Notes under the pieces: model-generated
Told to the model about the DNA's origin: nothing
The model's input: the letters and a program-made list of their open reading frames with translations, nothing else
The model's database searches: none
Program-made: the position numbers and the translations under genes
Shown: one piece after another, positions 1 through 64,000 of the stretch
Layout of the letters: each line of letters opens with the position of its first letter
How positions within the stretch are numbered: position 1 is the stretch's first letter
Assembly (NCBI RefSeq): GCF_007859865.1
Contig: NZ_SJPI01000001.1
Span: 62,001-126,000, forward strand
Direction: 5' to 3'
Origin: Rubripirellula amarantea
GTDB lineage: Bacteria; Planctomycetota; Planctomycetia; Pirellulales; Pirellulaceae
Length of the DNA stretch: 64,000 bases

Positions 1-1008
1 CAAAACAGGCATCTCGGACGAAGCCAGCGGATCTCGCATCGGGGTCGCGGTGGCGTCTGAGGCGGGTACACCCACGCGTCCTTCACCGCGATGGCTCAAA
101 CCGTCGCCCTCACCAAATTGACGCAGTGCTTCGGCTCGCACTGCAAGCTCAACCTCCCAACCCTCCAATCGAATCCGAGCGTCCAAGTAGTTCAACATTC
201 GCACCACAACGCTGACGCCTGCGATCAACCACAACGATAGCGGGTAAATCACCAACAGCACAAACAAGTCCATCATGCTCCACTTGCCAGTTGCAATTCC
301 ACGGATCCAAAGGAATGTGTACAGCACACTCATCGCTAGAATGAAAAGGGTGATCGATACCGAAAAGAACCGACCCGACAAATCACTGCTGATAGGGCTG
401 TGAAGCGACTTCGATCGACGGGAAACCGTGATCACATTTTCTGAACCACGAAGCGGGCACTGTTCCAACAGAAGAATCTCAGGCAAGAACGGTCTCGCAC
501 CTCGCACGATCGTCAGGCTGATCAATAAAACGATCGGAATGACCACGTCAAAGAAGATGGACGCCGGTTGGCCCCATCGCAGTGCCAGCATCACGACCGG
601 TGGAAATGCCATCCGCAGAATCCCCAGCTTCCAAAACCAACGCGAGAATTGCCGTTTCGCTTCCGAACGCACGCTTTGCCAGGGCGGACGATGCTCAAAC
701 ACGGCCTGCCCCAAGTACAACGTCGCTAGTACTCCTGCGGCCGGAGCTTGCAATACGACTAACAACGCCATCCAGGACATGTAGCGAACGATTTCAATGA
801 AAGCTTCCTCGTCATCAAGACCATAGCTGGCTTCGCGAAATGGGATCCAACCCAGCACGAGTAGATCCATCAACGCCCATGCGAACGCTCCCAAAGCGAA
901 ACCGATGAACAACGCGCTGGGGTAACGGCGAATCATGATCAGTGTCAGGTCACCAATCTCTGAGACCGTTCGCAATCGAACGACGACGTGAGTTTGATCA
1001 AGTTGCAT
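1..1008 (-). CDS. Integral membrane protein of unknown function (partial, C-terminus beyond window)
   Basis: An open reading frame of 336 codons runs from an ATG at 1008 to the window edge without a stop, so the C-terminus is missing. The protein starts MQLDQTHVVV and has several hydrophobic stretches (about residues 33-57, 80-100, 138-150 and 160-172, then again near 230-290), so it is an inner-membrane protein. I recognise no family. Its start overlaps the stop of the upstream SpoIIM-like gene by 11 nt (998-1008), so the two are very probably translated together. The order RDD, SpoIIM-like, membrane protein resembles clusters in planctomycetes and actinobacteria that continue with DUF4129, MoxR and DUF58 genes; whether that holds here lies outside the window. 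Confidence 0.75.
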   Translation of the reverse strand, partial: MQLDQTHVVVRLRTVSEIGDLTLIMIRRYPSALFIGFALGAFAWALMDLLVLGWIPFREASYGLDDEEAFIEIVRYMSWMALLVVLQAPAAGVLATLYLGQAVFEHRPPWQSVRSEAKRQFSRWFWKLGILRMAFPPVVMLALRWGQPASIFFDVVIPIVLLISLTIVRGARPFLPEILLLEQCPLRGSENVITVSRRSKSLHSPISSDLSGRFFSVSITLFILAMSVLYTFLWIRGIATGKWSMMDLFVLLVIYPLSLWLIAGVSVVVRMLNYLDARIRLEGWEVELAVRAEALRQFGEGDGLSHRGEGRVGVPASDATATPMRDPLASSEMPVL

Positions 1009-2041
1009 CCGCGAAGTCTCCTGCATCATCATCAGAGACACTGCGCAACAAGAACGCGTCTCGTGGGAAACCCAACACGACAAAGTAGAAGCTAATCAAC
1101 CCAGATGACAAAATTGCCCATGCCGCCTTGATGATATACGGTGCGGGACTGGGTGAAAGGAACCCTTCGGTAAACGCAGCCAGGGTGAATAACACTGCGG
1201 ATGCAGCCATCACTGGCACCGCACGCAGCGCACTTTGGCGAAGCGATTCGATGCGTCCAAGTCCACCGGTAAAAAAGAACCCCACTCCCAATCGCAACCC
1301 TGCCGCGGCGGACAACGCGATCGCCGTAAGCTCAAACGGTCCGTGAGCCGTTACAAATTGAAAGAAATTATCACTGCCCACGGCGTCAGGGCGAGCCATG
1401 TATCCAAACACTGTTCCCAGTGTGATTGCGTTGTACGCCAAGATGAACAAACACGGAACGATCAGAATACCAAATGCAAAACAGCGCAAACCGATCCCCG
1501 TGTTGTGCATGATGTAAAACCCCGCCATCGGCACATAGTGGTCGAGCGACCCCGATAACGGCTGTTCATACATTTCTTCCATCTGCTCAATCGTCTCGGT
1601 TCCGATCATCGATTCGGCAAAACCGGGGAACAGTTCTTCATTGCACCCCAAGTACATCGACAGTGCGAAGAGCCCAAAGAACACGATGGACGCCACGCGA
1701 ACGCACGGGTCCGCAAAGATTTGCTGGGGTGCATCGTAAAAGATCATCTCGATCCAGCCCGCGGGATCGAACCGGTTGGATCGGTACAGTTGATTGTGGG
1801 CGCGTGCGACCAGACGATGCAGGTAAGTCACCGTCGCGGGCGGCAACTGATAGGCGTCGGCGAGCGCCAAATCCGCGCACGCAGAACGGTACAGGTTAGA
1901 AAACCGGGCTACACCAGCAGCACCGCGGTGGTTTGCTGCTGCGGAGTGATTCGCCTTGCCGCGCATTTCTAGCGCGTCGCATATCTGCTCAAGTTCAGAC
2001 CACTGATCGCGGCGTTTTTCTAATAGGGCAGCAACGTTCAT
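998..2041 (-). CDS. SpoIIM-like (DUF95) membrane protein
   Basis: A 347-residue protein with a soluble N-terminal helical part (about 1-105) and at least five hydrophobic segments after residue 110. The segment HGPFELTAI, followed by a glycine-rich helix, is the usual signature of the SpoIIM/DUF95 family (stage II sporulation protein M-like). This lineage does not sporulate, so the name is only a family label and the function is unknown. The gene lies 28 nt downstream of the RDD gene and overlaps the next gene by 11 nt, so the three form one transcription unit. I chose the start at 2041 because the SpoIIM family in this context commonly has a helical N-terminal domain of this size. Family assignment is confident; role is not known. 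Confidence 0.85.
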   Translation of the reverse strand: MNVAALLEKRRDQWSELEQICDALEMRGKANHSAAANHRGAAGVARFSNLYRSACADLALADAYQLPPATVTYLHRLVARAHNQLYRSNRFDPAGWIEMIFYDAPQQIFADPCVRVASIVFFGLFALSMYLGCNEELFPGFAESMIGTETIEQMEEMYEQPLSGSLDHYVPMAGFYIMHNTGIGLRCFAFGILIVPCLFILAYNAITLGTVFGYMARPDAVGSDNFFQFVTAHGPFELTAIALSAAAGLRLGVGFFFTGGLGRIESLRQSALRAVPVMAASAVLFTLAAFTEGFLSPSPAPYIIKAAWAILSSGLISFYFVVLGFPRDAFLLRSVSDDDAGDFADAT

Positions 2042-2069
2042 CGACGTTCAAGTTTCCCGCAACTAGTTT

Positions 2070-2984
2070 TCACGAAGGTTGAGTGCTCGGTTCTTCGTTT
2101 CGCAACCGGTTCATATCTCGTTTCAAGGGACTGTATCCCGACAAGGCTCCCAGGTCGGGCAATTCTGCCGAAGCGTCCGCCAGAAAAGTCTTGTAGTACA
2201 AAGCGTACATCAGTAGATCGGGATCAATATCGCTGCGAAATTCAAACCGATCAATCAAAGGCACCGCCAAATGCCGAGCCACCTCACGCCTTCGCGCCGG
2301 TGTTAAGTAGTGCCGACGCTCAGCATAGACTGCCAATGTTCGAGCCATGCTACGGGAGATCCGATAATCGGCCGGAACAAACGATGCCAATGCTGGCACG
2401 CGAGGGTCATCGACCTTTGCGACTGGCAAACGCCAACTGCGTTCATCGACAATCACCATCGTTCCCGCAGCAAGGTCACCAAGTCGCTGCATTCGTCGGG
2501 TCAGAATCATCGTCAATATCCCGAACATGCCCGTGGGGATAATGAATACCGGCGAGATATCTTCGCTCAACATTCCCGCCGACGCCATCGGAGCCATATC
2601 AGCAATCCTTAGCAGATTCCGAATGAAAGCGCGTCGTCCATTGATGGGACGACCTTCGATATCGATGACCCGAATCCCGCACGCCCATTTTCCAACCGTT
2701 CGACCGTTGTAGTACGTTTCCATAAACGTTCCGTAGAACCAACTGATCGCAAAGTACGTTACAAACATTCCCGCGATCGCGAACGGCCCCAACGACGCGA
2801 TGTCGATCAATGCCCCCAGCATGAATAGGCCGACCACTAGCAGGATGATCACTGCCCATCGAACGAGCAGGTCAATCAAGTAAGCCGGCAAACGACGGAA
2901 CAAACCAGCAAGCTGGTACTCAAACGCTATGTTCTCGGGCGTTACCACCGCGATGGTCGTGTCGAGTGGTGCCGTCGATGTCAT
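2070..2984 (-). CDS. RDD family membrane protein
   Basis: A 304-residue protein whose first 170 residues form an RDD domain. It has an Arg in the first helix region (LFRRLPAYLIDLLVRW), three to four hydrophobic helices, and the family-typical stretch NGRTVGKWACGIRVID with a following INGRRAFIRNLLR. Residues about 190-304 are soluble and helical, with many Arg residues. RDD proteins are small membrane proteins of mostly unknown role; some have been tied to ion transport. The gene leads a minus-strand unit with the SpoIIM-like gene. Upstream is a gap of about 310 bp shared with the divergent transporter gene. The ATG at 2984 fits because the hydrophobic domain begins about 30 residues later. 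Confidence 0.88.
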   Translation of the reverse strand: MTSTAPLDTTIAVVTPENIAFEYQLAGLFRRLPAYLIDLLVRWAVIILLVVGLFMLGALIDIASLGPFAIAGMFVTYFAISWFYGTFMETYYNGRTVGKWACGIRVIDIEGRPINGRRAFIRNLLRIADMAPMASAGMLSEDISPVFIIPTGMFGILTMILTRRMQRLGDLAAGTMVIVDERSWRLPVAKVDDPRVPALASFVPADYRISRSMARTLAVYAERRHYLTPARRREVARHLAVPLIDRFEFRSDIDPDLLMYALYYKTFLADASAELPDLGALSGYSPLKRDMNRLRNEEPSTQPS

Positions 2985-3297
2985 GCCGAGCTAGTTGTCC
3001 AAGAGATGAAACGCAGCAGTTCCCTGCGCCGCAATTGAATTGTAGCCGATACGACCAGGAATTGTCTGCGTCGTGTCGGCCTTGAAACAGCAACGGCAGT
3101 ATGAATTTGCTAGACTTTTACCGAGTTGCTGCAACGCAGCATGCCTCCTTGCCCTCCACTTCGTTTTTCCGAATCGCGTTCAAGTTTTAATTGACACGAG
3201 ATTCACTGGAAACGCACGGCCAGAATCTGGGTTCAGAGTTCTCGATACCAGCCTATGGCAGCGACTTTGCGCTCGTCGTCCCCACCGAGCTTCCCTT
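2985..3297. other. Divergent intergenic gap with weak promoter-like element
   Basis: About 310 bp separate the divergent RDD and transporter genes, assuming the transporter starts at 3298. An upstream in-frame ATG at 3073 would make part of this coding, but the 75 residues it adds are Cys/Leu/Arg-rich, with no match to the transporter family. A TTTTAATTGACA string (TTGACA at 3191-3196) looks like a -35 box, but no good -10 box follows at 16-18 nt. I see no riboswitch fold or strong terminator. Confidence 0.4.
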
Positions 3298-4812
3298 GTG
3301 AAAGAAACCCAACACGTGACTGACCAAGTAGCTGTTCGCGATGAATCCACTGTTGATCCGCCGACTCAAATTTTCTCGATCCTAAGATGCGTCGGACCTG
3401 GACTGATCGTTGCCGGTTCAATTGTTGGCAGCGGAGAACTCATTGCGACCACAAAAACTGGGGCCGAGGCTGGGTTTAGTTTGCTGTGGCTGATTCTGCT
3501 TGGCTGCGTCGTCAAAGTTTTTGCTCAAATCGAATTTGGTCGTTACGCGATTATCAGCGGGAAGACGACCCTTTGCGCGCTCGACGAAGTACCAGGCCCA
3601 CGCATCAAGAACCGAGGCAACTGGCTTGTTTGGTATTGGGTAGTAATGTGGTTGGCCAGCATCAGCCAACTTGGCGGTATCGTCGGCGGAGTCGGACAAT
3701 CACTCGCCATCTCCGTCCCCATCAGTGCAGCGGGACGCGCGTATAACGACCAAGCGGACAAGCAAACGCTCGACAAGTTTGAACACTTTCTATCGGGTGA
3801 TGCTGATGTTGCCGCCGAGCAAGTCATCACAAGCAACCTTCAATCACCTCATGACGCGACGGTTTGGGCAATCGTCATTGCCATCATCACCAGCGTGATT
3901 CTGTACTTCGGACGCTACGGACTGATCCAAACGCTCTCGACCGTTTTGGTGGCTTCCTTCACACTGCTAACGGTCGCGAATTTGTTTTTGCTGCAAGGTC
4001 AACCTGACTTCCAGGTCCAAGCCAGTGAATTCTTATCGGGACTAAAATTTGGTCTGCCCGAATCAATTGGGGGGACACAGCCAATTGGGACCGCCCTGGC
4101 CACCTTTGGCATCATCGGCGTGGGAGCGGCTGAATTAATTGTTTATCCCTATTGGTGTTTAGAAAAAGGCTACGCTCGATTTGCGGGTAAGAATGACGGA
4201 TCGCCTGAGTGGCAAGCAAGGGCAGCGGGCTGGATGAAAGTCATGCACGTTGATGCTTGGGGTGCGATGTTGATTTACACATTCGCCACTGTTGCTTTCT
4301 ACTTGCTCGGCGCAGCAATCTTGCATCGCGTCGGCTTAAATCCCGAGAAGGACACCATGGTGCGAACACTGGCCGTGATGTTTGTGCCTGTTTTCTCTTC
4401 TTGGGCATCTACGGTTTTCTTGTTCGGTGCGTTTGCGGTTCTTTACTCGACGTTTTTTGTCGCCAATGCCAGCCACGCGAGAACCTTCTCTGATGCCATG
4501 CGAGTGGTCGGTTTGATCGACGATGACGAGGAAACACGCGAAATTTGGATTCGCAGACTTAGCGGTTTATTCCCAATCCTTTGTGTGGTGATCTACGTTT
4601 TCTACCAGGAACCTGCCAAGCTGGTTCTGCTTAGTGGCGTGGCGCAGGGCGTGATGTTGCCCATGCTGGGCGGCGCGGCCCTGTACTTCCGCTACCGCCG
4701 GTCCGCGGACGGACTGGTTCCTGGCAAACTTTGGGACTTCATGCTTTGGCTTTCGGCAGCCGCGATGCTGGTCACTGGTGCATGGACAGTCATCGACAAA
4801 ATCAACTCTTAG
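3298..4812 (+). CDS. Divergent Nramp-family (divalent metal type) membrane transporter
   Basis: A polytopic membrane protein of about 504 residues from a GTG at 3298 (another GTG lies at 3316). The ATG at 3073 adds 75 residues that look non-coding. The first helix reads GPGLIVAGSIVGSGELI, which aligns with helix 1 of Nramp transporters, where DPGN normally sits. Helix 6 reads VGAAELIVYPYW in place of the usual MPH-type motif. Thus the Asp, Asn and Met that bind Mn/Fe in classical Nramp are absent, and the substrate is probably different. A hydrophilic insert of about 55 residues follows the third or fourth helix. The next gene starts 10 nt after this stop, so the two are likely co-transcribed. 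Family-level call is confident; substrate is unknown. Confidence 0.8.
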   Translation: MKETQHVTDQVAVRDESTVDPPTQIFSILRCVGPGLIVAGSIVGSGELIATTKTGAEAGFSLLWLILLGCVVKVFAQIEFGRYAIISGKTTLCALDEVPGPRIKNRGNWLVWYWVVMWLASISQLGGIVGGVGQSLAISVPISAAGRAYNDQADKQTLDKFEHFLSGDADVAAEQVITSNLQSPHDATVWAIVIAIITSVILYFGRYGLIQTLSTVLVASFTLLTVANLFLLQGQPDFQVQASEFLSGLKFGLPESIGGTQPIGTALATFGIIGVGAAELIVYPYWCLEKGYARFAGKNDGSPEWQARAAGWMKVMHVDAWGAMLIYTFATVAFYLLGAAILHRVGLNPEKDTMVRTLAVMFVPVFSSWASTVFLFGAFAVLYSTFFVANASHARTFSDAMRVVGLIDDDEETREIWIRRLSGLFPILCVVIYVFYQEPAKLVLLSGVAQGVMLPMLGGAALYFRYRRSADGLVPGKLWDFMLWLSAAAMLVTGAWTVIDKINS

Positions 4813-4822
4813 CAGATCTACC

Positions 4823-5836
4823 ATGAATCAGTCCGTCACACGTTTTGGAATTCTGGGTACCGGACGTATCACCCGTCGCTTGGTTGCAGACCTTCAATCG
4901 ACTGATGGTGTAAGCGTTGGCGTCATCGCTAGCCGAACGAAAGATCGAGCTAAGTCTCACGCGCAGGCATATGTGATTGAGCATGCTATCGAAGGTTACG
5001 AGGCACTGCTTCAACGAAGTGATATCGATGCCGTCTATATTTCGCTGCCTCCATCGATGCACGCCGAGTGGTCGATCGCTGCTGCTGAGCACGGTAAGCA
5101 CGTGCTGTGTGAAAAACCTTTAGCCATGAATCTCGACGAGTCGCGTTCCATCGACTCTGCGTGTCGTGAACATGGAGTCCGCTGGCTTGATGCGACCGGT
5201 TGGCTTCACCACCAACGTACGGATTGTTTTCGCAAGTGGTTAAACGAAAAGAAGCTGGGGGACATCGGCCATATCAGCGCTTCAGTGTCGTTTTATGCTC
5301 CGTTTCAACCTGGCGAACACCGGTTGAACGCATCACTCGGGGGAGGTTGCTTGTTAGATCTGGGCTGGTACGTCGGTGGCCTCTTAACGTTTGCTGTAAA
5401 TGAAAGCGAAAGCGCCGTTGAAGCCGACAAGATTACCGTCCGAGCGTCTGCGATGATGAAGGGTGGTGTACCCTACCGTTTAACGGCTATGGCAACGATC
5501 GGCGATGGGATCACGGCAACGTTATCCTGCGGGTATGACACGGCGACGCGTAAGTGGTTTGAAATCGCGGGCAGTGAATCATCATTGATTTGCGATGACT
5601 TCACTCGCCCCTGGGCAGAGCGTCCTACCCGGTGTTGGATTCATGACGCGTCGGGTTCAGTAAATCCCAAGACCTTCGAGGATGCTCAAGAACGAAGCAT
5701 GATTAAGCGATTGATTGGCGATGAAAACTTAGTGCCCTACCATCGCCAAGCTCTTAGAACTCAGGCTTTGCTTGACGCCATGACGGTTTCGATAAGCCAA
5801 AATGGGGAAGCAGTTGAAGCGGAACACACAAAATGA
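4823..5836 (+). CDS. Gfo/Idh/MocA family NAD(P)-dependent oxidoreductase
   Basis: A 337-residue protein with an N-terminal Rossmann fold, GILGTGRI being the dinucleotide-binding turn, and the family hallmark CEKPLA near residue 97. The middle and C-terminal part forms the alpha/beta substrate domain, including a WLDATGWLHHQR stretch where the catalytic region normally lies. Such enzymes oxidise or reduce sugars, inositols or related polyols with NAD(P); the substrate cannot be read from sequence. The ATG at 4823 (MNQSVTRFGILG) is preferred over an in-frame ATG 45 nt upstream that lies inside the transporter gene. The gene begins 10 nt after the transporter stop, which suggests that a transported compound and this enzyme work together, but this is inference. 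Confidence 0.9.
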   Translation: MNQSVTRFGILGTGRITRRLVADLQSTDGVSVGVIASRTKDRAKSHAQAYVIEHAIEGYEALLQRSDIDAVYISLPPSMHAEWSIAAAEHGKHVLCEKPLAMNLDESRSIDSACREHGVRWLDATGWLHHQRTDCFRKWLNEKKLGDIGHISASVSFYAPFQPGEHRLNASLGGGCLLDLGWYVGGLLTFAVNESESAVEADKITVRASAMMKGGVPYRLTAMATIGDGITATLSCGYDTATRKWFEIAGSESSLICDDFTRPWAERPTRCWIHDASGSVNPKTFEDAQERSMIKRLIGDENLVPYHRQALRTQALLDAMTVSISQNGEAVEAEHTK

Positions 5837-5961
5837 ACCTTTGTTCACTCCACCGAAATCTGATTATTCTGAGGGTAGCTGACCAATAATCCGCGTCGTT
5901 GACCGAAGATAACTTATGGTCGGTCGCTTCCTTTTCCCTTTTTCACATCAGACAAGATCTT

Positions 5962-7707
5962 ATGGCTCGCATGAAACAAGCTGTCAAAGCTCTCGTACGA
6001 TGGGGATGGTTCGGATTGCTTGTCTTCGTGGCGTTCGGATACTTGGTCGCGGGACTATCCAAGCCGTCAGAAAAATCCAACTTGTCGACTGTGCCCGGCA
6101 CTGCCGTTGGCCTCTCGACGGCCCCCGATGCCGCAATCGGAGTTGGTTCTCCAGCAAACACCCCCAGCGCTCTTTCGATTTCGCAAAACGCCGTCGTTGC
6201 CGCATCCATCGCGCGGGTCAATTCTGCTTGGCAATCTGAACTCAGCGAAGCCGGTCTCACACCTGCCTTACCCGCTGATTGGCTCACGGTGTGCCGGCGA
6301 ACGTCATTAGCATTGGTTGGCAGTGGGCTTTCGCTTGAGGAGATTCGCGAACTCCAGAAGGTCCCGGAAGAACAACGCACTGCGATTCACCTCGACAACT
6401 TGCTTCACGACTCACGCTATCACCATTACTGGGGTGAACGTTGGACACGTTTTTTAGTCGGCACCGATGGAGGCCAGTTTATAGCTTATCGACGTCGGCG
6501 ATTTCGATCTTGGTTGACTAGCACCTTTCAAGAAAACTGGTCGTATGATCGGTTGGTGCGAACATTGATCACCGCGGAAGGTCTTTGGACTGACCGCCCA
6601 GAAGTGAACTTCTACACGGCAACTTACGACAGCAACGACGGCAATCCGGATCCAGTTCGCTTAGCCGCTCGAACTTCGCGTGCATTCCTGGGTTTGCGAA
6701 TCGACTGTCTGCAGTGCCACGACGACTTCCTAGGCAACGTTAGCCTCGGTGACATCGACGATCCTCGTGAAGGTCTACAAACGGACTTTCACCAACTCGC
6801 TGCGTTCTTCACAAGTGCCGAAGCCAACGGCTTGCAGGGAATTCGCAACGATGTCGTGGACTACAAGTACCTTTATCTCGACGCGGAGGAAGAGGTCGAG
6901 GTGCAGGCGGGAGTTCCCTACCAACCCGAGTTGTTGCCTGCCGAAGGTGACCCTCGCGATCGTCTGGCAACTTGGATCACTAGTCCCAAGAATCGACAAG
7001 CCGCCCGGGCTGGCGTAAGCCACGTATGGGCATTGATGTTTGGCCGGCCTATTGAGGAATCAGTCGACAACTTGCCCCTAACCGCGGGATCCAATCCTGT
7101 CCTCGAAGGGTTGACCACCCATTTTATCGAAAGCAACTTTGACATCCGCAGTTTGATCCGGGTGATCGCCGGCAGCAACGCATTCACCGTCGACAGCAGG
7201 CTCCTGGACTCGGAAGTCACAATCGAGCACGAATCCCGGGGTGCCGTGTTCCCACTAGTACGATTGCGCCCAGAGCAAGTCGCCAGCACGGTGATTCAAG
7301 CATCTCGGGTCAAGAAGACAGACCGTGATTCGTCGTTTCTTTTGCAGTTGCAGACGTTGATTGGCAACTCTGACTTTGTCAAACGCTACGGCGACGTTGG
7401 CGAGGACGAGTTCGACAACGAAAGCATCACAATCTCGCAACGTTTGCTGGTCATGAATGGGGAATTGACACGCGATTTGATCGACTTCAATCCCGTCATG
7501 AACGTGACGGCACACGCCGAGATGTTTTCAAGGGACGACCAACACCTTGTTGAAAACATCTATCTGTCTGTTCTCAATCGTTTTCCCACGCCGACTGAAA
7601 GTGAACACTTCGTTAATCGCATTGATGAAGCCAAAGAACGACGCACCGCTGTTGAAGACATGGTGTGGGTGTTGCTCAATAGCAGCGAATTGGCTTGGAA
7701 CCACTAA
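5962..7707 (+). CDS. DUF1549/DUF1553 protein (planctomycete PSCyt2-type), without PSCyt1
   Basis: About 581 residues from the ATG at 5962; an in-frame TTG at 5899 is the alternative. The N-terminus has a basic stretch and one hydrophobic helix (RWGWFGLLVFVAFGYLVAGL), so it is membrane-anchored or exported. The middle matches the DUF1549 (PSCyt2) pattern, with conserved HHYWGERWTRFLVG and a CLQCHDDFL site that could bind haem c. The C-terminal half has the DUF1553 features DRLATWITSP and VSHVWALMFGRPI. Unlike the larger paralogue at 11484, it lacks an N-terminal PSCyt1 domain. The DUF1501 gene follows 24 nt later, the usual pairing in planctomycetes. The molecular function of these families is not established; they are thought to act outside the cytoplasm. 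Confidence 0.9.
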   Translation: MARMKQAVKALVRWGWFGLLVFVAFGYLVAGLSKPSEKSNLSTVPGTAVGLSTAPDAAIGVGSPANTPSALSISQNAVVAASIARVNSAWQSELSEAGLTPALPADWLTVCRRTSLALVGSGLSLEEIRELQKVPEEQRTAIHLDNLLHDSRYHHYWGERWTRFLVGTDGGQFIAYRRRRFRSWLTSTFQENWSYDRLVRTLITAEGLWTDRPEVNFYTATYDSNDGNPDPVRLAARTSRAFLGLRIDCLQCHDDFLGNVSLGDIDDPREGLQTDFHQLAAFFTSAEANGLQGIRNDVVDYKYLYLDAEEEVEVQAGVPYQPELLPAEGDPRDRLATWITSPKNRQAARAGVSHVWALMFGRPIEESVDNLPLTAGSNPVLEGLTTHFIESNFDIRSLIRVIAGSNAFTVDSRLLDSEVTIEHESRGAVFPLVRLRPEQVASTVIQASRVKKTDRDSSFLLQLQTLIGNSDFVKRYGDVGEDEFDNESITISQRLLVMNGELTRDLIDFNPVMNVTAHAEMFSRDDQHLVENIYLSVLNRFPTPTESEHFVNRIDEAKERRTAVEDMVWVLLNSSELAWNH

Positions 7708-7731
7708 CGTCCTTTTTTCAAAAGCACGAAC

Positions 7732-9063
7732 ATGAACGAACAAAACCAAACAAGGCTTTGCGACCGTAGTGCCCACCTTTCTCGTCGAACTTTGTTGGGC
7801 GGTGGAGCGATGGCGGGCTGCGGATCGTTAATGATGTCGTCGCTCGCTCGTTCGCTTGCACGCGCCGATGAACTGGGCGTTACCGACCCCGCGAAGCCTC
7901 GCAACGTCATTTTATTATGGCTTGAAGGTGGCCCAAGTCAGTACGAAACCTTTGACCCGCATGCCGGTACTAAGTACGGCGGCGACGTCAAAGCGATCGA
8001 TACGACTGTCAAAGGTCTTCAGCTTTCGGAACTGTTGCCTCAAACAGCCGAGCAGATGCACTTGACCTCTTTGGTTCGCAGCGTCACCAGCAAGGAAGGT
8101 GACCATGAACGTGCCATCTACAACGTTAAGACTGGATTTCGCCCCGACCCTACGCTGCAGCATCCATCCGTTGGTGCAATCCTTTGCCAAGCCGATGACA
8201 AAGGTGGCGACATTCCGCGTCACATCTCTATCGTCCCCGGCCAGCAACCCGCTCGTGGCGGATACCTTGGTGCCGCGTACGACGCCTTTAAGATTGATGA
8301 TCCAGCCGGTCCGGTCCCAGACATCAAAACCAAGGTCGACGACGAACGTTTCCAAAAACGACTTGACGATTTGTACAACGTGGCCGAATCGGAATTTCGA
8401 CGTGGTCGTCTCGCGAAGATGGAAACCGACCGAACGCTCCATCAGACAGCGACTAAGTCGGCGGTGCGAATGATGTCGAGTGAGCAACTCGATGCATTCG
8501 ACGTTTCACAGGAATCCAAATCGACGCTCGCCGAGTTTGGTGATTCCGCTTTCGGACGAGGTTGCCTTGCTGCATCGCGATTGATTGAAGTGGGAGCAAG
8601 ATGCATCGAGGTCACGCTTGGTGGATGGGACTCACATGCCGCCAATCATTCGCTGCATGAATCACGATGCGGAATCCTCGATCCTGCTTTAGCTTCATTG
8701 CTAAAACGGTTGGAAGAGCGAGATTTGCTCGACTCGACCCTGTTGGTCTGCGGTGGCGAATTCGGCCGAACTCCTAAGATCAATCCCGCAGCGGGCCGCG
8801 ATCATTGGCCTCATGGATTTTCAGTGCTTCTTGCAGGTGCAGGTATTCGTCGAGGCAGTGTTTTCGGAGGCACATCGCCTGATCCGAAGCTTGACCCAGA
8901 TAAACCTCTTGATGACGTGGACTTGCCTGTGACCGTGGCCGATATTCACGCCACCGTGATTTCGAGTCTAGGTCTCGAGCCCGAAATCGAATTACAGACT
9001 CCGATCGGCCGTCCGATGAAGCGCAGCGAAGGGCAACCCATCGCCGCAATCATGGACACCTAA
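7732..9063 (+). CDS. DUF1501 protein with Tat-type signal
   Basis: A 443-residue protein with an N-terminal twin-arginine sequence (SRRTLLGGG) and hydrophobic stretch, so it is probably exported folded. The body has the DUF1501 pattern: LWLEGGPSQYETFDPH near residue 65, LGGWDSHAANHSLHE, and CGGEFGRTPKINPAAGRDHWPHGFS. These are alkaline phosphatase/sulfatase-superfamily metal-site motifs, although no activity has been shown for the family. It is the partner of the DUF1549/1553 gene just upstream (24 nt). A paralogous pair lies at 11484-15922 on the other side of the sulfatase gene. It ends one base before the convergent lipoprotein gene. Confidence 0.92.
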   Translation: MNEQNQTRLCDRSAHLSRRTLLGGGAMAGCGSLMMSSLARSLARADELGVTDPAKPRNVILLWLEGGPSQYETFDPHAGTKYGGDVKAIDTTVKGLQLSELLPQTAEQMHLTSLVRSVTSKEGDHERAIYNVKTGFRPDPTLQHPSVGAILCQADDKGGDIPRHISIVPGQQPARGGYLGAAYDAFKIDDPAGPVPDIKTKVDDERFQKRLDDLYNVAESEFRRGRLAKMETDRTLHQTATKSAVRMMSSEQLDAFDVSQESKSTLAEFGDSAFGRGCLAASRLIEVGARCIEVTLGGWDSHAANHSLHESRCGILDPALASLLKRLEERDLLDSTLLVCGGEFGRTPKINPAAGRDHWPHGFSVLLAGAGIRRGSVFGGTSPDPKLDPDKPLDDVDLPVTVADIHATVISSLGLEPEIELQTPIGRPMKRSEGQPIAAIMDT

Positions 9064-9064
9064 A

Positions 9065-9508
9065 TTAGAACGAGAAGTTGAGTTGATCCGCGTCGGATCG
9101 AATCACAACATCGCGTTGTTGCCAATTTGCCAATCGTGTTGGCGAACGACGCGGTGGTTCCGCGGTTTTCAATTGAGACTTGCTAGTGATCTGAGGCAGC
9201 GGTTCGGGTTGCGTTTGAACATCTTCAACGTCGCCCATGGCAACGTCGGACGTCACAACGACTCGGTACGTTCCTGGCTTAGGCCCATTTTCAGGTGTCA
9301 ACGCATACCGACCAGCGGTGATTTTGGTCGATGCCGCCGCTCCAGATGTGTTGCCCGACGGCAGAAACGTGATTGTACCTGATTCGATCGGACTGTTGTC
9401 CACTTGCACTACGCCGTGAACTTCCACCCGATCGGACTCGGGTGTTGAGCAACCAACCGCTAACGATAGAACTGCGAGCAGCAATAAACGGCTACAACTT
9501 CTGCACAT
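9065..9508 (-). CDS. Small lipoprotein, carboxypeptidase-regulatory-like
   Basis: A 147-residue protein with a lipoprotein signal: a hydrophobic stretch followed by LAVGC, with the Cys at residue 20. The mature part starts VEVHGVVQVDNSPIESGTI, a pattern typical of small planctomycete lipoproteins with a transthyretin/carboxypeptidase-regulatory-like beta-sandwich (G-x-V-x-x-x-G-x-P followed by FLP and YRVVV strands). Its start overlaps the 3' end of the sulfatase gene by 17 nt, so it is translated from the same message. The role is unknown; surface location and its pairing with a secreted sulfatase suggest a part in polysaccharide handling. Confidence 0.8.
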   Translation of the reverse strand: MCRSCSRLLLLAVLSLAVGCSTPESDRVEVHGVVQVDNSPIESGTITFLPSGNTSGAAASTKITAGRYALTPENGPKPGTYRVVVTSDVAMGDVEDVQTQPEPLPQITSKSQLKTAEPPRRSPTRLANWQQRDVVIRSDADQLNFSF

Positions 9509-11297
9509 ACGCGTAGTACGCTCCGTAGGACTTTCCTTGCTCGGTCGTGAAGATGGCCCTTAGCTTTGTCGCGCCCGCGGGCAAGGTCACCCGAAATGCA
9601 GCTTCTTGGTCGCCACTACTGACTAACTGAGTTGATTCGACGTCCGCAATTTGAAGGGTCGCAGTCTTAACGTCGATTGCTTCGCCTGGAGTCATCCGAA
9701 ACGCGTCGACACCTGGCACGGGCGCGCCCGGAGCGACGGATGCATCAATCGCGAAACCCGATTCCACAGGCCAACGTCGCAACCGGATTTCATAATCGCC
9801 GGCTTCGACGACGTTGACGTGCCAAAATCCATCCACGGCCTCGGTATCGAGTGACTTGCGAATGAGCGATTGATTCCAAGGAGACGCAGTTTCGTTGGTC
9901 CAATCGTGACAGGTCAGCGCCACGGGGTTTTCGTGGGGAGTACCAAGATAGATCGGTGTTGGCGCCGCGAAAGTTGGCGATAGTTCATCCCACCAGGATT
10001 CGTAGAAACGTTGAAGCCGACCGACGACTTCGGGGTGCTCGTCAGCGATGTTATTTTTTTGTCCCGGGTCCGCCTTAATGTCGTAAAGCTCTTTTTGATT
10101 GACCAACCGATATTGGTCGGTCATCACGCTACTGCCTCGCCATTTTTCAGGTTGCTCGATGCGTTGGGAATCTGTGATCAAGATTCTTTCAGGCCACCTA
10201 TCAGACTCGTTCTCAAGTAGCGGTCGCAAACTTCGACCATCGAATGCGATATCACTTGGTGTTTCGATGCCGCATAAATCAAGAAGTGTTGGCATGATGT
10301 CGATGTGCGCTGTGATCGGCAAAACATCTCTGCCCTGATCAAACTTGCCCGGCCAATGAATGAAGAAGGGCACACGGTGACCGCCATCGTAGGGGCTGCC
10401 TTTGAAACCCCGCATTCCGGAATTGTAGACTTTCCCGCCTGCTGAGGTTCCGTTGTCTGTCATGAAGATAAAGATCGTATCGTCGGCAATGCCTTCCTTC
10501 TCAAGCACATCGCGAAGCTTGCCAACGTTGTCATCAATATTGGCGATCATCCCAAAAAAGTTCGCGACACCAATCCCAAGATGCTCATAAGGTTTGCTGT
10601 ATTCCGGCGGCGCATGATAGGGACCGTGAGCGGCGTTCGTTGAGATATACGCCAAGAACGGCTGATCCTTCTCTTTTTGCTTTCGGATGAACGACGTCGC
10701 GTAATCGAAAAACACGTCGGTGCAAAAACCTTTCACGGGCGTTGGCTTGTTGTTGTGAAAGTACGTACCGTCAAAGTACGCGTTGTCCCAATAGTCAGGA
10801 GTTTGCCCGACACCGCCGCCACCATGACACATCACTTCGTCGAAACCGCGGTCGGTTGGACGATATGGGTAGTTGTCGCCAAGGTGCCACTTTCCAAACA
10901 TCCCTGTCGCATAACCCGCGTCCTGAAACACATTTGCCAATGTCGTTTCTTCAGCTCGAAGGATCGAACGACCGTTGATTGTGTGCCAAGCACCGGTGCG
11001 GTTTGTCCAGCGTCCGGTTAGCAACGCCGCGCGAGAAGGCGTGCAGGTCGGCGCCACATGAAAATCAGCCAAGCGGACCGACTGCTCAAACAGCTTGTCG
11101 ATACTGGGCGTTTTCAAAACTGGGTTGCCGTGACATGCCAAGTCGCCGTGACCTTGGTCGTCCGTTATCACCACCACCACGTTGGGACGCTGATCGGACG
11201 AGGGCTGACCGCTGGCGGTTTGAAGGATAGCCAAACTTGCCAACAAGCCAAACAAGGCGGCAGCCAATGGTGACGGGAAAGAAAATCGGTATGGCAT
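9492..11297 (-). CDS. Secreted sulfatase (arylsulfatase family)
   Basis: A 601-residue protein with an N-terminal signal peptide (cleavage likely after TASG near residue 30). The sulfatase signature CTPSR starts at Cys85, the residue converted to formylglycine by the anaerobic or aerobic maturase. The metal-binding DDQGHGD is at 46-52, and the later motifs GKWHLGD and FMTDNGTSAGG are present. Residues beyond about 450 form an extra beta-rich domain (NVVEAGDYEIRLRRWP), as in many marine planctomycete sulfatases. It hydrolyses sulfate esters, probably from sulfated polysaccharides. The gene is divergent from the PSCyt1 gene at 11484 and is flanked by DUF1549/DUF1501 pairs, the usual planctomycete neighbourhood. 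Specific substrate cannot be told. Confidence 0.95.
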   Translation of the reverse strand: MPYRFSFPSPLAAALFGLLASLAILQTASGQPSSDQRPNVVVVITDDQGHGDLACHGNPVLKTPSIDKLFEQSVRLADFHVAPTCTPSRAALLTGRWTNRTGAWHTINGRSILRAEETTLANVFQDAGYATGMFGKWHLGDNYPYRPTDRGFDEVMCHGGGGVGQTPDYWDNAYFDGTYFHNNKPTPVKGFCTDVFFDYATSFIRKQKEKDQPFLAYISTNAAHGPYHAPPEYSKPYEHLGIGVANFFGMIANIDDNVGKLRDVLEKEGIADDTIFIFMTDNGTSAGGKVYNSGMRGFKGSPYDGGHRVPFFIHWPGKFDQGRDVLPITAHIDIMPTLLDLCGIETPSDIAFDGRSLRPLLENESDRWPERILITDSQRIEQPEKWRGSSVMTDQYRLVNQKELYDIKADPGQKNNIADEHPEVVGRLQRFYESWWDELSPTFAAPTPIYLGTPHENPVALTCHDWTNETASPWNQSLIRKSLDTEAVDGFWHVNVVEAGDYEIRLRRWPVESGFAIDASVAPGAPVPGVDAFRMTPGEAIDVKTATLQIADVESTQLVSSGDQEAAFRVTLPAGATKLRAIFTTEQGKSYGAYYAYVQKL

Positions 11298-11410
11298 AGA
11301 TTTCGTTACAACAAATGGGTCAGGTTAAATAGCCCTGCGAATCAGGGGGTTATCAGCACAGTGTAAGCGAAAAACAACCTCGCGCAGGCAAATTTGAACG
11401 ACTACTGATA

Positions 11411-11449
11411 CGTTCATCTGAGGAATAAATTAGAATGAACGACACGTTC
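11411..11449. promoter_or_regulatory. Clustered CGTTC/GAACG inverted repeats in a divergent promoter region
   Basis: In the 186-bp space between the divergent sulfatase and PSCyt1 genes there is CGTTCAT at 11411-11417, ATGAACG at 11435-11441 (its exact inverted copy) and CGTTC at 11445-11449, which also pairs with the middle GAACG across a 3-nt gap. Three alternating copies of a 5-7 bp motif in a divergent gap could be a regulator-binding site. No known operator is recognised. Confidence 0.3.
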
Positions 11450-11483
11450 TAGAATTGCAGTCTCCTCCCTTAGAAAACTCGCG

Positions 11484-14453
11484 ATGCGTTCCTCTTTCTT
11501 CCAGTTCATGTTGATTTTTGCCTGGGGATTGCTGGTCACGACCGCGAAGCCCGCCTGTGGTGAGGGCACCGTCGATTTCAACAGCGAGATTCGCCCAATT
11601 CTGTCCAAGCACTGCATTGCCTGCCACGGTCCGGACGAAGCAGATCGACAAGCTGGCTTGCGGCTTGATCATTTCGAGGGTGCCACAGAAGACTTGGGCG
11701 GATACTCGGCGATCGATGTCGAAGATCCCGAAGCGAGCGAGATGATCATTCGCATCGAAACGGACGATGCAGATCTAAAGATGCCGCCGCCCGAACATGC
11801 CGCTGCGGTAACCGACAATGAGCTTGCGCTACTGAAGACTTGGATCGCTCAAGGTGCAGTGTATCAAACCCATTGGTCCTTTTCGCCACCGACGCGACAT
11901 GCGACCCCGATGGTATCCCAAGGACGCGCGCACAACTTCATTGATGCCTTCATTCTGGAAAAGGCACAGGCTAAATCTCTGAACCAAAACCCAATCGCGG
12001 AACCACCTTCCCTAGTCCGTCGAGTCTGCTTGGACCTGACCGGATTACCACCGATTGCCCACTCCGATTTGGTTCAAAGATGTTGCCAAGACTTCCTGAA
12101 CGATCCCACGCAGGACCACTTGTCTTCTCTCGTTGATCAACTGCTTCAAAGCAATGCGTACGCCGAACATTGGGCGTCAATGTGGCTCGACCTTGCTCGC
12201 TACGCTGATACAGTTGGCTACTCGGGAGACGAACAGCGTGATATCTGGCCTTGGCGGGATTGGCTGATCCGTGCGATCGGTGACAACAAGTCTTACCGAG
12301 ACTTATCCATCGAGATGATTGCGGGCGACATGCTGCCCGATGCAACCGATGAACAACGGCTTGCGACGGCTTTCAATCGCAATACGCTTTCCAATAACGA
12401 AGGTGGCACAAACGATGAAGAGTTCCGTACGATCGCGATTAAGGATCGGCTCAGCACGACGATCAATGCCTGGATGGGATTGACGGTTCGATGTGCCGAA
12501 TGCCATTCACATAAGTACGATCCAATCAGCCAAACGGAATACTATTCGCTGTTGGATTTTTTCAATCAGTCTGCGGATGCCGATCGCACGGACGAACGAC
12601 CAAAACTCGAAGTCATTCCCGCTCCTGATCCGAAAGTGACCGCACGGCTCAACGATCAAATAGCGAAGCTAGAAAAGAAACTTGAAGGAACAAATTCGGT
12701 TTGGAATGAGATTCGTCCGATTGAAATGACCAGTCGCGAGGGAACGAAGTTTGAACAACTCAGCGACAATTCGATCTTGGCCGTAGGTCCCAACCCGGCG
12801 AAGGAAGAGTACAAGTTCACTTTTGAGGCCCCCGCTGGATCCTCTATCCAAGCGATTCGCCTAGAGGCAATTCCGCATCTACGTTACGACAACAGGGTAG
12901 GGCGTAGCGGCGAAGGCGCATTCATCCTCTCTCAGATCCGACTGACTCAACATGATGGCGAAAAAGAAACTCGGATTGCTTTCGCAGATGCCGAAAATGA
13001 CTTCAACCAAGTCAACCAGCACGCCCGAACCGCGATCGCGGAAACGGTTGAAAGTGGTGGCAAGCAAGGCTGGGCCGTTAACCATCCCGTCGATGGATAC
13101 AAAGCTCATCGAGAGGCAATTTTCCAGCTTGCCGAACCCCTGATCGCGACGACTGACACCAAATTCACGGTCTACCTGTTGCACGATCCACCTTGGGCAC
13201 GTCTGAACTTAGGTTGTGTTCGCATCTCGACCTGCAACGTCGAAAACGCGGCAAAGAAGTATCGCGATAAAGAGCTGGAACCCGTTCGTCGCGAGATTCA
13301 TCGCCTCATCACCGAACGCGATGCCCCCGTTCGAGTGCCAGTAATGGAACAGCTACCGAAAGACCGCCGCCGCGAAACGTTCGTGATGCTACGTGGAAAC
13401 TTTCAAAGCCCAGGCGAGAAAGTTACGGCGGAGTTTCCAAAGGCATTTGCACCCACTGACGAAACGGTTTCGAACGATCGTCTAGGACTTGCTCGATGGT
13501 TGTTCGAAGAATCCAACCCACTGACGGCAAGGGTCGCCGCAAATCGCTACTGGGCAAGAATGATGGGAATAGGAATTGTCGAAACCGAAGAAGATTTCGG
13601 CACTCAAGGATCCCCACCGTCGCATCCTCAACTTCTCGACGCATTGGCGATCGAACTGCAAGACAACAACTGGGACGTGCAGCATTTGCTGAAGCTGATC
13701 GTGATGTCGGCAACGTATCAGCAGTCCGCTACCGTGGATAAAAATTCACTCACGATCGATCCTCGCAACCGGCTACTTTCCCGTGGACCACGCGTCCGCT
13801 TGTCCGCCGAAGTGGTCCGTGATCAAGCCCTCGCGGTCTCGGGCTTGTTATCTAACAAGATGTACGGTCCGCCAGTCTATCCGCCCAGTCCAATCAAGCG
13901 TGTCGTCAACGCGTTTACCGGAGGATTCACGTGGCAGGAAAGCGTTGATGAGGATCGCTATCGACGCGCGTTGTACACCTACCTTAAACGCAGTGCACCC
14001 CACCCATTGTTCGAGACGTTCGACATGTCGAGCCGTGATATCTGCAGCATGCGACGTCTTCGCACCAATACTCCGTTGCAATCGTTCATGACGCTCAACG
14101 ACGTGACCTTCATTGAGGCTGCCCGTGCTTTGGCCAACAAAATGCTTGAGTCGTCGCAATCCAAGAAGTTTTCAGATCCGGATACTCAACTAGCTTCGGA
14201 AATAACCCAAGGTCTTCGTGCCGCTTTGTACGTCGAGCCCGACCCGAATCAAATCCAAGTGCTCAGCAAGCTGTATCGTTCGAGCTTCGAACGATTCCAG
14301 ACGGACCTTGATTCTGCAATCGAATTCGCAGGAAATCGAGAAGCCGGCGAAGACACAAATTCAGTGAAGGACAATGCGGCCATCGTTCGCAAAGCATCCA
14401 TGACGTTGGTCGCCAACGTTATCCTCAACCTAGACGGTTTCCTTAACAATTAG
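11484..14453 (+). CDS. PSCyt1-DUF1549-DUF1553 planctomycete cytochrome-type protein
   Basis: A 989-residue exported protein. The signal peptide covers about residues 1-27. A PSCyt1 haem-binding site, CIACHGPDEADR, follows near residue 43, with a distal Met-containing KMPP motif about 50 residues later, as in c-type cytochromes. Next come DUF1549 (PSCyt2; LTGLPP, WLDLARYADT and CAECHSHKYDP, a second CxxCH), a central beta-sandwich-like insertion (about 420-600) and DUF1553 (LGLARWLFEESNPLTARVAANR, then RRALYTYLKR and LQSFMTLND). The DUF1501 partner starts 5 nt after the stop. Such pairs are greatly expanded in planctomycetes and sit with sulfatases; a redox or sugar-processing role is suspected but not proven. 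Confidence 0.95.
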   Translation: MRSSFFQFMLIFAWGLLVTTAKPACGEGTVDFNSEIRPILSKHCIACHGPDEADRQAGLRLDHFEGATEDLGGYSAIDVEDPEASEMIIRIETDDADLKMPPPEHAAAVTDNELALLKTWIAQGAVYQTHWSFSPPTRHATPMVSQGRAHNFIDAFILEKAQAKSLNQNPIAEPPSLVRRVCLDLTGLPPIAHSDLVQRCCQDFLNDPTQDHLSSLVDQLLQSNAYAEHWASMWLDLARYADTVGYSGDEQRDIWPWRDWLIRAIGDNKSYRDLSIEMIAGDMLPDATDEQRLATAFNRNTLSNNEGGTNDEEFRTIAIKDRLSTTINAWMGLTVRCAECHSHKYDPISQTEYYSLLDFFNQSADADRTDERPKLEVIPAPDPKVTARLNDQIAKLEKKLEGTNSVWNEIRPIEMTSREGTKFEQLSDNSILAVGPNPAKEEYKFTFEAPAGSSIQAIRLEAIPHLRYDNRVGRSGEGAFILSQIRLTQHDGEKETRIAFADAENDFNQVNQHARTAIAETVESGGKQGWAVNHPVDGYKAHREAIFQLAEPLIATTDTKFTVYLLHDPPWARLNLGCVRISTCNVENAAKKYRDKELEPVRREIHRLITERDAPVRVPVMEQLPKDRRRETFVMLRGNFQSPGEKVTAEFPKAFAPTDETVSNDRLGLARWLFEESNPLTARVAANRYWARMMGIGIVETEEDFGTQGSPPSHPQLLDALAIELQDNNWDVQHLLKLIVMSATYQQSATVDKNSLTIDPRNRLLSRGPRVRLSAEVVRDQALAVSGLLSNKMYGPPVYPPSPIKRVVNAFTGGFTWQESVDEDRYRRALYTYLKRSAPHPLFETFDMSSRDICSMRRLRTNTPLQSFMTLNDVTFIEAARALANKMLESSQSKKFSDPDTQLASEITQGLRAALYVEPDPNQIQVLSKLYRSSFERFQTDLDSAIEFAGNREAGEDTNSVKDNAAIVRKASMTLVANVILNLDGFLNN

Positions 14454-14458
14454 TCACC

Positions 14459-15922
14459 ATGCCATTATCGAACTCGACGTTGCAACAAGAATTATTTCAC
14501 GCGTCCGCAAGGCTGCAAACGCGTCGTCATTTCATGCAAACCTGTGGCATGGGATTGGGTGTGGCTGCGCTAAGCCAATTTGAAGAGCAGGCAACTGCGT
14601 CGGCCGGCGATGCAATTGCAGGTCGTCGAGAACGACCTGCGAAATCAATCATCTACTTGCATATGGCTGGCTCGCCCCCGCAGCATGAATTGTTTGATTA
14701 CAAGCCAGAACTAGCCAAGCACCATCTCGAACCATGTCCTGACGAATTGATCGAAGGCAAGACGTTTGCGTTCATTAAAGGAAAACCCAAGCTGCTTGGT
14801 CCTGTCTTTCCATTCCGCAAGTACGGCAACAGCGGCATGATGTTGGGTGAAAAGATTCCTCACATCGGCTCGCACGCTGACGAACTTTGTTTGATCCGGT
14901 CGATGCACACGGATCAATTCAACCATGCTCCCGCTCAGTTGCTTTTGCATACGGGAACCTCGCAGTTTGGTGGCGCATCGATGGGCTCGTGGGCCACGTA
15001 TGGTCTGGGCAGTGAAAACGAAAATCTGCCCGGGTTCATGGTGATGGTATCGGGCGGAAAAATGCCGTCCGCAGGAAAGAGCCTTTGGGGTGGCGGTTTC
15101 CTGCCAAGCGTTTTCCAAGGGGTACAGTGCCGCGGAGAAGGTGATCCGATTCTGTATGTAAACAACCCGAAAGGCATGTCAAGCGATCTTCGCCGAGCTA
15201 GCCTGGATGCACTCAACGAACTTAATCGGCGTGAGTACGAAACGTTTCAAGATCCCGAAACGTTGACTCGCATCGAGCAGTACGAACTTGCATTTCGAAT
15301 GCAAACCGCTGTTCCCGATGTAATGGACATCAGCCGCGAACCTCAACACACCCTTGATGCCTACGGAGCTCAACCGGGCGCCGCCTCATTCGCGAACAAT
15401 TGCTTACTCGCGAGGCGGCTTGTTGAACAAGGTGTTCGCTTTGTCCAACTATTCGACTGGGGTTGGGATATCCACGGAACCGCCGCTTATGACGACATGC
15501 ACACTCAACTAGTCACCAAGTGCAACGAAGCGGACAAGCCTATCGGTGCATTGTTAACCGATCTTAAGCAGCGAGGATTGCTTGACGATACGCTCGTCAT
15601 TTTCGGTGGCGAGTTCGGTCGCACTCCTATGGTCGAAGCGAGAAATGGAACGCTTAAGTTTCTTGGTCGCGACCATCATCCCGATTGCTTTAGTGTCTGG
15701 GTCGCTGGCGGTGGCTTCAAGGGTGGCCATGTCCACGGCAGCACAGACGAACTTGGATTCAAGGTTGCCGAAAACGGTGTTGACGTGAAAGATTTTCAAG
15801 CGACGATTCTGCATGCCATGGGATTGGACCCGTATCGGCTTTCATTCGCCAGCCAAGGCTTGAACCAACGTTTGATCGGGCCTGCTAATACGCCCAAGAT
15901 CGTCAGCAGTTTGCTCAGTTAG
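14459..15922 (+). CDS. DUF1501 protein with Tat-type signal
   Basis: A 487-residue protein with a twin-arginine N-terminus (TRRHFMQTCGMGLGV) at about residues 21-35. The DUF1501 motifs are HMAGSPPQHELFDYKP, RSMHTDQFNHAPAQL, DWGWDIHG and FGGEFGRTPMVEARN followed by GRDHHPDCFS. The gene begins 5 nt after the PSCyt1-DUF1549-DUF1553 gene and is its functional partner by position. It belongs to a longer subtype than the 443-residue paralogue at 7732, with an extra block (QLLLHTG and SWATYGLGSENENLPGF) usual for this subtype. No catalytic activity is established for the family. Confidence 0.93.
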   Translation: MPLSNSTLQQELFHASARLQTRRHFMQTCGMGLGVAALSQFEEQATASAGDAIAGRRERPAKSIIYLHMAGSPPQHELFDYKPELAKHHLEPCPDELIEGKTFAFIKGKPKLLGPVFPFRKYGNSGMMLGEKIPHIGSHADELCLIRSMHTDQFNHAPAQLLLHTGTSQFGGASMGSWATYGLGSENENLPGFMVMVSGGKMPSAGKSLWGGGFLPSVFQGVQCRGEGDPILYVNNPKGMSSDLRRASLDALNELNRREYETFQDPETLTRIEQYELAFRMQTAVPDVMDISREPQHTLDAYGAQPGAASFANNCLLARRLVEQGVRFVQLFDWGWDIHGTAAYDDMHTQLVTKCNEADKPIGALLTDLKQRGLLDDTLVIFGGEFGRTPMVEARNGTLKFLGRDHHPDCFSVWVAGGGFKGGHVHGSTDELGFKVAENGVDVKDFQATILHAMGLDPYRLSFASQGLNQRLIGPANTPKIVSSLLS

Positions 15923-15999
15923 AATCGCGACCCTAAAGTGTCTTGCCGGGCCACAGGTGCGGCGATGCGTTTGTGGCATTTGGCAGCCAAGCCGTTCAC

Positions 16000-17916
16000 T
16001 TACGAGCGTGTAAGCCGTTTGATGATCTCGTCTGGATCGTAAACGCAACCGCCCCACGTTCCGCCACCGACTTGCTGCAGGGCCGCCCACAACCGCGTGT
16101 CATCGGGAACATTGGGATCAGCGCCCAAATCCGGATGTGGGTCGCGAGCATCAAGCATCGCGTCACCCGCAACAAAATGAACACGCCCATCCATCGTGCG
16201 AGTGTTAATTTCGATCTCAATTTCATCGCCGTCGCGAACCTTGGCGATCGGCCCCCCAGCGAGCGCCTCGGGGCCAACGTGACCAATGCAGGCACCAGTG
16301 CTAACGCCAGAGAACCGTGCATCGGTAACCAAGGCGACTTCTTTGCCGAAGGATAGATACTTTAGCGCCGATGTGATTTGGTAGGTCTCTTCCATCCCAC
16401 ATCCGATTGGACCTCGACCTATCAACACGATGACATCACCCGCCTTGATTGCGGGTTCGGATTGTGCCTTGATTGCCGCAATCGCGTCACTTTCGCGAAC
16501 GAACACGCGTGCAGGTCCTCGCTTGCGGTACACCCCGTCGTCGTCGATCACCGAAGGATCAATGGATGTCGCCTTGATAACCGAACCTTCGGGACAAAGG
16601 TTGCCGGAAGGAAAACAAACGGTGCTGGTAAGTCCGCGTCGCCTTGCTTCGGCTGGTGGAATGATCACATCGTCTGGATTAACACCATCCGCTTCACGCA
16701 ACCGCTCGCGGCACACTTCACGCCTTTCACAAGTCCGCCATTGGTCTAAGATTTCATTCCACGTCATTCCCGTTACCGTCTTGGCATCCGCTTTCAGCAA
16801 GCCAAGTTCGCGTAAGTGCCAAGCAACTTCGGGAACCCCGCCGGCCAAGAACATTTGCACCGTCGGGTGACCTACTGGGCCATTGGGAAGACAGTCGACA
16901 AACCGAGGAACAAGTTGATTGATTTTGCGGAACTCATCCGCGCCGGGTCGTTTGAGTCCAGCGGCGTGAGCAATCGCCGGAATATGTAGCAACAAGTTGG
17001 TGCTGCCTCCCACCGCGGCATGGATCAGCATGGCATTGAACAGTGCGTCATCGGTGAGAATGTCTTTCATCGCGACACCCCGTTCGTGCATTTGGCGCGA
17101 TGCATCCGCAGAATCTCGAGCCAGTTTGGTCCAGATCGGTTGACCGCTTGCCGCCAATGCTGCGTGGGGAACGGTCATGCCTAGAGCTTCGGCGACGACT
17201 TGGCTAGTTGCCGCCGTTCCAAGAAACTGGCATCCACCGCCCGGCGTTCCGCATGCTCGACAACCTTCCAGCGAAGCTTCTTCAAGGCTCATTTCGCCGC
17301 GAGAATAGCGAGCACCAATGGTTTGCACTTTGCCCGCATCTTCGCCCTGAGTCGGTGGCAATGTGACTCCGCCGGGCACCAACACATTCGCTAAATCGCC
17401 GCAACCCGCTAGTGCCATCATCATCGCAGGCAACCCTTTATCGCAGGTCGCAATGCCGATCACACCTTTACGGCGAGGCAACGATCGAATCAATCGCCGC
17501 ATCGTAATCGCCGCATCGTTTCGATACGGAAGCGAATCGAACATCCCATGAGTCCCCTGGCTGCGACCGTCACACGGATCACTCACGAAAGCGGCAAACG
17601 GCACTCCGTCGTGCGCACAAACTTGCTCCGCAGCCGCTTGGACAAGTAGGCCTACTTCCCAGTGTCCGGTGTGGTAGCCCAATGCGACGGGCGTGCCATC
17701 AGGTGCCCGAACTCCGCCTTGAGTACTTAAGATCAAATACTGGTCCCCCAGTACTCGACGCGGATCGAATCCCATTCCCACACTTTGCGTCAATCCGAAC
17801 AGGTCGCCGCTAGTCCAAGTCTTCAGAATTTCGTCGGAAAGCGGTAATGATCCGGTCGGCCCACTGGCGTTGGTCTTCAGTGTTTCGGGATCGATAGCGT
17901 CAAAATAAGTGTTCAT
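16000..17916 (-). CDS. YagF/YjhG-type sugar-acid dehydratase (probable D-xylonate dehydratase)
   Basis: A 638-residue IlvD/Edd-family protein. The sequence follows the E. coli YagF/YjhG subfamily almost block by block: [11 protein letters not shown]-type and [16 protein letters not shown] near residues 78 and 110, [48 protein letters not shown] and [16 protein letters not shown]. Three Cys residues in these motifs should hold the Fe-S cluster. Length also agrees with this subfamily (about 655) and not with IlvD (about 560-616). The E. coli enzymes dehydrate D-xylonate to 2-keto-3-deoxy-xylonate; I infer the same or a related aldonate here. It stands alone on the minus strand, convergent with the DUF1501 gene, without a linked kinase, aldolase or transporter. 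Confidence 0.9.
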
Positions 17917-17960
17917 TCCATGATCCTAACTAGACGCAAGTCGAAGGGGCAGGGTGCGGC

Positions 17961-18422
17961 TCAAATCGCCATCCCAAAAAGTGCAATCGCGATAAACAAA
18001 CCGTAACTAATCACCCCCAGCACTACCAAGATTCCCATCACTCGCCAAACCAACATCTGCCTTCGCGCAAACTCAGCGAAACCTCCACGATTCGATTCCG
18101 CCGCGAAATTTTGCGAGGCTTGCGATGCCCGAAGTAGCAGGTAGGCAGGGATCCCATAGAACACCAACCCAAAGACACCAAAGCAACCAACCCCGCTTAG
18201 AATTTCCACAAAGCTGCCGCCGCCGATTGCGAACACTTGGATCACCATAAACGCCAACATCAATACCAACCCGATTCCAAACAGGACAGCAATAAAAAAT
18301 TGCCATCGTCCCATTTCACGAATCGCCGTCTTGCCGTCGATTTCGTTTTCGAACGGCGATTCTAACGATGCCTCGTTGGTCGCTTGGTACGGGTTGATGG
18401 GTGAAGAAAAGGGTTCACGCAT
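17961..18422 (-). CDS. Small membrane protein with NPYQ-type N-terminus
   Basis: About 153 residues from the ATG at 18422 (MREPFSSPINPYQATNEAS). The N-terminal SxxNPYQ pattern followed by a polar linker is common in small planctomycete membrane proteins. Hydrophobic segments lie at about residues 43-68, 75-95 and 128-150 (the last ends IAIALFGMAI at the stop). A longer reading to 18710 is open but adds 96 residues with little resemblance to a folded domain, so I favour the shorter form. I do not recognise a family with certainty (it resembles DUF5362-like proteins). It is divergent from the kinase-like gene at 18748. Confidence 0.65.
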   Translation of the reverse strand: MREPFSSPINPYQATNEASLESPFENEIDGKTAIREMGRWQFFIAVLFGIGLVLMLAFMVIQVFAIGGGSFVEILSGVGCFGVFGLVFYGIPAYLLLRASQASQNFAAESNRGGFAEFARRQMLVWRVMGILVVLGVISYGLFIAIALFGMAI

Positions 18423-18747
18423 GGGATTCTCGCCATGGTCAGAATCGCGATTGCTTTCCACTTCAATAATCCATTTCCGCCTGAGTAATCCTGGGGCTGG
18501 TTCGCCGTATTCTGCGATATCGAATCGCCGGGAATCGACGTCATGATAAAGTTTACCGGTTGTCAGGATCATAACAGCTTCGTGCGGCGAGAATTCCGAT
18601 TGGGTTAGTTTGGCGAAGTGTGCCATGACAGTCGTAAGGAATTCGCATCGTGGCCCGATTGCGTCGATGTTGTTAGCGGTTGAGTGCCGTGACAAGTTTC
18701 GTTGCGACAATACAGATGCCGCCTGTGAATGATGAGGAAAATCGCTC
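18423..18747. other. Gap between divergent genes; possible N-terminal extension
   Basis: This 325-bp stretch separates the small membrane protein and the kinase gene. It is either non-coding or holds a 96-residue N-terminal extension of the former (open on the minus strand from 18710). I see no tRNA, hairpin terminator or clear promoter in it. Confidence 0.3.
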
Positions 18748-19608
18748 GTGAAAGATGTTTCATCCCGGCAATCGACACCCCTGAGAGTTTCACCGTCGCT
18801 TCATCATCCAGCCGCTTCGCAAGAACTTCCGATCGTGGGCATTTGGCGAGTAGGCCAAGCGTTGCACTCTGGGTCGTGGTCGCAGCTATCGCTTGCACAA
18901 CCTGCTGATGCGAGTGGCTCACCTCGTTTTGACTATGTGATTCGCCAAACGTCGGACGCATCGGTCGAAGCTAAACGCCAGATCACTAATTTCGTTGCTT
19001 CTGCGTCGGCTGTCATGCACCCCAACTTGATCGCCGTCTTGGATGCGTCAACGGAGTCCCAAACACCGTACCTCGTGATGCCTAAGATCGATGGTGTCAC
19101 GATGCAATCGCATCTTGAGCAGTCGCCCGCCAAAAAACTACCTGTTGCGCTGTGGATGGTCCGCCAAGCTGCCCAGGGCTTGCAGGCTCTACACGGCGCG
19201 GGCTGGGTTCACGGTGATGTTAAGCCGAGTAATATTCTTGTCGGCCCCCGCGGTCACGTCACCGTTTTGGACCTTGGGTTCGCTGCCCGCGTGCACACGA
19301 TTACGGGTGGTAGCTACCGAGGTACACCGGCGTATTCCGCTCCCGAATCTTTGTCCGGACAACACGCTGCCATCCCAGCCATGGACATGTATTCCCTCGG
19401 GAAAATATTGTGGCAGTGGCTAACGCAGATAGAACCGGTTAGCCAATCCGTTCTTGAACCAGTAGCTACCGTCGTTGAATCATTGGTCGATGACGACCCT
19501 GCCAAACGCCCCACCGCCAAAAAAATCGTCAAAGAGCTATTGAAGCTTGAAATCGAGACTCTCGGTCAACATATCGGGCCTACTACCGAACGCCGACAAG
19601 CCGCATAG
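18748..19608 (+). CDS. Protein kinase-like protein with altered ATP-binding lysine
   Basis: A 286-residue soluble protein consisting of an N-terminal tail (about 1-30) and a protein kinase fold, without a transmembrane segment. The glycine-rich loop is weak (GQALHSGSWSQLS). The beta-3 lysine of the VAIK motif appears as Arg66 (YVIR). The catalytic loop is HGDVKPSN (155-162; HGD in place of HRD), the metal site is DLG (175-177), and APE is at 198-200. Catalytic Asp157 and metal Asp175 are kept, so some activity is possible, but the missing lysine and the short C-lobe suggest weak activity or a pseudokinase. No neighbour hints at a substrate. Upstream is the divergent small membrane protein. 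Confidence 0.85.
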   Translation: MKDVSSRQSTPLRVSPSLHHPAASQELPIVGIWRVGQALHSGSWSQLSLAQPADASGSPRFDYVIRQTSDASVEAKRQITNFVASASAVMHPNLIAVLDASTESQTPYLVMPKIDGVTMQSHLEQSPAKKLPVALWMVRQAAQGLQALHGAGWVHGDVKPSNILVGPRGHVTVLDLGFAARVHTITGGSYRGTPAYSAPESLSGQHAAIPAMDMYSLGKILWQWLTQIEPVSQSVLEPVATVVESLVDDDPAKRPTAKKIVKELLKLEIETLGQHIGPTTERRQAA

Positions 19609-19629
19609 TTAATTCAAGTACCGCTGAAC

Positions 19630-20643
19630 TTATAAGAAATCGAGCGTAAAGCAGTCTTCGGCTTTGACGACCGAAGGACGCCCTGGCTCGAGTTCTTCCA
19701 TTTGATCAACAAGTTCCTGCCAGCGTTTCAAGCTCATGGTTCCCACGTCGGCTTCATCCATACCGGCGGGTACTGCTAGCGGTCTAAGTTCAGCGCTACC
19801 GAATTCGAGGGCTGCCGGAGTCATTCCGTGCTTGTTCGCCTTTAGAATCGCGGCGTTGCCCGCTTTGGGATCTCGCAGGTAGTTCCGCCATCCGTCGCGT
19901 GTTGCTTCAACGAACGACGCGACGAGTTGCGGGTCTTCTCGAATCAGTTTTCCAGTTGTGATCAACACACTCGAATATGGATTCCAACCCAAGTCGCTAA
20001 CCATCAGGGTTCGCACCTTCATTCCCTGCTCACGAGCGAGCAGCGGTTCCGCAAACGAATACGCTTGGATTGCGATTTTAGGATCCGCCACCATCGAGGC
20101 AACGCTGTTGTAGTAAGGCACTTCTTGGACCTGGTCCAGAATCCCTTTCGATCGCATGTACTCTAGAAACAGCCGGCCCGTTTGACGCTGCAAGGTCATG
20201 CCCGCTAAGTCGCCGAAATCTTTCACACCGCTGTCCTCACGCACCAAGATGCATCGTGGGCTATCTTGCATTACGGCCATGACAGCCACAATGTCCATGC
20301 CTTCGCGTCGGAATAGAACCACATCGTCTGCATTCGCCATGGCAAACTGAACTCGGCCAAGCTGCAGTTCGGGAGCCACCGGTGTTGCTCGTCCGCCCGA
20401 TCGAACATCGACATCGAACCCGGCTTTTTCATAGGTTCCATCAGCGACAGCTTGGTAAATGCCACCATGTTCGGCTTCCGGGTACCAATTCAACTGCACG
20501 GCGACTTTGATATTCGCGGGAGTGTCCCCCACCGGTCTGCTAGCCGTTGAACCGACGGACTCTTGCGAGCTCGATGAACAACCTAGCAATGTTAGAACCG
20601 CGAGAATGCTAACCCAGCGGAAGTGATAGATTTGGGGGAACAT
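19630..20643 (-). CDS. ABC transporter substrate-binding lipoprotein, NMT1/THI5-like
   Basis: A 337-residue protein with a lipoprotein signal (TLLGCSSSS, Cys at about residue 22). The mature domain begins IKVAVQLNWYPEAEHGGIYQAVADG, the classical start of NMT1/THI5/SsuA-like binding proteins. These bind thiamine pyrimidine precursors, alkanesulfonates, nitrate or riboflavin-related compounds. LNWYPEAEHGG is close to the pyrimidine/riboflavin-type subgroup, but the ligand is uncertain. The permease and ATPase genes lie upstream on the same strand, separated by a phosphatase gene. The binding-protein gene is last, about 158 nt after the phosphatase start region. No TPP riboswitch is visible upstream of the transporter genes. 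Confidence 0.9.
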   Translation of the reverse strand: MFPQIYHFRWVSILAVLTLLGCSSSSQESVGSTASRPVGDTPANIKVAVQLNWYPEAEHGGIYQAVADGTYEKAGFDVDVRSGGRATPVAPELQLGRVQFAMANADDVVLFRREGMDIVAVMAVMQDSPRCILVREDSGVKDFGDLAGMTLQRQTGRLFLEYMRSKGILDQVQEVPYYNSVASMVADPKIAIQAYSFAEPLLAREQGMKVRTLMVSDLGWNPYSSVLITTGKLIREDPQLVASFVEATRDGWRNYLRDPKAGNAAILKANKHGMTPAALEFGSAELRPLAVPAGMDEADVGTMSLKRWQELVDQMEELEPGRPSVVKAEDCFTLDFL

Positions 20644-20801
20644 GGGAACTTCACTCTTCTAAAGGATCGAACTTCAACGTAATCATGACCGATGAACGTC
20701 GAGCGATTCAACCTGCCTAGCCTGACAATCCCGCCAGGATGAACTGACGAGGCGCTCCCAAAGAAGTTCGCATCGGGGCGTTCGATAAACCAGTGAAGCG
20801 A

Positions 20802-21491
20802 TCAACCAAGCTCGCTGACGTTCATTTGACGAGTTTCCGATGCTTGGTTGGCTTGCCATAGGGTCCCGGATTCAACGTCCAGGCAAGTCAACCATCCTCC
20901 TCTGCATGCAGCCGTGTCGATGCAAATGGCGTGGCCATTGGTGATGGGAATACCAGAGGATTGAGAAGTGTGGCCGCAGACAACGGTCTTGCCAGAAACA
21001 TGACCGGGAAACGACTTCGAGTACTGGTGCCAAAACAGCATGTGGTCAGATTGCTCGGTCATCGGCTCGCTAGGATCAACACTCGCGTGGACAAAGATAT
21101 GAGACTGCGTTTCATAGTACGGCAACAAACGATTGAGCAGAAAACGCCAATGACTATCGGGAATGTCACTCAAATCAGTGACATTTCCTTCCCGATCTTC
21201 ATACGATTCAAGAGCCTGGATCCCGCCAAACTTTCCCCATCGCACCTTGCCGTAGTCGTCATTGCGAGCTTCCAACATCATGATCTCATGATTGCCACGC
21301 AGCGGCACAAGGCCGTGTGTCTGATCAAACTTGATCAACCAATCCAGCACCCCGCACGTATCGGGACCTCGGTCCACGTAATCGCCTAAAGTCACGACCA
21401 CATCGTCATCGCGAATGCCGACGAAATCGACCAAAGCTAACAATGCGTCTAAACAACCGTGAACATCGCCGATGGCAAGGTGACGCGGCAT
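20802..21491 (-). CDS. Metallophosphoesterase (PPP-type Ser/Thr phosphatase-like)
   Basis: A soluble protein of about 229 residues. The PPP-family metal-binding motifs are in order: AIGDVHG near residue 7, LGDYVDRGPD near 36, LRGNHEIM near 66, and later IFVHASVDP and VVCGHTSQ. This matches bacterial PP-lambda-like protein phosphatases and symmetric Ap4A hydrolases (ApaH-like); the two cannot be separated by motif alone. Two consecutive ATG codons (21494 and 21491) are possible starts; the second gives the tighter fit. It sits between the permease and the binding-protein gene of an ABC importer, an odd insertion, and may be unrelated to transport. Confidence 0.88.
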   Translation of the reverse strand: MPRHLAIGDVHGCLDALLALVDFVGIRDDDVVVTLGDYVDRGPDTCGVLDWLIKFDQTHGLVPLRGNHEIMMLEARNDDYGKVRWGKFGGIQALESYEDREGNVTDLSDIPDSHWRFLLNRLLPYYETQSHIFVHASVDPSEPMTEQSDHMLFWHQYSKSFPGHVSGKTVVCGHTSQSSGIPITNGHAICIDTAACRGGWLTCLDVESGTLWQANQASETRQMNVSELG

Positions 21492-21524
21492 CATGAGTTC
21501 TCCTAGGCAGTTGACTAGCTCTCG

Positions 21525-22334
21525 CTAAACGATAGTCCATCGTCGCAAAAACACTTTGCCAATGAAATGAGTGGCACCGAAAAGAGACAAGCCTAGCACC
21601 GCCGAAAAGAACAAGGCAGCAATCAATGCATCTGTCTTGACCATTGCCTGCCATCCGGTCATTAGTGTCCCCAATCCGTCATAGTCAGTCCCGTTGCCTA
21701 CAAAGAACTCAGCAACGATTGCACCAATCACAGCAAGCCCACTACTCGTCTTGACCCCCACGATCAAATCCGAGATCGCCGAAGGGATCTGCAACTTCAA
21801 CAATCGTCGAAGGCGTCCAACACGATATAGATCGAACAGTTCGCCAGCACTTCGTTCAATGCGAGTAAGACCCGCGGTGACACTATTGACAATGGGAAAC
21901 AAACACACGATTACCGTGACGATCACCACCGTACGAAATGTGTACCCGCTCCAGATGATCAGAAGGGGAGCGATCGCAACAATCGGTACTGTTTGCAACA
22001 GGACAACGTAAGGAAAGAATGCGGCACGAAGCCTCTCGGATTGACTAAACACCAACGAAATCGCTGAACCTATGACGGTGGCCATCAGCAATCCCGCAAC
22101 CGCAGCGATTCCCGTAGCGATGATCGCCCGAAACAAGGCTTCGCGATGTTCAATACCTGCCGCAACGCAAGCTCTCGGCGTTGGCAGTAGCGCACGCGGC
22201 AGTTCCCACCACCAAACCACAGCTTCCCAAACTAGCAACGCCACCGCGGCAACGCTAATCACGGCAATCACATTACCCAATCCGCGACGCAAACCGTTTC
22301 GGCGTTCTTTTGAGTTCATAGGCTGCGAACTCAT
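21525..22334 (-). CDS. ABC transporter permease, SsuC/ThiX-like
   Basis: A 269-residue membrane protein with about six hydrophobic helices. The cytoplasmic EAA-type loop that docks to the ATPase is present near residue 175-205 (LKLQIPSAISDLIVGVKTSSGLAVIGAIVAEF, read here in two parts). That pattern is characteristic of the taurine/nitrate/sulfonate and thiamine-precursor type permeases (BPD_transp_1). Its start overlaps the stop of the ATPase gene by 4 nt, so the two form one unit with it. Substrate unknown; the binding protein at 19630 suggests a heterocyclic precursor or small organic acid. Confidence 0.9.
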   Translation of the reverse strand: MSSQPMNSKERRNGLRRGLGNVIAVISVAAVALLVWEAVVWWWELPRALLPTPRACVAAGIEHREALFRAIIATGIAAVAGLLMATVIGSAISLVFSQSERLRAAFFPYVVLLQTVPIVAIAPLLIIWSGYTFRTVVIVTVIVCLFPIVNSVTAGLTRIERSAGELFDLYRVGRLRRLLKLQIPSAISDLIVGVKTSSGLAVIGAIVAEFFVGNGTDYDGLGTLMTGWQAMVKTDALIAALFFSAVLGLSLFGATHFIGKVFLRRWTIV

Positions 22335-23137
22335 GAACTGCTTCCTCGCAACGCGTCGCTCACACGTCCGTACATTGCACCGAATTCAAGCGACCGACGC
22401 GACTGATCCGTGCGAGGCCAAGGCAGATCGTTCTCAATGACAACTTCTAAACGCCCAGTCCGCATCACGGCAATCTCGTGCGACAACATCACGGCTTCCG
22501 CGATATTATGCGTGACCATTACCGCAGTAAAACGTTGTGAGTGCCAAAGCGACAAGAACAATTCGCCCAATTGATTTCGCAACATGTCGTCGAGCGACGC
22601 GAACGGTTCGTCGAGTAATAGCAGACAAGGGCGTGTCACTAAGGCTCGGGCAATTGACACTCTCATCTGCATTCCCCCGGAAAGCTGGTGGGGAAATCGG
22701 TGCGCTGCGTTGGAAAGTCCTACCTGTTCGAGTATCGCTTCAGCCCGTTCAACTCGATCTCTTTTCGAGATCGAATGCGGCATTAGCTCCAACGGCAGCA
22801 GGACATTCTCAATCGCCGTTCGCCACTTCAGCAAAGCGGGTTGCTGGAACACAAACCCCACCTCGCCATTTTGACTCGCTGCCGGTGGATCGATCACCAC
22901 GCTTCCTTGAGTTGGCCTCTGCACCCCTGCTATCAGACGAAGGATGGTTGTCTTACCACATCCACTCGGACCAACGAGCGAAAGCACATTTCCTGCTTTC
23001 GCTGTTAGGTCGACCTGATCGACCGCTTTCATCCCCCCGTCGAAGATCACCGAGACCGAGTGGCACTTGATCTCGGAACTAGAGACGGGATCTTTGACCA
23101 AGGCTTGCCAATCGTTGGTGCGGGAACCGGGGGGCAT
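22331..23137 (-). CDS. ABC transporter ATP-binding protein, SsuB/ThiZ-like
   Basis: A 268-residue ATPase. The Walker A motif is GPSGCGKTT (near residue 53), the signature LSGGMQM precedes Walker B LLLLDEPFA, and the H-loop is VMVTHNIAEAV. It belongs to the nitrate/sulfonate/taurine-type subfamily by the general pattern. It overlaps the permease by 4 nt and begins 18 nt after the end of the secretion gene at 23156, so the importer may be read through from the pseudopilus operon, though no function links the two. Confidence 0.93.
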   Translation of the reverse strand: MPPGSRTNDWQALVKDPVSSSEIKCHSVSVIFDGGMKAVDQVDLTAKAGNVLSLVGPSGCGKTTILRLIAGVQRPTQGSVVIDPPAASQNGEVGFVFQQPALLKWRTAIENVLLPLELMPHSISKRDRVERAEAILEQVGLSNAAHRFPHQLSGGMQMRVSIARALVTRPCLLLLDEPFASLDDMLRNQLGELFLSLWHSQRFTAVMVTHNIAEAVMLSHEIAVMRTGRLEVVIENDLPWPRTDQSRRSLEFGAMYGRVSDALRGSSS

Positions 23138-23155
23138 GAAGAAATCGGTTTGGGA

Positions 23156-24454
23156 CTACGGAGTGACTTCAGGTGATTCACCATTTCCAGACGGTGAAGC
23201 CTGAATGGCCGTCGAGGCATCGGAGTCGGATTCCTGTTCGGATGCAGACTCGCTTTCGGTCGCCGGCGTTTCCAAAGGTTCGGGCTTTGCCTTGGTGACT
23301 TCAAACAAGTTTCCATTGGACCGCAATTCGTATTGTTGTCCGTCGACTTCAATCTTGGCGAAACGAGCGTTTAGATCCACGACCGTTCCTTTAATGCTGC
23401 CGATCTCAAATGAATCGCCAACACGAAGCTTCAACGTTTTATCACGAGTTCTCACTCGCATCCATGCCCGCCATTCGTCGCCGCTTTGCACCAATCCCGT
23501 CAGAACCGTTTGCTTGGCGTCATCGAATTTCAATTTCGGTGGTTCAGGTTTCGGTGGCGGAGGAGGATCAACGACATTGACGATCAACTTTTGTTCGGTC
23601 GATCGAGCAGGCAAACCATCGTCCGAGACACTGACAAGCACTTCAAAGGAACCTTTTTCAGCGTTGTCTATTTCCAGAGTTCCATTTCGATCATTGATGG
23701 AAACCACGTCTTCAGGTGCAGAAATAATCTTGTACGTAAGATTTTGACCCTCGGGGTCTTTGAACACCAACGGCAATGTCGTCTTGCGGCCCACAACCGC
23801 TTCGACTCGTGGACTCCCCGCATAGGCGGGCGCTTGGTTAGGCGGTTGAAAAAAGTTACGGTTCAAAATTGAATCGCGATACTCCGCCAAGTCTTTGTCG
23901 ACTTGCCAGGATTTTTCAGTAGGTTCGGGTAAATCAGCAGGTGCGGCATTCAGAGCGATGGCATCAATCGCCATCTCAACGACATAGTCACCTGTTCGAC
24001 TCGGACGAATCGACAAGTCTCGAATGCGGTGCAAGTAGTCTTTGGAGTAAAAGTCGTAAAGCAAATCGACCAAATTGTCCGTGCGTGCTTTGCCTTGGAC
24101 ACGAAAGGCAAACTGGCGATAGAGCCCGCCCATGGAACGCGATGAAGTGGGATCAACACTACGTTCGCTTAGTTCGTTCTTCTCCATGATCGACAACAAC
24201 CACTGCTGATACCGACTTCGAGCCGTTTCGGCATTCCCAGGCAAGGATCGCACCATGTATTCGCCCATTTGACGATTGGCTAGTTCGCCTTGTTTGCGTT
24301 GTTCGTTGATCTTGGTTTGTTGCTGCTCCAAACGTGTGATCTCATTGGTTCGCAGTTTCAGCGCCGAGCGATACTTGCCCATGCCCCACCAGACGACCGC
24401 GGCGATTAAGAGGCCGCCAACCAACATTGAAAGTAAGCGTTCACGCTGAGTCAT
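23156..24454 (-). CDS. PilO-like/GspM-like protein fused to Ig-like and PilP/GspC-like domains
   Basis: A 432-residue inner-membrane protein in the GspM/PilO position of the pseudopilus operon. Residues 7-24 form a single TM helix followed by a coiled coil (30-65). Residues about 85-170 fit the PilO/GspM ferredoxin-like periplasmic domain. Residues 212-296 resemble a cadherin/Ig-like repeat (LVFKDPEGQNLTYKI then VLVSVSDDG), followed by a proline stretch (297-306). Residues about 310-388 look like a PilP/GspC homology-region barrel (LRVGDSFEIGSIKGTVVDLN then KIEVDGQQYELR). The tail is acidic and Ser/Glu-rich. A multi-domain fusion of this type is unusual. It overlaps the GspL-like gene by 4 nt. 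Confidence 0.7.
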   Translation of the reverse strand: MTQRERLLSMLVGGLLIAAVVWWGMGKYRSALKLRTNEITRLEQQQTKINEQRKQGELANRQMGEYMVRSLPGNAETARSRYQQWLLSIMEKNELSERSVDPTSSRSMGGLYRQFAFRVQGKARTDNLVDLLYDFYSKDYLHRIRDLSIRPSRTGDYVVEMAIDAIALNAAPADLPEPTEKSWQVDKDLAEYRDSILNRNFFQPPNQAPAYAGSPRVEAVVGRKTTLPLVFKDPEGQNLTYKIISAPEDVVSINDRNGTLEIDNAEKGSFEVLVSVSDDGLPARSTEQKLIVNVVDPPPPPKPEPPKLKFDDAKQTVLTGLVQSGDEWRAWMRVRTRDKTLKLRVGDSFEIGSIKGTVVDLNARFAKIEVDGQQYELRSNGNLFEVTKAKPEPLETPATESESASEQESDSDASTAIQASPSGNGESPEVTP

Positions 24455-26091
24455 GATTGCTGCTCCTGCGTTGGTGTGACTTCTGATTCACGATCTGCAT
24501 CAGCCGTGGTTTCGGATTTCGAGTCTGCATTCGAGTCTGCATTCGAGTCTGAGTTTGAGCCTGAATCTGAATCGGAATCTGCCTTCGAGTCCGAGTCTGC
24601 CTCCGCGTCGGAATCGGATTGAGTTTCGGACTGCTTCGCCAATGCGGTCAAAATGCGTTCGTAACGTTGATTGCGAAGCGATTCGGGACCGACTTGGATC
24701 GACTCGCTAAAGCCCCAGCGGTACGTTGTATCTTTCTTTTCTTCGCTCGCACCGTCACCAATGACTTCATGGGCACCATCGCGAAGGGCCTGTTCAAAAT
24801 CGTCAATCACACTTGGACTGACGACGGCTCCGGTGACTTGCAACTTGCCGCCTCCTTCACGTTGGTCAGCCGTGGCCGAGATTGAACGCACTATCATTTC
24901 GTTCGATGGCGGCATCTGATCGGCCAGTCGTTTCAACTCGTCTAGCCATTGCACGTTACCGTCTAGAAACTGATCTATTTGTTCTGTCTTGCCTACGCTC
25001 TCGACCGCTTGATCGACGCTCGACTTCATGGAGGCGTTGGTGGACTTCAGCTCAGCGATTTGCTGATCGAGCGAGCTGAATTTGCTGTAAACCAGATACG
25101 CCAATAATAGCGCGGCGGCAGCAGGAACGCCTATCAACAAAGCGTTCTTCCATTTCTGCGGCGGCTCCTCGGGTCGTTGCCGTGGATTAAGAAAGTCGAT
25201 TAATCGTTCCGGGTGACCTCCATCGGCCGCCAACATTCCAACCAACGGAGCCAGACGCCCCACGTGGTCAGGCAACTCTTTTGCTGTCTTCTTATCGACA
25301 TCAACAAGATCAAAGGGATCAACGATCTCAACGGTGGCGTTGCAGGCCTCGGCAAGAATTTGTTGATCGCCGACGTGAACGGATGGTTTGCCCCACAAGA
25401 CAACTTTGTCAGGTCGCGCATCGGCACCGCATGCCACTAAGGAACGCTTGAGCTCTCCCGACAAGGCGCGGTTTCTGGCATCGGTACCCTTGGGCATTCG
25501 AACGGTTCGAACAAAGATAACCTTGCCGTTCTTTGCAATTACAATCTCGGCGTCATCTGCAAGCAGGTCCACCAATACAATATTCGCCTTGGGGTCGTTG
25601 CCCACGCGAGTTAAATACAGTGCGGCGGTGGAAAGGGGGCGAAGGGCAATTCGCTTGGGTAACAGTCCCGCCGACTCACAGCACTTGCGAATTTCATTCA
25701 GCTTGTTGGGGCCAATTGCAGCGGCGATCATTTCGATGCTGGTGTCGGTACGATCGGTAACCAGAAAATCCACGGTCGCGGAATCACCTGCGGAAGCGAA
25801 GCTACGAATCGCTTGGAACCGCACCATGTCGGGCAATTCCTCGTTGGGCACCGGTGGCAACTTCATTTCGCGAAGTTCGGCCTTGCCTCGACCGATCGCG
25901 ACCAGCGCTTCGACATTTTGAAGGCCATTTTCCGAAACATGTTCACGCAACACCGTGGCAACATCCTTGGCCATTGCGCCGGTTTCCAGTGCGATGATGG
26001 CAACATCGGTAATGCGCACACTCGAACCACGGACATCGCCCACGACAAGTCGCAGTTCGGTTTCATCCCAATCGATTGCTATTTTTTTCAT
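24451..26091 (-). CDS. GspL/PilM-PilN-like secretion protein with acidic tail
   Basis: A 546-residue protein. The N-terminal 1-300 region (KKIAIDWDETELRLVVGD start, glycine-rich turns) is an actin-like PilM/GspL cytoplasmic domain. A TM helix lies at about 320-345 (LLIGVPAAAALLLAYLVY), followed by a coiled coil and a PilN/GspL periplasmic domain (about 350-480). It thus combines the roles of PilM and PilN, as GspL does, linking the cytoplasmic ATPase to the pseudopilus. The C-terminal 488-535 region is almost only Ser, Asp, Glu, Ala and Asn. The gene follows the GspK-like gene by 32 nt and overlaps the next by 4 nt. Confidence 0.8.
   Translation of the reverse strand: MKKIAIDWDETELRLVVGDVRGSSVRITDVAIIALETGAMAKDVATVLREHVSENGLQNVEALVAIGRGKAELREMKLPPVPNEELPDMVRFQAIRSFASAGDSATVDFLVTDRTDTSIEMIAAAIGPNKLNEIRKCCESAGLLPKRIALRPLSTAALYLTRVGNDPKANIVLVDLLADDAEIVIAKNGKVIFVRTVRMPKGTDARNRALSGELKRSLVACGADARPDKVVLWGKPSVHVGDQQILAEACNATVEIVDPFDLVDVDKKTAKELPDHVGRLAPLVGMLAADGGHPERLIDFLNPRQRPEEPPQKWKNALLIGVPAAAALLLAYLVYSKFSSLDQQIAELKSTNASMKSSVDQAVESVGKTEQIDQFLDGNVQWLDELKRLADQMPPSNEMIVRSISATADQREGGGKLQVTGAVVSPSVIDDFEQALRDGAHEVIGDGASEEKKDTTYRWGFSESIQVGPESLRNQRYERILTALAKQSETQSDSDAEADSDSKADSDSDSGSNSDSNADSNADSKSETTADADRESEVTPTQEQQS
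24487..24630 (-). repeat. Low-complexity Ser/Asp coding repeat at the GspL C-terminus
   Basis: About 48 codons at residues 488-535 of the GspL-like gene, dominated by alternating Ser and Asp with scattered Ala, Asn, Glu and Lys. At DNA level the hexamer-like units GAGTCTGCATTC recur (for example 24523-24550). The tail would lie in the periplasm and be strongly acidic. Length differences between strains would be expected from slippage in this stretch. Confidence 0.85.
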
Positions 26092-26123
26092 TGTCTGTTT
26101 CTTTTGACTTTGTCACGTCTTCG

Positions 26124-27770
26124 CTATTGCAAGGATGCCGCAGCACGACTGCCCAAGACTGATAGATCGAAACCTCGGCCCAAGTGGCTGAGATCTCGCC
26201 AGGATACGATTTTTGGATTCACGGTCGTTGCATCCACTATGGCTTCCACTCGATGGGATGCTCCGGTCTGATCAAAGTAACCAATGATCTGAGCTCGATA
26301 GACATCACCTCCACCGCACAACAGCGGCGTAAGAGAACGCATTTCATCAATAGTGATCAGTCCTTCGGCCAACGGCCATGTTTCGAATCGTCGCCCCGGA
26401 TCATCCGAGAGAGGATCGCGCTGTTCAAGGATTGCCGCGACCGCTTCCTCACTCAGCAGCGGAATTCCGTAGAGCAATTCGGCCGGGCATTCATTCAGGT
26501 TAATTCGACCGGGCATCACCGCCGAGTCTTGAGTAGTCACTGAGTCCATCAAATCCGCCATATAAACAGACATGGACACCGGATCTCCGGCAAAGGGTGA
26601 CTGATAAACGGTTGCACTGTCACCTTCGCCAATGACAACCTCGGCATCGATCAGGTCCAAAACCTGAGTTAAATCAGTGCCACCACCACCCGACAGATCC
26701 ATTTGCTCAATCAAATCAGGTGTCCAGATTCCTCCGTCGCGTCCTTGAGCACCGCTCACCGCCGCAGAATCCTCTTCGGGCGCATCAGCGGCGGCGGACG
26801 CAATGGCAGACGCAGAAGTGGACACGCCAGCGATACGATAGGCGACGATAAACGTCGTGTAGATTTCGCCAAGGTTGGTGGCCTGCAAATTCTCGTACAA
26901 CAATTCCAAGTCGCTTTCGTTGACGTTGACGCGAGGATTTCCGTCCACGGTCTTGCTGGCTTCGGCACCATGCACCGTCAGATACGAAGACCAGCCCAGC
27001 GCACCGGGGGTATCAATCGTGACGCCAAAACGCTGCTGTTCATCTGCATCGAGCACGCCGTTGCGGTTCATGTCAGCGCCGAAAAGCAGCGTAGGGGTGA
27101 CGCCGCGAACCAGCAACAATTCATCCACGCTACGCAACGGACCATTGGCGGCTGAATAAGGCGTCGTCAAAGTTTCGTAGTAGTCAGACTCAGCACCCGA
27201 ATCGCGAGTATCTTCGTCTTCGTCAACCCAATCCAAAATCGCCTCGGCAACCTCGGTTGTCATACTCGGCAAGGCCATCAGCAGCGAAACCGCAATGTTG
27301 TCGGTATCAACTTCATTGGCTTCTTCGCCCGCGAGCAACAACGCTGGCGTTAGTGCCTCGGAGTTCTTCTCTAGAATCGGAAGTGCATTGACGTTCAGCC
27401 GCGCGGATTCGTTTTGCAACCCGAAACGAATTCCGGCATAAGAGCCATTCGCATCTAAGGATGGTGCAATGATTGAAAAGTTGCACGAGTCGTCGGTTCC
27501 GGTCGCACCGTTTACCGACACCGCTTGAAACATCTGAGCGTTGTTGTAGGTTCCGCCAAAGTCCAAGCGGGACGAAGGTGGTTGAGCCAGCATGACACGG
27601 ATTGCCTCGCCCGCCGATTCGGTTGCGACGCGAGCTTGAACGACGTCACCGGCCAGGTACGCTGCATCATCCTGGGCGATCATCAATTCGGTGAACGAAT
27701 AGACGGCCATCGTCGCGACAGCGATCACGATCAAGACTATGACCAAGAAAAACCCATTTCGGCGCTTCAT
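26124..27770 (-). CDS. GspK-like pseudopilus tip protein
   Basis: A 548-residue protein with a prepilin-like N-terminus (MKRRNGFFLVIVLIVI) lacking the Glu at position +5 that other pilins have, which is typical of GspK. The long periplasmic part has two helix-hairpin-helix-like SAM regions (SVDELLLVRGVTPTLLFG and a second near ECPAELLYGIPLLSEEAV), matching the T2SSK fold. GspK caps the pseudopilus with GspI and GspJ. It is about 200 residues longer than typical GspK. The start overlaps the stop of the upstream GspJ-like gene by 4 nt. Confidence 0.88.
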   Translation of the reverse strand: MKRRNGFFLVIVLIVIAVATMAVYSFTELMIAQDDAAYLAGDVVQARVATESAGEAIRVMLAQPPSSRLDFGGTYNNAQMFQAVSVNGATGTDDSCNFSIIAPSLDANGSYAGIRFGLQNESARLNVNALPILEKNSEALTPALLLAGEEANEVDTDNIAVSLLMALPSMTTEVAEAILDWVDEDEDTRDSGAESDYYETLTTPYSAANGPLRSVDELLLVRGVTPTLLFGADMNRNGVLDADEQQRFGVTIDTPGALGWSSYLTVHGAEASKTVDGNPRVNVNESDLELLYENLQATNLGEIYTTFIVAYRIAGVSTSASAIASAAADAPEEDSAAVSGAQGRDGGIWTPDLIEQMDLSGGGGTDLTQVLDLIDAEVVIGEGDSATVYQSPFAGDPVSMSVYMADLMDSVTTQDSAVMPGRINLNECPAELLYGIPLLSEEAVAAILEQRDPLSDDPGRRFETWPLAEGLITIDEMRSLTPLLCGGGDVYRAQIIGYFDQTGASHRVEAIVDATTVNPKIVSWRDLSHLGRGFDLSVLGSRAAASLQ

Positions 27771-28717
27771 AGTCCCGCCTCACTAAGTTCTTCGTCTTCC
27801 TCTTCTTCGACTGGCCGAGCCATCGGCAGCCGAACCACATGCGAAAACACCCGAGTCGCGTTCTCGTCAGTGGACAGAACATCAGACATCGTTAATTGCA
27901 CCTTCACGGCCATCGGTAATTCGCCGTATTCATCGCTACTCCACGATTGCAACCACGTGATGCCATCCCAATATTGAAACTCAATAGAGGTCACCTCTGG
28001 TGCGAGCAGATCCCCCGAGGCACTAAGCAACGACAGCGAGCCATTGTTCGCGGCATACACGGTCGCGGCTCGGTCAAGTGAGCGGCGCACGAGTCCGCCT
28101 GAACCGTCCGTTTTGATCGCTTCGCCTTCGACCGACAAATCGTTTAACGGATCTTGGACGCCAGCAATGGCACCGGCAGATTGAACGAAGTAGGCGACCG
28201 TTTTTAAGTCACTGGGCACATCGTCTAGGTTTCCCGCATTCGGATCGAGCATCTGCGTGTACTCTTCCAATCGAGGCAAGCGACTTAAATCCACCTGAAT
28301 TTGAAATTGACTGCCTATCAATCCAGGTGTCTCAAGCACTGACGTGCTCGTTTCTAAACCGCTACTCGAAACTTCGGTGGTGATCATCGCGTCGTCTTCG
28401 CTCTCAATGCCCGCGGCCGAAAGATCCTCTTCACCACCCTGGCTCGATTGACCGGCGGTGGCCGCAAGCAGTGTCTCAAGTGGTTCCATGTCGGCTGGCT
28501 CGCTGTGCATGGTCGCCCGCAGGTCGTCTTCGATCATCTGGATCAGCGAGGCGGCTAATTGAGTTTGCCGCACGTCCATATCTCGGATCACCATATCGCG
28601 GCCATAGAACTGGATGGCACCGCCCACCAAGACCATCAACACCACCGACATCGCGAGCGTGAGCACGACTTCGAGCAGGGTGAACGCCAAGGGCGAAAAA
28701 TTAAAACGCCTTCTCAT
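27767..28717 (-). CDS. GspJ-like minor pseudopilin
   Basis: A 316-residue protein with a type IV prepilin N-terminus (FSPLAFTLLEVVLTLAMSV): peptidase cleavage before F, Glu at +5, then a hydrophobic helix. The C-terminal part contains VTSIEFQYWDGITWLQSWSS and LPMAVKVQLTM, strands characteristic of GspJ. It is somewhat longer than typical GspJ because of a Ser/Glu-rich loop. It is a component of the pseudopilus tip with GspI and GspK. Its stop overlaps the GspK start and its start overlaps the GspI stop, each by 4 nt. Confidence 0.85.
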   Translation of the reverse strand: MRRRFNFSPLAFTLLEVVLTLAMSVVLMVLVGGAIQFYGRDMVIRDMDVRQTQLAASLIQMIEDDLRATMHSEPADMEPLETLLAATAGQSSQGGEEDLSAAGIESEDDAMITTEVSSSGLETSTSVLETPGLIGSQFQIQVDLSRLPRLEEYTQMLDPNAGNLDDVPSDLKTVAYFVQSAGAIAGVQDPLNDLSVEGEAIKTDGSGGLVRRSLDRAATVYAANNGSLSLLSASGDLLAPEVTSIEFQYWDGITWLQSWSSDEYGELPMAVKVQLTMSDVLSTDENATRVFSHVVRLPMARPVEEEEDEELSEAGL

Positions 28718-29211
28718 AATGGGGCACCACCTTCACCGGGCATCGCTTCAGCACTAGCTTCCAACGCCGCAGCTTCGTCCGCCTCGGCTTGTTCGAGCCC
28801 AAGTGACGAATCGACGATCCATCGAGACAGCGAGTAGTTTGCTAAGGTGCCGATACCATCGGCTGTTTGAACCGCAACGCTGACGCGAACGATCAGAATG
28901 CCGTCCATCGGGCCCTGAGCCACTTCCACGGAATAGTTCATTGGCGTCGTCGAAGTCGAATCGAACGACGCGATAGGTACACTGATTTCTGTTTGAGGAT
29001 CCAAACCGCTGGCCGCATCAAGCAGCACTTCGGAAAGCTTCGATTGGCAAACCAAGCGAGCCTGAGCCAAACAGCGAGATTCGATCGCGGCGCTGGTGCC
29101 GGTTTCGACAATGCGACTCAAGATCGCGAGCGAGCCACCCAGGATTGCAAGCGCCAGCAGAATTTCAAGCAGCGAAAAACCAGACCTTCGAGCTTTCGGT
29201 GTCATGATCAT
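28714..29211 (-). CDS. GspI-like minor pseudopilin
   Basis: About 165 residues from the ATG at 29211, which overlaps the stop of the GspH-like gene by 4 nt. This start gives MIMTPKARRSGFSLLEILLALAI, a proper prepilin leader with Gly/Phe cleavage site and Glu +5; a longer frame to 29349 would place a 46-residue Arg/Cys-rich non-pilin sequence in front. The hydrophobic helix is followed by a short globular domain (LVCQSKLSEVLLD), the usual GspI arrangement. The C-terminus is Glu/Ala-rich. Confidence 0.86.
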   Translation of the reverse strand: MIMTPKARRSGFSLLEILLALAILGGSLAILSRIVETGTSAAIESRCLAQARLVCQSKLSEVLLDAASGLDPQTEISVPIASFDSTSTTPMNYSVEVAQGPMDGILIVRVSVAVQTADGIGTLANYSLSRWIVDSSLGLEQAEADEAAALEASAEAMPGEGGAPL

Positions 29212-29849
29212 GGCACCACCTCGCTGACCGTGACATCGCCGGTGATGCCTCGTAACTTCACCACGACACGACCGAGGGTAGAGTGCGCGATCACAATAGC
29301 AGCGGTGCTCGTTGTTCCATCGGGGTAAAACAAAATGGGTGATGACCAACCGTCCCCACGATCCCCCTGCGTGGCCTGTTCAATTTCAAAACCGCGAGCC
29401 GCCGACACGACCGAAACGGACTGGACTAACGTGTCGCCGTCGAGCTCGATTTCTTTGGTAGCTGTTTCGTCAACCACCATAGCGACCGCAGTTGCCTGGT
29501 CGGCACCGGTCAACAGACTCGTTTGTGTGCCCCCCGAAGTGATACCTTCGGTCGCATCTGATTGGGAAAAGTAGGGGCGTGTGCGGAGTTTGTTTCCATC
29601 GATCATCCCCTCGATCATCATCACACGACCTTGCCGCATCGCGTCGACTCGCATGCGAGTCATCTCGATTTGCAGTTGGTTGCCAGCTCGCACAAGTTGT
29701 CGATCGCCCAGCAGCATCGATGCGCCGGGAATCGCTATCGAAGCAATTGCCGCCAACACCGCGAGCGTCAGCAGCAATTCGAGTAACGTAAATCCGCGCC
29801 GCGGCATCTCGGAGAAGTGCGGGGAACGATCAGCAGCAAGCGAGGACAT
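29208..29849 (-). CDS. GspH-like minor pseudopilin
   Basis: A 213-residue protein with the prepilin motif PRRGFTLLELLLTLAVLA after a 17-residue leader; an internal ATG at 29807 is an alternative start. The globular part carries the GspH pattern (LQIEMTRMRVDAMRQGRVMMI and ILFYPDGTTSTA). The gene starts 6 nt after the GspG-like stop. It acts as a minor subunit of the pseudopilus. Confidence 0.86.
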   Translation of the reverse strand: MSSLAADRSPHFSEMPRRGFTLLELLLTLAVLAAIASIAIPGASMLLGDRQLVRAGNQLQIEMTRMRVDAMRQGRVMMIEGMIDGNKLRTRPYFSQSDATEGITSGGTQTSLLTGADQATAVAMVVDETATKEIELDGDTLVQSVSVVSAARGFEIEQATQGDRGDGWSSPILFYPDGTTSTAAIVIAHSTLGRVVVKLRGITGDVTVSEVVP

Positions 29850-29855
29850 AGTGGC

Positions 29856-30299
29856 TCAGGAGCCTTCAACCACAATGTCATCATCCGTGTTGGCTTGACC
29901 ATCGATTCCGCCACTGCGGATCTCATACGAGTTTCCATTGACGCTGTACTCAAGGGCGTTTTCCCAAGCGTCCGTCGGAATCGTATCGATGATGGGCGCG
30001 ACCCACTTCGCTTTCTTAGCGGCGTCGCTTGGCCCGTCGCGGAGGGCTTCAAGCGATTCGGGAAGACCGCTCATTCGAATCTGGTACATCTCAATATTGC
30101 TTTTAAGACTATTGAGTTGAGCTTTGGTGGCGTTGACCTTCGCCTCGGTATTGGCCCCACCAATGTTGACGGTGACAATACCGCCGATGACGACCAAAAT
30201 CGCCAAGACGAGCAGTAGTTCAAGCAGCGTGAAAGCGTGGCGGGACAATCGGATGGACTTAGCAGGCGAGAGATTTCGCGGGTGACGGCGGCGAATCAT
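29856..30299 (-). CDS. GspG-like major pseudopilin
   Basis: A 147-residue protein with a 20-residue basic leader and the prepilin motif RHAFTLLELLLVLAILVVIGG; Ala replaces the usual Gly before the cleavage point. It is followed by KAQLNSLKSNIEMYQI and DAWENALEYSVNG, both hallmarks of GspG, including the C-terminal GQANTDDDIVVEGS that resembles the calcium-binding loop of the family. It is the first gene of the operon G-H-I-J-K-L-M. No GspD, E or F gene follows in this window, so the assembly machinery must be encoded elsewhere. Confidence 0.92.
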   Translation of the reverse strand: MIRRRHPRNLSPAKSIRLSRHAFTLLELLLVLAILVVIGGIVTVNIGGANTEAKVNATKAQLNSLKSNIEMYQIRMSGLPESLEALRDGPSDAAKKAKWVAPIIDTIPTDAWENALEYSVNGNSYEIRSGGIDGQANTDDDIVVEGS

Positions 30300-30668
30300 G
30301 GCTTTGGATTGAATTCCGAGCGAAAACGGGGTGATGGAGGTAGGATAGGGCTGAGGTAAATTCCCCGACCCTAGATTGTTGATCCTCTTAGTTTAACCAA
30401 CGATTAGTTTAACCAACGATCCGGGGGAAGGTTTCGTCAGCCCGAGAACTGTTGCCAACGACACGTCGATTGCCCCACATTCACCGAATGATGCCGATAA
30501 CCGGCAAATGCTGTGGAATCCCGGCATCGAGTCGCAGATTTTCCTGGCTTAGGCGGTAGAATGAACCTAAACAGTAAATAAGGTGTATTGACGACCGGTT
30601 TGCGGTCTCTATGCCCAAATTTGCGTATTTCGGCCTTCTCGCTCTTCTAACCCGCGAAAATAACGACC
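30300..30668. promoter_or_regulatory. Divergent promoter region with 16-bp tandem duplication
   Basis: This 369-bp gap lies between the divergent pseudopilus operon and the coiled-coil gene at 30669, so it should contain both promoters. It holds an exact 16-bp tandem repeat (listed separately) and TTGACG at 30588-30593 followed, 16 nt later, by TATGCC at 30610-30615, a weak sigma70-like pair pointing to the plus-strand gene. GACCG-GTTTG-CGGTC (30593-30607) is a small inverted repeat overlapping it. Confidence 0.35.
30389..30420. repeat. Perfect 16-bp tandem repeat
   Basis: TAGTTTAACCAACGAT occurs twice head to tail (30389-30404 and 30405-30420) in the divergent gap upstream of the GspG-like gene. 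It could be a regulator-binding pair (period 16) or a recent slippage duplication. Confidence 0.9.
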
Positions 30669-32162
30669 ATGGTGGCTCGCGACGACTCCGTCATTCGAGG
30701 CAGTTTAATTGCCTGCATGATTTTCCTTGTGCTCTCGTTGGCGCTTAATTTCTTCCTCTGGCGATGGGGCAGCACGCTCTCGACCGAGGCTGAAACAGCC
30801 AGCAGCCGCATGCAGACGACCAGTAGCCAAGTTCGTGCGATGGAAAGCAAGCTAACTCGGCTCAAAGCCATGCTTGGCGTGGGTTCATTTACCCAGGCCC
30901 AGATCGACGAAATGAAGTCCAACTCGTCGGATGACCCGGACATGCAATTGCTCGAAAGTCAGTTCGCTACCGACATGAGCGTACTGGGAGCCGAAGTGCC
31001 GCCGGAAGATCGCAACTACCACCGATTGCCAGAGTTCCTGTTGACGGCCATCCGTGACCGCAACGCGCAGTATGCAATGGCTCGCACAGAGGCGACTCAA
31101 ATTCGCGTCGACGCCGAGGCTGAAATTGACAACGCCAAGAAGTCGAAAGATCTGGCGGAACAGAAGGCGGACCAAGCCAACAAAAAAGTTGCCACGCTTA
31201 GTGATGCGTTTGCCGAAGACCGCGCTCGGATGAACCAAGAAAAAGAAGAAACGAAAGATAAACTCAGCAAGGTTGTTCAAGAGTTCAACGGCTTCCGAAA
31301 GAAAGCGACGGACGAAAAGTCGGTTCTTGAAGCGAAAACAGAACTCCTCTCAGGAACGATCGACACGCAAAAGAAGAAGATCAACGTCCTGCAGAACGAT
31401 CGCTTTGAAACCGCTCAAGGCTTGATTCGGTTCGTCAACTCGGGCGGCAAGCTTGTCACCATTAATCTCGGCTCGGCCGACGCTCTTCGTCCCAACGTGA
31501 CCTTTGGTGTGATTGACGGCGATGAAACCCGACTGCAAGACGCCGACCTTAAGGCAAGTATTCAAGTGATCAAGGTCCAGGGCCCGCACTTGGCATTGGC
31601 TCGTGTGGTCGCGTTGCCCGAAATCAGAAACCCAATCATTCCGGGTGATAAGATTTACTCACCATTCTGGGCTCCTGGTCGCCGGGTCAAGATCGCCCTC
31701 GCTGGTGAAATCGACATCAACAACGACGGACGTCCGGATAATGAAGACATCAAGGGCCAAATCAAGGCTGCTGGTGGAGTCGTAGCCGCAGAAGTGTCAC
31801 CGACTGGCGAAGTCACCGGGACACTCGACGCGACCATCCGCTTCCTCGTCGTTGGTGAAGCTCCCGAAGTATCGTCATCAGCAACACTCGAAGGCGATGA
31901 TGCTGAGGCGGCGGCTGCGTTCGGTCGTGCCAAAGAACTTGCAGGCGAATACGGCATCACGATCATTCCAGCATGGAAACTCGAAGCCTACCTCAAGACG
32001 ATTGATGACACGCTGACCACGCCACTTGGATCAGCCGTTCGTGCCGATGACTTTGAACCAGAATCCATTATCAATCGGCGACGCATTCCAACTGATATCT
32101 CGGACATGTACAAGATTCAGCGAGATAACGTGCAAGAAGGCAACCGCGTCCTAGCACCTTAG
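30669..32162 (+). CDS. Membrane-anchored coiled-coil protein with MreC-like and BRCT-like regions
   Basis: A 497-residue protein not assigned to a known family by me. Residues 12-32 form one TM helix; 35-70 and about 130-245 are heptad-rich coiled coil (charged, Lys/Glu-rich). Residues 258-332 form a beta-rich region (NLGSADALRPNVTFGV, then ALARVV and PGDKIYSP) that resembles the outer-facing barrel of MreC. Residues 337-447 look like a BRCT fold: KIALAGEID (strand), GQIKAAGGVVAAEVS (helix, strand), RFLVVGEA (strand) and RAKELAGEYGITIIPAWKLEAYL (helix, strand, helix). It is divergent from the pseudopilus operon. The domain calls are inference by pattern, not search. Confidence 0.7.
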   Translation: MVARDDSVIRGSLIACMIFLVLSLALNFFLWRWGSTLSTEAETASSRMQTTSSQVRAMESKLTRLKAMLGVGSFTQAQIDEMKSNSSDDPDMQLLESQFATDMSVLGAEVPPEDRNYHRLPEFLLTAIRDRNAQYAMARTEATQIRVDAEAEIDNAKKSKDLAEQKADQANKKVATLSDAFAEDRARMNQEKEETKDKLSKVVQEFNGFRKKATDEKSVLEAKTELLSGTIDTQKKKINVLQNDRFETAQGLIRFVNSGGKLVTINLGSADALRPNVTFGVIDGDETRLQDADLKASIQVIKVQGPHLALARVVALPEIRNPIIPGDKIYSPFWAPGRRVKIALAGEIDINNDGRPDNEDIKGQIKAAGGVVAAEVSPTGEVTGTLDATIRFLVVGEAPEVSSSATLEGDDAEAAAAFGRAKELAGEYGITIIPAWKLEAYLKTIDDTLTTPLGSAVRADDFEPESIINRRRIPTDISDMYKIQRDNVQEGNRVLAP

Positions 32163-32193
32163 TTGGTCGCGCCGAACGAACTTCGCACTTCCT

Positions 32194-32235
32194 CACTTTG
32201 CATAGCCTTGTCAAAAAGCAGGGCTTGGCGAAGTG
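32194..32235 (+). terminator. Long imperfect hairpin, probable terminator
   Basis: CACTTTGC (32194-32201) pairs with GCGAAGTG (32228-32235), and inside a 2-nt internal loop AGCCTTG (32204-32210) pairs with CAGGGCT (32219-32225), leaving an 8-nt loop. That is 15 base pairs including two G-U pairs. It lies 32 nt after the stop of the coiled-coil gene and before the convergent histidine kinase gene. No U-tract follows, so a role as a terminator is likely but not certain. Confidence 0.5.
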
Positions 32236-32334
32236 AAAGACGTGAGCTGCTCAACTGCTAAGTGCTCGATGATGAACCATGTCATCACTTGGCTGTTTTC
32301 ACACCGGCTTTTCTTACGCTGCTACCAGAGCAGG

Positions 32335-32367
32335 TGAGTTTGCTAGGCCATTGAGTTTGCTAGGCCA
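32335..32367. repeat. Tandem 16-bp direct repeat
   Basis: TGAGTTTGCTAGGCCA occurs at 32335-32350 and 32352-32367, separated by one base (period 17), in the convergent gap before the histidine kinase gene. It resembles the 16-18 bp duplications at 30389 and 56450 in layout though not in sequence. Confidence 0.9.
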
Positions 32368-32418
32368 ACGCGAGTCAAACAAGGCTGGCGATGGTCGTCG
32401 ATTGACGTTGCAATCACT

Positions 32419-34140
32419 CTACTGCATGCCGTGTCGAACATTTCGGGCTTGCTCTTGCAAGCGACTCGATTGCAGTCGCATTTGACTTGCCAAACGCTGA
32501 ACTTCAACATCCAAGCGGTCAGTAGCGACTTGCGAGTGAGCAATCGGTGCCGTGCCGAGTCGCACTTCGTTTCGATCGACCACTCGTTTTGATCTCGAAG
32601 CAGCAAGCTCTTCTCTTACAAGCAAATCGCTGATTCGAGCTACCGCACGGCGTCGGTCCAACCGGATTGCTTGCGGACGTGACCACGTCGTCCGAACACC
32701 GCCTGTTTTTTGGTTGATAGCGTCACCGATCGCTACGATCTTGGCCTCGGCGGCCGTAGGGTCGGCGTCAAGCAACACGACCCAGCGTCGTTGGTCAATC
32801 TTGTAAGCCAATTCAAACATCTGCAATTGGCTCTGCAGACTCGATTGAAATTCCCGCGTCGCGTCGATCGATACGGCGGCTCCAAGGCTAACCACCACCG
32901 CGCTGACTTGGTCAGGATAGCGAGGTTTCGATGCGTTGTGATTCAGTTCCACGTGGCCTGATGATGCAACCGATGATCGCGGAACTGGCATCACAGGCGC
33001 AGGATGATCAGCAACCACCTCGCTTGTCGAGACGCGGCGTGGTTTCGTTCGCGAGAGCTGCAATCCCAGACGCCAACGTACCCACGCCGACGCAACGGAA
33101 CGTGGCCCCGATGCGGGAAGCTGGAAACTAACTTCCGTGCCATCGCCGGGACGAGATCGTAAATGAAGCGACGAAAAATGCACCGCCGCCAATTGACGAG
33201 AGATAGTCAGCCCCAGTCCTTCACCCGACGGCGACGCAAGTCCATTGTCCGAAGCCAATGACTTCAATTCCGCAGCACTCATGCCTCGGCCTTGATCGAT
33301 GACGCCACATTCGATCATTTCACCATCACGCGATCGAACGAAACGCACCAAGACACATTGCCCTTGATGCGAAACACGGATTGCGTTGACAACCAAGTTG
33401 ACGATCAATCGGCGGATCATCGATGCATCGGCGTAAACACGTACCGCAGGATCGGCGATCACATCCCAGAGCAATTCAATGTTGCGAGGCACCGTCCAGG
33501 GACGAAGTGTTTCATCCACGGCGCTACGAATCTTGTCGAGCGGAATCCAAACGCGATTCGCACGCGGAGCACCCGTACGCAAGCGTTCAAGTTGGACCAT
33601 CTCGTCAATCATTTGCGACATGCAATCGCATTGATCAATCGCCGCTTCTAACATGCTCTCTTGATCCGGATGCAGTCCGCCCATTTCACCCATCTGCACC
33701 AAACGCACTGATTCGCGAATGGTGGTAAGCGGGGACCGCAGGTCATGCGCCGTTTCGCTCATCAACCTCGCCACCGAATTGGCCATCTGTCTTATCGACG
33801 CGTCGGCGGTAACGGCATTTGCGGCGGTGGCTTCATCGGTCGATGACGTCGCGTAGGGACTACGTCCCACTAAGCGACCTTGCTGACCCGATCGCGGTCG
33901 CATCGCAGATCGCCCTGACGGGACGGACTGGGCCGTCTGGACAAATCGACCAGGCGACTGGGATTGGCGCCGTTCGGCACTTCCTTGGTTTGAAACGCTC
34001 ATAGGTCTTTTCCAGGCATCAACACGAGTGACGGGTTCGCACTTCAACAGAACGAACCCGCCTCCTGGATCGGCGCACGTGACATCAATTCGATAGTCAA
34101 TTCGCGCAGAAGGACCTTCCGGTACTCTCCCCCACATCAA
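32419..34140 (-). CDS. Soluble histidine kinase
   Basis: A 573-residue protein without TM helices. The dimerisation box is SETAHDLRSPLTT, with phospho-acceptor His132. The ATPase domain has the N box NLVVNAIRVS near 248-257, G1 DQGRGMS at 282-288, and G2 GEGLGLTIS at 306-314. An Arg/Gln-rich linker (about 50-110) precedes it. The C-terminal 200 residues are unassigned; the stretch FELAYKIDQRRWVVLLDADPTAAEA vaguely recalls a degenerate GGDEF-type fold. The start could be 34140 or the ATG at 34002 (MSVSNQGS). No response regulator is adjacent; a single-domain receiver is at 45131. The partner and signal are unknown. Confidence 0.85.
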   Translation of the reverse strand: MMWGRVPEGPSARIDYRIDVTCADPGGGFVLLKCEPVTRVDAWKRPMSVSNQGSAERRQSQSPGRFVQTAQSVPSGRSAMRPRSGQQGRLVGRSPYATSSTDEATAANAVTADASIRQMANSVARLMSETAHDLRSPLTTIRESVRLVQMGEMGGLHPDQESMLEAAIDQCDCMSQMIDEMVQLERLRTGAPRANRVWIPLDKIRSAVDETLRPWTVPRNIELLWDVIADPAVRVYADASMIRRLIVNLVVNAIRVSHQGQCVLVRFVRSRDGEMIECGVIDQGRGMSAAELKSLASDNGLASPSGEGLGLTISRQLAAVHFSSLHLRSRPGDGTEVSFQLPASGPRSVASAWVRWRLGLQLSRTKPRRVSTSEVVADHPAPVMPVPRSSVASSGHVELNHNASKPRYPDQVSAVVVSLGAAVSIDATREFQSSLQSQLQMFELAYKIDQRRWVVLLDADPTAAEAKIVAIGDAINQKTGGVRTTWSRPQAIRLDRRRAVARISDLLVREELAASRSKRVVDRNEVRLGTAPIAHSQVATDRLDVEVQRLASQMRLQSSRLQEQARNVRHGMQ

Positions 34141-34350
34141 TCAAACCGCTGATGCGGGTTATAACGGCAAACGGTAGCCGACGACCAACATGACGACTTA
34201 GCAAACTAGGGGCAAAGAGAGTCCGATGACTTCGAGGCCCAGGTTGCAAATCGACTGGTGCTTGATGGCATGATCCGAGATCAAACCTTGGATCGAGAGT
34301 AGATTTCAAAAACTCGAGATCGACACCAGGGACCACTACGGCTCGCTCGC

Positions 34351-34914
34351 TTAGGCTCGCGAAAGGAATTCACCCGTGCGAGTGTCGATCTTCAGCCGTT
34401 CACCTTCTTTAATGTACTCAGGAACATGCACGACCAGTCCGGTTTCCAAGGTGGCAGGCTTCGTTCGAGAGGTTGCCGAGTTGCCTTTGACACCAGGATC
34501 GCATTGAGTGATCGTCAATTCCACGGACGCCGGCAAGTCGAGCCCCACACAACCATCGTTGTAAATCATCGCTCGCATGCCTTCCAAGCCTTCGGTGACA
34601 TAGGGCAGTTCCTCTTCCACGTCTTCGATCGCGATTTCGAATTGTTGAAAATCCTCTTTGTCCATCAGGAACACATGAGTCGCGTCGGTGTAAAGCATCT
34701 GCACCTCGCGAAGGTAAAAATCAGCTTCGTCGAGGTTATCGGTACCTTTGAGCGTGATGTCGACTTTGTTTTTGGTCAACAGATTGCGGGCGCGAAACTT
34801 GTACAACGTAGCGGCTCCGCGGGCCGAGGGAGATTGGACCGAGATTCCCTTGATCACCACGGGGTTGCCCTCGTGCACGACGACGGTGCCGGTTTTGATG
34901 TCTTTCGCGAGCAT
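34351..34914 (-). CDS. efpL: EF-P-like translation factor of the EfpL/YeiP type
   Basis: A 187-residue three-domain protein of the EF-P/eIF5A family. EF-P relieves ribosome stalling at polyproline stretches. The N-terminal domain I loop reads QSPSARGAATLYK (about 27-39), where canonical EF-P has PGKGxA with a modified Lys. SARG with Arg32 at the tip is the pattern I know from E. coli YeiP/EfpL (QSPTARGAATLYK). The C-terminal domain also matches (KPATLETGLVVHVPEYIKEGE). EfpL acts without post-translational modification. Only this one EF-P-type gene is visible in the window, so it may or may not be the sole one in the genome. The subfamily symbol is my reading of the motif. Confidence 0.88.
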   Translation of the reverse strand: MLAKDIKTGTVVVHEGNPVVIKGISVQSPSARGAATLYKFRARNLLTKNKVDITLKGTDNLDEADFYLREVQMLYTDATHVFLMDKEDFQQFEIAIEDVEEELPYVTEGLEGMRAMIYNDGCVGLDLPASVELTITQCDPGVKGNSATSRTKPATLETGLVVHVPEYIKEGERLKIDTRTGEFLSRA

Positions 34915-35060
34915 GATTGTCTTCTGTGATAGATTGTGGTGCGATGAACCGCCAGGATTTCTGCCCTATGCAGACGATCCGCTTGGCCGTTGCGTGGGAA
35001 AATAGCTGACGGCTCAGATTTCCACCAGTCCCGCTCCTTCTAGCTTTTAGTCCGCCGTTT

Positions 35061-37709
35061 ATGAAGTGCCAAATCGCCTTTGCATTGCTTTGGTCTCTGG
35101 CCGCCCAGTGCCTCGCGGCTACCCCTTTTGCCTTGCCAGTGACCCAAGACAACTCGGTCGTTTTGGTTGACGGGGAATGGAAATTAAATGCTGGTTCGCA
35201 GGGTCGAATGCGAATCAAGGGCAACCAACACATTGTTGTCATGAGCTTTGACACATCAGCCATTCGCGGACGACGAGTGACGAAAGCGACATTGGTTTGC
35301 AGCCAAGGAGCCAAGGAAATCTCAGGCGTGTCTATATCCACGATCGCTTCACCCTGGAATGAAAGACGTTCCTGTGGTGTAACCTCGGGAGCCGCCCCTT
35401 TCACGGGTTGGGGTTACCCGGGCGGAAAACTGCCAGCGGTCATCGGCGGGAATGCCTTCACGATGGTGCATGCCTGCGATACGAGATTGATTGACGGGTC
35501 GTACCACTGGGATGTACCCGTTGATATGGTTCATGCGATGGCGATCGACGCTGCTTATGGCCTAGCCATTCACGAACACGAAGCCGACTACACCCGCAAT
35601 CCCACCATTTTCTCGCGCGAGCAATCGGCCAAGCGTCCCTACCTAATGGTCGAAGTGGAAGACGACGATGGAACTGTTCCCTTGCCCCCTTCCCAGTTGC
35701 AAGTCACGCAGATGGATCGCGAATCAGCACTGTTTTCACTGGTCGCACCGCAACATGGTTTTGCCTACGAGGTGACGATCGATCAAACACCCCTTGCCCG
35801 TCACAACATTCCTTGGATTGAACACGGCAGTCAACAGTTCATTCATCTGCGAGATTTGCCTTTACCAATTACCGACGACTCGACGCACGAAATCAGTGTC
35901 GTTGCCGTGAGTCGGACGGGACATCGATCACAGCCGGCCAAAGTGCAAAGCCAAATTTTCCAAACGCTGCCGATTGATACGCCTCGGGTTATGACGCGAC
36001 CAAGGCAGACACCAGTCGTTCAAGGTGTTGGTGTGATTCCGATCACAGACAAGTTTGATGCTGAGGGTAAGCCGATCGGTGAACTACCTGACGACTACCG
36101 AATTAACAATTCACTCTTCGATGGTCAACAAGTCCACCTGATCGCGGCTGCGGGCGAAGTGATTGGGTTCCAAGTTTTATTGCGTGGACAAGGGCACGTT
36201 GGTGTCGACGTTTCGATGGCCGGACCGTTGGCGAGGGCTCGAATCGATCTATCGCAAAGCGTTTACGTGCCAACGGATGGACGTATGATCCCCGATCCGC
36301 TTTTGCCCCTTGATGACACGATCGAACTACATCCCCAACAAGACCAAGTCGTTGTAGCGGATCTCTTCATCCCGTTCGACTGCGTCGCCGGATTACATCT
36401 GGGTGAAATTACGATCTCCGACGGACGAAAAATTCCTATTGAAATCGAAGTGATGCCCTTTGCGCTACCCAAGACCGCCTCGTTCGCTTGCGAAATGAAT
36501 GGGTACGGGTTGCCCGACTCGGTCGACCAGTACAACGAACTGCAATACATCGCCTACGATCACCGCGTCCACGCCAACATCCTTCATTACTCGCATCACA
36601 CCGCTGCACCGGGTGCAAGAAAAAGCAATCTCGACATGCGATTGAAGTCGGGGAAGCGAATGGACAATCGGCGTTACGACAATATTCCACCGGGTTCAAC
36701 GCATGGCTATTGGGACGACTTTGCTGAAGCGTTCGGACCGTACTTGGACGGAACACTATTCCAAGACGGGCACCGCGGCCCAATTCCGGCTCCTGGGTTC
36801 TACTTAACGTTTCACGAAAGCTGGCCTCTGAATTGTCGCGCCTATTTCAATGGCAACCCTGACGCATTTGAAGCATTCAGTGAACACCCCGAATACTCGC
36901 AAACCTTTGTCAACATGCTTCGTGATTTCGAAACGTTGGCAACGAAACAAGACTGGACCAAAACCGGGTTCCAAATTTATTTCAACAACAAGGGCTCACT
37001 CAACGAAGCGACCAAAGCACCATGGATATTCGATGAGCCGAGCAGTTTCTGGGACTACCGAGCGCTCGGTTACTTTGGCCAACTATCCGACCAAGGTCGG
37101 CTGAACAATGACACGGTCAAGATTGATTTTCGCATTGATCTATCTCGCCCAGAGTTTTGTCGTGGCCAGTTGGACGGTCGTTCCGACTTATGGATCGTTT
37201 CATCATGGGCCTTTCAAAACTATCGACGTCTCGTGACGGATCGAATGAAAAGCGATTCGGTTGAAACTTGGATTTATGGAACGACCAATCATGTACACCA
37301 ATCCAACCGCAACACCGTTGCGTGGGCACTTGATGCTTGGCAACACGGTGCTACCGGTGTCGTTCCTTGGCAAACAATCAACAAATCAGGAGACGCGATG
37401 GCAAGAGCCGACCAGTTGGGACTGTTCATTTTTGACCAGGACGAGTCTGGCAATACGACGATCCGACACTCAATTCGCTTAAAAGCCTATCGCGAAGCGC
37501 AACAACTGATCGAATACTTAAACTTGTTGAAAGTGAAACGCGGATGGTCGCGAGATCAGATGCAACGTTTCGTACGCACTTACGTAAAGTTCGATGCCGA
37601 CGTCGCTAAGACGAACGTGGCGGACGCGGGCACATCGACCTACCGGGAAGTATCGCCAACCAGTTTAGAAACGCTGAGACTTGCGACCGCAAAGCTGTTG
37701 GCACCGTAG
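35061..37709 (+). CDS. Large secreted protein, probable glycoside hydrolase-like (DUF4091/GH123-like)
   Basis: An 882-residue exported protein. The signal peptide is MKCQIAFALLWSLAAQCLA. Residues about 25-200 look like a DNRLRE-type beta-sandwich (TQDNSVVLVDGEW, SFDTSAIRGRRVTKATL). Further beta-rich modules follow (200-470). Residues about 480-840 resemble DUF4091/GH123-like barrels (DYTYHVL-type patterns are not clear, but ALDAWQHGATGVVPWQTI and KAYREAQQLIEYL near the C-terminus agree with DUF4091). The function is inferred as glycan processing; the family call has moderate certainty. It heads a plus-strand series with the esterase and the beta-helix protein. Confidence 0.6.
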   Translation: MKCQIAFALLWSLAAQCLAATPFALPVTQDNSVVLVDGEWKLNAGSQGRMRIKGNQHIVVMSFDTSAIRGRRVTKATLVCSQGAKEISGVSISTIASPWNERRSCGVTSGAAPFTGWGYPGGKLPAVIGGNAFTMVHACDTRLIDGSYHWDVPVDMVHAMAIDAAYGLAIHEHEADYTRNPTIFSREQSAKRPYLMVEVEDDDGTVPLPPSQLQVTQMDRESALFSLVAPQHGFAYEVTIDQTPLARHNIPWIEHGSQQFIHLRDLPLPITDDSTHEISVVAVSRTGHRSQPAKVQSQIFQTLPIDTPRVMTRPRQTPVVQGVGVIPITDKFDAEGKPIGELPDDYRINNSLFDGQQVHLIAAAGEVIGFQVLLRGQGHVGVDVSMAGPLARARIDLSQSVYVPTDGRMIPDPLLPLDDTIELHPQQDQVVVADLFIPFDCVAGLHLGEITISDGRKIPIEIEVMPFALPKTASFACEMNGYGLPDSVDQYNELQYIAYDHRVHANILHYSHHTAAPGARKSNLDMRLKSGKRMDNRRYDNIPPGSTHGYWDDFAEAFGPYLDGTLFQDGHRGPIPAPGFYLTFHESWPLNCRAYFNGNPDAFEAFSEHPEYSQTFVNMLRDFETLATKQDWTKTGFQIYFNNKGSLNEATKAPWIFDEPSSFWDYRALGYFGQLSDQGRLNNDTVKIDFRIDLSRPEFCRGQLDGRSDLWIVSSWAFQNYRRLVTDRMKSDSVETWIYGTTNHVHQSNRNTVAWALDAWQHGATGVVPWQTINKSGDAMARADQLGLFIFDQDESGNTTIRHSIRLKAYREAQQLIEYLNLLKVKRGWSRDQMQRFVRTYVKFDADVAKTNVADAGTSTYREVSPTSLETLRLATAKLLAP

Positions 37710-37821
37710 CGGTCAGACTAGAATGACGCCAGTCGTTAGGAGGCCGGTGGAACTGTCAGTTCGGTTTCCTTAGGCTCATTCACTCACTTTGCTCGTTCAA
37801 TCACTCGATGTTTGGTTTGCT

Positions 37822-38820
37822 ATGAAGTCACTGGTCGCACTGTTGCTCGCGTTCACCACCACGCTGGTCGTGGCGCAAGATTCCAATCCCGCTCGCACGC
37901 CTGCGGACGGCCCCTTCGTGCCGGATGCGGTTCTGCCAGGCGGACAAGTACTTTCGCTCTATTCACCGGATTCACCGCTATTGAATCAAGAGCGAATCCA
38001 CGAAGCTGAAAAATACAACACCACTGGCAAGTATGACCGCCTTCTTAACACACTCAACATCCACAACCCGACCATCGAAGTCCACCTCGCAGAGAATCGC
38101 CAAAACAATGGCGCGGCCGTGATCGTCGCTCCGGGCGGCGGACACAAGATACTGTGGGTCGGTCCAGAAGGTTACGATCTGGTGCCATTCTTCGCCGAGC
38201 ATGGCGTGTCGACCATTGTGCTGCGAAATCGATTGCGGGTAGATGGTTACGAACCGACGACCGATGCGGTGAACGATACGTTTCAAGCAATCCGCATCGT
38301 GCGGGCTCACGCGGAAGAATGGCAACTGGATCCCGCAAAGATTGGCGTGGTCGGCTTTTCAGCAGGTGCCGAACTATCCGCACCCACAGCATTGTTCTTT
38401 GACGAGTTTCAAGAGGCACACGCAGACAACAGCGATCCGCTTGCGAATGTTTCTCCGCGACCTGATTTCGTCGGATTGGTGTACCCAGGTCCGACACCGT
38501 TCACGCGAAATCCTGAAACGAGCATTCCGAAGAATTGCCCTCCAAGCTTCATTGTTTGCGCTGGTTCAGATGACAAAGTTCACGCGATCTGGGCCGACGA
38601 GTACTTTTCACCCATGCTAAAAGCCGGCGTTCCCAACTTGGAAATGCACATCTACGCTCATGGTGGCCACGGCGGATCCATTCGTCCTCGAACCGGCGGC
38701 CCCTTCGCAACATGGCCCGACCGTTTTCTCGATTGGTTTACCGACCTTGGTTTCCTGGCGAAACCCGGCGAACCTACCAAAGCCGCCAAAGATGTCGCTG
38801 CCTACTCAGGCAAACGCTAA
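37822..38820 (+). CDS. Secreted alpha/beta hydrolase (esterase/xylan esterase-like)
   Basis: A 332-residue protein with a signal peptide (MKSLVALLLAFTTTLVVAQ). The ATG at 37822 is preferred over an in-frame ATG at 37789 because it begins the signal peptide. The catalytic Ser lies in GFSAGAE (G-x-S-x-G), an oxyanion stretch is APGGGHKI, and the catalytic His is in AHGGHGGSI near the C-terminus, the usual order for carbohydrate esterases and BD-FAE-like enzymes. FIVCAGSDDKVHA supplies the Asp. Probably deacetylates plant-type or algal polysaccharides; neighbours (GH-like, beta-helix) agree. Substrate is uncertain. Confidence 0.88.
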   Translation: MKSLVALLLAFTTTLVVAQDSNPARTPADGPFVPDAVLPGGQVLSLYSPDSPLLNQERIHEAEKYNTTGKYDRLLNTLNIHNPTIEVHLAENRQNNGAAVIVAPGGGHKILWVGPEGYDLVPFFAEHGVSTIVLRNRLRVDGYEPTTDAVNDTFQAIRIVRAHAEEWQLDPAKIGVVGFSAGAELSAPTALFFDEFQEAHADNSDPLANVSPRPDFVGLVYPGPTPFTRNPETSIPKNCPPSFIVCAGSDDKVHAIWADEYFSPMLKAGVPNLEMHIYAHGGHGGSIRPRTGGPFATWPDRFLDWFTDLGFLAKPGEPTKAAKDVAAYSGKR

Positions 38821-38845
38821 GTTCACTTCACCAACTGCTTCATTC

Positions 38846-41527
38846 ATGACGATCAAAACCTCTGCCTCTTACCGCTACGCGCTCGGCCTTCTGGCCGCAG
38901 TCGGGTTCTCACTGCTGCTCTGCAAGGTTGGCAACGTTGCCGCGGCCGATTTCTACGTATCCAACGCAGGAAGCGACGAAAACAACGGGAGCATAGACCA
39001 ACCGTTTGCGTCGCTAATTCATGCGCGTGACATGGCCAGAAAATCGTCCGCAACGGACACCATTTGGTTACGATCGGGAAGGTACTTTTTGCCGCAAGGG
39101 ATGGATCTTGGCGTTGAAGATTCGAATACAACGTGGCAAGCGTTCGAAAATGAAACCCCCGTTATTACAGGTGGCGTCAAGGTCGACGGTTGGAAACCAT
39201 GGCGTGATGGAATTTACCAAGCGGACGTGTCGTCATTGGGTAACCTCGCGATCAAACAACTACTTTACGACGGACAACGTCAATGGTTGGCTCGCTACCC
39301 CAACTTCGATTCCGAAAATCCTTATGGTGCAGGCTGGGCGTATGTCGATGGGGAACTCATCAACAAGTACAGCGACAGAGACGAAGACAGTAAAAGGTCG
39401 TTCGTTACCAAATCGGAAGACTGGCGATCGTGGGCGCATCCTGAAGATGTAAGTGTCTTCATTTTTGCCCGATACAATTGGTGGAACGACATCATGCCAG
39501 TTGCCACCGCCGAGCAGGAAACCAATCGAATCACAACAACGCAGGATGCGAGTTACGCGATTCGACCAGGCGATCGCTATTACTTTCAAGGCGCTTTGGA
39601 AGACCTAGACACCGAAGGAGAATGGCATTTTGACTCACGCGAAAAACGATTGTTCTTCAAACCGCCGCGCAATACTAAATCTTCGGTCTTGGTGCCAACG
39701 ACCCGCGTTATCGTTCGGATCAACAAAGACGCTCACGACATTGAACTTCGCGGTTTAACGCTCGAGTGTGCCGAAGGAAACGCAGTCGCAATGACGGAGG
39801 CTAAGCGCTGCCGAGTCGTCGCCAGCGTCGTTCGCTCCGTGGGTGATTACCACGGCAGCGGAATTTCGATCAAGAACGGAACCCAGTGCGAGGTCGTGGG
39901 CTGCGACATCTCGTTTACTGGCTCCCATGGTGTGCAAGTTTCCGGCGGCGACATCAAGACACTCACATCCCCCGGACATCGCGTTGACAATTGCTACATC
40001 CATCACGCCGGAGTCTTTCACAAGCAAGGTGTGGGAGTGATGCTAAGCGGCGTGGGCCATCAGGTGTCCCATTGTTTGATTCACGACATGCCACGGTTCG
40101 CCGTGATGTTCTGGGGAAACAAACACCAAATTGAAAAAAACCACATGCGTCACTTGGCATTGGAAACCGAAGATGTTGGTGCGACATACACCGGCGGCCG
40201 TAACTGGATCTCATCGCGAGGAACGACCTTAAAGCACAACCTCATACACGATGTTTTAGGCTACGGTTGGGATGGCAGCAAATGGAGTTCGCCGTACTTC
40301 GCCTTCGGTATCTACTTGGACGACAACACCGGCGGTGTCGACGTGATCGGGAACATCGTTGCTCGATGCGGTCGATCGGGTCTTCACGGGCACAGTGCCA
40401 GAGATAACCGAATCGAAGGAAACATCTTTGCGGACAATGCAGACCAGCAGTGGGAGTTCAACGGGTGGAAAGCCGGTGAAGGGCGGTGGGCAGAACACTA
40501 CGACGAGATGGTCGCGGGCTATGAATCGGTTGTTGGACTTCCCGCATGGAAGAACATGAGAGGAATGGACGTTCATCCCAAGGACATCGCCGACGAACAG
40601 AAGTGGGTCGTCAGCGGAAATGTCTTTCGCTCCAATATCATCGCCTGGAAGAACGAGGACGCCAAGGCAATGAAGATCACTGCGTTTTCACCGACGCGGA
40701 ATGAAGTCGACAAAAACCTTTACTGGCATGATGGCCGAGAGGTCACCACTGGGCATCACGCATTAGGCCGCCAGAAATCGAAGAACCTTATCGCCAACCC
40801 GACATTGAAGGGCAATCTTGGTGCATTACCCGATCAATGGAATTGGCAGATTCAGACGTCAACATCATCAGCCGAGTTAGTGGACGACAACGGCGATCAA
40901 GTATTGCGTATCGGAGCAGGCTACGATTCGAGTAAAGCTCGAGACAACTACCCCATCATTGCAAGCGATTCTTTGCCTCTTCGCTCGGGTGCGTCTTATC
41001 GCTTGCGAGCAACCATGCGGTCAGACACCGAAGCTTCCAAAGCCAACCTCTTGGTCCAGAGCTACGTTCCGGCCAAAGACGGAATGCCGGCTCACTTCTG
41101 GGGGCAATTTCCTTCGGAAGTCAATGTTTCTCGTCAGTGGGAAACGAAAGAGACGATCATTCGCATTCCCGCTGAAGGCGAGAAAGGATGGAACGAACGG
41201 ATGGGAGAAGCCTACCGCGTCCGCATCGACTGGGGACAATCCCAAGGTAACCTCTTTGTTCGCGACATCGAACTGGTTGAGATGGAACCCATGAGCGAGT
41301 GGGCTAGCTGGCAATCGCTGGGGTTTGATCAAAACAGCATCATTGCCGATCCCAAATTCGCGGATCGGACGAATGACGACTATCGCTTACCGAGCGATAG
41401 CCCCGCATTTCAACTTGGCTTTCAAGCAATCCCGGTGGACGAGATCGGACCATACGAAAGTCCTGACCGTGTCACTTGGCCAATTGAGGAAGCCGAAGGC
41501 GCTCGCGAGCACCCGCTGACGCCGTAG
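38846..41527 (+). CDS. Secreted right-handed beta-helix protein
   Basis: An 893-residue protein. The ATG at 38846 gives MTIKTSASYRYALGLLAAVGF, a signal peptide; an upstream in-frame start overlaps the esterase gene. After the signal comes ADFYVSNAGSDENNGSIDQPF, the typical entry of DUF1565/beta-helix proteins, then repeated glycine/asparagine-rich turns (HDIELRGLTLECAEGN, VEVVGCDISFTG, GVDVIGNIVARC) that build a parallel beta-helix (about 310-580). The C-terminal 200 residues form a carbohydrate-binding-like beta-sandwich. Such proteins bind or cleave polysaccharides (pectate-lyase-like or epimerase-like). It ends 7 nt before the convergent PhyH gene. Exact activity unknown. Confidence 0.85.
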   Translation: MTIKTSASYRYALGLLAAVGFSLLLCKVGNVAAADFYVSNAGSDENNGSIDQPFASLIHARDMARKSSATDTIWLRSGRYFLPQGMDLGVEDSNTTWQAFENETPVITGGVKVDGWKPWRDGIYQADVSSLGNLAIKQLLYDGQRQWLARYPNFDSENPYGAGWAYVDGELINKYSDRDEDSKRSFVTKSEDWRSWAHPEDVSVFIFARYNWWNDIMPVATAEQETNRITTTQDASYAIRPGDRYYFQGALEDLDTEGEWHFDSREKRLFFKPPRNTKSSVLVPTTRVIVRINKDAHDIELRGLTLECAEGNAVAMTEAKRCRVVASVVRSVGDYHGSGISIKNGTQCEVVGCDISFTGSHGVQVSGGDIKTLTSPGHRVDNCYIHHAGVFHKQGVGVMLSGVGHQVSHCLIHDMPRFAVMFWGNKHQIEKNHMRHLALETEDVGATYTGGRNWISSRGTTLKHNLIHDVLGYGWDGSKWSSPYFAFGIYLDDNTGGVDVIGNIVARCGRSGLHGHSARDNRIEGNIFADNADQQWEFNGWKAGEGRWAEHYDEMVAGYESVVGLPAWKNMRGMDVHPKDIADEQKWVVSGNVFRSNIIAWKNEDAKAMKITAFSPTRNEVDKNLYWHDGREVTTGHHALGRQKSKNLIANPTLKGNLGALPDQWNWQIQTSTSSAELVDDNGDQVLRIGAGYDSSKARDNYPIIASDSLPLRSGASYRLRATMRSDTEASKANLLVQSYVPAKDGMPAHFWGQFPSEVNVSRQWETKETIIRIPAEGEKGWNERMGEAYRVRIDWGQSQGNLFVRDIELVEMEPMSEWASWQSLGFDQNSIIADPKFADRTNDDYRLPSDSPAFQLGFQAIPVDEIGPYESPDRVTWPIEEAEGAREHPLTP

Positions 41528-41534
41528 CCGCAAA

Positions 41535-42371
<837 letters not shown>

Positions 42372-42384
42372 GATTACTTTCCGC

Positions 42385-43668
42385 CTAGGAATGATCAAAG
42401 CAAACTTTTCCGCCCACGATCGTCATGACAACGCGTGCGGTCAATTCGTGACCGTCCAGGGGCGTGCTCGGGCAGCGGGAACGGAAGTCGGTCCCTCGCA
42501 CTGTCCACTTTACATCAGGATCAATAATCGTCACGTCGGCGATGGTCCCGACAGACAGACATCCGCCTTGAACGCCCGCAATTCTTGCCGGCGCAGTCGA
42601 GAGTCGGGAAATGACCTTCGACCAATTCATATCGCTTACCGACAACATGAACGTTGCGACAGTCGAAAGAGTGGTTTCGAGGGAAGCCGAACCAAAGGGT
42701 GATACGTCCAAGTCGTTCATCTTTTTCTCGCGTGCACGCGGCATGTGCCCGCTTTGGATTGCGTCGATGGTACCATCGGCAACGGCAGCTTGAAGGGTTT
42801 CGATGTGACGACGTGATCGCAGCGGTGGATGCACCTTGAACCGCGCGTCAAAGGATCGAAGTTCGCTGTCGTCCAGGCATAAACTGTGCGGACAAACGGA
42901 CGCGGTGATCGGGATACCACGATCCTTCACGCGACGAATCAAGTCGACCGCGCCCATCGTACTGACAGGGCCGATGTGCAGCCTTCCGCCGGTCGCTTCC
43001 GCAATGCGGACGTCTCGAGCGACGGCTAAGTCTTCCGCTTCGGTAGGCAACCCCGTCAAACCTAGCACCAAAGCAACTTGACCATCGTGCATCACGCCGC
43101 CTTTGGACAACGACATCACGTTGGGACGATTGATGATCGGCAAGTTGAACATCCGCGCGTATTCTAGGGCGCGTTTGAGCAGTGCATCGTTGGTAATCGG
43201 TCGCGGAGCATCGGAGTAAGCAACGGCTCCGGCTTCATACAGAAGTCCCAACTCGGCCAATTGATCGCCATCGCGGTTCTTACTAAGACAGCCGATGACG
43301 TGCACTCGAACGCCACCGGCTTGCACTGCTTTTTGCCGAACGAATTCAACCGCTCCAGGCGAATCAATGCACGGCTGAGTGCTACTGCAACACAAAACCG
43401 AGGTGAACCCACCGGCCAAAGCTGCGGCAGACCCCGAGGCGATCGTTTCATCCTCTTCAAAACCCGGCTCGCGAAACTCAACACCCAAGTCGATAAAGCC
43501 AGGCGAAACGATCTTGCCCGTCGCGTCGATCGTTCGCACATCCGCGGAAACGTCCTTCGGGTCGATCGAGGCAACCATCCCGTCGACCAGCAAAATGCTT
43601 GCGACGCGATCAATCTGGTTGGCAGGGTCTATCAAGCGACCGCCGGTAATCAAAAGAGATTCACTCAT
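42385..43668 (-). CDS. Inactive-type dihydroorotase homologue (PyrC'-like)
   Basis: A 427-residue amidohydrolase-fold protein that aligns along its whole length with class I dihydroorotases. It lacks their active site: DLGVE at 60-64 replaces the metal-binding DLHVH; INRPN at 180-184 replaces the VHCED that carries a ligand His; HIGPVST at 231-237 replaces HIAHVST; and SGHMPR at 306-311 replaces TDHAPH with the catalytic Asp. CPHSL and KVHPPLR are kept in outline. This pattern strongly suggests no catalytic activity. In Pseudomonas and some other bacteria an inactive DHO (PyrC') is needed for the assembly of aspartate carbamoyltransferase. The overlap with pyrB (4 nt) supports the same role here. 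An active dihydroorotase must exist elsewhere. Confidence 0.9.
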
Positions 43669-44627
43669 GAGATTGGCGCGTTGGCGGTAAGGTAAAGTGC
43701 AGCCATTCGAACGGCGATTCCGTTAGTGACTTGTTCCAAGATGACGCTATGCGGACCATCGGCAACTTCCGGCGTGATCTCCACCCCGCGATTGATCGGC
43801 CCCGGAGCCATGATCAGGATGTCGCTTTTGGCTTTCGCCATCCGTTCAACATTCATCGCATACAAATTCGCGTACTCGTGAACACTCGGAAAGGGGCGTG
43901 CCGACTGACGCTCGAATTGGATCCGCAACAGGTTCAGTACATCACATCGCGGCAAAATTTCGTCCAAGTTGTGTGCCACTTCGAAACCGAGTTCTCCCCA
44001 GCGTTCCGACACCAAAGTTGGCGGACCACAAACAATCACGTGAGCGCCGAGCTTACTCAGCCCCCAGATGTTGGCACGTGCGGTTCGGCTGTGCGCGATG
44101 TCGCCCACCAATGCCACCGTTAGCCCCTCGATTCGACCTCGGTGCTGTCGAATGGTCAGGATGTCGAGCAACCCTTGCGTTGGATGGTCGTGAGGTCCGT
44201 CGCCTGCATTGAGTACGCAGCACTCCAGTTCGCGGGCAAGCAAGTGAGGTGTGCCGGGTGTGCAATGCCGAGTGACGACCCAGTCGACTCCCATCGCCTG
44301 AATGGTTTTCGCCGTGTCGACAAAGGTTTCGCCCTTCGCGGTGCTAGAACCGGCGCTACTAAATTCGACGGTATCGGCACCAAGACGTTTGGCAGCCAAC
44401 GAGAAGCTGTTTCGTGTCCGAGTGCTGTTCTCGAAAAACAGATTCGCACAGGTCTTGCCAGCCAGTAGCGAAATTTTGTTCCGACATCCGCCGGTAGCCT
44501 GCTTGAGTTGATCAGCGACGTCAAGCAACGTGCGAATTTCGTCGCCACTGAGGCTTTCGAGGTCAAGCAAATGACGCCGCGTCCAGGGATACGGGATGGT
44601 CAGGCTGATTTCGGCTGCTTCAGTCAT
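43665..44627 (-). CDS. pyrB: Aspartate carbamoyltransferase catalytic subunit
   Basis: A 320-residue enzyme of pyrimidine biosynthesis, transferring the carbamoyl group from carbamoyl phosphate to aspartate. The phosphate-binding [11 protein letters not shown] is near residue 69, the HPTQGLLD motif is near 146, and the GPxNRGVEI loop is near 281. No regulatory subunit pyrI is beside it. Instead, the inactive-type dihydroorotase overlaps it by 4 nt, as in Pseudomonas-type PyrB-PyrC' complexes. PyrB of that class often has an N-terminal extension; here the N-terminus is short (about 12 residues before the family start), a point against a full analogy. Confidence 0.95.
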
Positions 44628-44710
44628 CTGCTCAGGTGGCTAGTTGTTCGGGCGACGACACTTACTTGCTCCACCGTATTCGATCGTTGACGGCCTGAGT
44701 AGTGCCCGTC

Positions 44711-45127
44711 TTAGAGATGCTTCGACTTACGGGAAACAACGGCAAGAGTCGCCCAGCCGATAATCCAAGACAGCCCGCCCAGCGGAGTGACCATGCCGAA
44801 CTTGGTGATGCCGGTAAACACCAACAAGTACAAACTGCCGCTAAAGAGAATGATTCCCGCGAGGAAAAATCGGGCGGCCCAACGTCTCGACTCAGGACTG
44901 CCAAATCCCAGTGACGCCAGCGCAAATAAAGCAGTCGCGTGAACCAAGTGATACCGTGCACCGGTGTCGAATTGGGCCAATCGCTTAGTCAGTGTTTCAG
45001 GATCGACACCTTGTCGAGCCAAAAAATCTGGCAAACCGTGAGCTCCAAAAGCTCCGATCAGCACTCCCAAAGCCCCTGTCACTGCTGCGTAAACCAAGAT
45101 TCGACGCGACGTGGAATCGTCGTTCAT
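44711..45127 (-). CDS. DUF423 family membrane protein
   Basis: A 138-residue integral membrane protein with four hydrophobic helices. The start (VTGALGVLIGAFGAHGL) is the family signature, followed by GARYHLVHATALFALA and ITKFGMVTPLGGLSWIIGWATLAV. Family role is unknown; members are widely spread small inner-membrane proteins. It lies 83 nt downstream of the pyrB start region, 3 nt after the response regulator stop, and shares its strand. Confidence 0.92.
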   Translation of the reverse strand: MNDDSTSRRILVYAAVTGALGVLIGAFGAHGLPDFLARQGVDPETLTKRLAQFDTGARYHLVHATALFALASLGFGSPESRRWAARFFLAGIILFSGSLYLLVFTGITKFGMVTPLGGLSWIIGWATLAVVSRKSKHL

Positions 45128-45130
45128 TGG

Positions 45131-45568
45131 TTAGCTCAGCAATCGGTTGACGGCTTCAATCAAGCGATCCATCGGGAAAGGCTTGCGAATGTAATCACTA
45201 ACGCCCAGCAACTCGGCGTAGGCTTGGTGACGACTGCCCTCATTACCGGTGATCATGATGACGGGCAATGGTTCATCGCGAAGACGCCGCAGCTTTTCGA
45301 GAACCAAAAAGCCGCTACGTTTGGGCATCATCATATCAAGCACCATCAAATCGGGACTTTCGCTTTCCGCGAGTGCTAAGCCCTGGTTGCCATCGCGAGC
45401 GACTGATACTTCGTAGCCTTCGCCTTCAAGTGCGTAACGGACTGATTCAACGATTTCTTGGTCATCATCAACAATCAGTATTTTCCGCACACGAGATATC
45501 TCAGTCACGTCCTGGGGTGCCAAGGGATCAGACGTCGGATCGTCAGCGGCCGAATCTTCAGAAGACAT
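45131..45568 (-). CDS. Single-domain response regulator (CheY-like receiver)
   Basis: A 145-residue protein with a Pro/Asp-rich N-terminal tail of about 25 residues and one receiver domain. The acidic pair is in ILIVDDDQEI, the phospho-acceptor Asp is in LMVLDMMMPKRSG, the conserved Thr/Ser is in VIMITGNEG and the Lys is in YIRKPF. There is no output domain, so it probably acts by protein interaction or as a phosphorelay intermediate. No kinase is adjacent; the nearest kinase gene in the window is at 32419, some 11 kb away. Confidence 0.93.
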   Translation of the reverse strand: MSSEDSAADDPTSDPLAPQDVTEISRVRKILIVDDDQEIVESVRYALEGEGYEVSVARDGNQGLALAESESPDLMVLDMMMPKRSGFLVLEKLRRLRDEPLPVIMITGNEGSRHQAYAELLGVSDYIRKPFPMDRLIEAVNRLLS

Positions 45569-45625
45569 AAGATGCCTGGTGGGCGAGCTAGGAAGGGCGG
45601 GAACCGTAGTTCACTTCAACCACGA

Positions 45626-46438
45626 TTAATTCGCGGAATACGGAACCGGTATTGTGTCAACGTATTCGCTCGGTGAAGCCTCTTCAAGCACTACACGACG
45701 CATGATCCAGTCATTGAGGTCCGACATTACCACCGTGTCCATCTCGTCAGGCCCGGGATATTGCCGAACTTCAACGCTGCTGCCGATGGTCATCGCCAAC
45801 TTAAAATCGTGTTTTAGATTGTCGTCGGTGTATTGAGCATTGTCACGCGCCCATTGCCAAAGCATAGGCAATCGACGTTGACGCAACCCCTGGAAATCGC
45901 GAATAGCCCCTTGTGGCATTCGTCCGCCCAGCGAAACGGCGGCTGCAAATTGCCCCGGTGATCGCATTGCCAGACGAAGTGCCATCGTCCCACCCGCACC
46001 GTACCCCGCCAAGACAATCCTTTGGGGGTGAACGCTGTAGCGATCCCGAATTTCGTCAATGGCGATGGCCACCGAATCGTGAGCAATCCCGATTCCGCCT
46101 GGCGATTCGTGCCAGTCAAAACGTGTCCCGCCCGAATCCACCGCTCGGTTTCCCTGAACGCCCAACGCCAGGAAATTGCGAAGACTGATGTGTGGCATCA
46201 CATCATTGACCTGGCGTTCGTTATGCCCATTGCTGTGCAGCCAGACAATTAACGGATACTTGTAGCTTGGCGTGTAATGAAGCGGAGTGAACACCTGTCG
46301 CCGACTACGAGTTCCCGGATTCATGAACACGGACGGCTGACGGCCAACGTGGTTCCCGACGGACTTTGATTCTTTAGGTGCGGCGCCAACGTACTTTGAC
46401 TCGTTGACGTGCCAAGAAACTGGGTTGAAACGGGTCAT
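45626..46438 (-). CDS. Alpha/beta hydrolase (esterase/phospholipase-like)
   Basis: About 270 residues from the ATG at 46438 (MTRFNPVSWHVN); further in-frame starts reach 46501 but add a Met/Leu-rich sequence without a signal-peptide pattern. The nucleophile motif is VLAGYGAGGTMAL, here with Gly where Ser normally stands (G-Y-G-A-G-G in place of G-x-S-x-G), so the catalytic serine is absent. WLHSNGHNERQ resembles the HG-region. RIVLAGYGAGG closely matches the phospholipase/carboxylesterase pattern RIVLAGFSAGG except for this. The protein may thus be non-catalytic. The C-terminal region, EMDTVVMSDLNDWIMRRV, follows the family. Assignment is moderate. Confidence 0.65.
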   Translation of the reverse strand: MTRFNPVSWHVNESKYVGAAPKESKSVGNHVGRQPSVFMNPGTRSRRQVFTPLHYTPSYKYPLIVWLHSNGHNERQVNDVMPHISLRNFLALGVQGNRAVDSGGTRFDWHESPGGIGIAHDSVAIAIDEIRDRYSVHPQRIVLAGYGAGGTMALRLAMRSPGQFAAAVSLGGRMPQGAIRDFQGLRQRRLPMLWQWARDNAQYTDDNLKHDFKLAMTIGSSVEVRQYPGPDEMDTVVMSDLNDWIMRRVVLEEASPSEYVDTIPVPYSAN

Positions 46439-46648
46439 GGCGAGAAACTTGCTTGTGGAGGCGAATTCGAGACGAACCATCCATGCGACGTAACCCAGCA
46501 TCTACCTTCACGTGCGGGTTGCTCATCGCGTGCGAGGTGGGAAACTCGCTCGCGATGCTGAAAAGCTACGAGGAATCGACCTCAAATGTCAACGTTGAAA
46601 AAACCATCGTTGACGTGAGGTGCCAAATCTCGGCGTATTCGCCTGTTA

Positions 46649-47864
<1,216 letters not shown>

Positions 47865-49376
47865 TCAGGAATCAGGAATGTCAATCGTCTTGCTCGATTG
47901 TTCTCGTCGCTTGTTGCGAACTTCACGATCCTCGGCCGCAGTAAATCGGCTCCAGACCCAAATGGCAACGATCCCTAAAGCGATTGCAGCAGCAGCGAGC
48001 CAGCCAATCAATCGAACGCCAACAGGATCAGCAGTCGTTGGTTCCAGGTTCTCAATTTGGGCCACCACCACAAGCGGGCCAAATTGCTGGGCGTCGCCGA
48101 ATTGCTTCATATAGTCGCTGGCGTAGCTCCACAATCGAAAGAAGAAACCATCCACGCGAATTCGCATTGCAACGTCTGAAATGATTGCCCCCGAACCATC
48201 CCGCTTCTCCATTTCGCGACGCAAGAACTCAGGTAACTCGGTGGTAACAAGTGAAACCGGATAGCGATTTTCAAATACAGCGGTCTTTCCCGAAACGTCG
48301 GTACCGCCCGTTTCGATTTGGATCACCACGTTTCCCAAATCGCCGAACGCGTCAATTTGATAATAGTGATCCGAGCCGATTTCATTGCGACGTGCAGGAC
48401 TCTCGACTGCGACTCGCGTTATCTGGACCGATTCCAATTCCATCGAAACGTATTCGCCCACGTTCTCTCGTGATCGCTGCAAAAGCTCAATCGGCGCCAC
48501 TGCGGTGGGCTTCGGAAAACCTTGGCCGGCTTTCTTACTGGTAATGGCGAGCAGCCCGTAAAACGCATCGCTGTCCTGCGGAACTAAATCTTTCCGATCC
48601 CGCGAGGCAAGTTCCGGTAACAGGCTGATGTCAAAGTCTTGATTAGCCAACCATTGCCAACTCGATGACGACGCTTGACTGGGGAACCATCGCATCGATG
48701 GTGCCGCAATCGCCCATGGCGACTGAGACGTCAATGTCATTCCGACGAACGAAACTCGATCGCCCGCGACGGCTTCACGGGGCAGGGGAGCACAAAACAC
48801 TTGCACCCGCTGCCCAGTGGTGTGGTCCTGCGTTTCGGCGTTCGTTGGTTCTCCCGCACTTGCTTCACTCGGCACGGATTCCACCGACACCAAAATCGCC
48901 GACAGGGATTCAAAGCCAAGCAGTTCGTGAAGCGATTGAGGGATCTCAAACGTCTGAGTGCTCTCGATGACCCCATCACTGCGTAAGAGGTCGCCGATGC
49001 TTGAATCCGAGAGCGTCTTGGTGGCGCGTGAGGACAAAGTTTCTTCGTTAATCTTCTGCAGCTTGTAGATCAACTTTGCCAGTTCCGCACCGTCATCCTG
49101 CTGCATGTTTAGGAACGAATCTTCAACTCGACTTAAGTCAAACCCCGCCACTAAGTTGAGCCCCGAATGTTCGGATGCTGGTTGGTCGCTTGCAAGTTGC
49201 CCAGATGCTAGTTGCCCGGATGCTGGTTGCCCGGATGCTGGTTGCCCGGATGCTGGTTGCTCAGTTGCTGGTTGCCCAGTTGCTGGTTGGCCGAGTGCGG
49301 GCGACGGCACATGAATCAACGCTATCGAAAACAACAGCGTCAGCAAAACAGGTTGGCAGTTTCGATGACCTATCAT
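47865..49376 (-). CDS. Unrecognised exported membrane protein with PASGQ repeats
   Basis: A 503-residue protein that I cannot assign. The N-terminus (residues 1-29) is a signal peptide (VLLTLLFSIALIHVPSPALG). Residues 29-69 are a run of five-residue GQPAS/T units. The middle is soluble and beta-rich (about 75-445), with repeated strand patterns such as EYVSMELESVQITRV that could be OB-like. One TM helix (about 458-480; LIGWLAAAAIALGIVAIWVW) is followed by a basic tail. Its 4-nt overlap with the preceding gene shows joint translation. Topology: mostly outside, C-terminus inside. Confidence 0.75.
   Translation of the reverse strand: MIGHRNCQPVLLTLLFSIALIHVPSPALGQPATGQPATEQPASGQPASGQPASGQLASGQLASDQPASEHSGLNLVAGFDLSRVEDSFLNMQQDDGAELAKLIYKLQKINEETLSSRATKTLSDSSIGDLLRSDGVIESTQTFEIPQSLHELLGFESLSAILVSVESVPSEASAGEPTNAETQDHTTGQRVQVFCAPLPREAVAGDRVSFVGMTLTSQSPWAIAAPSMRWFPSQASSSSWQWLANQDFDISLLPELASRDRKDLVPQDSDAFYGLLAITSKKAGQGFPKPTAVAPIELLQRSRENVGEYVSMELESVQITRVAVESPARRNEIGSDHYYQIDAFGDLGNVVIQIETGGTDVSGKTAVFENRYPVSLVTTELPEFLRREMEKRDGSGAIISDVAMRIRVDGFFFRLWSYASDYMKQFGDAQQFGPLVVVAQIENLEPTTADPVGVRLIGWLAAAAIALGIVAIWVWSRFTAAEDREVRNKRREQSSKTIDIPDS
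49170..49292 (-). repeat. In-frame 15-bp tandem repeat coding for GQPAS units
   Basis: Eight five-residue units (GQPAT, EQPAS, GQPAS, GQLAS, DQPAS and variants) at residues 29-69 of the unrecognised protein. At DNA level the 15-bp unit, GATGCTGGTTGCCCG on the plus strand, recurs nearly unchanged. The unit length of 15 keeps the frame. Copy number is likely to vary by slippage. Confidence 0.95.
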
Positions 49377-50698
49377 GACTCATTCGTTTCCATAGAGGAC
49401 AGATCAACCGGTGATACCCGGTGTCGGTTGCGAAGGCTGCGTGTGCGAACAGCCAGCACATGAGTTCGCCACATGATGACGCCCGCCAATATCACTCCTA
49501 CCGCAAACGCGATCGCCAACACCAATCCCGCGCTGACGCTGCTCGGCTGAGTCGAAGATCGACCGACTAACTCGTCATCGACATTCGTTACATGAACTGG
49601 CAACCTGCCCACGATCACGGGTGCAAGATCGGCGCCTAATGTTGAACGATAGGCAAGCCGTTTCAAGAAATGGCCCTGAATCGAAACGGCTGGCCCCGCT
49701 TCGAGTATGGCGTCAGACGAGATGCGTGCAATGTCGGCGGGTACATCACCGACGATCGCAACGATCGGACGATCCGCACCATCGTCGGGACGAATCCACA
49801 ATTGCCAATACTCGGGCAAGCCATCCGACGCAACGATCCTCTCACTGCGTGCCACTCGACCACTGACAACAACTACTCGACCAAGAAAGACAACTGGCTG
49901 CTGCAACAGCGGCAAAACGCCTACCGAGACCGCTGACTGCCCACCTCGAAGCGGCTGATTTCGCTTCCACTGAGCCAGACGCAATCGGATCGCGTCACGG
50001 TCGGATGATCGCCACACGCTGCCATCGACTACGCGTTGCTGAGCAGCGTCCGCGATCGCCTCGCGAAGCACATCGAGTCGCGTCAGATCATCGGCGGCAA
50101 AAGCCGAAAGAGCATTTTCGCCTCCGATTCGACCAATCGTTTGCTGCCACCTGGCAGTTGTTTTCCCTTCGTCATTTGCGTCGTCTGCATCATTATCTGA
50201 GTCGTCTTGAACGCTGGAAGTAGAAGCAACGACTTGATCGAACGAAGCCAACGCATCGGCAAGACTTATTGAAGCCAATGGCGGTTGCGAATCCGTTTGA
50301 CCTTTTTGAAGTCCAGTCAGCCATATCCCCCAAACCACTTGATCCTTCGGTGACATTTGTCCTGTGATGGCGTCCGCCATTTCACGGTCGCGTTTCGAAG
50401 CCCCCACCTGCTTGTCTCGCTGCGCCGCCACACCTTTGCCTGAAGCCGCGTCCTCGCCTAAAACGGAAGTTTGATCGAAGCGTCGTAGTGTTTCCTGGTT
50501 TGGCTCGAAACCAGACTTATCGGGCGAGCCAAAGAAAGGGCGATAGATCGCTTCTCGTGATGCAGCGTTCATCACGACAAAGACAAGAACCAGAGCCAAG
50601 CACATTCGAACAATGCGGCGATAAGCATCAACGGGCCTCGGACGCTTGGTCCCGCGTCGATACAGGTTGTCGTCGTTGAGTTGTGACGGAATTCGCAT
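49373..50698 (-). CDS. Unrecognised membrane protein, partner of the PASGQ-repeat protein
   Basis: A 441-residue protein that I cannot assign. One TM helix lies near 31-45 (MCLALVLVFVVMNAAS). A large soluble region (about 50-375) follows, with a helical part and then a beta-rich part (VVFLGRVVVVSGRVARSERIV, YWQLWIRPDDGADRP, SIQGHFLKRLAYRST). A second TM helix (about 382-407; VSAGLVLAIAFAVGVILAGVIMW) precedes a short Arg-rich tail. It overlaps the next gene by 4 nt. Both proteins share a soluble outer part, a C-terminal TM helix and a basic tail, suggesting a complex. Confidence 0.75.
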   Translation of the reverse strand: MRIPSQLNDDNLYRRGTKRPRPVDAYRRIVRMCLALVLVFVVMNAASREAIYRPFFGSPDKSGFEPNQETLRRFDQTSVLGEDAASGKGVAAQRDKQVGASKRDREMADAITGQMSPKDQVVWGIWLTGLQKGQTDSQPPLASISLADALASFDQVVASTSSVQDDSDNDADDANDEGKTTARWQQTIGRIGGENALSAFAADDLTRLDVLREAIADAAQQRVVDGSVWRSSDRDAIRLRLAQWKRNQPLRGGQSAVSVGVLPLLQQPVVFLGRVVVVSGRVARSERIVASDGLPEYWQLWIRPDDGADRPIVAIVGDVPADIARISSDAILEAGPAVSIQGHFLKRLAYRSTLGADLAPVIVGRLPVHVTNVDDELVGRSSTQPSSVSAGLVLAIAFAVGVILAGVIMWRTHVLAVRTRSLRNRHRVSPVDLSSMETNES

Positions 50699-51191
50699 GT
50701 CAGGTTCGCGACGGTGTCAATCTTAAGCCAGCTCGCCGTCAGGCGGTTTGCTAACGAAAGAGTTTGATTGGCCCACGGCGTGGGAGTGATGGATAAAGAA
50801 AATAAGATCAGCGAAATAGACGCAGAGTCTACGCTAGTGGGTGGGACCTTGGTTGAACGTGACTGCCTGGACTCGTAATTTAGGGACAAGACAGCCCGAA
50901 TCTAAACGACGAAGCGTCCCGGAAGGTTCGATCTCGGTTACCATAGAAAAATCGCATGTCGACGTTGTTCGTTGCCAATGTCGGTTCGTTGCCGATCCCC
51001 AGTTCGTCCAGAGCGGCATGTTGAACTAAAATGTTGTTAGTCAAAATGTTCACGACTTTGGCTATATGCAGTTTAGCGGAAAAGCGTCCCCAAAACGATT
51101 CGAGACGATTGGGTAGTTTCGGCAACTTTGGCCCCTCGAATGAACACCGCCTGCGTTCCCTTTCACGCACACACTTTCCTGACGAGAACTG
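50699..51191. other. Divergent intergenic gap
   Basis: A 493-bp non-coding gap between the divergent unrecognised membrane pair and the TPR gene at 51192. The 10-mer GTTCGTTGCC occurs at 50967-50976 and 50984-50993 (period 17). TTGAAC at 51021-51026 with CAAAAT at 51042-51047 (spacing 15) is a weak promoter-like pair for the TPR gene. A stretch at 50930-50940 (GGTTCGATCTC) recalls a tRNA T-arm, but no matching acceptor or anticodon stem is present. Reading frames of up to 107 codons on the minus strand look non-coding. Confidence 0.4.
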
Positions 51192-54191
51192 ATGCGAACT
51201 CACCTTTCTTCACCGCGTCCGCAGGCCCTGCTCGCATGGAGCTTCGTCACGATCGGAACTCTGCTTAACGCACACGCTGGTGGCGAACCGGCGGAAGATT
51301 TCGTCAAACGATTGCGAGCGGCCAACTACTACGACACCGCAATCGCTTATCTCGATCGACTCGACGAATTCCCGGGGGTCGATTTCGAGTACCTCAAGGC
51401 GCGTGAACTCGAACGCTCGCAAACGTTCATTGACGCCGCATTCGCATCCCGCAGCACGACGGATCGAGACGAATACTTCCAGAAGGCCGAAGACTCGCTG
51501 AAGAAGTTTTTGGCAGAGGGAGACAGCCCTCGTCAGTCCGAAGCCCGGCTTCAACTGGGCAAAATTCAAATGATTCGGGCCGCTCAGTTGATGATTGGCG
51601 AACCCGATGATCAGAAACGCGCGTTGGCAAGGGAATCCTACGAAGGAGCGGCCGCCACCTTCGAACAAATCGTCGAATCGTTGCGTGCGAAGCTAAAAGA
51701 AATGCGGGGTGCCAAAATTGACGCCCAGTCGAATCCGGAAGAGGCGGCACGCCGCGATCAGTACAAGGGCGAGTTCCTTGAAGCGATGATGAACTCGGGG
51801 GAAGCGTTAATCTATGCCGCAAAGACCTATCCCGATCCAGGTAAGCAAGCCAAGGCCCAACTCGAAAAAGCACTGGTAAGCTTCACGGACCTGAGCGAAA
51901 AATACAGCGACTATGTCCAAGGCGCAATCGCACTACTGCGACGTGGACAAATTCAAGAGATGCTTGGCCAACCCGCCCCGGCTTTGGAAAGCTACATGCG
52001 AATGCTCGACACCGTCGACGCACCGCAACTGCGTGAAGCAAAATTCGGAGCGACTAGCGGTATGGTTCGATTATCGATGAGCCAATCGCCACCGGCCTAC
52101 GACGAAGCTATCACCCGTGGCGAGCAGATGCTTAAGACTGCCCGCCCAGATGAAAGACGCCTTCCTGGGTTTGCGGAGCTACAGGTCGACTTGGCAAAGG
52201 CTTTCCTCGCGAAATCCAAAGACGAAGCGAACTTAAAAGGCCCCGAACGCAAAAAAGCCGAAAGCGAAGGTCGGCAATTGCTGGTCGCAGCATCCAAAGT
52301 TGCCGGTGATCATTTGGAAACAGCAACCAAGCTGCTTTCCGATTTAGGCATCGACAAGTTGGCGGACGAAAAGCAGCTCCCCACGGCCGAACCGCCAAAA
52401 GACTTCGAGGACGCTTTGGAGAAGTCTTTGCAGATCTACCGAGCCTCCGAAGCATTGATCGCGTCCATTGATGCCGAACAAGACCCCGGTCAAAAGGAGT
52501 CGCTGCAAGATCAACTCGAAGAAACGCAGTCCATCGGCATCCAAATTTTGCGTCAGGGATTGACGATGATTAGCGTGAAAAGTGATGCCAACCTCGTCAA
52601 TCAAGCGAGGCAGATCCTAACGCTATTTCTGTATCGCGAAGGGCGATACCGCGAAGCGTCAGTGGTGGGAATGTTTCTCGCTAAGAATGCTCCGAGCTCG
52701 GAAACCGGACTCAATGGCGGAGTCATCTCGCTTAACGCTTTGCAGATGCTTCTGAGAGACGACGACGACAATGAATTCCTCGTTTCCACCATATCATCGT
52801 TCGGTGATTACCTTTCGAAGACTTGGCCAGACGATCCTCAGGCGGCCAACGCGAAAGAAATCCGCGTCAAACTGGCGTTGAAAGGTGAACGCTGGGACGA
52901 AGCCCGCGAGCTGATTTTAGAAATGGACAGCGGGCCTGCTCAGGCGAGCCTTCGACGATTGCTTGGCCAATATCTTTGGGCCGACGCGATTGGAAAACTG
53001 CAAGCTGGTGAAAATGACGCCGCAACGAACTTGATGCAGCAAGCTCGTGACGACTTGAAGGCGGGACTCGATGACGTCGCCGAAGGATTGGCGGATGAAC
53101 GAGTCATGAGCGCTGGACTTACTCTCGCAAAAATTCACTTACGACTCGACGAATCTACCGAAGCCGAAGCGGCGCTTTCGAATTCGAAATACGGTCCGCT
53201 TACCTTGATCAGCAAGCTCGGCAATTCCGACGACTCATTCGCAAGTGATTTGTACGGCACTGAACTACAAGTCGTAGTCCAGCTCATGACGTCCGATGGC
53301 GCCAATTTGGACAACTTGCTCAAGCGAGCTGGCGGGACCATGGATAACCTTCGCGATAGCGTGAAAGGGGAAGACGCGTCTAAGAAACTCGAGGGCATCT
53401 ACCTGCGGTTAGCCCGAAGCATCCGCGAGCAACTCGACACGGCCGCACCAGCGAAAAAGGCAAAGCTAATCAAAGCATTCCGAGTCTTCTTGGAACAAGT
53501 CGCGGGAACTACCCAGGACAACGCGACGTTGCTTTGGATCGGCCAAACGCTCATGCAACTGGGTGAATCGACGATGAATCCGGGCGAAACGAAGGCGATC
53601 GGTAATGCTGCAGAACTCATGACGGCAGCTCTCAGCACGTTCGAAAAAATTAGTGGCGAAGAAAAGTCATCACCGTCGGTGATCTTTCAAATGGGGCGAG
53701 CGCAACGCTTGCTAGGGCAATACTCGGCTTCGATCAATTCATTTGAAGGATTGCTGAAGACCATGCCAACGATGATTGATGCACAAATCGAAGCAGCGAC
53801 TGCTTACGAACAATGGGCGGCAACGCTGCCACCCAAGTTCGCTCCCAAGTCGTATGCGAAAGCTCTCAACGGAGCCAAACCCGATGCCAAGGGCAACAAT
53901 GTGATTTGGGGCTGGGGAAAGATCAGCAAACAGACCATGGGGAACGAGAAATTCCGAGACACGTTCTTCGACGCTCGGTATCACTTGGCACTTTGCCGGT
54001 TCCTTTGGGGGAAAGCTTTAAAAAATAACGACATCATCAAGAAATCTTCCGGTGACATCACCATGGTTGCCGCGTTGTACCCTGACCTTGGGGGGAACGA
54101 ACAGCGCGCGAAGTTTGATGCCCTGCTGAAACAGATCCAACAGGCCAGTGGTGAACCAGCCAAGGGTCTCGATGCCCAGAAGAAAAACTAG
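51192..54191 (+). CDS. Large exported TPR-type repeat protein
   Basis: A 999-residue protein. A probable signal peptide covers residues 1-30 (LAWSFVTIGTLLNAHAGG). The rest is nearly all alpha-helical, in pairs of helices typical of tetratricopeptide repeats (for example AARRDQYKGEFLEAMMNSGEALIYA and LGQYSASINSFEGLLKTMP). It has no enzymatic motif. It precedes a second TPR protein and ExbB/ExbD/ExbD genes on the same strand. In planctomycetes such TPR proteins regularly accompany ExbB/ExbD-like motors, so it may act as a periplasmic scaffold. No clear repeat count can be given from reading alone. Confidence 0.85.
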   Translation: MRTHLSSPRPQALLAWSFVTIGTLLNAHAGGEPAEDFVKRLRAANYYDTAIAYLDRLDEFPGVDFEYLKARELERSQTFIDAAFASRSTTDRDEYFQKAEDSLKKFLAEGDSPRQSEARLQLGKIQMIRAAQLMIGEPDDQKRALARESYEGAAATFEQIVESLRAKLKEMRGAKIDAQSNPEEAARRDQYKGEFLEAMMNSGEALIYAAKTYPDPGKQAKAQLEKALVSFTDLSEKYSDYVQGAIALLRRGQIQEMLGQPAPALESYMRMLDTVDAPQLREAKFGATSGMVRLSMSQSPPAYDEAITRGEQMLKTARPDERRLPGFAELQVDLAKAFLAKSKDEANLKGPERKKAESEGRQLLVAASKVAGDHLETATKLLSDLGIDKLADEKQLPTAEPPKDFEDALEKSLQIYRASEALIASIDAEQDPGQKESLQDQLEETQSIGIQILRQGLTMISVKSDANLVNQARQILTLFLYREGRYREASVVGMFLAKNAPSSETGLNGGVISLNALQMLLRDDDDNEFLVSTISSFGDYLSKTWPDDPQAANAKEIRVKLALKGERWDEARELILEMDSGPAQASLRRLLGQYLWADAIGKLQAGENDAATNLMQQARDDLKAGLDDVAEGLADERVMSAGLTLAKIHLRLDESTEAEAALSNSKYGPLTLISKLGNSDDSFASDLYGTELQVVVQLMTSDGANLDNLLKRAGGTMDNLRDSVKGEDASKKLEGIYLRLARSIREQLDTAAPAKKAKLIKAFRVFLEQVAGTTQDNATLLWIGQTLMQLGESTMNPGETKAIGNAAELMTAALSTFEKISGEEKSSPSVIFQMGRAQRLLGQYSASINSFEGLLKTMPTMIDAQIEAATAYEQWAATLPPKFAPKSYAKALNGAKPDAKGNNVIWGWGKISKQTMGNEKFRDTFFDARYHLALCRFLWGKALKNNDIIKKSSGDITMVAALYPDLGGNEQRAKFDALLKQIQQASGEPAKGLDAQKKN

Positions 54192-54354
54192 TGTTCCCGG
54201 TGCAAGCGGTTCATTCAATGTCGGTCGATACATTATGATTTGAATGTATCTGGTTTAGTGCGTTGTCGACTATGGATGTCACCGGGTTGTCGCCGGCTAA
54301 CGCTGAACCGTTCCACCAATCGAAGCCTCTCTTCTCTCCATTTCTGCTGCATTC

Positions 54355-55386
54355 ATGAATCGTCCTTTCCCGATCGCCCTGTTTGGTTCGTTCGTTGTTT
54401 TCGCGATTGGCTTCTCGGGTGTGGCTTCCGGTCAACAAGATCGCCTTTACGACACGTCTGGGAAGAACATTGCTGGCACGGTGACTCAGATCAGCGCCAA
54501 GGGTGTGCAGATCAAAAAGGGCAGCAACGCCCAGAACTTCATGGCCAGCGACGTCGAAAAAATCTTGTTCGACGGCGATCCGTCTGGCTTGACCAAAGGC
54601 CGAGAGTTTGCCTTGGACGGCCAATACGAACAGGCCCTCGAGCAACTCAAGACAGTCGACCTGGACAAGATCAAACGAGACGCAATCGAAGCGGATTACA
54701 TGTTCTACACCGCTATGTCGCAGGCCAAACTGGCATTAGCTGGCAAGGGGCCCAAGGATGCCGCGGCAAAGATGATGCTTAGCTTTGCGAAGAAACATAG
54801 CCAGTCCTATCACTTCTTTGACGCTGCCAAATTGCTTGGCGACTTAGCCTTGGCCTTGGGCGATCCCCAAACCGCGTTGCGATACTACGGTTCACTCTCG
54901 AAGGCTCCATCACCTGATACGAAGATTGAATCTCGCTATTTGGCGGGCATGGTGTTTTTAAAATCGGGTGAAAGCGATAAAGCCCTTGAACAGTTCGAGC
55001 CCATCATTGGCCTCAACGCACAAACCCCCGCGACGACGCGGTTGCAAATTTTGTCCAAGGCGGGCAAAGCGGTCGCACTTTCTCAAAAAGGTGAATCCTC
55101 CGAAGGCTTGGCGTTGGTGAAAACATTGATCACCGAACTTAGTCCGACAGACATTGAAATGGCGGCTCGCGTTTACAACGCTGCGGGCGCTTGCTACGAA
55201 GCAAGCGGCGATAATGACGGAGCTGTTTTTGCATACTTGCACACGCACCTGATGTACTCAGCACTTCCCGATGCCCACGCGGAATCACTGCTGAGGTTGA
55301 TTGAATTGTGGCCCAAAGTAGGAAAGCCTGAGCGAGCGGCCGAGGCACGCCAGGAATTACAACAACGCTATCCGGGTGCCAAGTAG
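54355..55386 (+). CDS. Exported TPR-type protein
   Basis: A 343-residue protein with a signal peptide (NRPFPIALFGSFVVFAIGFSG) and a small N-terminal beta-rich segment (GTVTQISAKGVQIKKG) followed by TPR-like helical pairs (REFALDGQYEQALEQLKTV; FLKSGESDKALEQF; AARVYNAAGACYEASGDNDGA). It lies 163 nt downstream of the large TPR gene and 180 nt upstream of exbB. Likely a periplasmic partner of the ExbB/ExbD complex by position. Family known only as TPR; function inferred. Confidence 0.85.
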   Translation: MNRPFPIALFGSFVVFAIGFSGVASGQQDRLYDTSGKNIAGTVTQISAKGVQIKKGSNAQNFMASDVEKILFDGDPSGLTKGREFALDGQYEQALEQLKTVDLDKIKRDAIEADYMFYTAMSQAKLALAGKGPKDAAAKMMLSFAKKHSQSYHFFDAAKLLGDLALALGDPQTALRYYGSLSKAPSPDTKIESRYLAGMVFLKSGESDKALEQFEPIIGLNAQTPATTRLQILSKAGKAVALSQKGESSEGLALVKTLITELSPTDIEMAARVYNAAGACYEASGDNDGAVFAYLHTHLMYSALPDAHAESLLRLIELWPKVGKPERAAEARQELQQRYPGAK

Positions 55387-55491
55387 AACAGCCGCTTCAC
55401 TTTTTCGATGGCGACATGATCACCTTTGGCGGCAACATGATTCCGGATTCCTCGCTAGACTAACCAAATCAAATTACCAAGCGTTTCGAGA

Positions 55492-55509
55492 AGGGTTGAT
55501 TCCAACCCT
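55492..55509 (+). other. Seven-bp hairpin upstream of exbB-like gene
   Basis: AGGGTTG-ATTC-CAACCCT forms a perfect 7-bp stem with a 4-nt loop about 58 nt before the exbB-like start. No U-tract follows, so it is not a standard terminator; it may stabilise or control the mRNA between the TPR and exbB genes. Confidence 0.4.
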
Positions 55510-55566
55510 CTAAAACTCGCTTTCGAAGTCTTCTCGTTAAACCATCTCTTGTGGAGAGTCCCGTTG

Positions 55567-56427
55567 ATGTCCATCGCCCGTGGTTCCCTGTTTGACCTGC
55601 TACGTGTTGGGATGATCCTAATCGGGTTATTCGTTTGTGTCGGTTCCCCAACGTTGTCGCTTGCTCAAGACGACGCGGCCGCCGAGTTCGCTGACGATCC
55701 TGAACCCGCCGCCGTTGCGGACCCGGCCCCCGCTGCCGAGAGCGCGGCCCCGGCGGGTGGAGCCGCACCTGCGACACCAGCCAAAAAGCAGAACTTGCTA
55801 TCCTGGACGATCGAATCGCTCGGATACGGGTACGTTTTCATCTTCTTGGCTCTGTCGGTCTGTCTGGTTTCGCTGTTCGTGATGAATGTTTTGGCTGCTC
55901 GCCGCGATACGCTTTGCCCCCAAGAGCTCGTAGATAGCTTCGAAGAACGACTCAATGAGAAGGATTTCCAGGGGGCATACGACATGGCTCGCACCGATGA
56001 GTCCGTGCTAGGCCAAGTACTCTCTGCTGGACTTGCCAAACTCTCACGTGGGTACAACAAGGCCCTTGAAGGCATGCAAGAAGTTGGCGAGGAAGAAAGC
56101 ATGAAGCTTGAACACCGCCTCTCTTACATGGCATTGATTGGAAACCTGTCACCCATGATCGGATTGTTCGGCACGGTCCAGGGGATGATCTCGTCGTTCC
56201 AGGTGATTGCAACCGGCGGATCGACGCCGAAGCCATCGGACTTGGCTGCTGGTATTTCGACGGCTTTGTTCACGACGTTGGTCGGTTTGGCCGTCGCGAT
56301 TCCCGCAATCGCGGCCTACAACATTCTTCGAAATCGAGTGTCGAGATTACTATTAGAAGTGGGTGTCACGAGTGAAGACTTGATGAGCCGATTCGAAGAT
56401 GTTCAACCCCAGGGTGCAAAAAAGTAG
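55567..56427 (+). CDS. ExbB/TolQ/MotA-family proton channel
   Basis: About 286 residues from the ATG at 55567, preceded by a GGAGA ribosome site 9 nt upstream (55555-55559); an ATG at 55549 is in frame but poorly placed. The N-terminus is a signal-peptide-like helix and an Ala/Pro-rich linker (about 40-75), then three TM helices (about 82-105, 195-215 and 245-268). The family motif GTVQGMISSFQVIA with the conserved Thr/Pro helix region (GLFGTVQG, LFTTLVGLAVAIPAIAAYN) is clear. It pairs with the two ExbD proteins to make a proton-driven motor. Confidence 0.93.
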   Translation: MSIARGSLFDLLRVGMILIGLFVCVGSPTLSLAQDDAAAEFADDPEPAAVADPAPAAESAAPAGGAAPATPAKKQNLLSWTIESLGYGYVFIFLALSVCLVSLFVMNVLAARRDTLCPQELVDSFEERLNEKDFQGAYDMARTDESVLGQVLSAGLAKLSRGYNKALEGMQEVGEEESMKLEHRLSYMALIGNLSPMIGLFGTVQGMISSFQVIATGGSTPKPSDLAAGISTALFTTLVGLAVAIPAIAAYNILRNRVSRLLLEVGVTSEDLMSRFEDVQPQGAKK

Positions 56428-56449
56428 CAGGTGCTAGGAAATCGTAGCC

Positions 56450-56485
56450 GGTGCCCCAATACCACCAGGTGCCCCAATACCACCA
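56450..56485. repeat. Perfect 18-bp tandem repeat
   Basis: GGTGCCCCAATACCACCA occurs head to tail at 56450-56467 and 56468-56485, between the exbB-like stop and the first exbD-like start. The minus strand is open here by chance and encodes GGIGAP units; that is not a gene. Confidence 0.92.
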
Positions 56486-56563
56486 GGTACCTCGGATTCG
56501 AAATCCAAAACAGTGGCACTGTGAAGTGATGCCCACCCCCTTTTCTTTGTTGATTCCAAATTC

Positions 56564-57001
56564 ATGCGCGTCAAAAAAACAAACGTCGATCTAGCTGAAG
56601 GCGACCTAACGCCAATGATTGACATGACGTTTCAGTTGATTGCCTTCTTCATGGTGTTGATCAATTTCGCGCAGACCGAATCCAATGACAAGGTAAAGTT
56701 GCCCAGCAGCCAATTGGTCAAACCGCCAGAGGCACCGTTGGAGTTCCCAATCATCTTGCACGTTGCCCAAGACGGTGCAATCTATTTGGGCGGGGACGAT
56801 TACACGCCAGAGACGCTTCGTTTGGGCCTGGGGCAAGAGATCAGTGTGATTAAGGCCGAAGGCAAATCTGTTTCCGACGCCAACGTTGTTATCCGCGCTC
56901 ATAAAGACGCCGCCGCAGGTGCCGTTCAAGAGGTCATTCGCGTGGCTCAGGAGCAGAAACTCGAAAACTTTGCTCTGCGGGTAAAGGAGGATCGATCATG
57001 A
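56564..57001 (+). CDS. ExbD-like biopolymer transport protein
   Basis: A 145-residue protein with one N-terminal TM helix (MIDMTFQLIAFFMVLINF) preceded by LAEGDLTPMIDM, the ExbD signature with the functional Asp. The periplasmic domain follows (about 60-145, with ending LENFALRVKE). It works with the ExbB-like protein. It is the first of two adjacent ExbD genes, which overlap by 4 nt. Confidence 0.93.
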   Translation: MRVKKTNVDLAEGDLTPMIDMTFQLIAFFMVLINFAQTESNDKVKLPSSQLVKPPEAPLEFPIILHVAQDGAIYLGGDDYTPETLRLGLGQEISVIKAEGKSVSDANVVIRAHKDAAAGAVQEVIRVAQEQKLENFALRVKEDRS

Positions 57002-57474
57002 AGATTCGAGGCGGTAAAGACAAAGAAAAGAACGAGTTGAACATGACGAGCATGATCGACATCGTTTTCTTGCTACTGATCTTCTTTGTGATGACGTTCA
57101 AAATCGTCGAGCAGGAAGGCGACTTCAGCGTGCGAATGCCGCTAGCTGGTGGCGCGGGTGCTGCTGACATCACTGATCTACCGCTCAAATTGCGGTTGCG
57201 AGCCGATGGTGATGGAAAACTAACCGGAATGGCACTCAACGAAATTGACCTAGGCGTTGACTTCGACAAACTACGCGGAAACGTTGTCTCGCTGATCGGC
57301 TCAACGGCACCAGCGGGCGATGACGGCGATGGTCCCGAACTGGAAATCGACACTGATTATCAACTTCGATATCAATATGTAATTGAGGCAATAACGGCAG
57401 TCTCGGGGTACAAAGATGGCGACCAAGTGGTCAAACTGATTGAAAAGATCAAGTTCGCCAAACCCCGACGTTAA
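56998..57474 (+). CDS. ExbD-like biopolymer transport protein (second copy)
   Basis: A 158-residue protein with the ExbD signature LNMTSMIDIVFLLLIFFVMTFKIVEQ (Asp in the TM helix) and a periplasmic domain. The sequence differs clearly from the first ExbD gene, so this is not a recent duplicate. Two unlike ExbD genes beside one ExbB are common in planctomycetes. Its 3' end overlaps an in-frame start of the downstream amidotransferase gene by 35 nt if that starts at 57440. Confidence 0.93.
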   Translation: MKIRGGKDKEKNELNMTSMIDIVFLLLIFFVMTFKIVEQEGDFSVRMPLAGGAGAADITDLPLKLRLRADGDGKLTGMALNEIDLGVDFDKLRGNVVSLIGSTAPAGDDGDGPELEIDTDYQLRYQYVIEAITAVSGYKDGDQVVKLIEKIKFAKPRR

Positions 57475-58141
57475 AGGCCGGTGGCTGTATACCGCCGCGT
57501 TTCCTCAGTTGATTCTTCTACTCGATAATTACGATTCGTTCGTTCACAACCTAGCTCGCTACTTCCGCTGTCTTGGCGTAGCGACCCAGGTCGTTCGCAG
57601 CGATCAAATCGATGTCGAGGGATGTCGCCGTTTGAACCCCGACGCCATCGTCATTTCTCCTGGGCCGAAACGGCCCGAAGATGCTGGTTGCAGCATCGAT
57701 GTGATTCGGCACTTCGACTCGGCGGTTCCAATCCTTGGTGTTTGTTTGGGGCATCAGGCCATCGGGTTAGCAATGGGCGGACGAATCATCGAGGTTCCTC
57801 CGATGCACGGGATCGCGAGCTTGGTGACTCACAACACAGAAGGTTTGTTTGCGGGCTGCTCAAACCCAACCCAAGTGGGACGCTACCATTCGCTCGCGAT
57901 TGATCCGACAAGTGTGCCGGATTGCCTTCAAGTTACCGCAACAAGCGACGACGGGATCATTATGGCCGTGCGGCATCGCCAACGCCCGTTACTTGGAGTT
58001 CAATTTCATCCCGAGTCAATTTTGTCGGAAGACGGCGCAAGGTTGTTGGAAAACTTTGCCAACATGAGCCGTTGCCGTGTAACCAACCCCATCGATCTAA
58101 ACGCGGCAAGACTATCGTTCTCTCGGCAGGAAACCGCATGA
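57440..58141 (+). CDS. Glutamine amidotransferase of the PabA/TrpG type
   Basis: Residues from a start at 57440 to 58141 total 233; the first 23 do not match the family, so a TTG at 57509 (LILLLDNYDSFVHNL) may be the true start, giving 210 residues. The catalytic Cys is in ILGVCLGHQAIGL and the His-Glu pair is in QFHPESIL, both exact class I GATase motifs. The enzyme supplies ammonia to either anthranilate or aminodeoxychorismate synthase; sequence alone cannot separate them. Its 4-nt overlap with DUF447 and the following beta-RFAP synthase favour the pABA role. Confidence 0.88.
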   Translation: MKRSSSPNPDVKGRWLYTAAFPQLILLLDNYDSFVHNLARYFRCLGVATQVVRSDQIDVEGCRRLNPDAIVISPGPKRPEDAGCSIDVIRHFDSAVPILGVCLGHQAIGLAMGGRIIEVPPMHGIASLVTHNTEGLFAGCSNPTQVGRYHSLAIDPTSVPDCLQVTATSDDGIIMAVRHRQRPLLGVQFHPESILSEDGARLLENFANMSRCRVTNPIDLNAARLSFSRQETA

Positions 58142-58725
58142 TATTGGAATCGATCGTTACCAGTTTGAATAACGATGGCGTCGTCAACGTTGCTCCGATG
58201 GGTCCGACCGTCGACGAAGCGTTCACCCAAATCACGCTGCGTCCGTTTAAGAGTTCACGGACTTACCAAAATTTGATTCAGCAGCGTAAAGCCGTTGTTC
58301 ACGTGACCGACAACGTGATGCTGTTCGCAAAAGCCGCCGTGGATGCATTGACTGTTGAAGAGATGCAGTCACTCGTCCAGCCGCTCGAAACAACTGGACT
58401 GTTCCGACTACGGGATTGTCACCGCTATTTCGTCGTCGACATTGACACGATTGCAGAAGACAATCTCCGAGCGACATTAAAGTGCCGGATTGTGGATTCG
58501 GGTGTAGTTCGTCCATTTTTCGGCTTCAACCGCGCCAAACATGCGGTAATCGAAGCTGCGATTCTGGCAACGCGAACTCATTTGATCGCCGCGGACGAAC
58601 TCCAAGACCAGCTCTCTCGCCTGCGTCCACTGGTCGACAAAACCGCGGGTTCTGACGAACATGCCGCTTTTGAATTTCTTGTGCAAACCATTAATGAGCG
58701 ACTTGCCGCCAACCACTGCAACTAA
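58138..58725 (+). CDS. DUF447 family protein
   Basis: A 195-residue protein that starts at the ATG overlapping the stop of the amidotransferase gene (ATGA, 58138-58141). The sequence (VTSLNNDGVVNVAPMGPTV, ITLRPFKSSRTYQNL) matches DUF447, a split-barrel, flavin-reductase-like family. DUF447 proteins co-occur with tetrahydromethanopterin (H4MPT) genes in archaea, methylotrophs and planctomycetes. Function in that pathway is not known in detail. The 3' end overlaps the next gene start. Confidence 0.88.
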   Translation: MILESIVTSLNNDGVVNVAPMGPTVDEAFTQITLRPFKSSRTYQNLIQQRKAVVHVTDNVMLFAKAAVDALTVEEMQSLVQPLETTGLFRLRDCHRYFVVDIDTIAEDNLRATLKCRIVDSGVVRPFFGFNRAKHAVIEAAILATRTHLIAADELQDQLSRLRPLVDKTAGSDEHAAFEFLVQTINERLAANHCN

Positions 58726-59656
58726 ATCGCCTCTGCGTCCTATCCAAATCGTGACTGGTTCAAGGCTTCACTTTGGATTGCTGCGAGCGTCATCGCCCTT
58801 TGGGGGAGTCGGTGTGATGATCGATACTCCGCAAACAAAGGTCACCGTGTCGCCGGCTGAATCCTGGAGCATCGACACGCAGTTTTCTTCCCGAGCCGTC
58901 CCCATCGCGCAGCGAGTAGCGAGAATTGCCGGATCCAAGGACTTGCCCAATTGTCGAGTTACCGTCCAGAACGACACATCCCGGAAACACCAAGGACTGG
59001 GCAGTGGTACCCAACTTAGCCTGTCGATCGCCGAAGGGCTTTGCCAATTTGCCAATCTAGATGTCAGTCAGGAGCAACTCGCCGTTCAAATCGCTGACCG
59101 AGGAAAGCGATCCGCAGTCGGTGTGCATGGATACTTCCAAGGCGGCCTGATCCATGAGGAACCGACCGACGGTCGTTCGCTCAATCCAGTGGTAAACCGC
59201 ATTCCGCTTCCCCCGCAGTGGCGCGTCGCCTTTTATCTGCCCCCGACTCCCAATGATCCCGTTAGCGGAACCATCGAGAGCGATATGTTTGCCAAGTTGC
59301 CGGACGCTGACGAGCGACACATTTGCGAGTTGCAAAATTGTTTATCGCAGAATCTGATTCCATCAGCATCTCGCGGTGACTTCGAAGGGTTTACAACCGC
59401 CGTGACGACCTACAACCGGTTAAGTGGAATGCTATTCGCCGAAGTCCAAGGCGGTGCCTACAACGGTGAAAACGTTACCACGCTTGTAAAAAAACTACAG
59501 CAACATGGTGCTGTAGGAGTGGGGCAAAGCAGTTGGGGGCCAGGAGTGTTTGCGTGGTTTGAATCAGCAGCTTCGTTGACCGATTTCCATCTCGACATCG
59601 ATTCGGAACTGCGGCCTTCTTTTGTGGCAAGCGTCATGAACCAGGGTCGACACTAG
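58694..59656 (+). CDS. Beta-ribofuranosylaminobenzene 5'-phosphate synthase (H4MPT biosynthesis)
   Basis: About 320 residues from the ATG at 58694 (MSDLPPTTATK); an upstream ATG at 58661 is also in frame. It is a GHMP-family enzyme: VTGSRLHFGLL at the start, the Gly/Ser-rich loop QGLGSGTQLSLSIAEGL near residue 100, and a C-terminal GVGQSSWGPGVFAW. The enzyme condenses para-aminobenzoate with phosphoribosyl pyrophosphate, releasing CO2, the committing step of tetrahydromethanopterin synthesis. The overlap with DUF447 and the amidotransferase upstream make a small cofactor operon. Its last 23 nt overlap the convergent permease gene. Confidence 0.9.
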   Translation: MSDLPPTTATKSPLRPIQIVTGSRLHFGLLRASSPFGGVGVMIDTPQTKVTVSPAESWSIDTQFSSRAVPIAQRVARIAGSKDLPNCRVTVQNDTSRKHQGLGSGTQLSLSIAEGLCQFANLDVSQEQLAVQIADRGKRSAVGVHGYFQGGLIHEEPTDGRSLNPVVNRIPLPPQWRVAFYLPPTPNDPVSGTIESDMFAKLPDADERHICELQNCLSQNLIPSASRGDFEGFTTAVTTYNRLSGMLFAEVQGGAYNGENVTTLVKKLQQHGAVGVGQSSWGPGVFAWFESAASLTDFHLDIDSELRPSFVASVMNQGRH

Positions 59657-61289
59657 GAACCCATCGCGACCACCCGAAGAGCACCGCTGCCGACGCTAGG
59701 TAGGCAAAGAAGAATTCAAAAACAGCAGGGCGATACTCGGCGCTCAGCACAATATCGCCCCATCCTTCGGGCCCTATCGGCAGAAACAACCGACTGCCAT
59801 CCAGCGGAGAATGCATCGCCCCAACGATCGTAAAAGCAGCAGCCAATAGGAACACTTTGGCCGCGACGTCTAACTTTCGATCGATCGCGGACGCCAGTGC
59901 CCACGACCAAAGCAAACTGGTCAGGATGAAGCCACTGCTAAGCATATTGATTGTACTTAGATTCCCCATTAGCAAACCATCCGCAAGCGTAGTGGCCGAT
60001 AGCCCTGCGTCCCGAAGTGCTTGGTCGTTAAAAATTCGATTGGGGATATTGATGGCTAAGAATGCCAGCGCCGGCAAACAAGCAATCGCCACCGCGGCGT
60101 AGTGGCGCCGAGGGGTTGCAATGAAACTTTGCGCCGTGATTTCCAGGCCAACGAAAACCAAAATGGGATACACCGCAGGCGCCGGGATGTAAGCGTTCAA
60201 GTAGGCAAAGTACCCGACTAGCCCTGCGGATCCGACTACAAGAGCGGTCGCTAATGTGTAGCCCGCACGGCCTCCCATCGCCTTATAAGCAGGATGTCCG
60301 ATGTAAGGTGTTGTTTGGATCACGCCGCCAGATAACCCCGCAATCAACGTTGCGAATCCTTCAATGCCGATCACCGTTCGAGTGTCGTACGCGTCGCCCG
60401 CCGAAGCAGCACTTTCTGTGCAATCAATGCCTCCAACAACCGTAGCGATCGCAAACGGCATCGCAATGGGGAGGTAAGGCAGCGCATCGCTAAAATGGCT
60501 CAGCCAACCAAACTGCCATGCTTCCAGCCATCGTGTGGGAAACCACTCAACGACCAGAGGTTCAGGGAAATGATAGGCATTACCTGGAACAGCACACATC
60601 AAGTAGTAAACGGTTCCCGAGACAATTAACGCACCCAAGGTTCCCGGAACGTTGCCCGGCAACGGAACCCTTGCGATCAAGGTCGTTAAAACGATTACGA
60701 GTGCGAGCATGCCTGGCAACGGATGTCCCAGGATTTCCGTTAGTGGCAAAAAGCTAATCAGCACGAGCGCGATCGCGGCAAGCGATCCGAGTAACCCGGC
60801 ACGCGGAATGATGGTTCGCACCCACTCGGTGAATGGCGCGAGTGCAAACTTCAGCAGCCCGGTTAATACAATGCACCAGATTCCAATGTGCCACGTACGG
60901 TAGGCAGCTTCGATATCTTCAAGGCCCATTGCCTGGCCTTGCTTGAACGATGCCCCAAGGACGAGTGCGGTGATCCCGAAGGTCGATGGGGTATCTAAGC
61001 CCAACGGCATCGCGGTGACTTCCTGATTGCCGGTTTGCTTTGCTAGGCGAAAGGCCAAGTAGAAAAACATCAGGTCGCCGACGAGCACTCCCAAGGCTGT
61101 TCCGGGGACCATCGCCGACACCGCAAACTCGATCGGAAAGCCGAATCCAAACGTCAGGATGCCGACCATCAGAATCAGGCCCGCGATGTTATCGAGCATC
61201 AATCCAAAGAAGGCATTGATGTCACCCGTCTGACACCAACGGTACGCGCCCGGTTTAAACGAATCCGATGGTTGAGCTGGATTAGCCAA
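59634..61289 (-). CDS. NCS2/AzgA-like permease
   Basis: A 551-residue integral membrane protein with about 12-14 hydrophobic helices. NCS2 features include the N-terminal GDINAFFGLMLDNIAGLILMVG, GTALGVLVGDLMFFYLAFRLA, and a central VVGGIDCTESAASAGDAYDTRTV region that aligns with the NCS2 and AzgA families of nucleobase transporters. The usual NCS2 Q/E/N signatures are not clearly visible, so the substrate is unsure. Length exceeds typical NCS2 (about 450). The gene has its own promoter space (about 320 bp) shared with the sigma factor. Confidence 0.8.
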   Translation of the reverse strand: MANPAQPSDSFKPGAYRWCQTGDINAFFGLMLDNIAGLILMVGILTFGFGFPIEFAVSAMVPGTALGVLVGDLMFFYLAFRLAKQTGNQEVTAMPLGLDTPSTFGITALVLGASFKQGQAMGLEDIEAAYRTWHIGIWCIVLTGLLKFALAPFTEWVRTIIPRAGLLGSLAAIALVLISFLPLTEILGHPLPGMLALVIVLTTLIARVPLPGNVPGTLGALIVSGTVYYLMCAVPGNAYHFPEPLVVEWFPTRWLEAWQFGWLSHFSDALPYLPIAMPFAIATVVGGIDCTESAASAGDAYDTRTVIGIEGFATLIAGLSGGVIQTTPYIGHPAYKAMGGRAGYTLATALVVGSAGLVGYFAYLNAYIPAPAVYPILVFVGLEITAQSFIATPRRHYAAVAIACLPALAFLAINIPNRIFNDQALRDAGLSATTLADGLLMGNLSTINMLSSGFILTSLLWSWALASAIDRKLDVAAKVFLLAAAFTIVGAMHSPLDGSRLFLPIGPEGWGDIVLSAEYRPAVFEFFFAYLASAAVLFGWSRWVPSVDPGS

Positions 61290-61610
61290 AATGAAACTCG
61301 TGTTTGAGGCGTTGGACTAGTCCGCGACGCAGTTGCTTTAGTGGCACCGGCGGTTGTAGCCCTCCTTTCCCCATAGCTCCATACGGCTCTAGTGAGGGGA
61401 TTGGCATCCATATTTAGCCAAAGACGTTTTGACGAATTGTTAATTTCTGGGATACTGGAAGCTCAGGACACAGGAATTGACTTTAGAGGAAGATAATTCT
61501 CCTCTGATACGACTTACGCGTGCGTTTATCTCGCGTTTTTACGCGTCCTAGCTTATCTCTTTCTTTTCAACTCATTTCTAAATTTACTTCCGCTTGCCTC
61601 CAAACTTCTC
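61290..61610. promoter_or_regulatory. Divergent promoter region with two inverted repeats
   Basis: A 321-bp gap between the divergent permease and ECF sigma genes. AGAGGA (61485-61490) and TCCTCT (61500-61505) form an imperfect palindrome. CGCGT-TTTT-ACGCG (61532-61545) is a perfect 5-bp hairpin. TTGACT lies at 61477-61482 but no -10 box at a fitting distance follows. The rest shows no obvious signal. Confidence 0.35.
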
Positions 61611-62255
61611 ATGAATGCGATCCAAACGGCAGCCTCCACTGCGAATTTGCAAAGCGACCTCAGCGATGAAAGCCTGATGATCCAGTATCGCGAATCTGGT
61701 GACCGAGCGATTTATGGGGTTTTGATGAGTCGCTATGAAAGAGAGATCTACAGCTACCTGCGACGCTACATTGGGGACGCGGAATTGGCTGAAGATGCTT
61801 TTCAAGGGACCTTTTTGCAGATTCACTTGAAGTGCCAGCAGTTTGATTGCTCTCGCCGGTTCCGCCCTTGGCTTTACGCGATTGCGACGAACCAGGCAAT
61901 TGACATCCAACGCCGAAATAAACGGCATCGCATGGTCAGCCTCGACCGAACCTCTAAGGGCGAGCAGGATGATCGAAGCGGAAACTGGTCTGAAAAGCTG
62001 GTCGGCGATTGCCCAGACCCTCTCGACGTGGCCGCTGAACACGAAGACAGTCGTTGGGTTCACGATTCGGTGGACACGCTCGGCGAATCGCTCAAACAAG
62101 TCGTTCACTTGGTCTACTACCAGGGAATGAAGTACCGCGAAGCTGCCGAAACGCTGGGGATTCCTGTCGGAACGGTGAAAAGCCGATTGCACGCTGCAGT
62201 GGGCCGATTGGGTCTGATGTGGGAAGAATCGCACGATTCGGGCGATTCTCAATAG
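61611..62255 (+). CDS. ECF-family sigma factor
   Basis: A 214-residue RNA polymerase sigma factor. Region 2 covers about residues 32-105 (MSRYEREIYSYLRRYIGDAELAEDAF and RPWLYAIATNQAIDIQRR), and region 4 lies at about 160-205 (VYYQGMKYREAAETLGIPVGTVKSRLH). A linker of about 55 residues with many Asp/Glu separates them. The gene 249 nt downstream encodes a probable membrane-bound anti-sigma partner. The start at 61611 fits the family, with a tail of about 20 residues before region 2. Confidence 0.95.
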   Translation: MNAIQTAASTANLQSDLSDESLMIQYRESGDRAIYGVLMSRYEREIYSYLRRYIGDAELAEDAFQGTFLQIHLKCQQFDCSRRFRPWLYAIATNQAIDIQRRNKRHRMVSLDRTSKGEQDDRSGNWSEKLVGDCPDPLDVAAEHEDSRWVHDSVDTLGESLKQVVHLVYYQGMKYREAAETLGIPVGTVKSRLHAAVGRLGLMWEESHDSGDSQ

Positions 62256-62503
62256 CCTTCCGCTCGATCGGACCTGCGACTTTTGGCAGCACGGCCATCA
62301 GACGCTTTCTGCTCAAAACGATCGTATGCGTAGCTATAGTGAAGATATTCATATTATTCACTGGGGCTCTTTAGATTCGGATCGCCAATTCGAACCGCCC
62401 GCAGAGCTCTCGCGTAAGTATTGGTAGTCATCAATTCCTGATGATATCTACGGCGTGAGTTTTCTCGTCCGTCGACCCATGTGCCATTTGACCCTGTCCA
62501 GCC

Positions 62504-63673
62504 ATGCACGAAGATCTTCTCGGATATCTGCTAGGGGCCCTCGAGCCTCATGAGATGGAACGTGTTGAGGCATGGCTGAAGGAGGATGCCGAAGCGAGAC
62601 GGCAACTGGTTGAAATCGAGCGGTCGCTGCGTAAGCTTGAAGATCACACCGAGCCTATCGAGCCAGCCCCAAGCGATTTGGTCCAGCGAACGCTTGATGC
62701 ATTGCCACCGATGCCAGTGGCTGACGATACCGCCGACGATGAAGTTCATTCGCTCGACGAATTCTGGTTTGATCCCGATCAAGTCAACCAAACCCCTCAG
62801 GGCCACGTGACACCCTCGTCGAACTCTGGGAACTGGTCGGGTGCCGGGAACTCACTGGGCTCGGATAATTCATCTGGTGGGAACTACTCGACGTTCCACC
62901 CCATGACGCCCGAGCATCGTGTTCCACGCAACCGGTCGATGCACTGGATCGACGTGGCCGCGTTATCGATGGCGGCGGCGGTTCTGCTGGCACTCTTGAT
63001 TCCGGCGATCCTTCAAGATCGCTTCGAAGCTCGTCGGGTCGCATGCCACGAACAACTGCGAAACATCGGCGTGGCCATCACTCAATTTGTCGTTCAAAGT
63101 GAACAGTCACGCTTGCCTGCGGTCGCCGAGAAAGGTCCCGAAGCATTCGCGGGTGTTTACGCAGTCCGACTGGCCGACGCGGGACTGCTGCCTGATCCTG
63201 CGGTCCGATGGTGTCCGTCGCTCGATGCACCTGGAAGTAAGGACTATCGTTTTGCCGAGATCAACGAATTGCCTTCGGTGAATGAACTTCGCGAAGCCCC
63301 CGTCGATCAGTTGCGTATGTTTCAGGAATACGCTGGCGGTCACTATGCTTACACGCTCGGTGTGATCGACAAAGATAAGTTTGCTCCACCACGGTTTGAA
63401 TCTCGCGCCTCGTTCGCGGTCCTTTCGGATGCCCCACTTGCAGGTAACCCAACCGAAGCAAACTTCAGTGAGTCGATTGGACATGGTGGGACAGGAATCA
63501 ACGTGCTTTACGAAGACGGCCGCGTCGATTTTGTATCGCTTGCTTCGCTTCGCTCGATGCCAGATCACCCGCTGTTTAATCACCATGGTGAAGTCGAAGC
63601 CGGTGTCAACGTTGACGACGCCTCGCTCGCCCCAAGTTGGCGTCCTCCGTTTGTCGAAGTTCGCCAGCGATAA
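62504..63673 (+). CDS. Probable anti-sigma factor with DUF1559-like outer domain
   Basis: A 389-residue membrane protein. The N-terminal cytoplasmic part (1-50; GYLLGALEPHEMERVEAWLKED) matches the start of anti-sigma factors of the RskA type. A Ser/Asn/Gly-rich linker (about 100-130) and one TM helix (149-170) follow. The outer domain (175-375) begins CHEQLRNIGVAITQFV, like the start of DUF1559 proteins, and ends with GHGGTGINVLYEDGRVDFVSL, the DUF1559 H-x9-DG motif. Fusion of an anti-sigma head to a DUF1559-like sensor is unusual. It starts 249 nt after the sigma gene and probably regulates it. Confidence 0.75.
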   Translation: MHEDLLGYLLGALEPHEMERVEAWLKEDAEARRQLVEIERSLRKLEDHTEPIEPAPSDLVQRTLDALPPMPVADDTADDEVHSLDEFWFDPDQVNQTPQGHVTPSSNSGNWSGAGNSLGSDNSSGGNYSTFHPMTPEHRVPRNRSMHWIDVAALSMAAAVLLALLIPAILQDRFEARRVACHEQLRNIGVAITQFVVQSEQSRLPAVAEKGPEAFAGVYAVRLADAGLLPDPAVRWCPSLDAPGSKDYRFAEINELPSVNELREAPVDQLRMFQEYAGGHYAYTLGVIDKDKFAPPRFESRASFAVLSDAPLAGNPTEANFSESIGHGGTGINVLYEDGRVDFVSLASLRSMPDHPLFNHHGEVEAGVNVDDASLAPSWRPPFVEVRQR

Positions 63674-63719
63674 CTTGTCTTAGTTATCGGTGCTGTACGA
63701 GCGAAGTGTGGTTACCGAT

Positions 63720-64000
63720 TCAAGCCGCTTTGTTTTCTGGCAAGGCTGACTTCAATACTTGCTCGCTGGCAAGTGTGCAAAGCGCCTTCACGGTCAATTG
63801 CGGATTGATTTCACATCCCTGCGGAAACAACGATGCGTCGGCGATCGTCATGTTCTGAATGGATTCGCCGCAATCCGTTTTCAAGCGGAAGGTCGTCGTG
63901 TCAACGACGTCACCCAGACATGCCCCACCTTGCGGGTGCGTGGTTAGCAAGTTGACGAACGCGGGACCTCGCTTGCGGATTTCGCAAAGTGCCCACTCAA
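63720..64000 (-). CDS. GMC-type oxidoreductase, C-terminal end (partial)
   Basis: An open frame runs on the minus strand from the window edge to a stop at 63720 and gives 93 residues. The text TTHPQGGACLGDVVDT and IADASLFPQGCEINPQLTVKAL matches the C-terminal region of GMC oxidoreductases (HPxGG and the conserved N-P motif that holds the active-site His/Asn). Such FAD enzymes oxidise alcohols, sugars or cholesterol. The gene is convergent with the anti-sigma gene. The N-terminus with the FAD-binding fold is beyond the window, so subfamily cannot be judged. Confidence 0.85.
   Translation of the reverse strand, partial: EWALCEIRKRGPAFVNLLTTHPQGGACLGDVVDTTTFRLKTDCGESIQNMTIADASLFPQGCEINPQLTVKALCTLASEQVLKSALPENKAA

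Follow-up and report, generated by a model that had tools for sequence, protein, structure and literature searches.

Besides the dihydroorotase (DHO) homologue encoded next to pyrB, Pseudomonas encodes an active DHO elsewhere in its genome. According to one study, the pseudo-DHO of P. aeruginosa is inactive but needed for aspartate carbamoyltransferase (ATCase) activity, PyrB being an inactive monomer until the pseudo-DHO binds, and the N-terminal extension of this PyrB is dispensable (PMC7053772). In another, ATCase complexed with an active or inactive DHO is given as one of three prokaryotic types (PMC4581275). Here we describe a candidate locus of this kind in the planctomycete Rubripirellula amarantea. 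The window, that is the whole stretch of DNA analysed, comprises 64,000 nucleotides.

RESULTS

The pyrB–pyrC′ locus

Three features, all in the window, define the locus:

43665..44627, minus strand: pyrB, aspartate carbamoyltransferase catalytic chain, 320 aa
42385..43668, minus strand: pyrC′, pseudo-dihydroorotase, 427 aa, class I DHO fold, without metal ligands
43665..43668, minus strand: ATGA overlap of the pyrB stop and the pyrC′ start

On the minus strand pyrB comes first and is followed by pyrC′, which opens with ATG; the four nucleotides shared by this start codon and the TGA of pyrB are the overlap that had been described from the sequence alone. Two curated ATCase models, NF002032 and TIGR00670, recognize PyrB above cut-off, and with the latter PyrB is the sole such match in the genome. 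Seventeen residues precede the NF002032 core, so the earlier impression that PyrB lacks a clear N-terminal extension was wrong. The product of pyrC′ obtains 319.2 bits on the TIGR00857 dihydroorotase model (cut-off 279.05) but falls short of the listed DHO equivalog models, which are finer. A homologue in R. obstinata is 81% identical to PyrC′ and has the identical 4-nt overlap with pyrB; by its named relatives the window belongs within Rubripirellula or beside it. In the order sample (117 genomes; PyrC match threshold E 1e-60), the PyrB and PyrC matches of family f1, presumably that of Rubripirellula, touch or lie at most 113 nt apart in all 14 genomes with PyrC. The locus has one of the traits of class A2, an active-site-less DHO homologue encoded with pyrB.

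Near pyrC′, on the plus strand, an ORF of 955 aa (38660-41527) includes a right-handed beta-helix region. It is adjoined by a PhyH-type dioxygenase ORF (41535-42398, minus strand); if the first start codon is used for the latter, it shares 14 nt with the end of pyrC′.

Loss of the active site

The positions of the former active site, as located by alignment with Aquifex DHO, are as follows:

43471..43485, minus strand: former HxHxR, now G62 V63 E64 F65 R66 (Aquifex H61, H63, R65)
43207..43209, minus strand: A154 for Aquifex D153
43126..43128, minus strand: R181 for Aquifex H180
42967..42969, minus strand: P234 for Aquifex H232
42736..42750, minus strand: G307 H308 M309 P310 R311 for Aquifex D305 H A P H309

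Residues H61, H63, D153, H180, H232 and D305, which we take to be the metal ligands of Aquifex DHO, correspond to G62, E64, A154, R181, P234 and G307 of PyrC′; HHDHHD has become GEARPG, and none of the six ligands is left. The presumed substrate-binding residues R65, N95 and H309 correspond to R66, S96 and R311, two of the three being lost. PyrC′ therefore departs from an active dihydroorotase in both sets of residues (GEARPG for HHDHHD, RSR for RNH). The sequence-only reading had every alignable metal ligand lost, which the alignment confirms for all six, and the four motif changes quoted there (GxE, INRPN, HIGPVST and SGHMPR) are exact. A sequencing error as the source of these changes is ruled out because the losses recur in relatives: each of the 20 named close relatives whose sequence includes these positions (L288-L305, L332 and L366; L362 spans the C-terminal part only) lacks all six ligands, and most have letters identical to those of PyrC′.

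Fold and selection

The best solved relative of PyrC′ is Aquifex DHO, matched across residues 5-424. A model of PyrC′ built on an alignment of 46 sequences is confident (pLDDT 95), and its best solved match in Foldseek is 3d6n, Aquifex DHO in the ATCase complex (TM 0.96, rmsd 1.3); with isolated Aquifex DHO (1xrf) the TM score is 0.80. As judged from this model the DHO fold is retained in PyrC′, in line with the initial view that the fold-defining parts were kept, and by this structural match as well as by the TIGR00857 cut-off the protein belongs to the class I dihydroorotases.

Purifying selection acts on pyrC′, with dN/dS values of 0.044-0.162 in seven pairs. Two close pairs gave 0.044 and 0.048 for pyrC′ against 0.015 and 0.020 for pyrB, and in the three pairs computable for both genes the pyrC′ value is two to three times that of pyrB. 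No internal stop was found among the PyrC matches listed (order, class and outside). With an intact ORF and dN/dS well below 1, the gene does not look like a decaying pseudogene. Across the order, identity to the window proteins is mostly 42-69% for PyrC and 66-85% for PyrB, a difference that would also be expected under relaxed selection and that comes from a comparison including genomes with intact PyrC.

A second dihydroorotase gene

A PF01979 search of the genome returned six matches, pyrC′ among them. The second DHO gene, for which a genome search had been proposed from the sequence alone, was found at L005 (L005:1399-2745, minus strand; C1:2678507-2679853), on the same contig and 2.57 Mb from pyrBC; by family model it is a putative DHO, with 695 bits on NF005751 dihydroorotase (cut-off 529). 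The motifs HCED, HVLHVS and TDHAPH are present, and Gln replaces the first His of HxH. This Gln is found in 15 of the 18 L005-type proteins read and likewise in 2gwn of Porphyromonas, the best solved relative of L005, which is titled putative. L005 is probably the dihydroorotase that does the chemistry, and the existence of 18 genomes in the order sample that have an L005-type DHO and lack a class A PyrC match suggests that this type serves as DHO. That pyrC′ could be the sole DHO gene of the genome is ruled out by L005. By family models L003 is a dihydropyrimidinase and L004 an allantoinase; L002 is an adenine deaminase, and L001 is nearest to an aminofutalosine deaminase-like model, below its cut-off.

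Co-occurrence of PyrC states and DHO genes

PyrC was found in 95 of the 117 order genomes, 63 times with all nine residues, once truncated but otherwise intact and 31 times degenerate. An L005-type DHO occurs in 44 genomes: 26 of the 31 with degenerate PyrC, none of the 64 with intact or truncated PyrC and 18 of the 22 without PyrC. All 44 thus have either a degenerate PyrC (26) or no PyrC/PyrB match of the window type (18). A longer ATCase is present in 17 of these 18, the exception being G307, and gave no match at E 1e-30 in the other 100 order genomes. The states found together in the order sample include intact PyrC without L005-type DHO (63, plus the truncated one), degenerate PyrC with L005-type DHO (26) and, where both class A genes are missing, another ATCase with L005-type DHO (17).

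The genomes with the longer ATCase, of about 400 aa (L137:1447-2682, minus strand; L368; L369), and an L005-type DHO (17/117) belong to f86 (14/15) and f91 (both) or are represented by G305, and have no class A PyrB/PyrC match; this ATCase scores 194-212 bits on TIGR00670, with a cut-off of 237. No match to it was found in the genome studied here, which rules out that it replaces PyrB there. Three further genomes (G226, G252 and G258) match neither class A PyrB/PyrC nor the long ATCase nor the L005-type DHO, their only transcarbamylase reaching 140-149 bits on TIGR00670.

In the class as a whole (order and class samples together), 199 PyrC genes were read. An L005-type DHO accompanies none of the 129 that are intact (124) or differ from this state by truncation only (5), and 49 of the 70 that are degenerate. 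In the remaining 21 degenerate genomes a TIGR00857 search returned a second match in 16, at 239-256 bits. DHO-like motifs are present in all ten of these that were read, and one, when scanned, gave only dihydroorotase models at E 1e-60, yet it stays below the TIGR00857 cut-off. Since the allantoinase L004 also obtains 243 bits on this model, such a score is by itself no proof that this protein is a DHO. The same search found no second DHO-like match in the other five of the 21 (G227, G253, G270, G281 and G257). The first four are only 62-83% complete; in G257 (L251) PyrC is disturbed solely around HxH and otherwise intact, a probable local sequence fault. Among 25 intact genomes searched in this way, 24 had a single match, and G229 had a second one of 192 bits that resembles the dihydropyrimidinase L003. 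For the association Fisher's test gave p 3.9e-48, a value uncorrected for kinship that includes the third DHO type, searched in just these 21 degenerate and 25 intact genomes.

Outside the class, PyrC is intact in 18 of 18 cases read, and those genomes are not among the L005-type DHO matches. Eleven further genomes outside the class (nine of f25, G118 and G180) match both PyrC and L005-type DHO at E 1e-60 and could be counter-examples; the exclusion is accordingly demonstrated for the class only.

Of the 95 order genomes with class A PyrB, 94 contain PyrC in one state or another, and the remaining genome, G233, has a completeness of 73%. A PyrB match is missing from G294, whose PyrC is intact. 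In all five genomes of f89 (G207, G223, G237, G246 and G256) pyrB and the degenerate pyrC are on separate contigs, as are pyrB and intact pyrC in some genomes, e.g. G230 and G280 of f2. As the degenerate gene persists unlinked in f89, linkage alone is insufficient to explain its retention.

Number of separate losses

PyrC is degenerate, with differing letters, throughout f1 (16/16 read), f3 (32/32), f101 (3/3), f89 (5/5), f94 (2/2), f88 (2/2, one partial) and f85 (1/1), as well as in g163 of f82 (6/6) and g270 of f100 (2/2). At least eight changes are counted on a FastTree tree of 229 rows, which has ten maximal all-degenerate clades, the doubtful G257 being one. Eight changes are also obtained on an IQ-TREE tree of 66 rows, where the well-supported branches force three. 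In AU tests on PyrC a single clade for all degenerate rows was rejected (p 3e-16). One clade was not rejected when the degenerate rows were restricted to those of the order (0.258), the order minus f82 (0.517), f3+f101+f100 (0.413), the f82+f1 core (0.281), f100+f101 (0.6) or f3+f101 (0.719), and the PyrB test, with 64 genomes only, was likewise non-rejecting (p 0.589). Of the independent pairs none speaks against the association; just three lie on well-supported branches, so that it is not significant by pairs. Planctomycete losses number at least two, besides the proteobacterial clade, and there were probably more.

Within g163 of f82 (L060, L057, L099, L106, L120 and L110) ligand loss is graded, from HHEHHD through HHAHHD and HYAHHD to HYAHHG, i.e. 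from one change up to three plus substrate residues. The PyrC proteins of f88 (L112 in G206, L127 in G222) keep their readable ligands, carry the changes N95D and H309L and co-occur with a second DHO; in G206 all six ligands are kept and only substrate residues are lost. This is possibly a young loss.

DISCUSSION

An inactive DHO homologue beside ATCase is a kind already known, as in Pseudomonas. PyrC′ is likely to be a DHO that has lost catalysis and is retained as a non-catalytic subunit of a class A2-like ATCase, the DHO step having moved to a separate gene. Starting from an ancestral PyrB–PyrC pair that carried both activities (class A1), the lineage would have gained an unlinked DHO, presumably before any loss in the linked PyrC, whose catalytic residues would then have disappeared with frame and fold retained. 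Dimers of PyrC′ would hold PyrB trimers together, probably making PyrB active or stable, and the dihydroorotase step would have been taken over by the L005 gene. By analogy with the Aquifex and Pseudomonas complexes, PyrB and PyrC′ may form a complex and PyrB may need its partner; the co-occurrence pattern fits such a structural role.

A more elaborate history would involve several A1-to-A2 conversions in the class, each preceded by the acquisition of an unlinked DHO, which would be of at least two kinds. The emptied site of the Rubripirellula lineage would then have become an effector pocket in which new residues (E64, P234, G307 and R311) were fixed beside the old R66, and PyrC′ would be a regulatory ATCase subunit. 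We consider this combination rather unlikely. The simpler proposal that the emptied pocket of PyrC′ binds an effector, such as a nucleotide or carbamoyl aspartate, and thereby regulates PyrB draws on the Rubripirellula/Rhodopirellula clade (24 rows), where five of the nine positions that were once catalytic do not vary and four of the five carry a new letter (E, P, G and R). However, 28.7% of all columns are invariant in this clade anyway, so that five of nine is not significant (p 0.083), nor do three of the six ligand positions stand out (p 0.23), and most former catalytic positions drift in f3; such a new function appears improbable.

Alternatively, PyrC′ may be a relic: once another DHO had taken over, selection would have relaxed, and pyrC′ would persist only because such genes disappear slowly or because its removal would disturb the pyrB operon. 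The graded ligand loss in g163 would be consistent with this, as would the two- to threefold higher dN/dS as compared with pyrB (three pairs computable for both) and the fact that PyrB and PyrC are both without match in f86, f91 and G305. Nevertheless, dN/dS is well below 1, no internal stop occurs among the PyrC matches listed, and some form of PyrC accompanies PyrB in 94 of 95 genomes. In addition, the unlinked retention in f89 (5/5) speaks against mere polarity. A relic is quite unlikely on this evidence. That PyrC′ is still a dihydroorotase working by a metal-free or altered mechanism is hardly credible, for although dihydroorotases are its best family matches (TIGR00857, 319 vs 279 bits), all six ligands have disappeared along with two of the three substrate residues, the genome has a second DHO gene and the lineages differ in their substitutions.

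The retention of PyrC′ as a non-catalytic ATCase subunit would suggest, for another phylum than that of Pseudomonas, that a DHO devoid of catalysis still has its value next to ATCase. The order sample of 117 genomes amounts to a natural experiment on what maintains the pair, channelling of the intermediate or the stability and activity of PyrB; where PyrC is dead, channelling into PyrC cannot be the reason. We did not find a planctomycete pseudo-DHO in the literature on planctomycetes or inactive DHO, as covered by titles and the beginnings of abstracts with subscription papers mostly outside; nor, within the same scope, did we find a published account of intact linked PyrC and a second DHO excluding each other in the class.

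Among known systems, the class A1 ATCase–DHO dodecamer of Aquifex aeolicus (3d6n, 4bjh) provides the best structural match of the PyrC′ model, and a PyrC that resembles it in having the full set of nine residues is what most genomes of the order sample contain (63 of the 95 with PyrC). In contrast to PyrC′, which is without any ligand, Aquifex DHO retains the ligands and is catalytically competent within the complex (PMC4581275). Fungal CAD-like proteins such as yeast Ura2 resemble the present case in that an inactive DHO homologue is kept with ATCase and the fold is preserved (PMC7053772); the pseudo-DHO of Ura2 is a domain of a fused multifunctional protein, whereas PyrC′ is a separate protein.

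In gene organization the locus resembles the Pseudomonas class A2 ATCase, where a full-length, active-site-less DHO homologue with the DHO fold also lies beside pyrB. The present locus differs in belonging to another phylum, and whereas class A2 ATCase is a dodecamer of six PyrB and six pseudo-DHO chains, a complex and the dependence of ATCase activity on PyrC′ are here predicted features. The former ligand positions differ too. Of 31 proteobacterial pseudo-DHOs, 27 have R at 63 and 25 have A at 153, where PyrC′ has E64 and A154; Q or R stands at 180 in 22 and at 232 in 24, and D305 is kept in 26, as compared with GEARPG here. On the FastTree tree 14 proteobacterial pseudo-DHO rows form a clade of their own (well-supported, 100), and the degenerate rows from planctomycetes are placed among intact PyrC of that phylum. 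Descent from the proteobacterial class A2 through one loss event does not agree with this tree. The best reading of the sequences is that PyrC′ would have evolved separately from the proteobacterial structural subunit.
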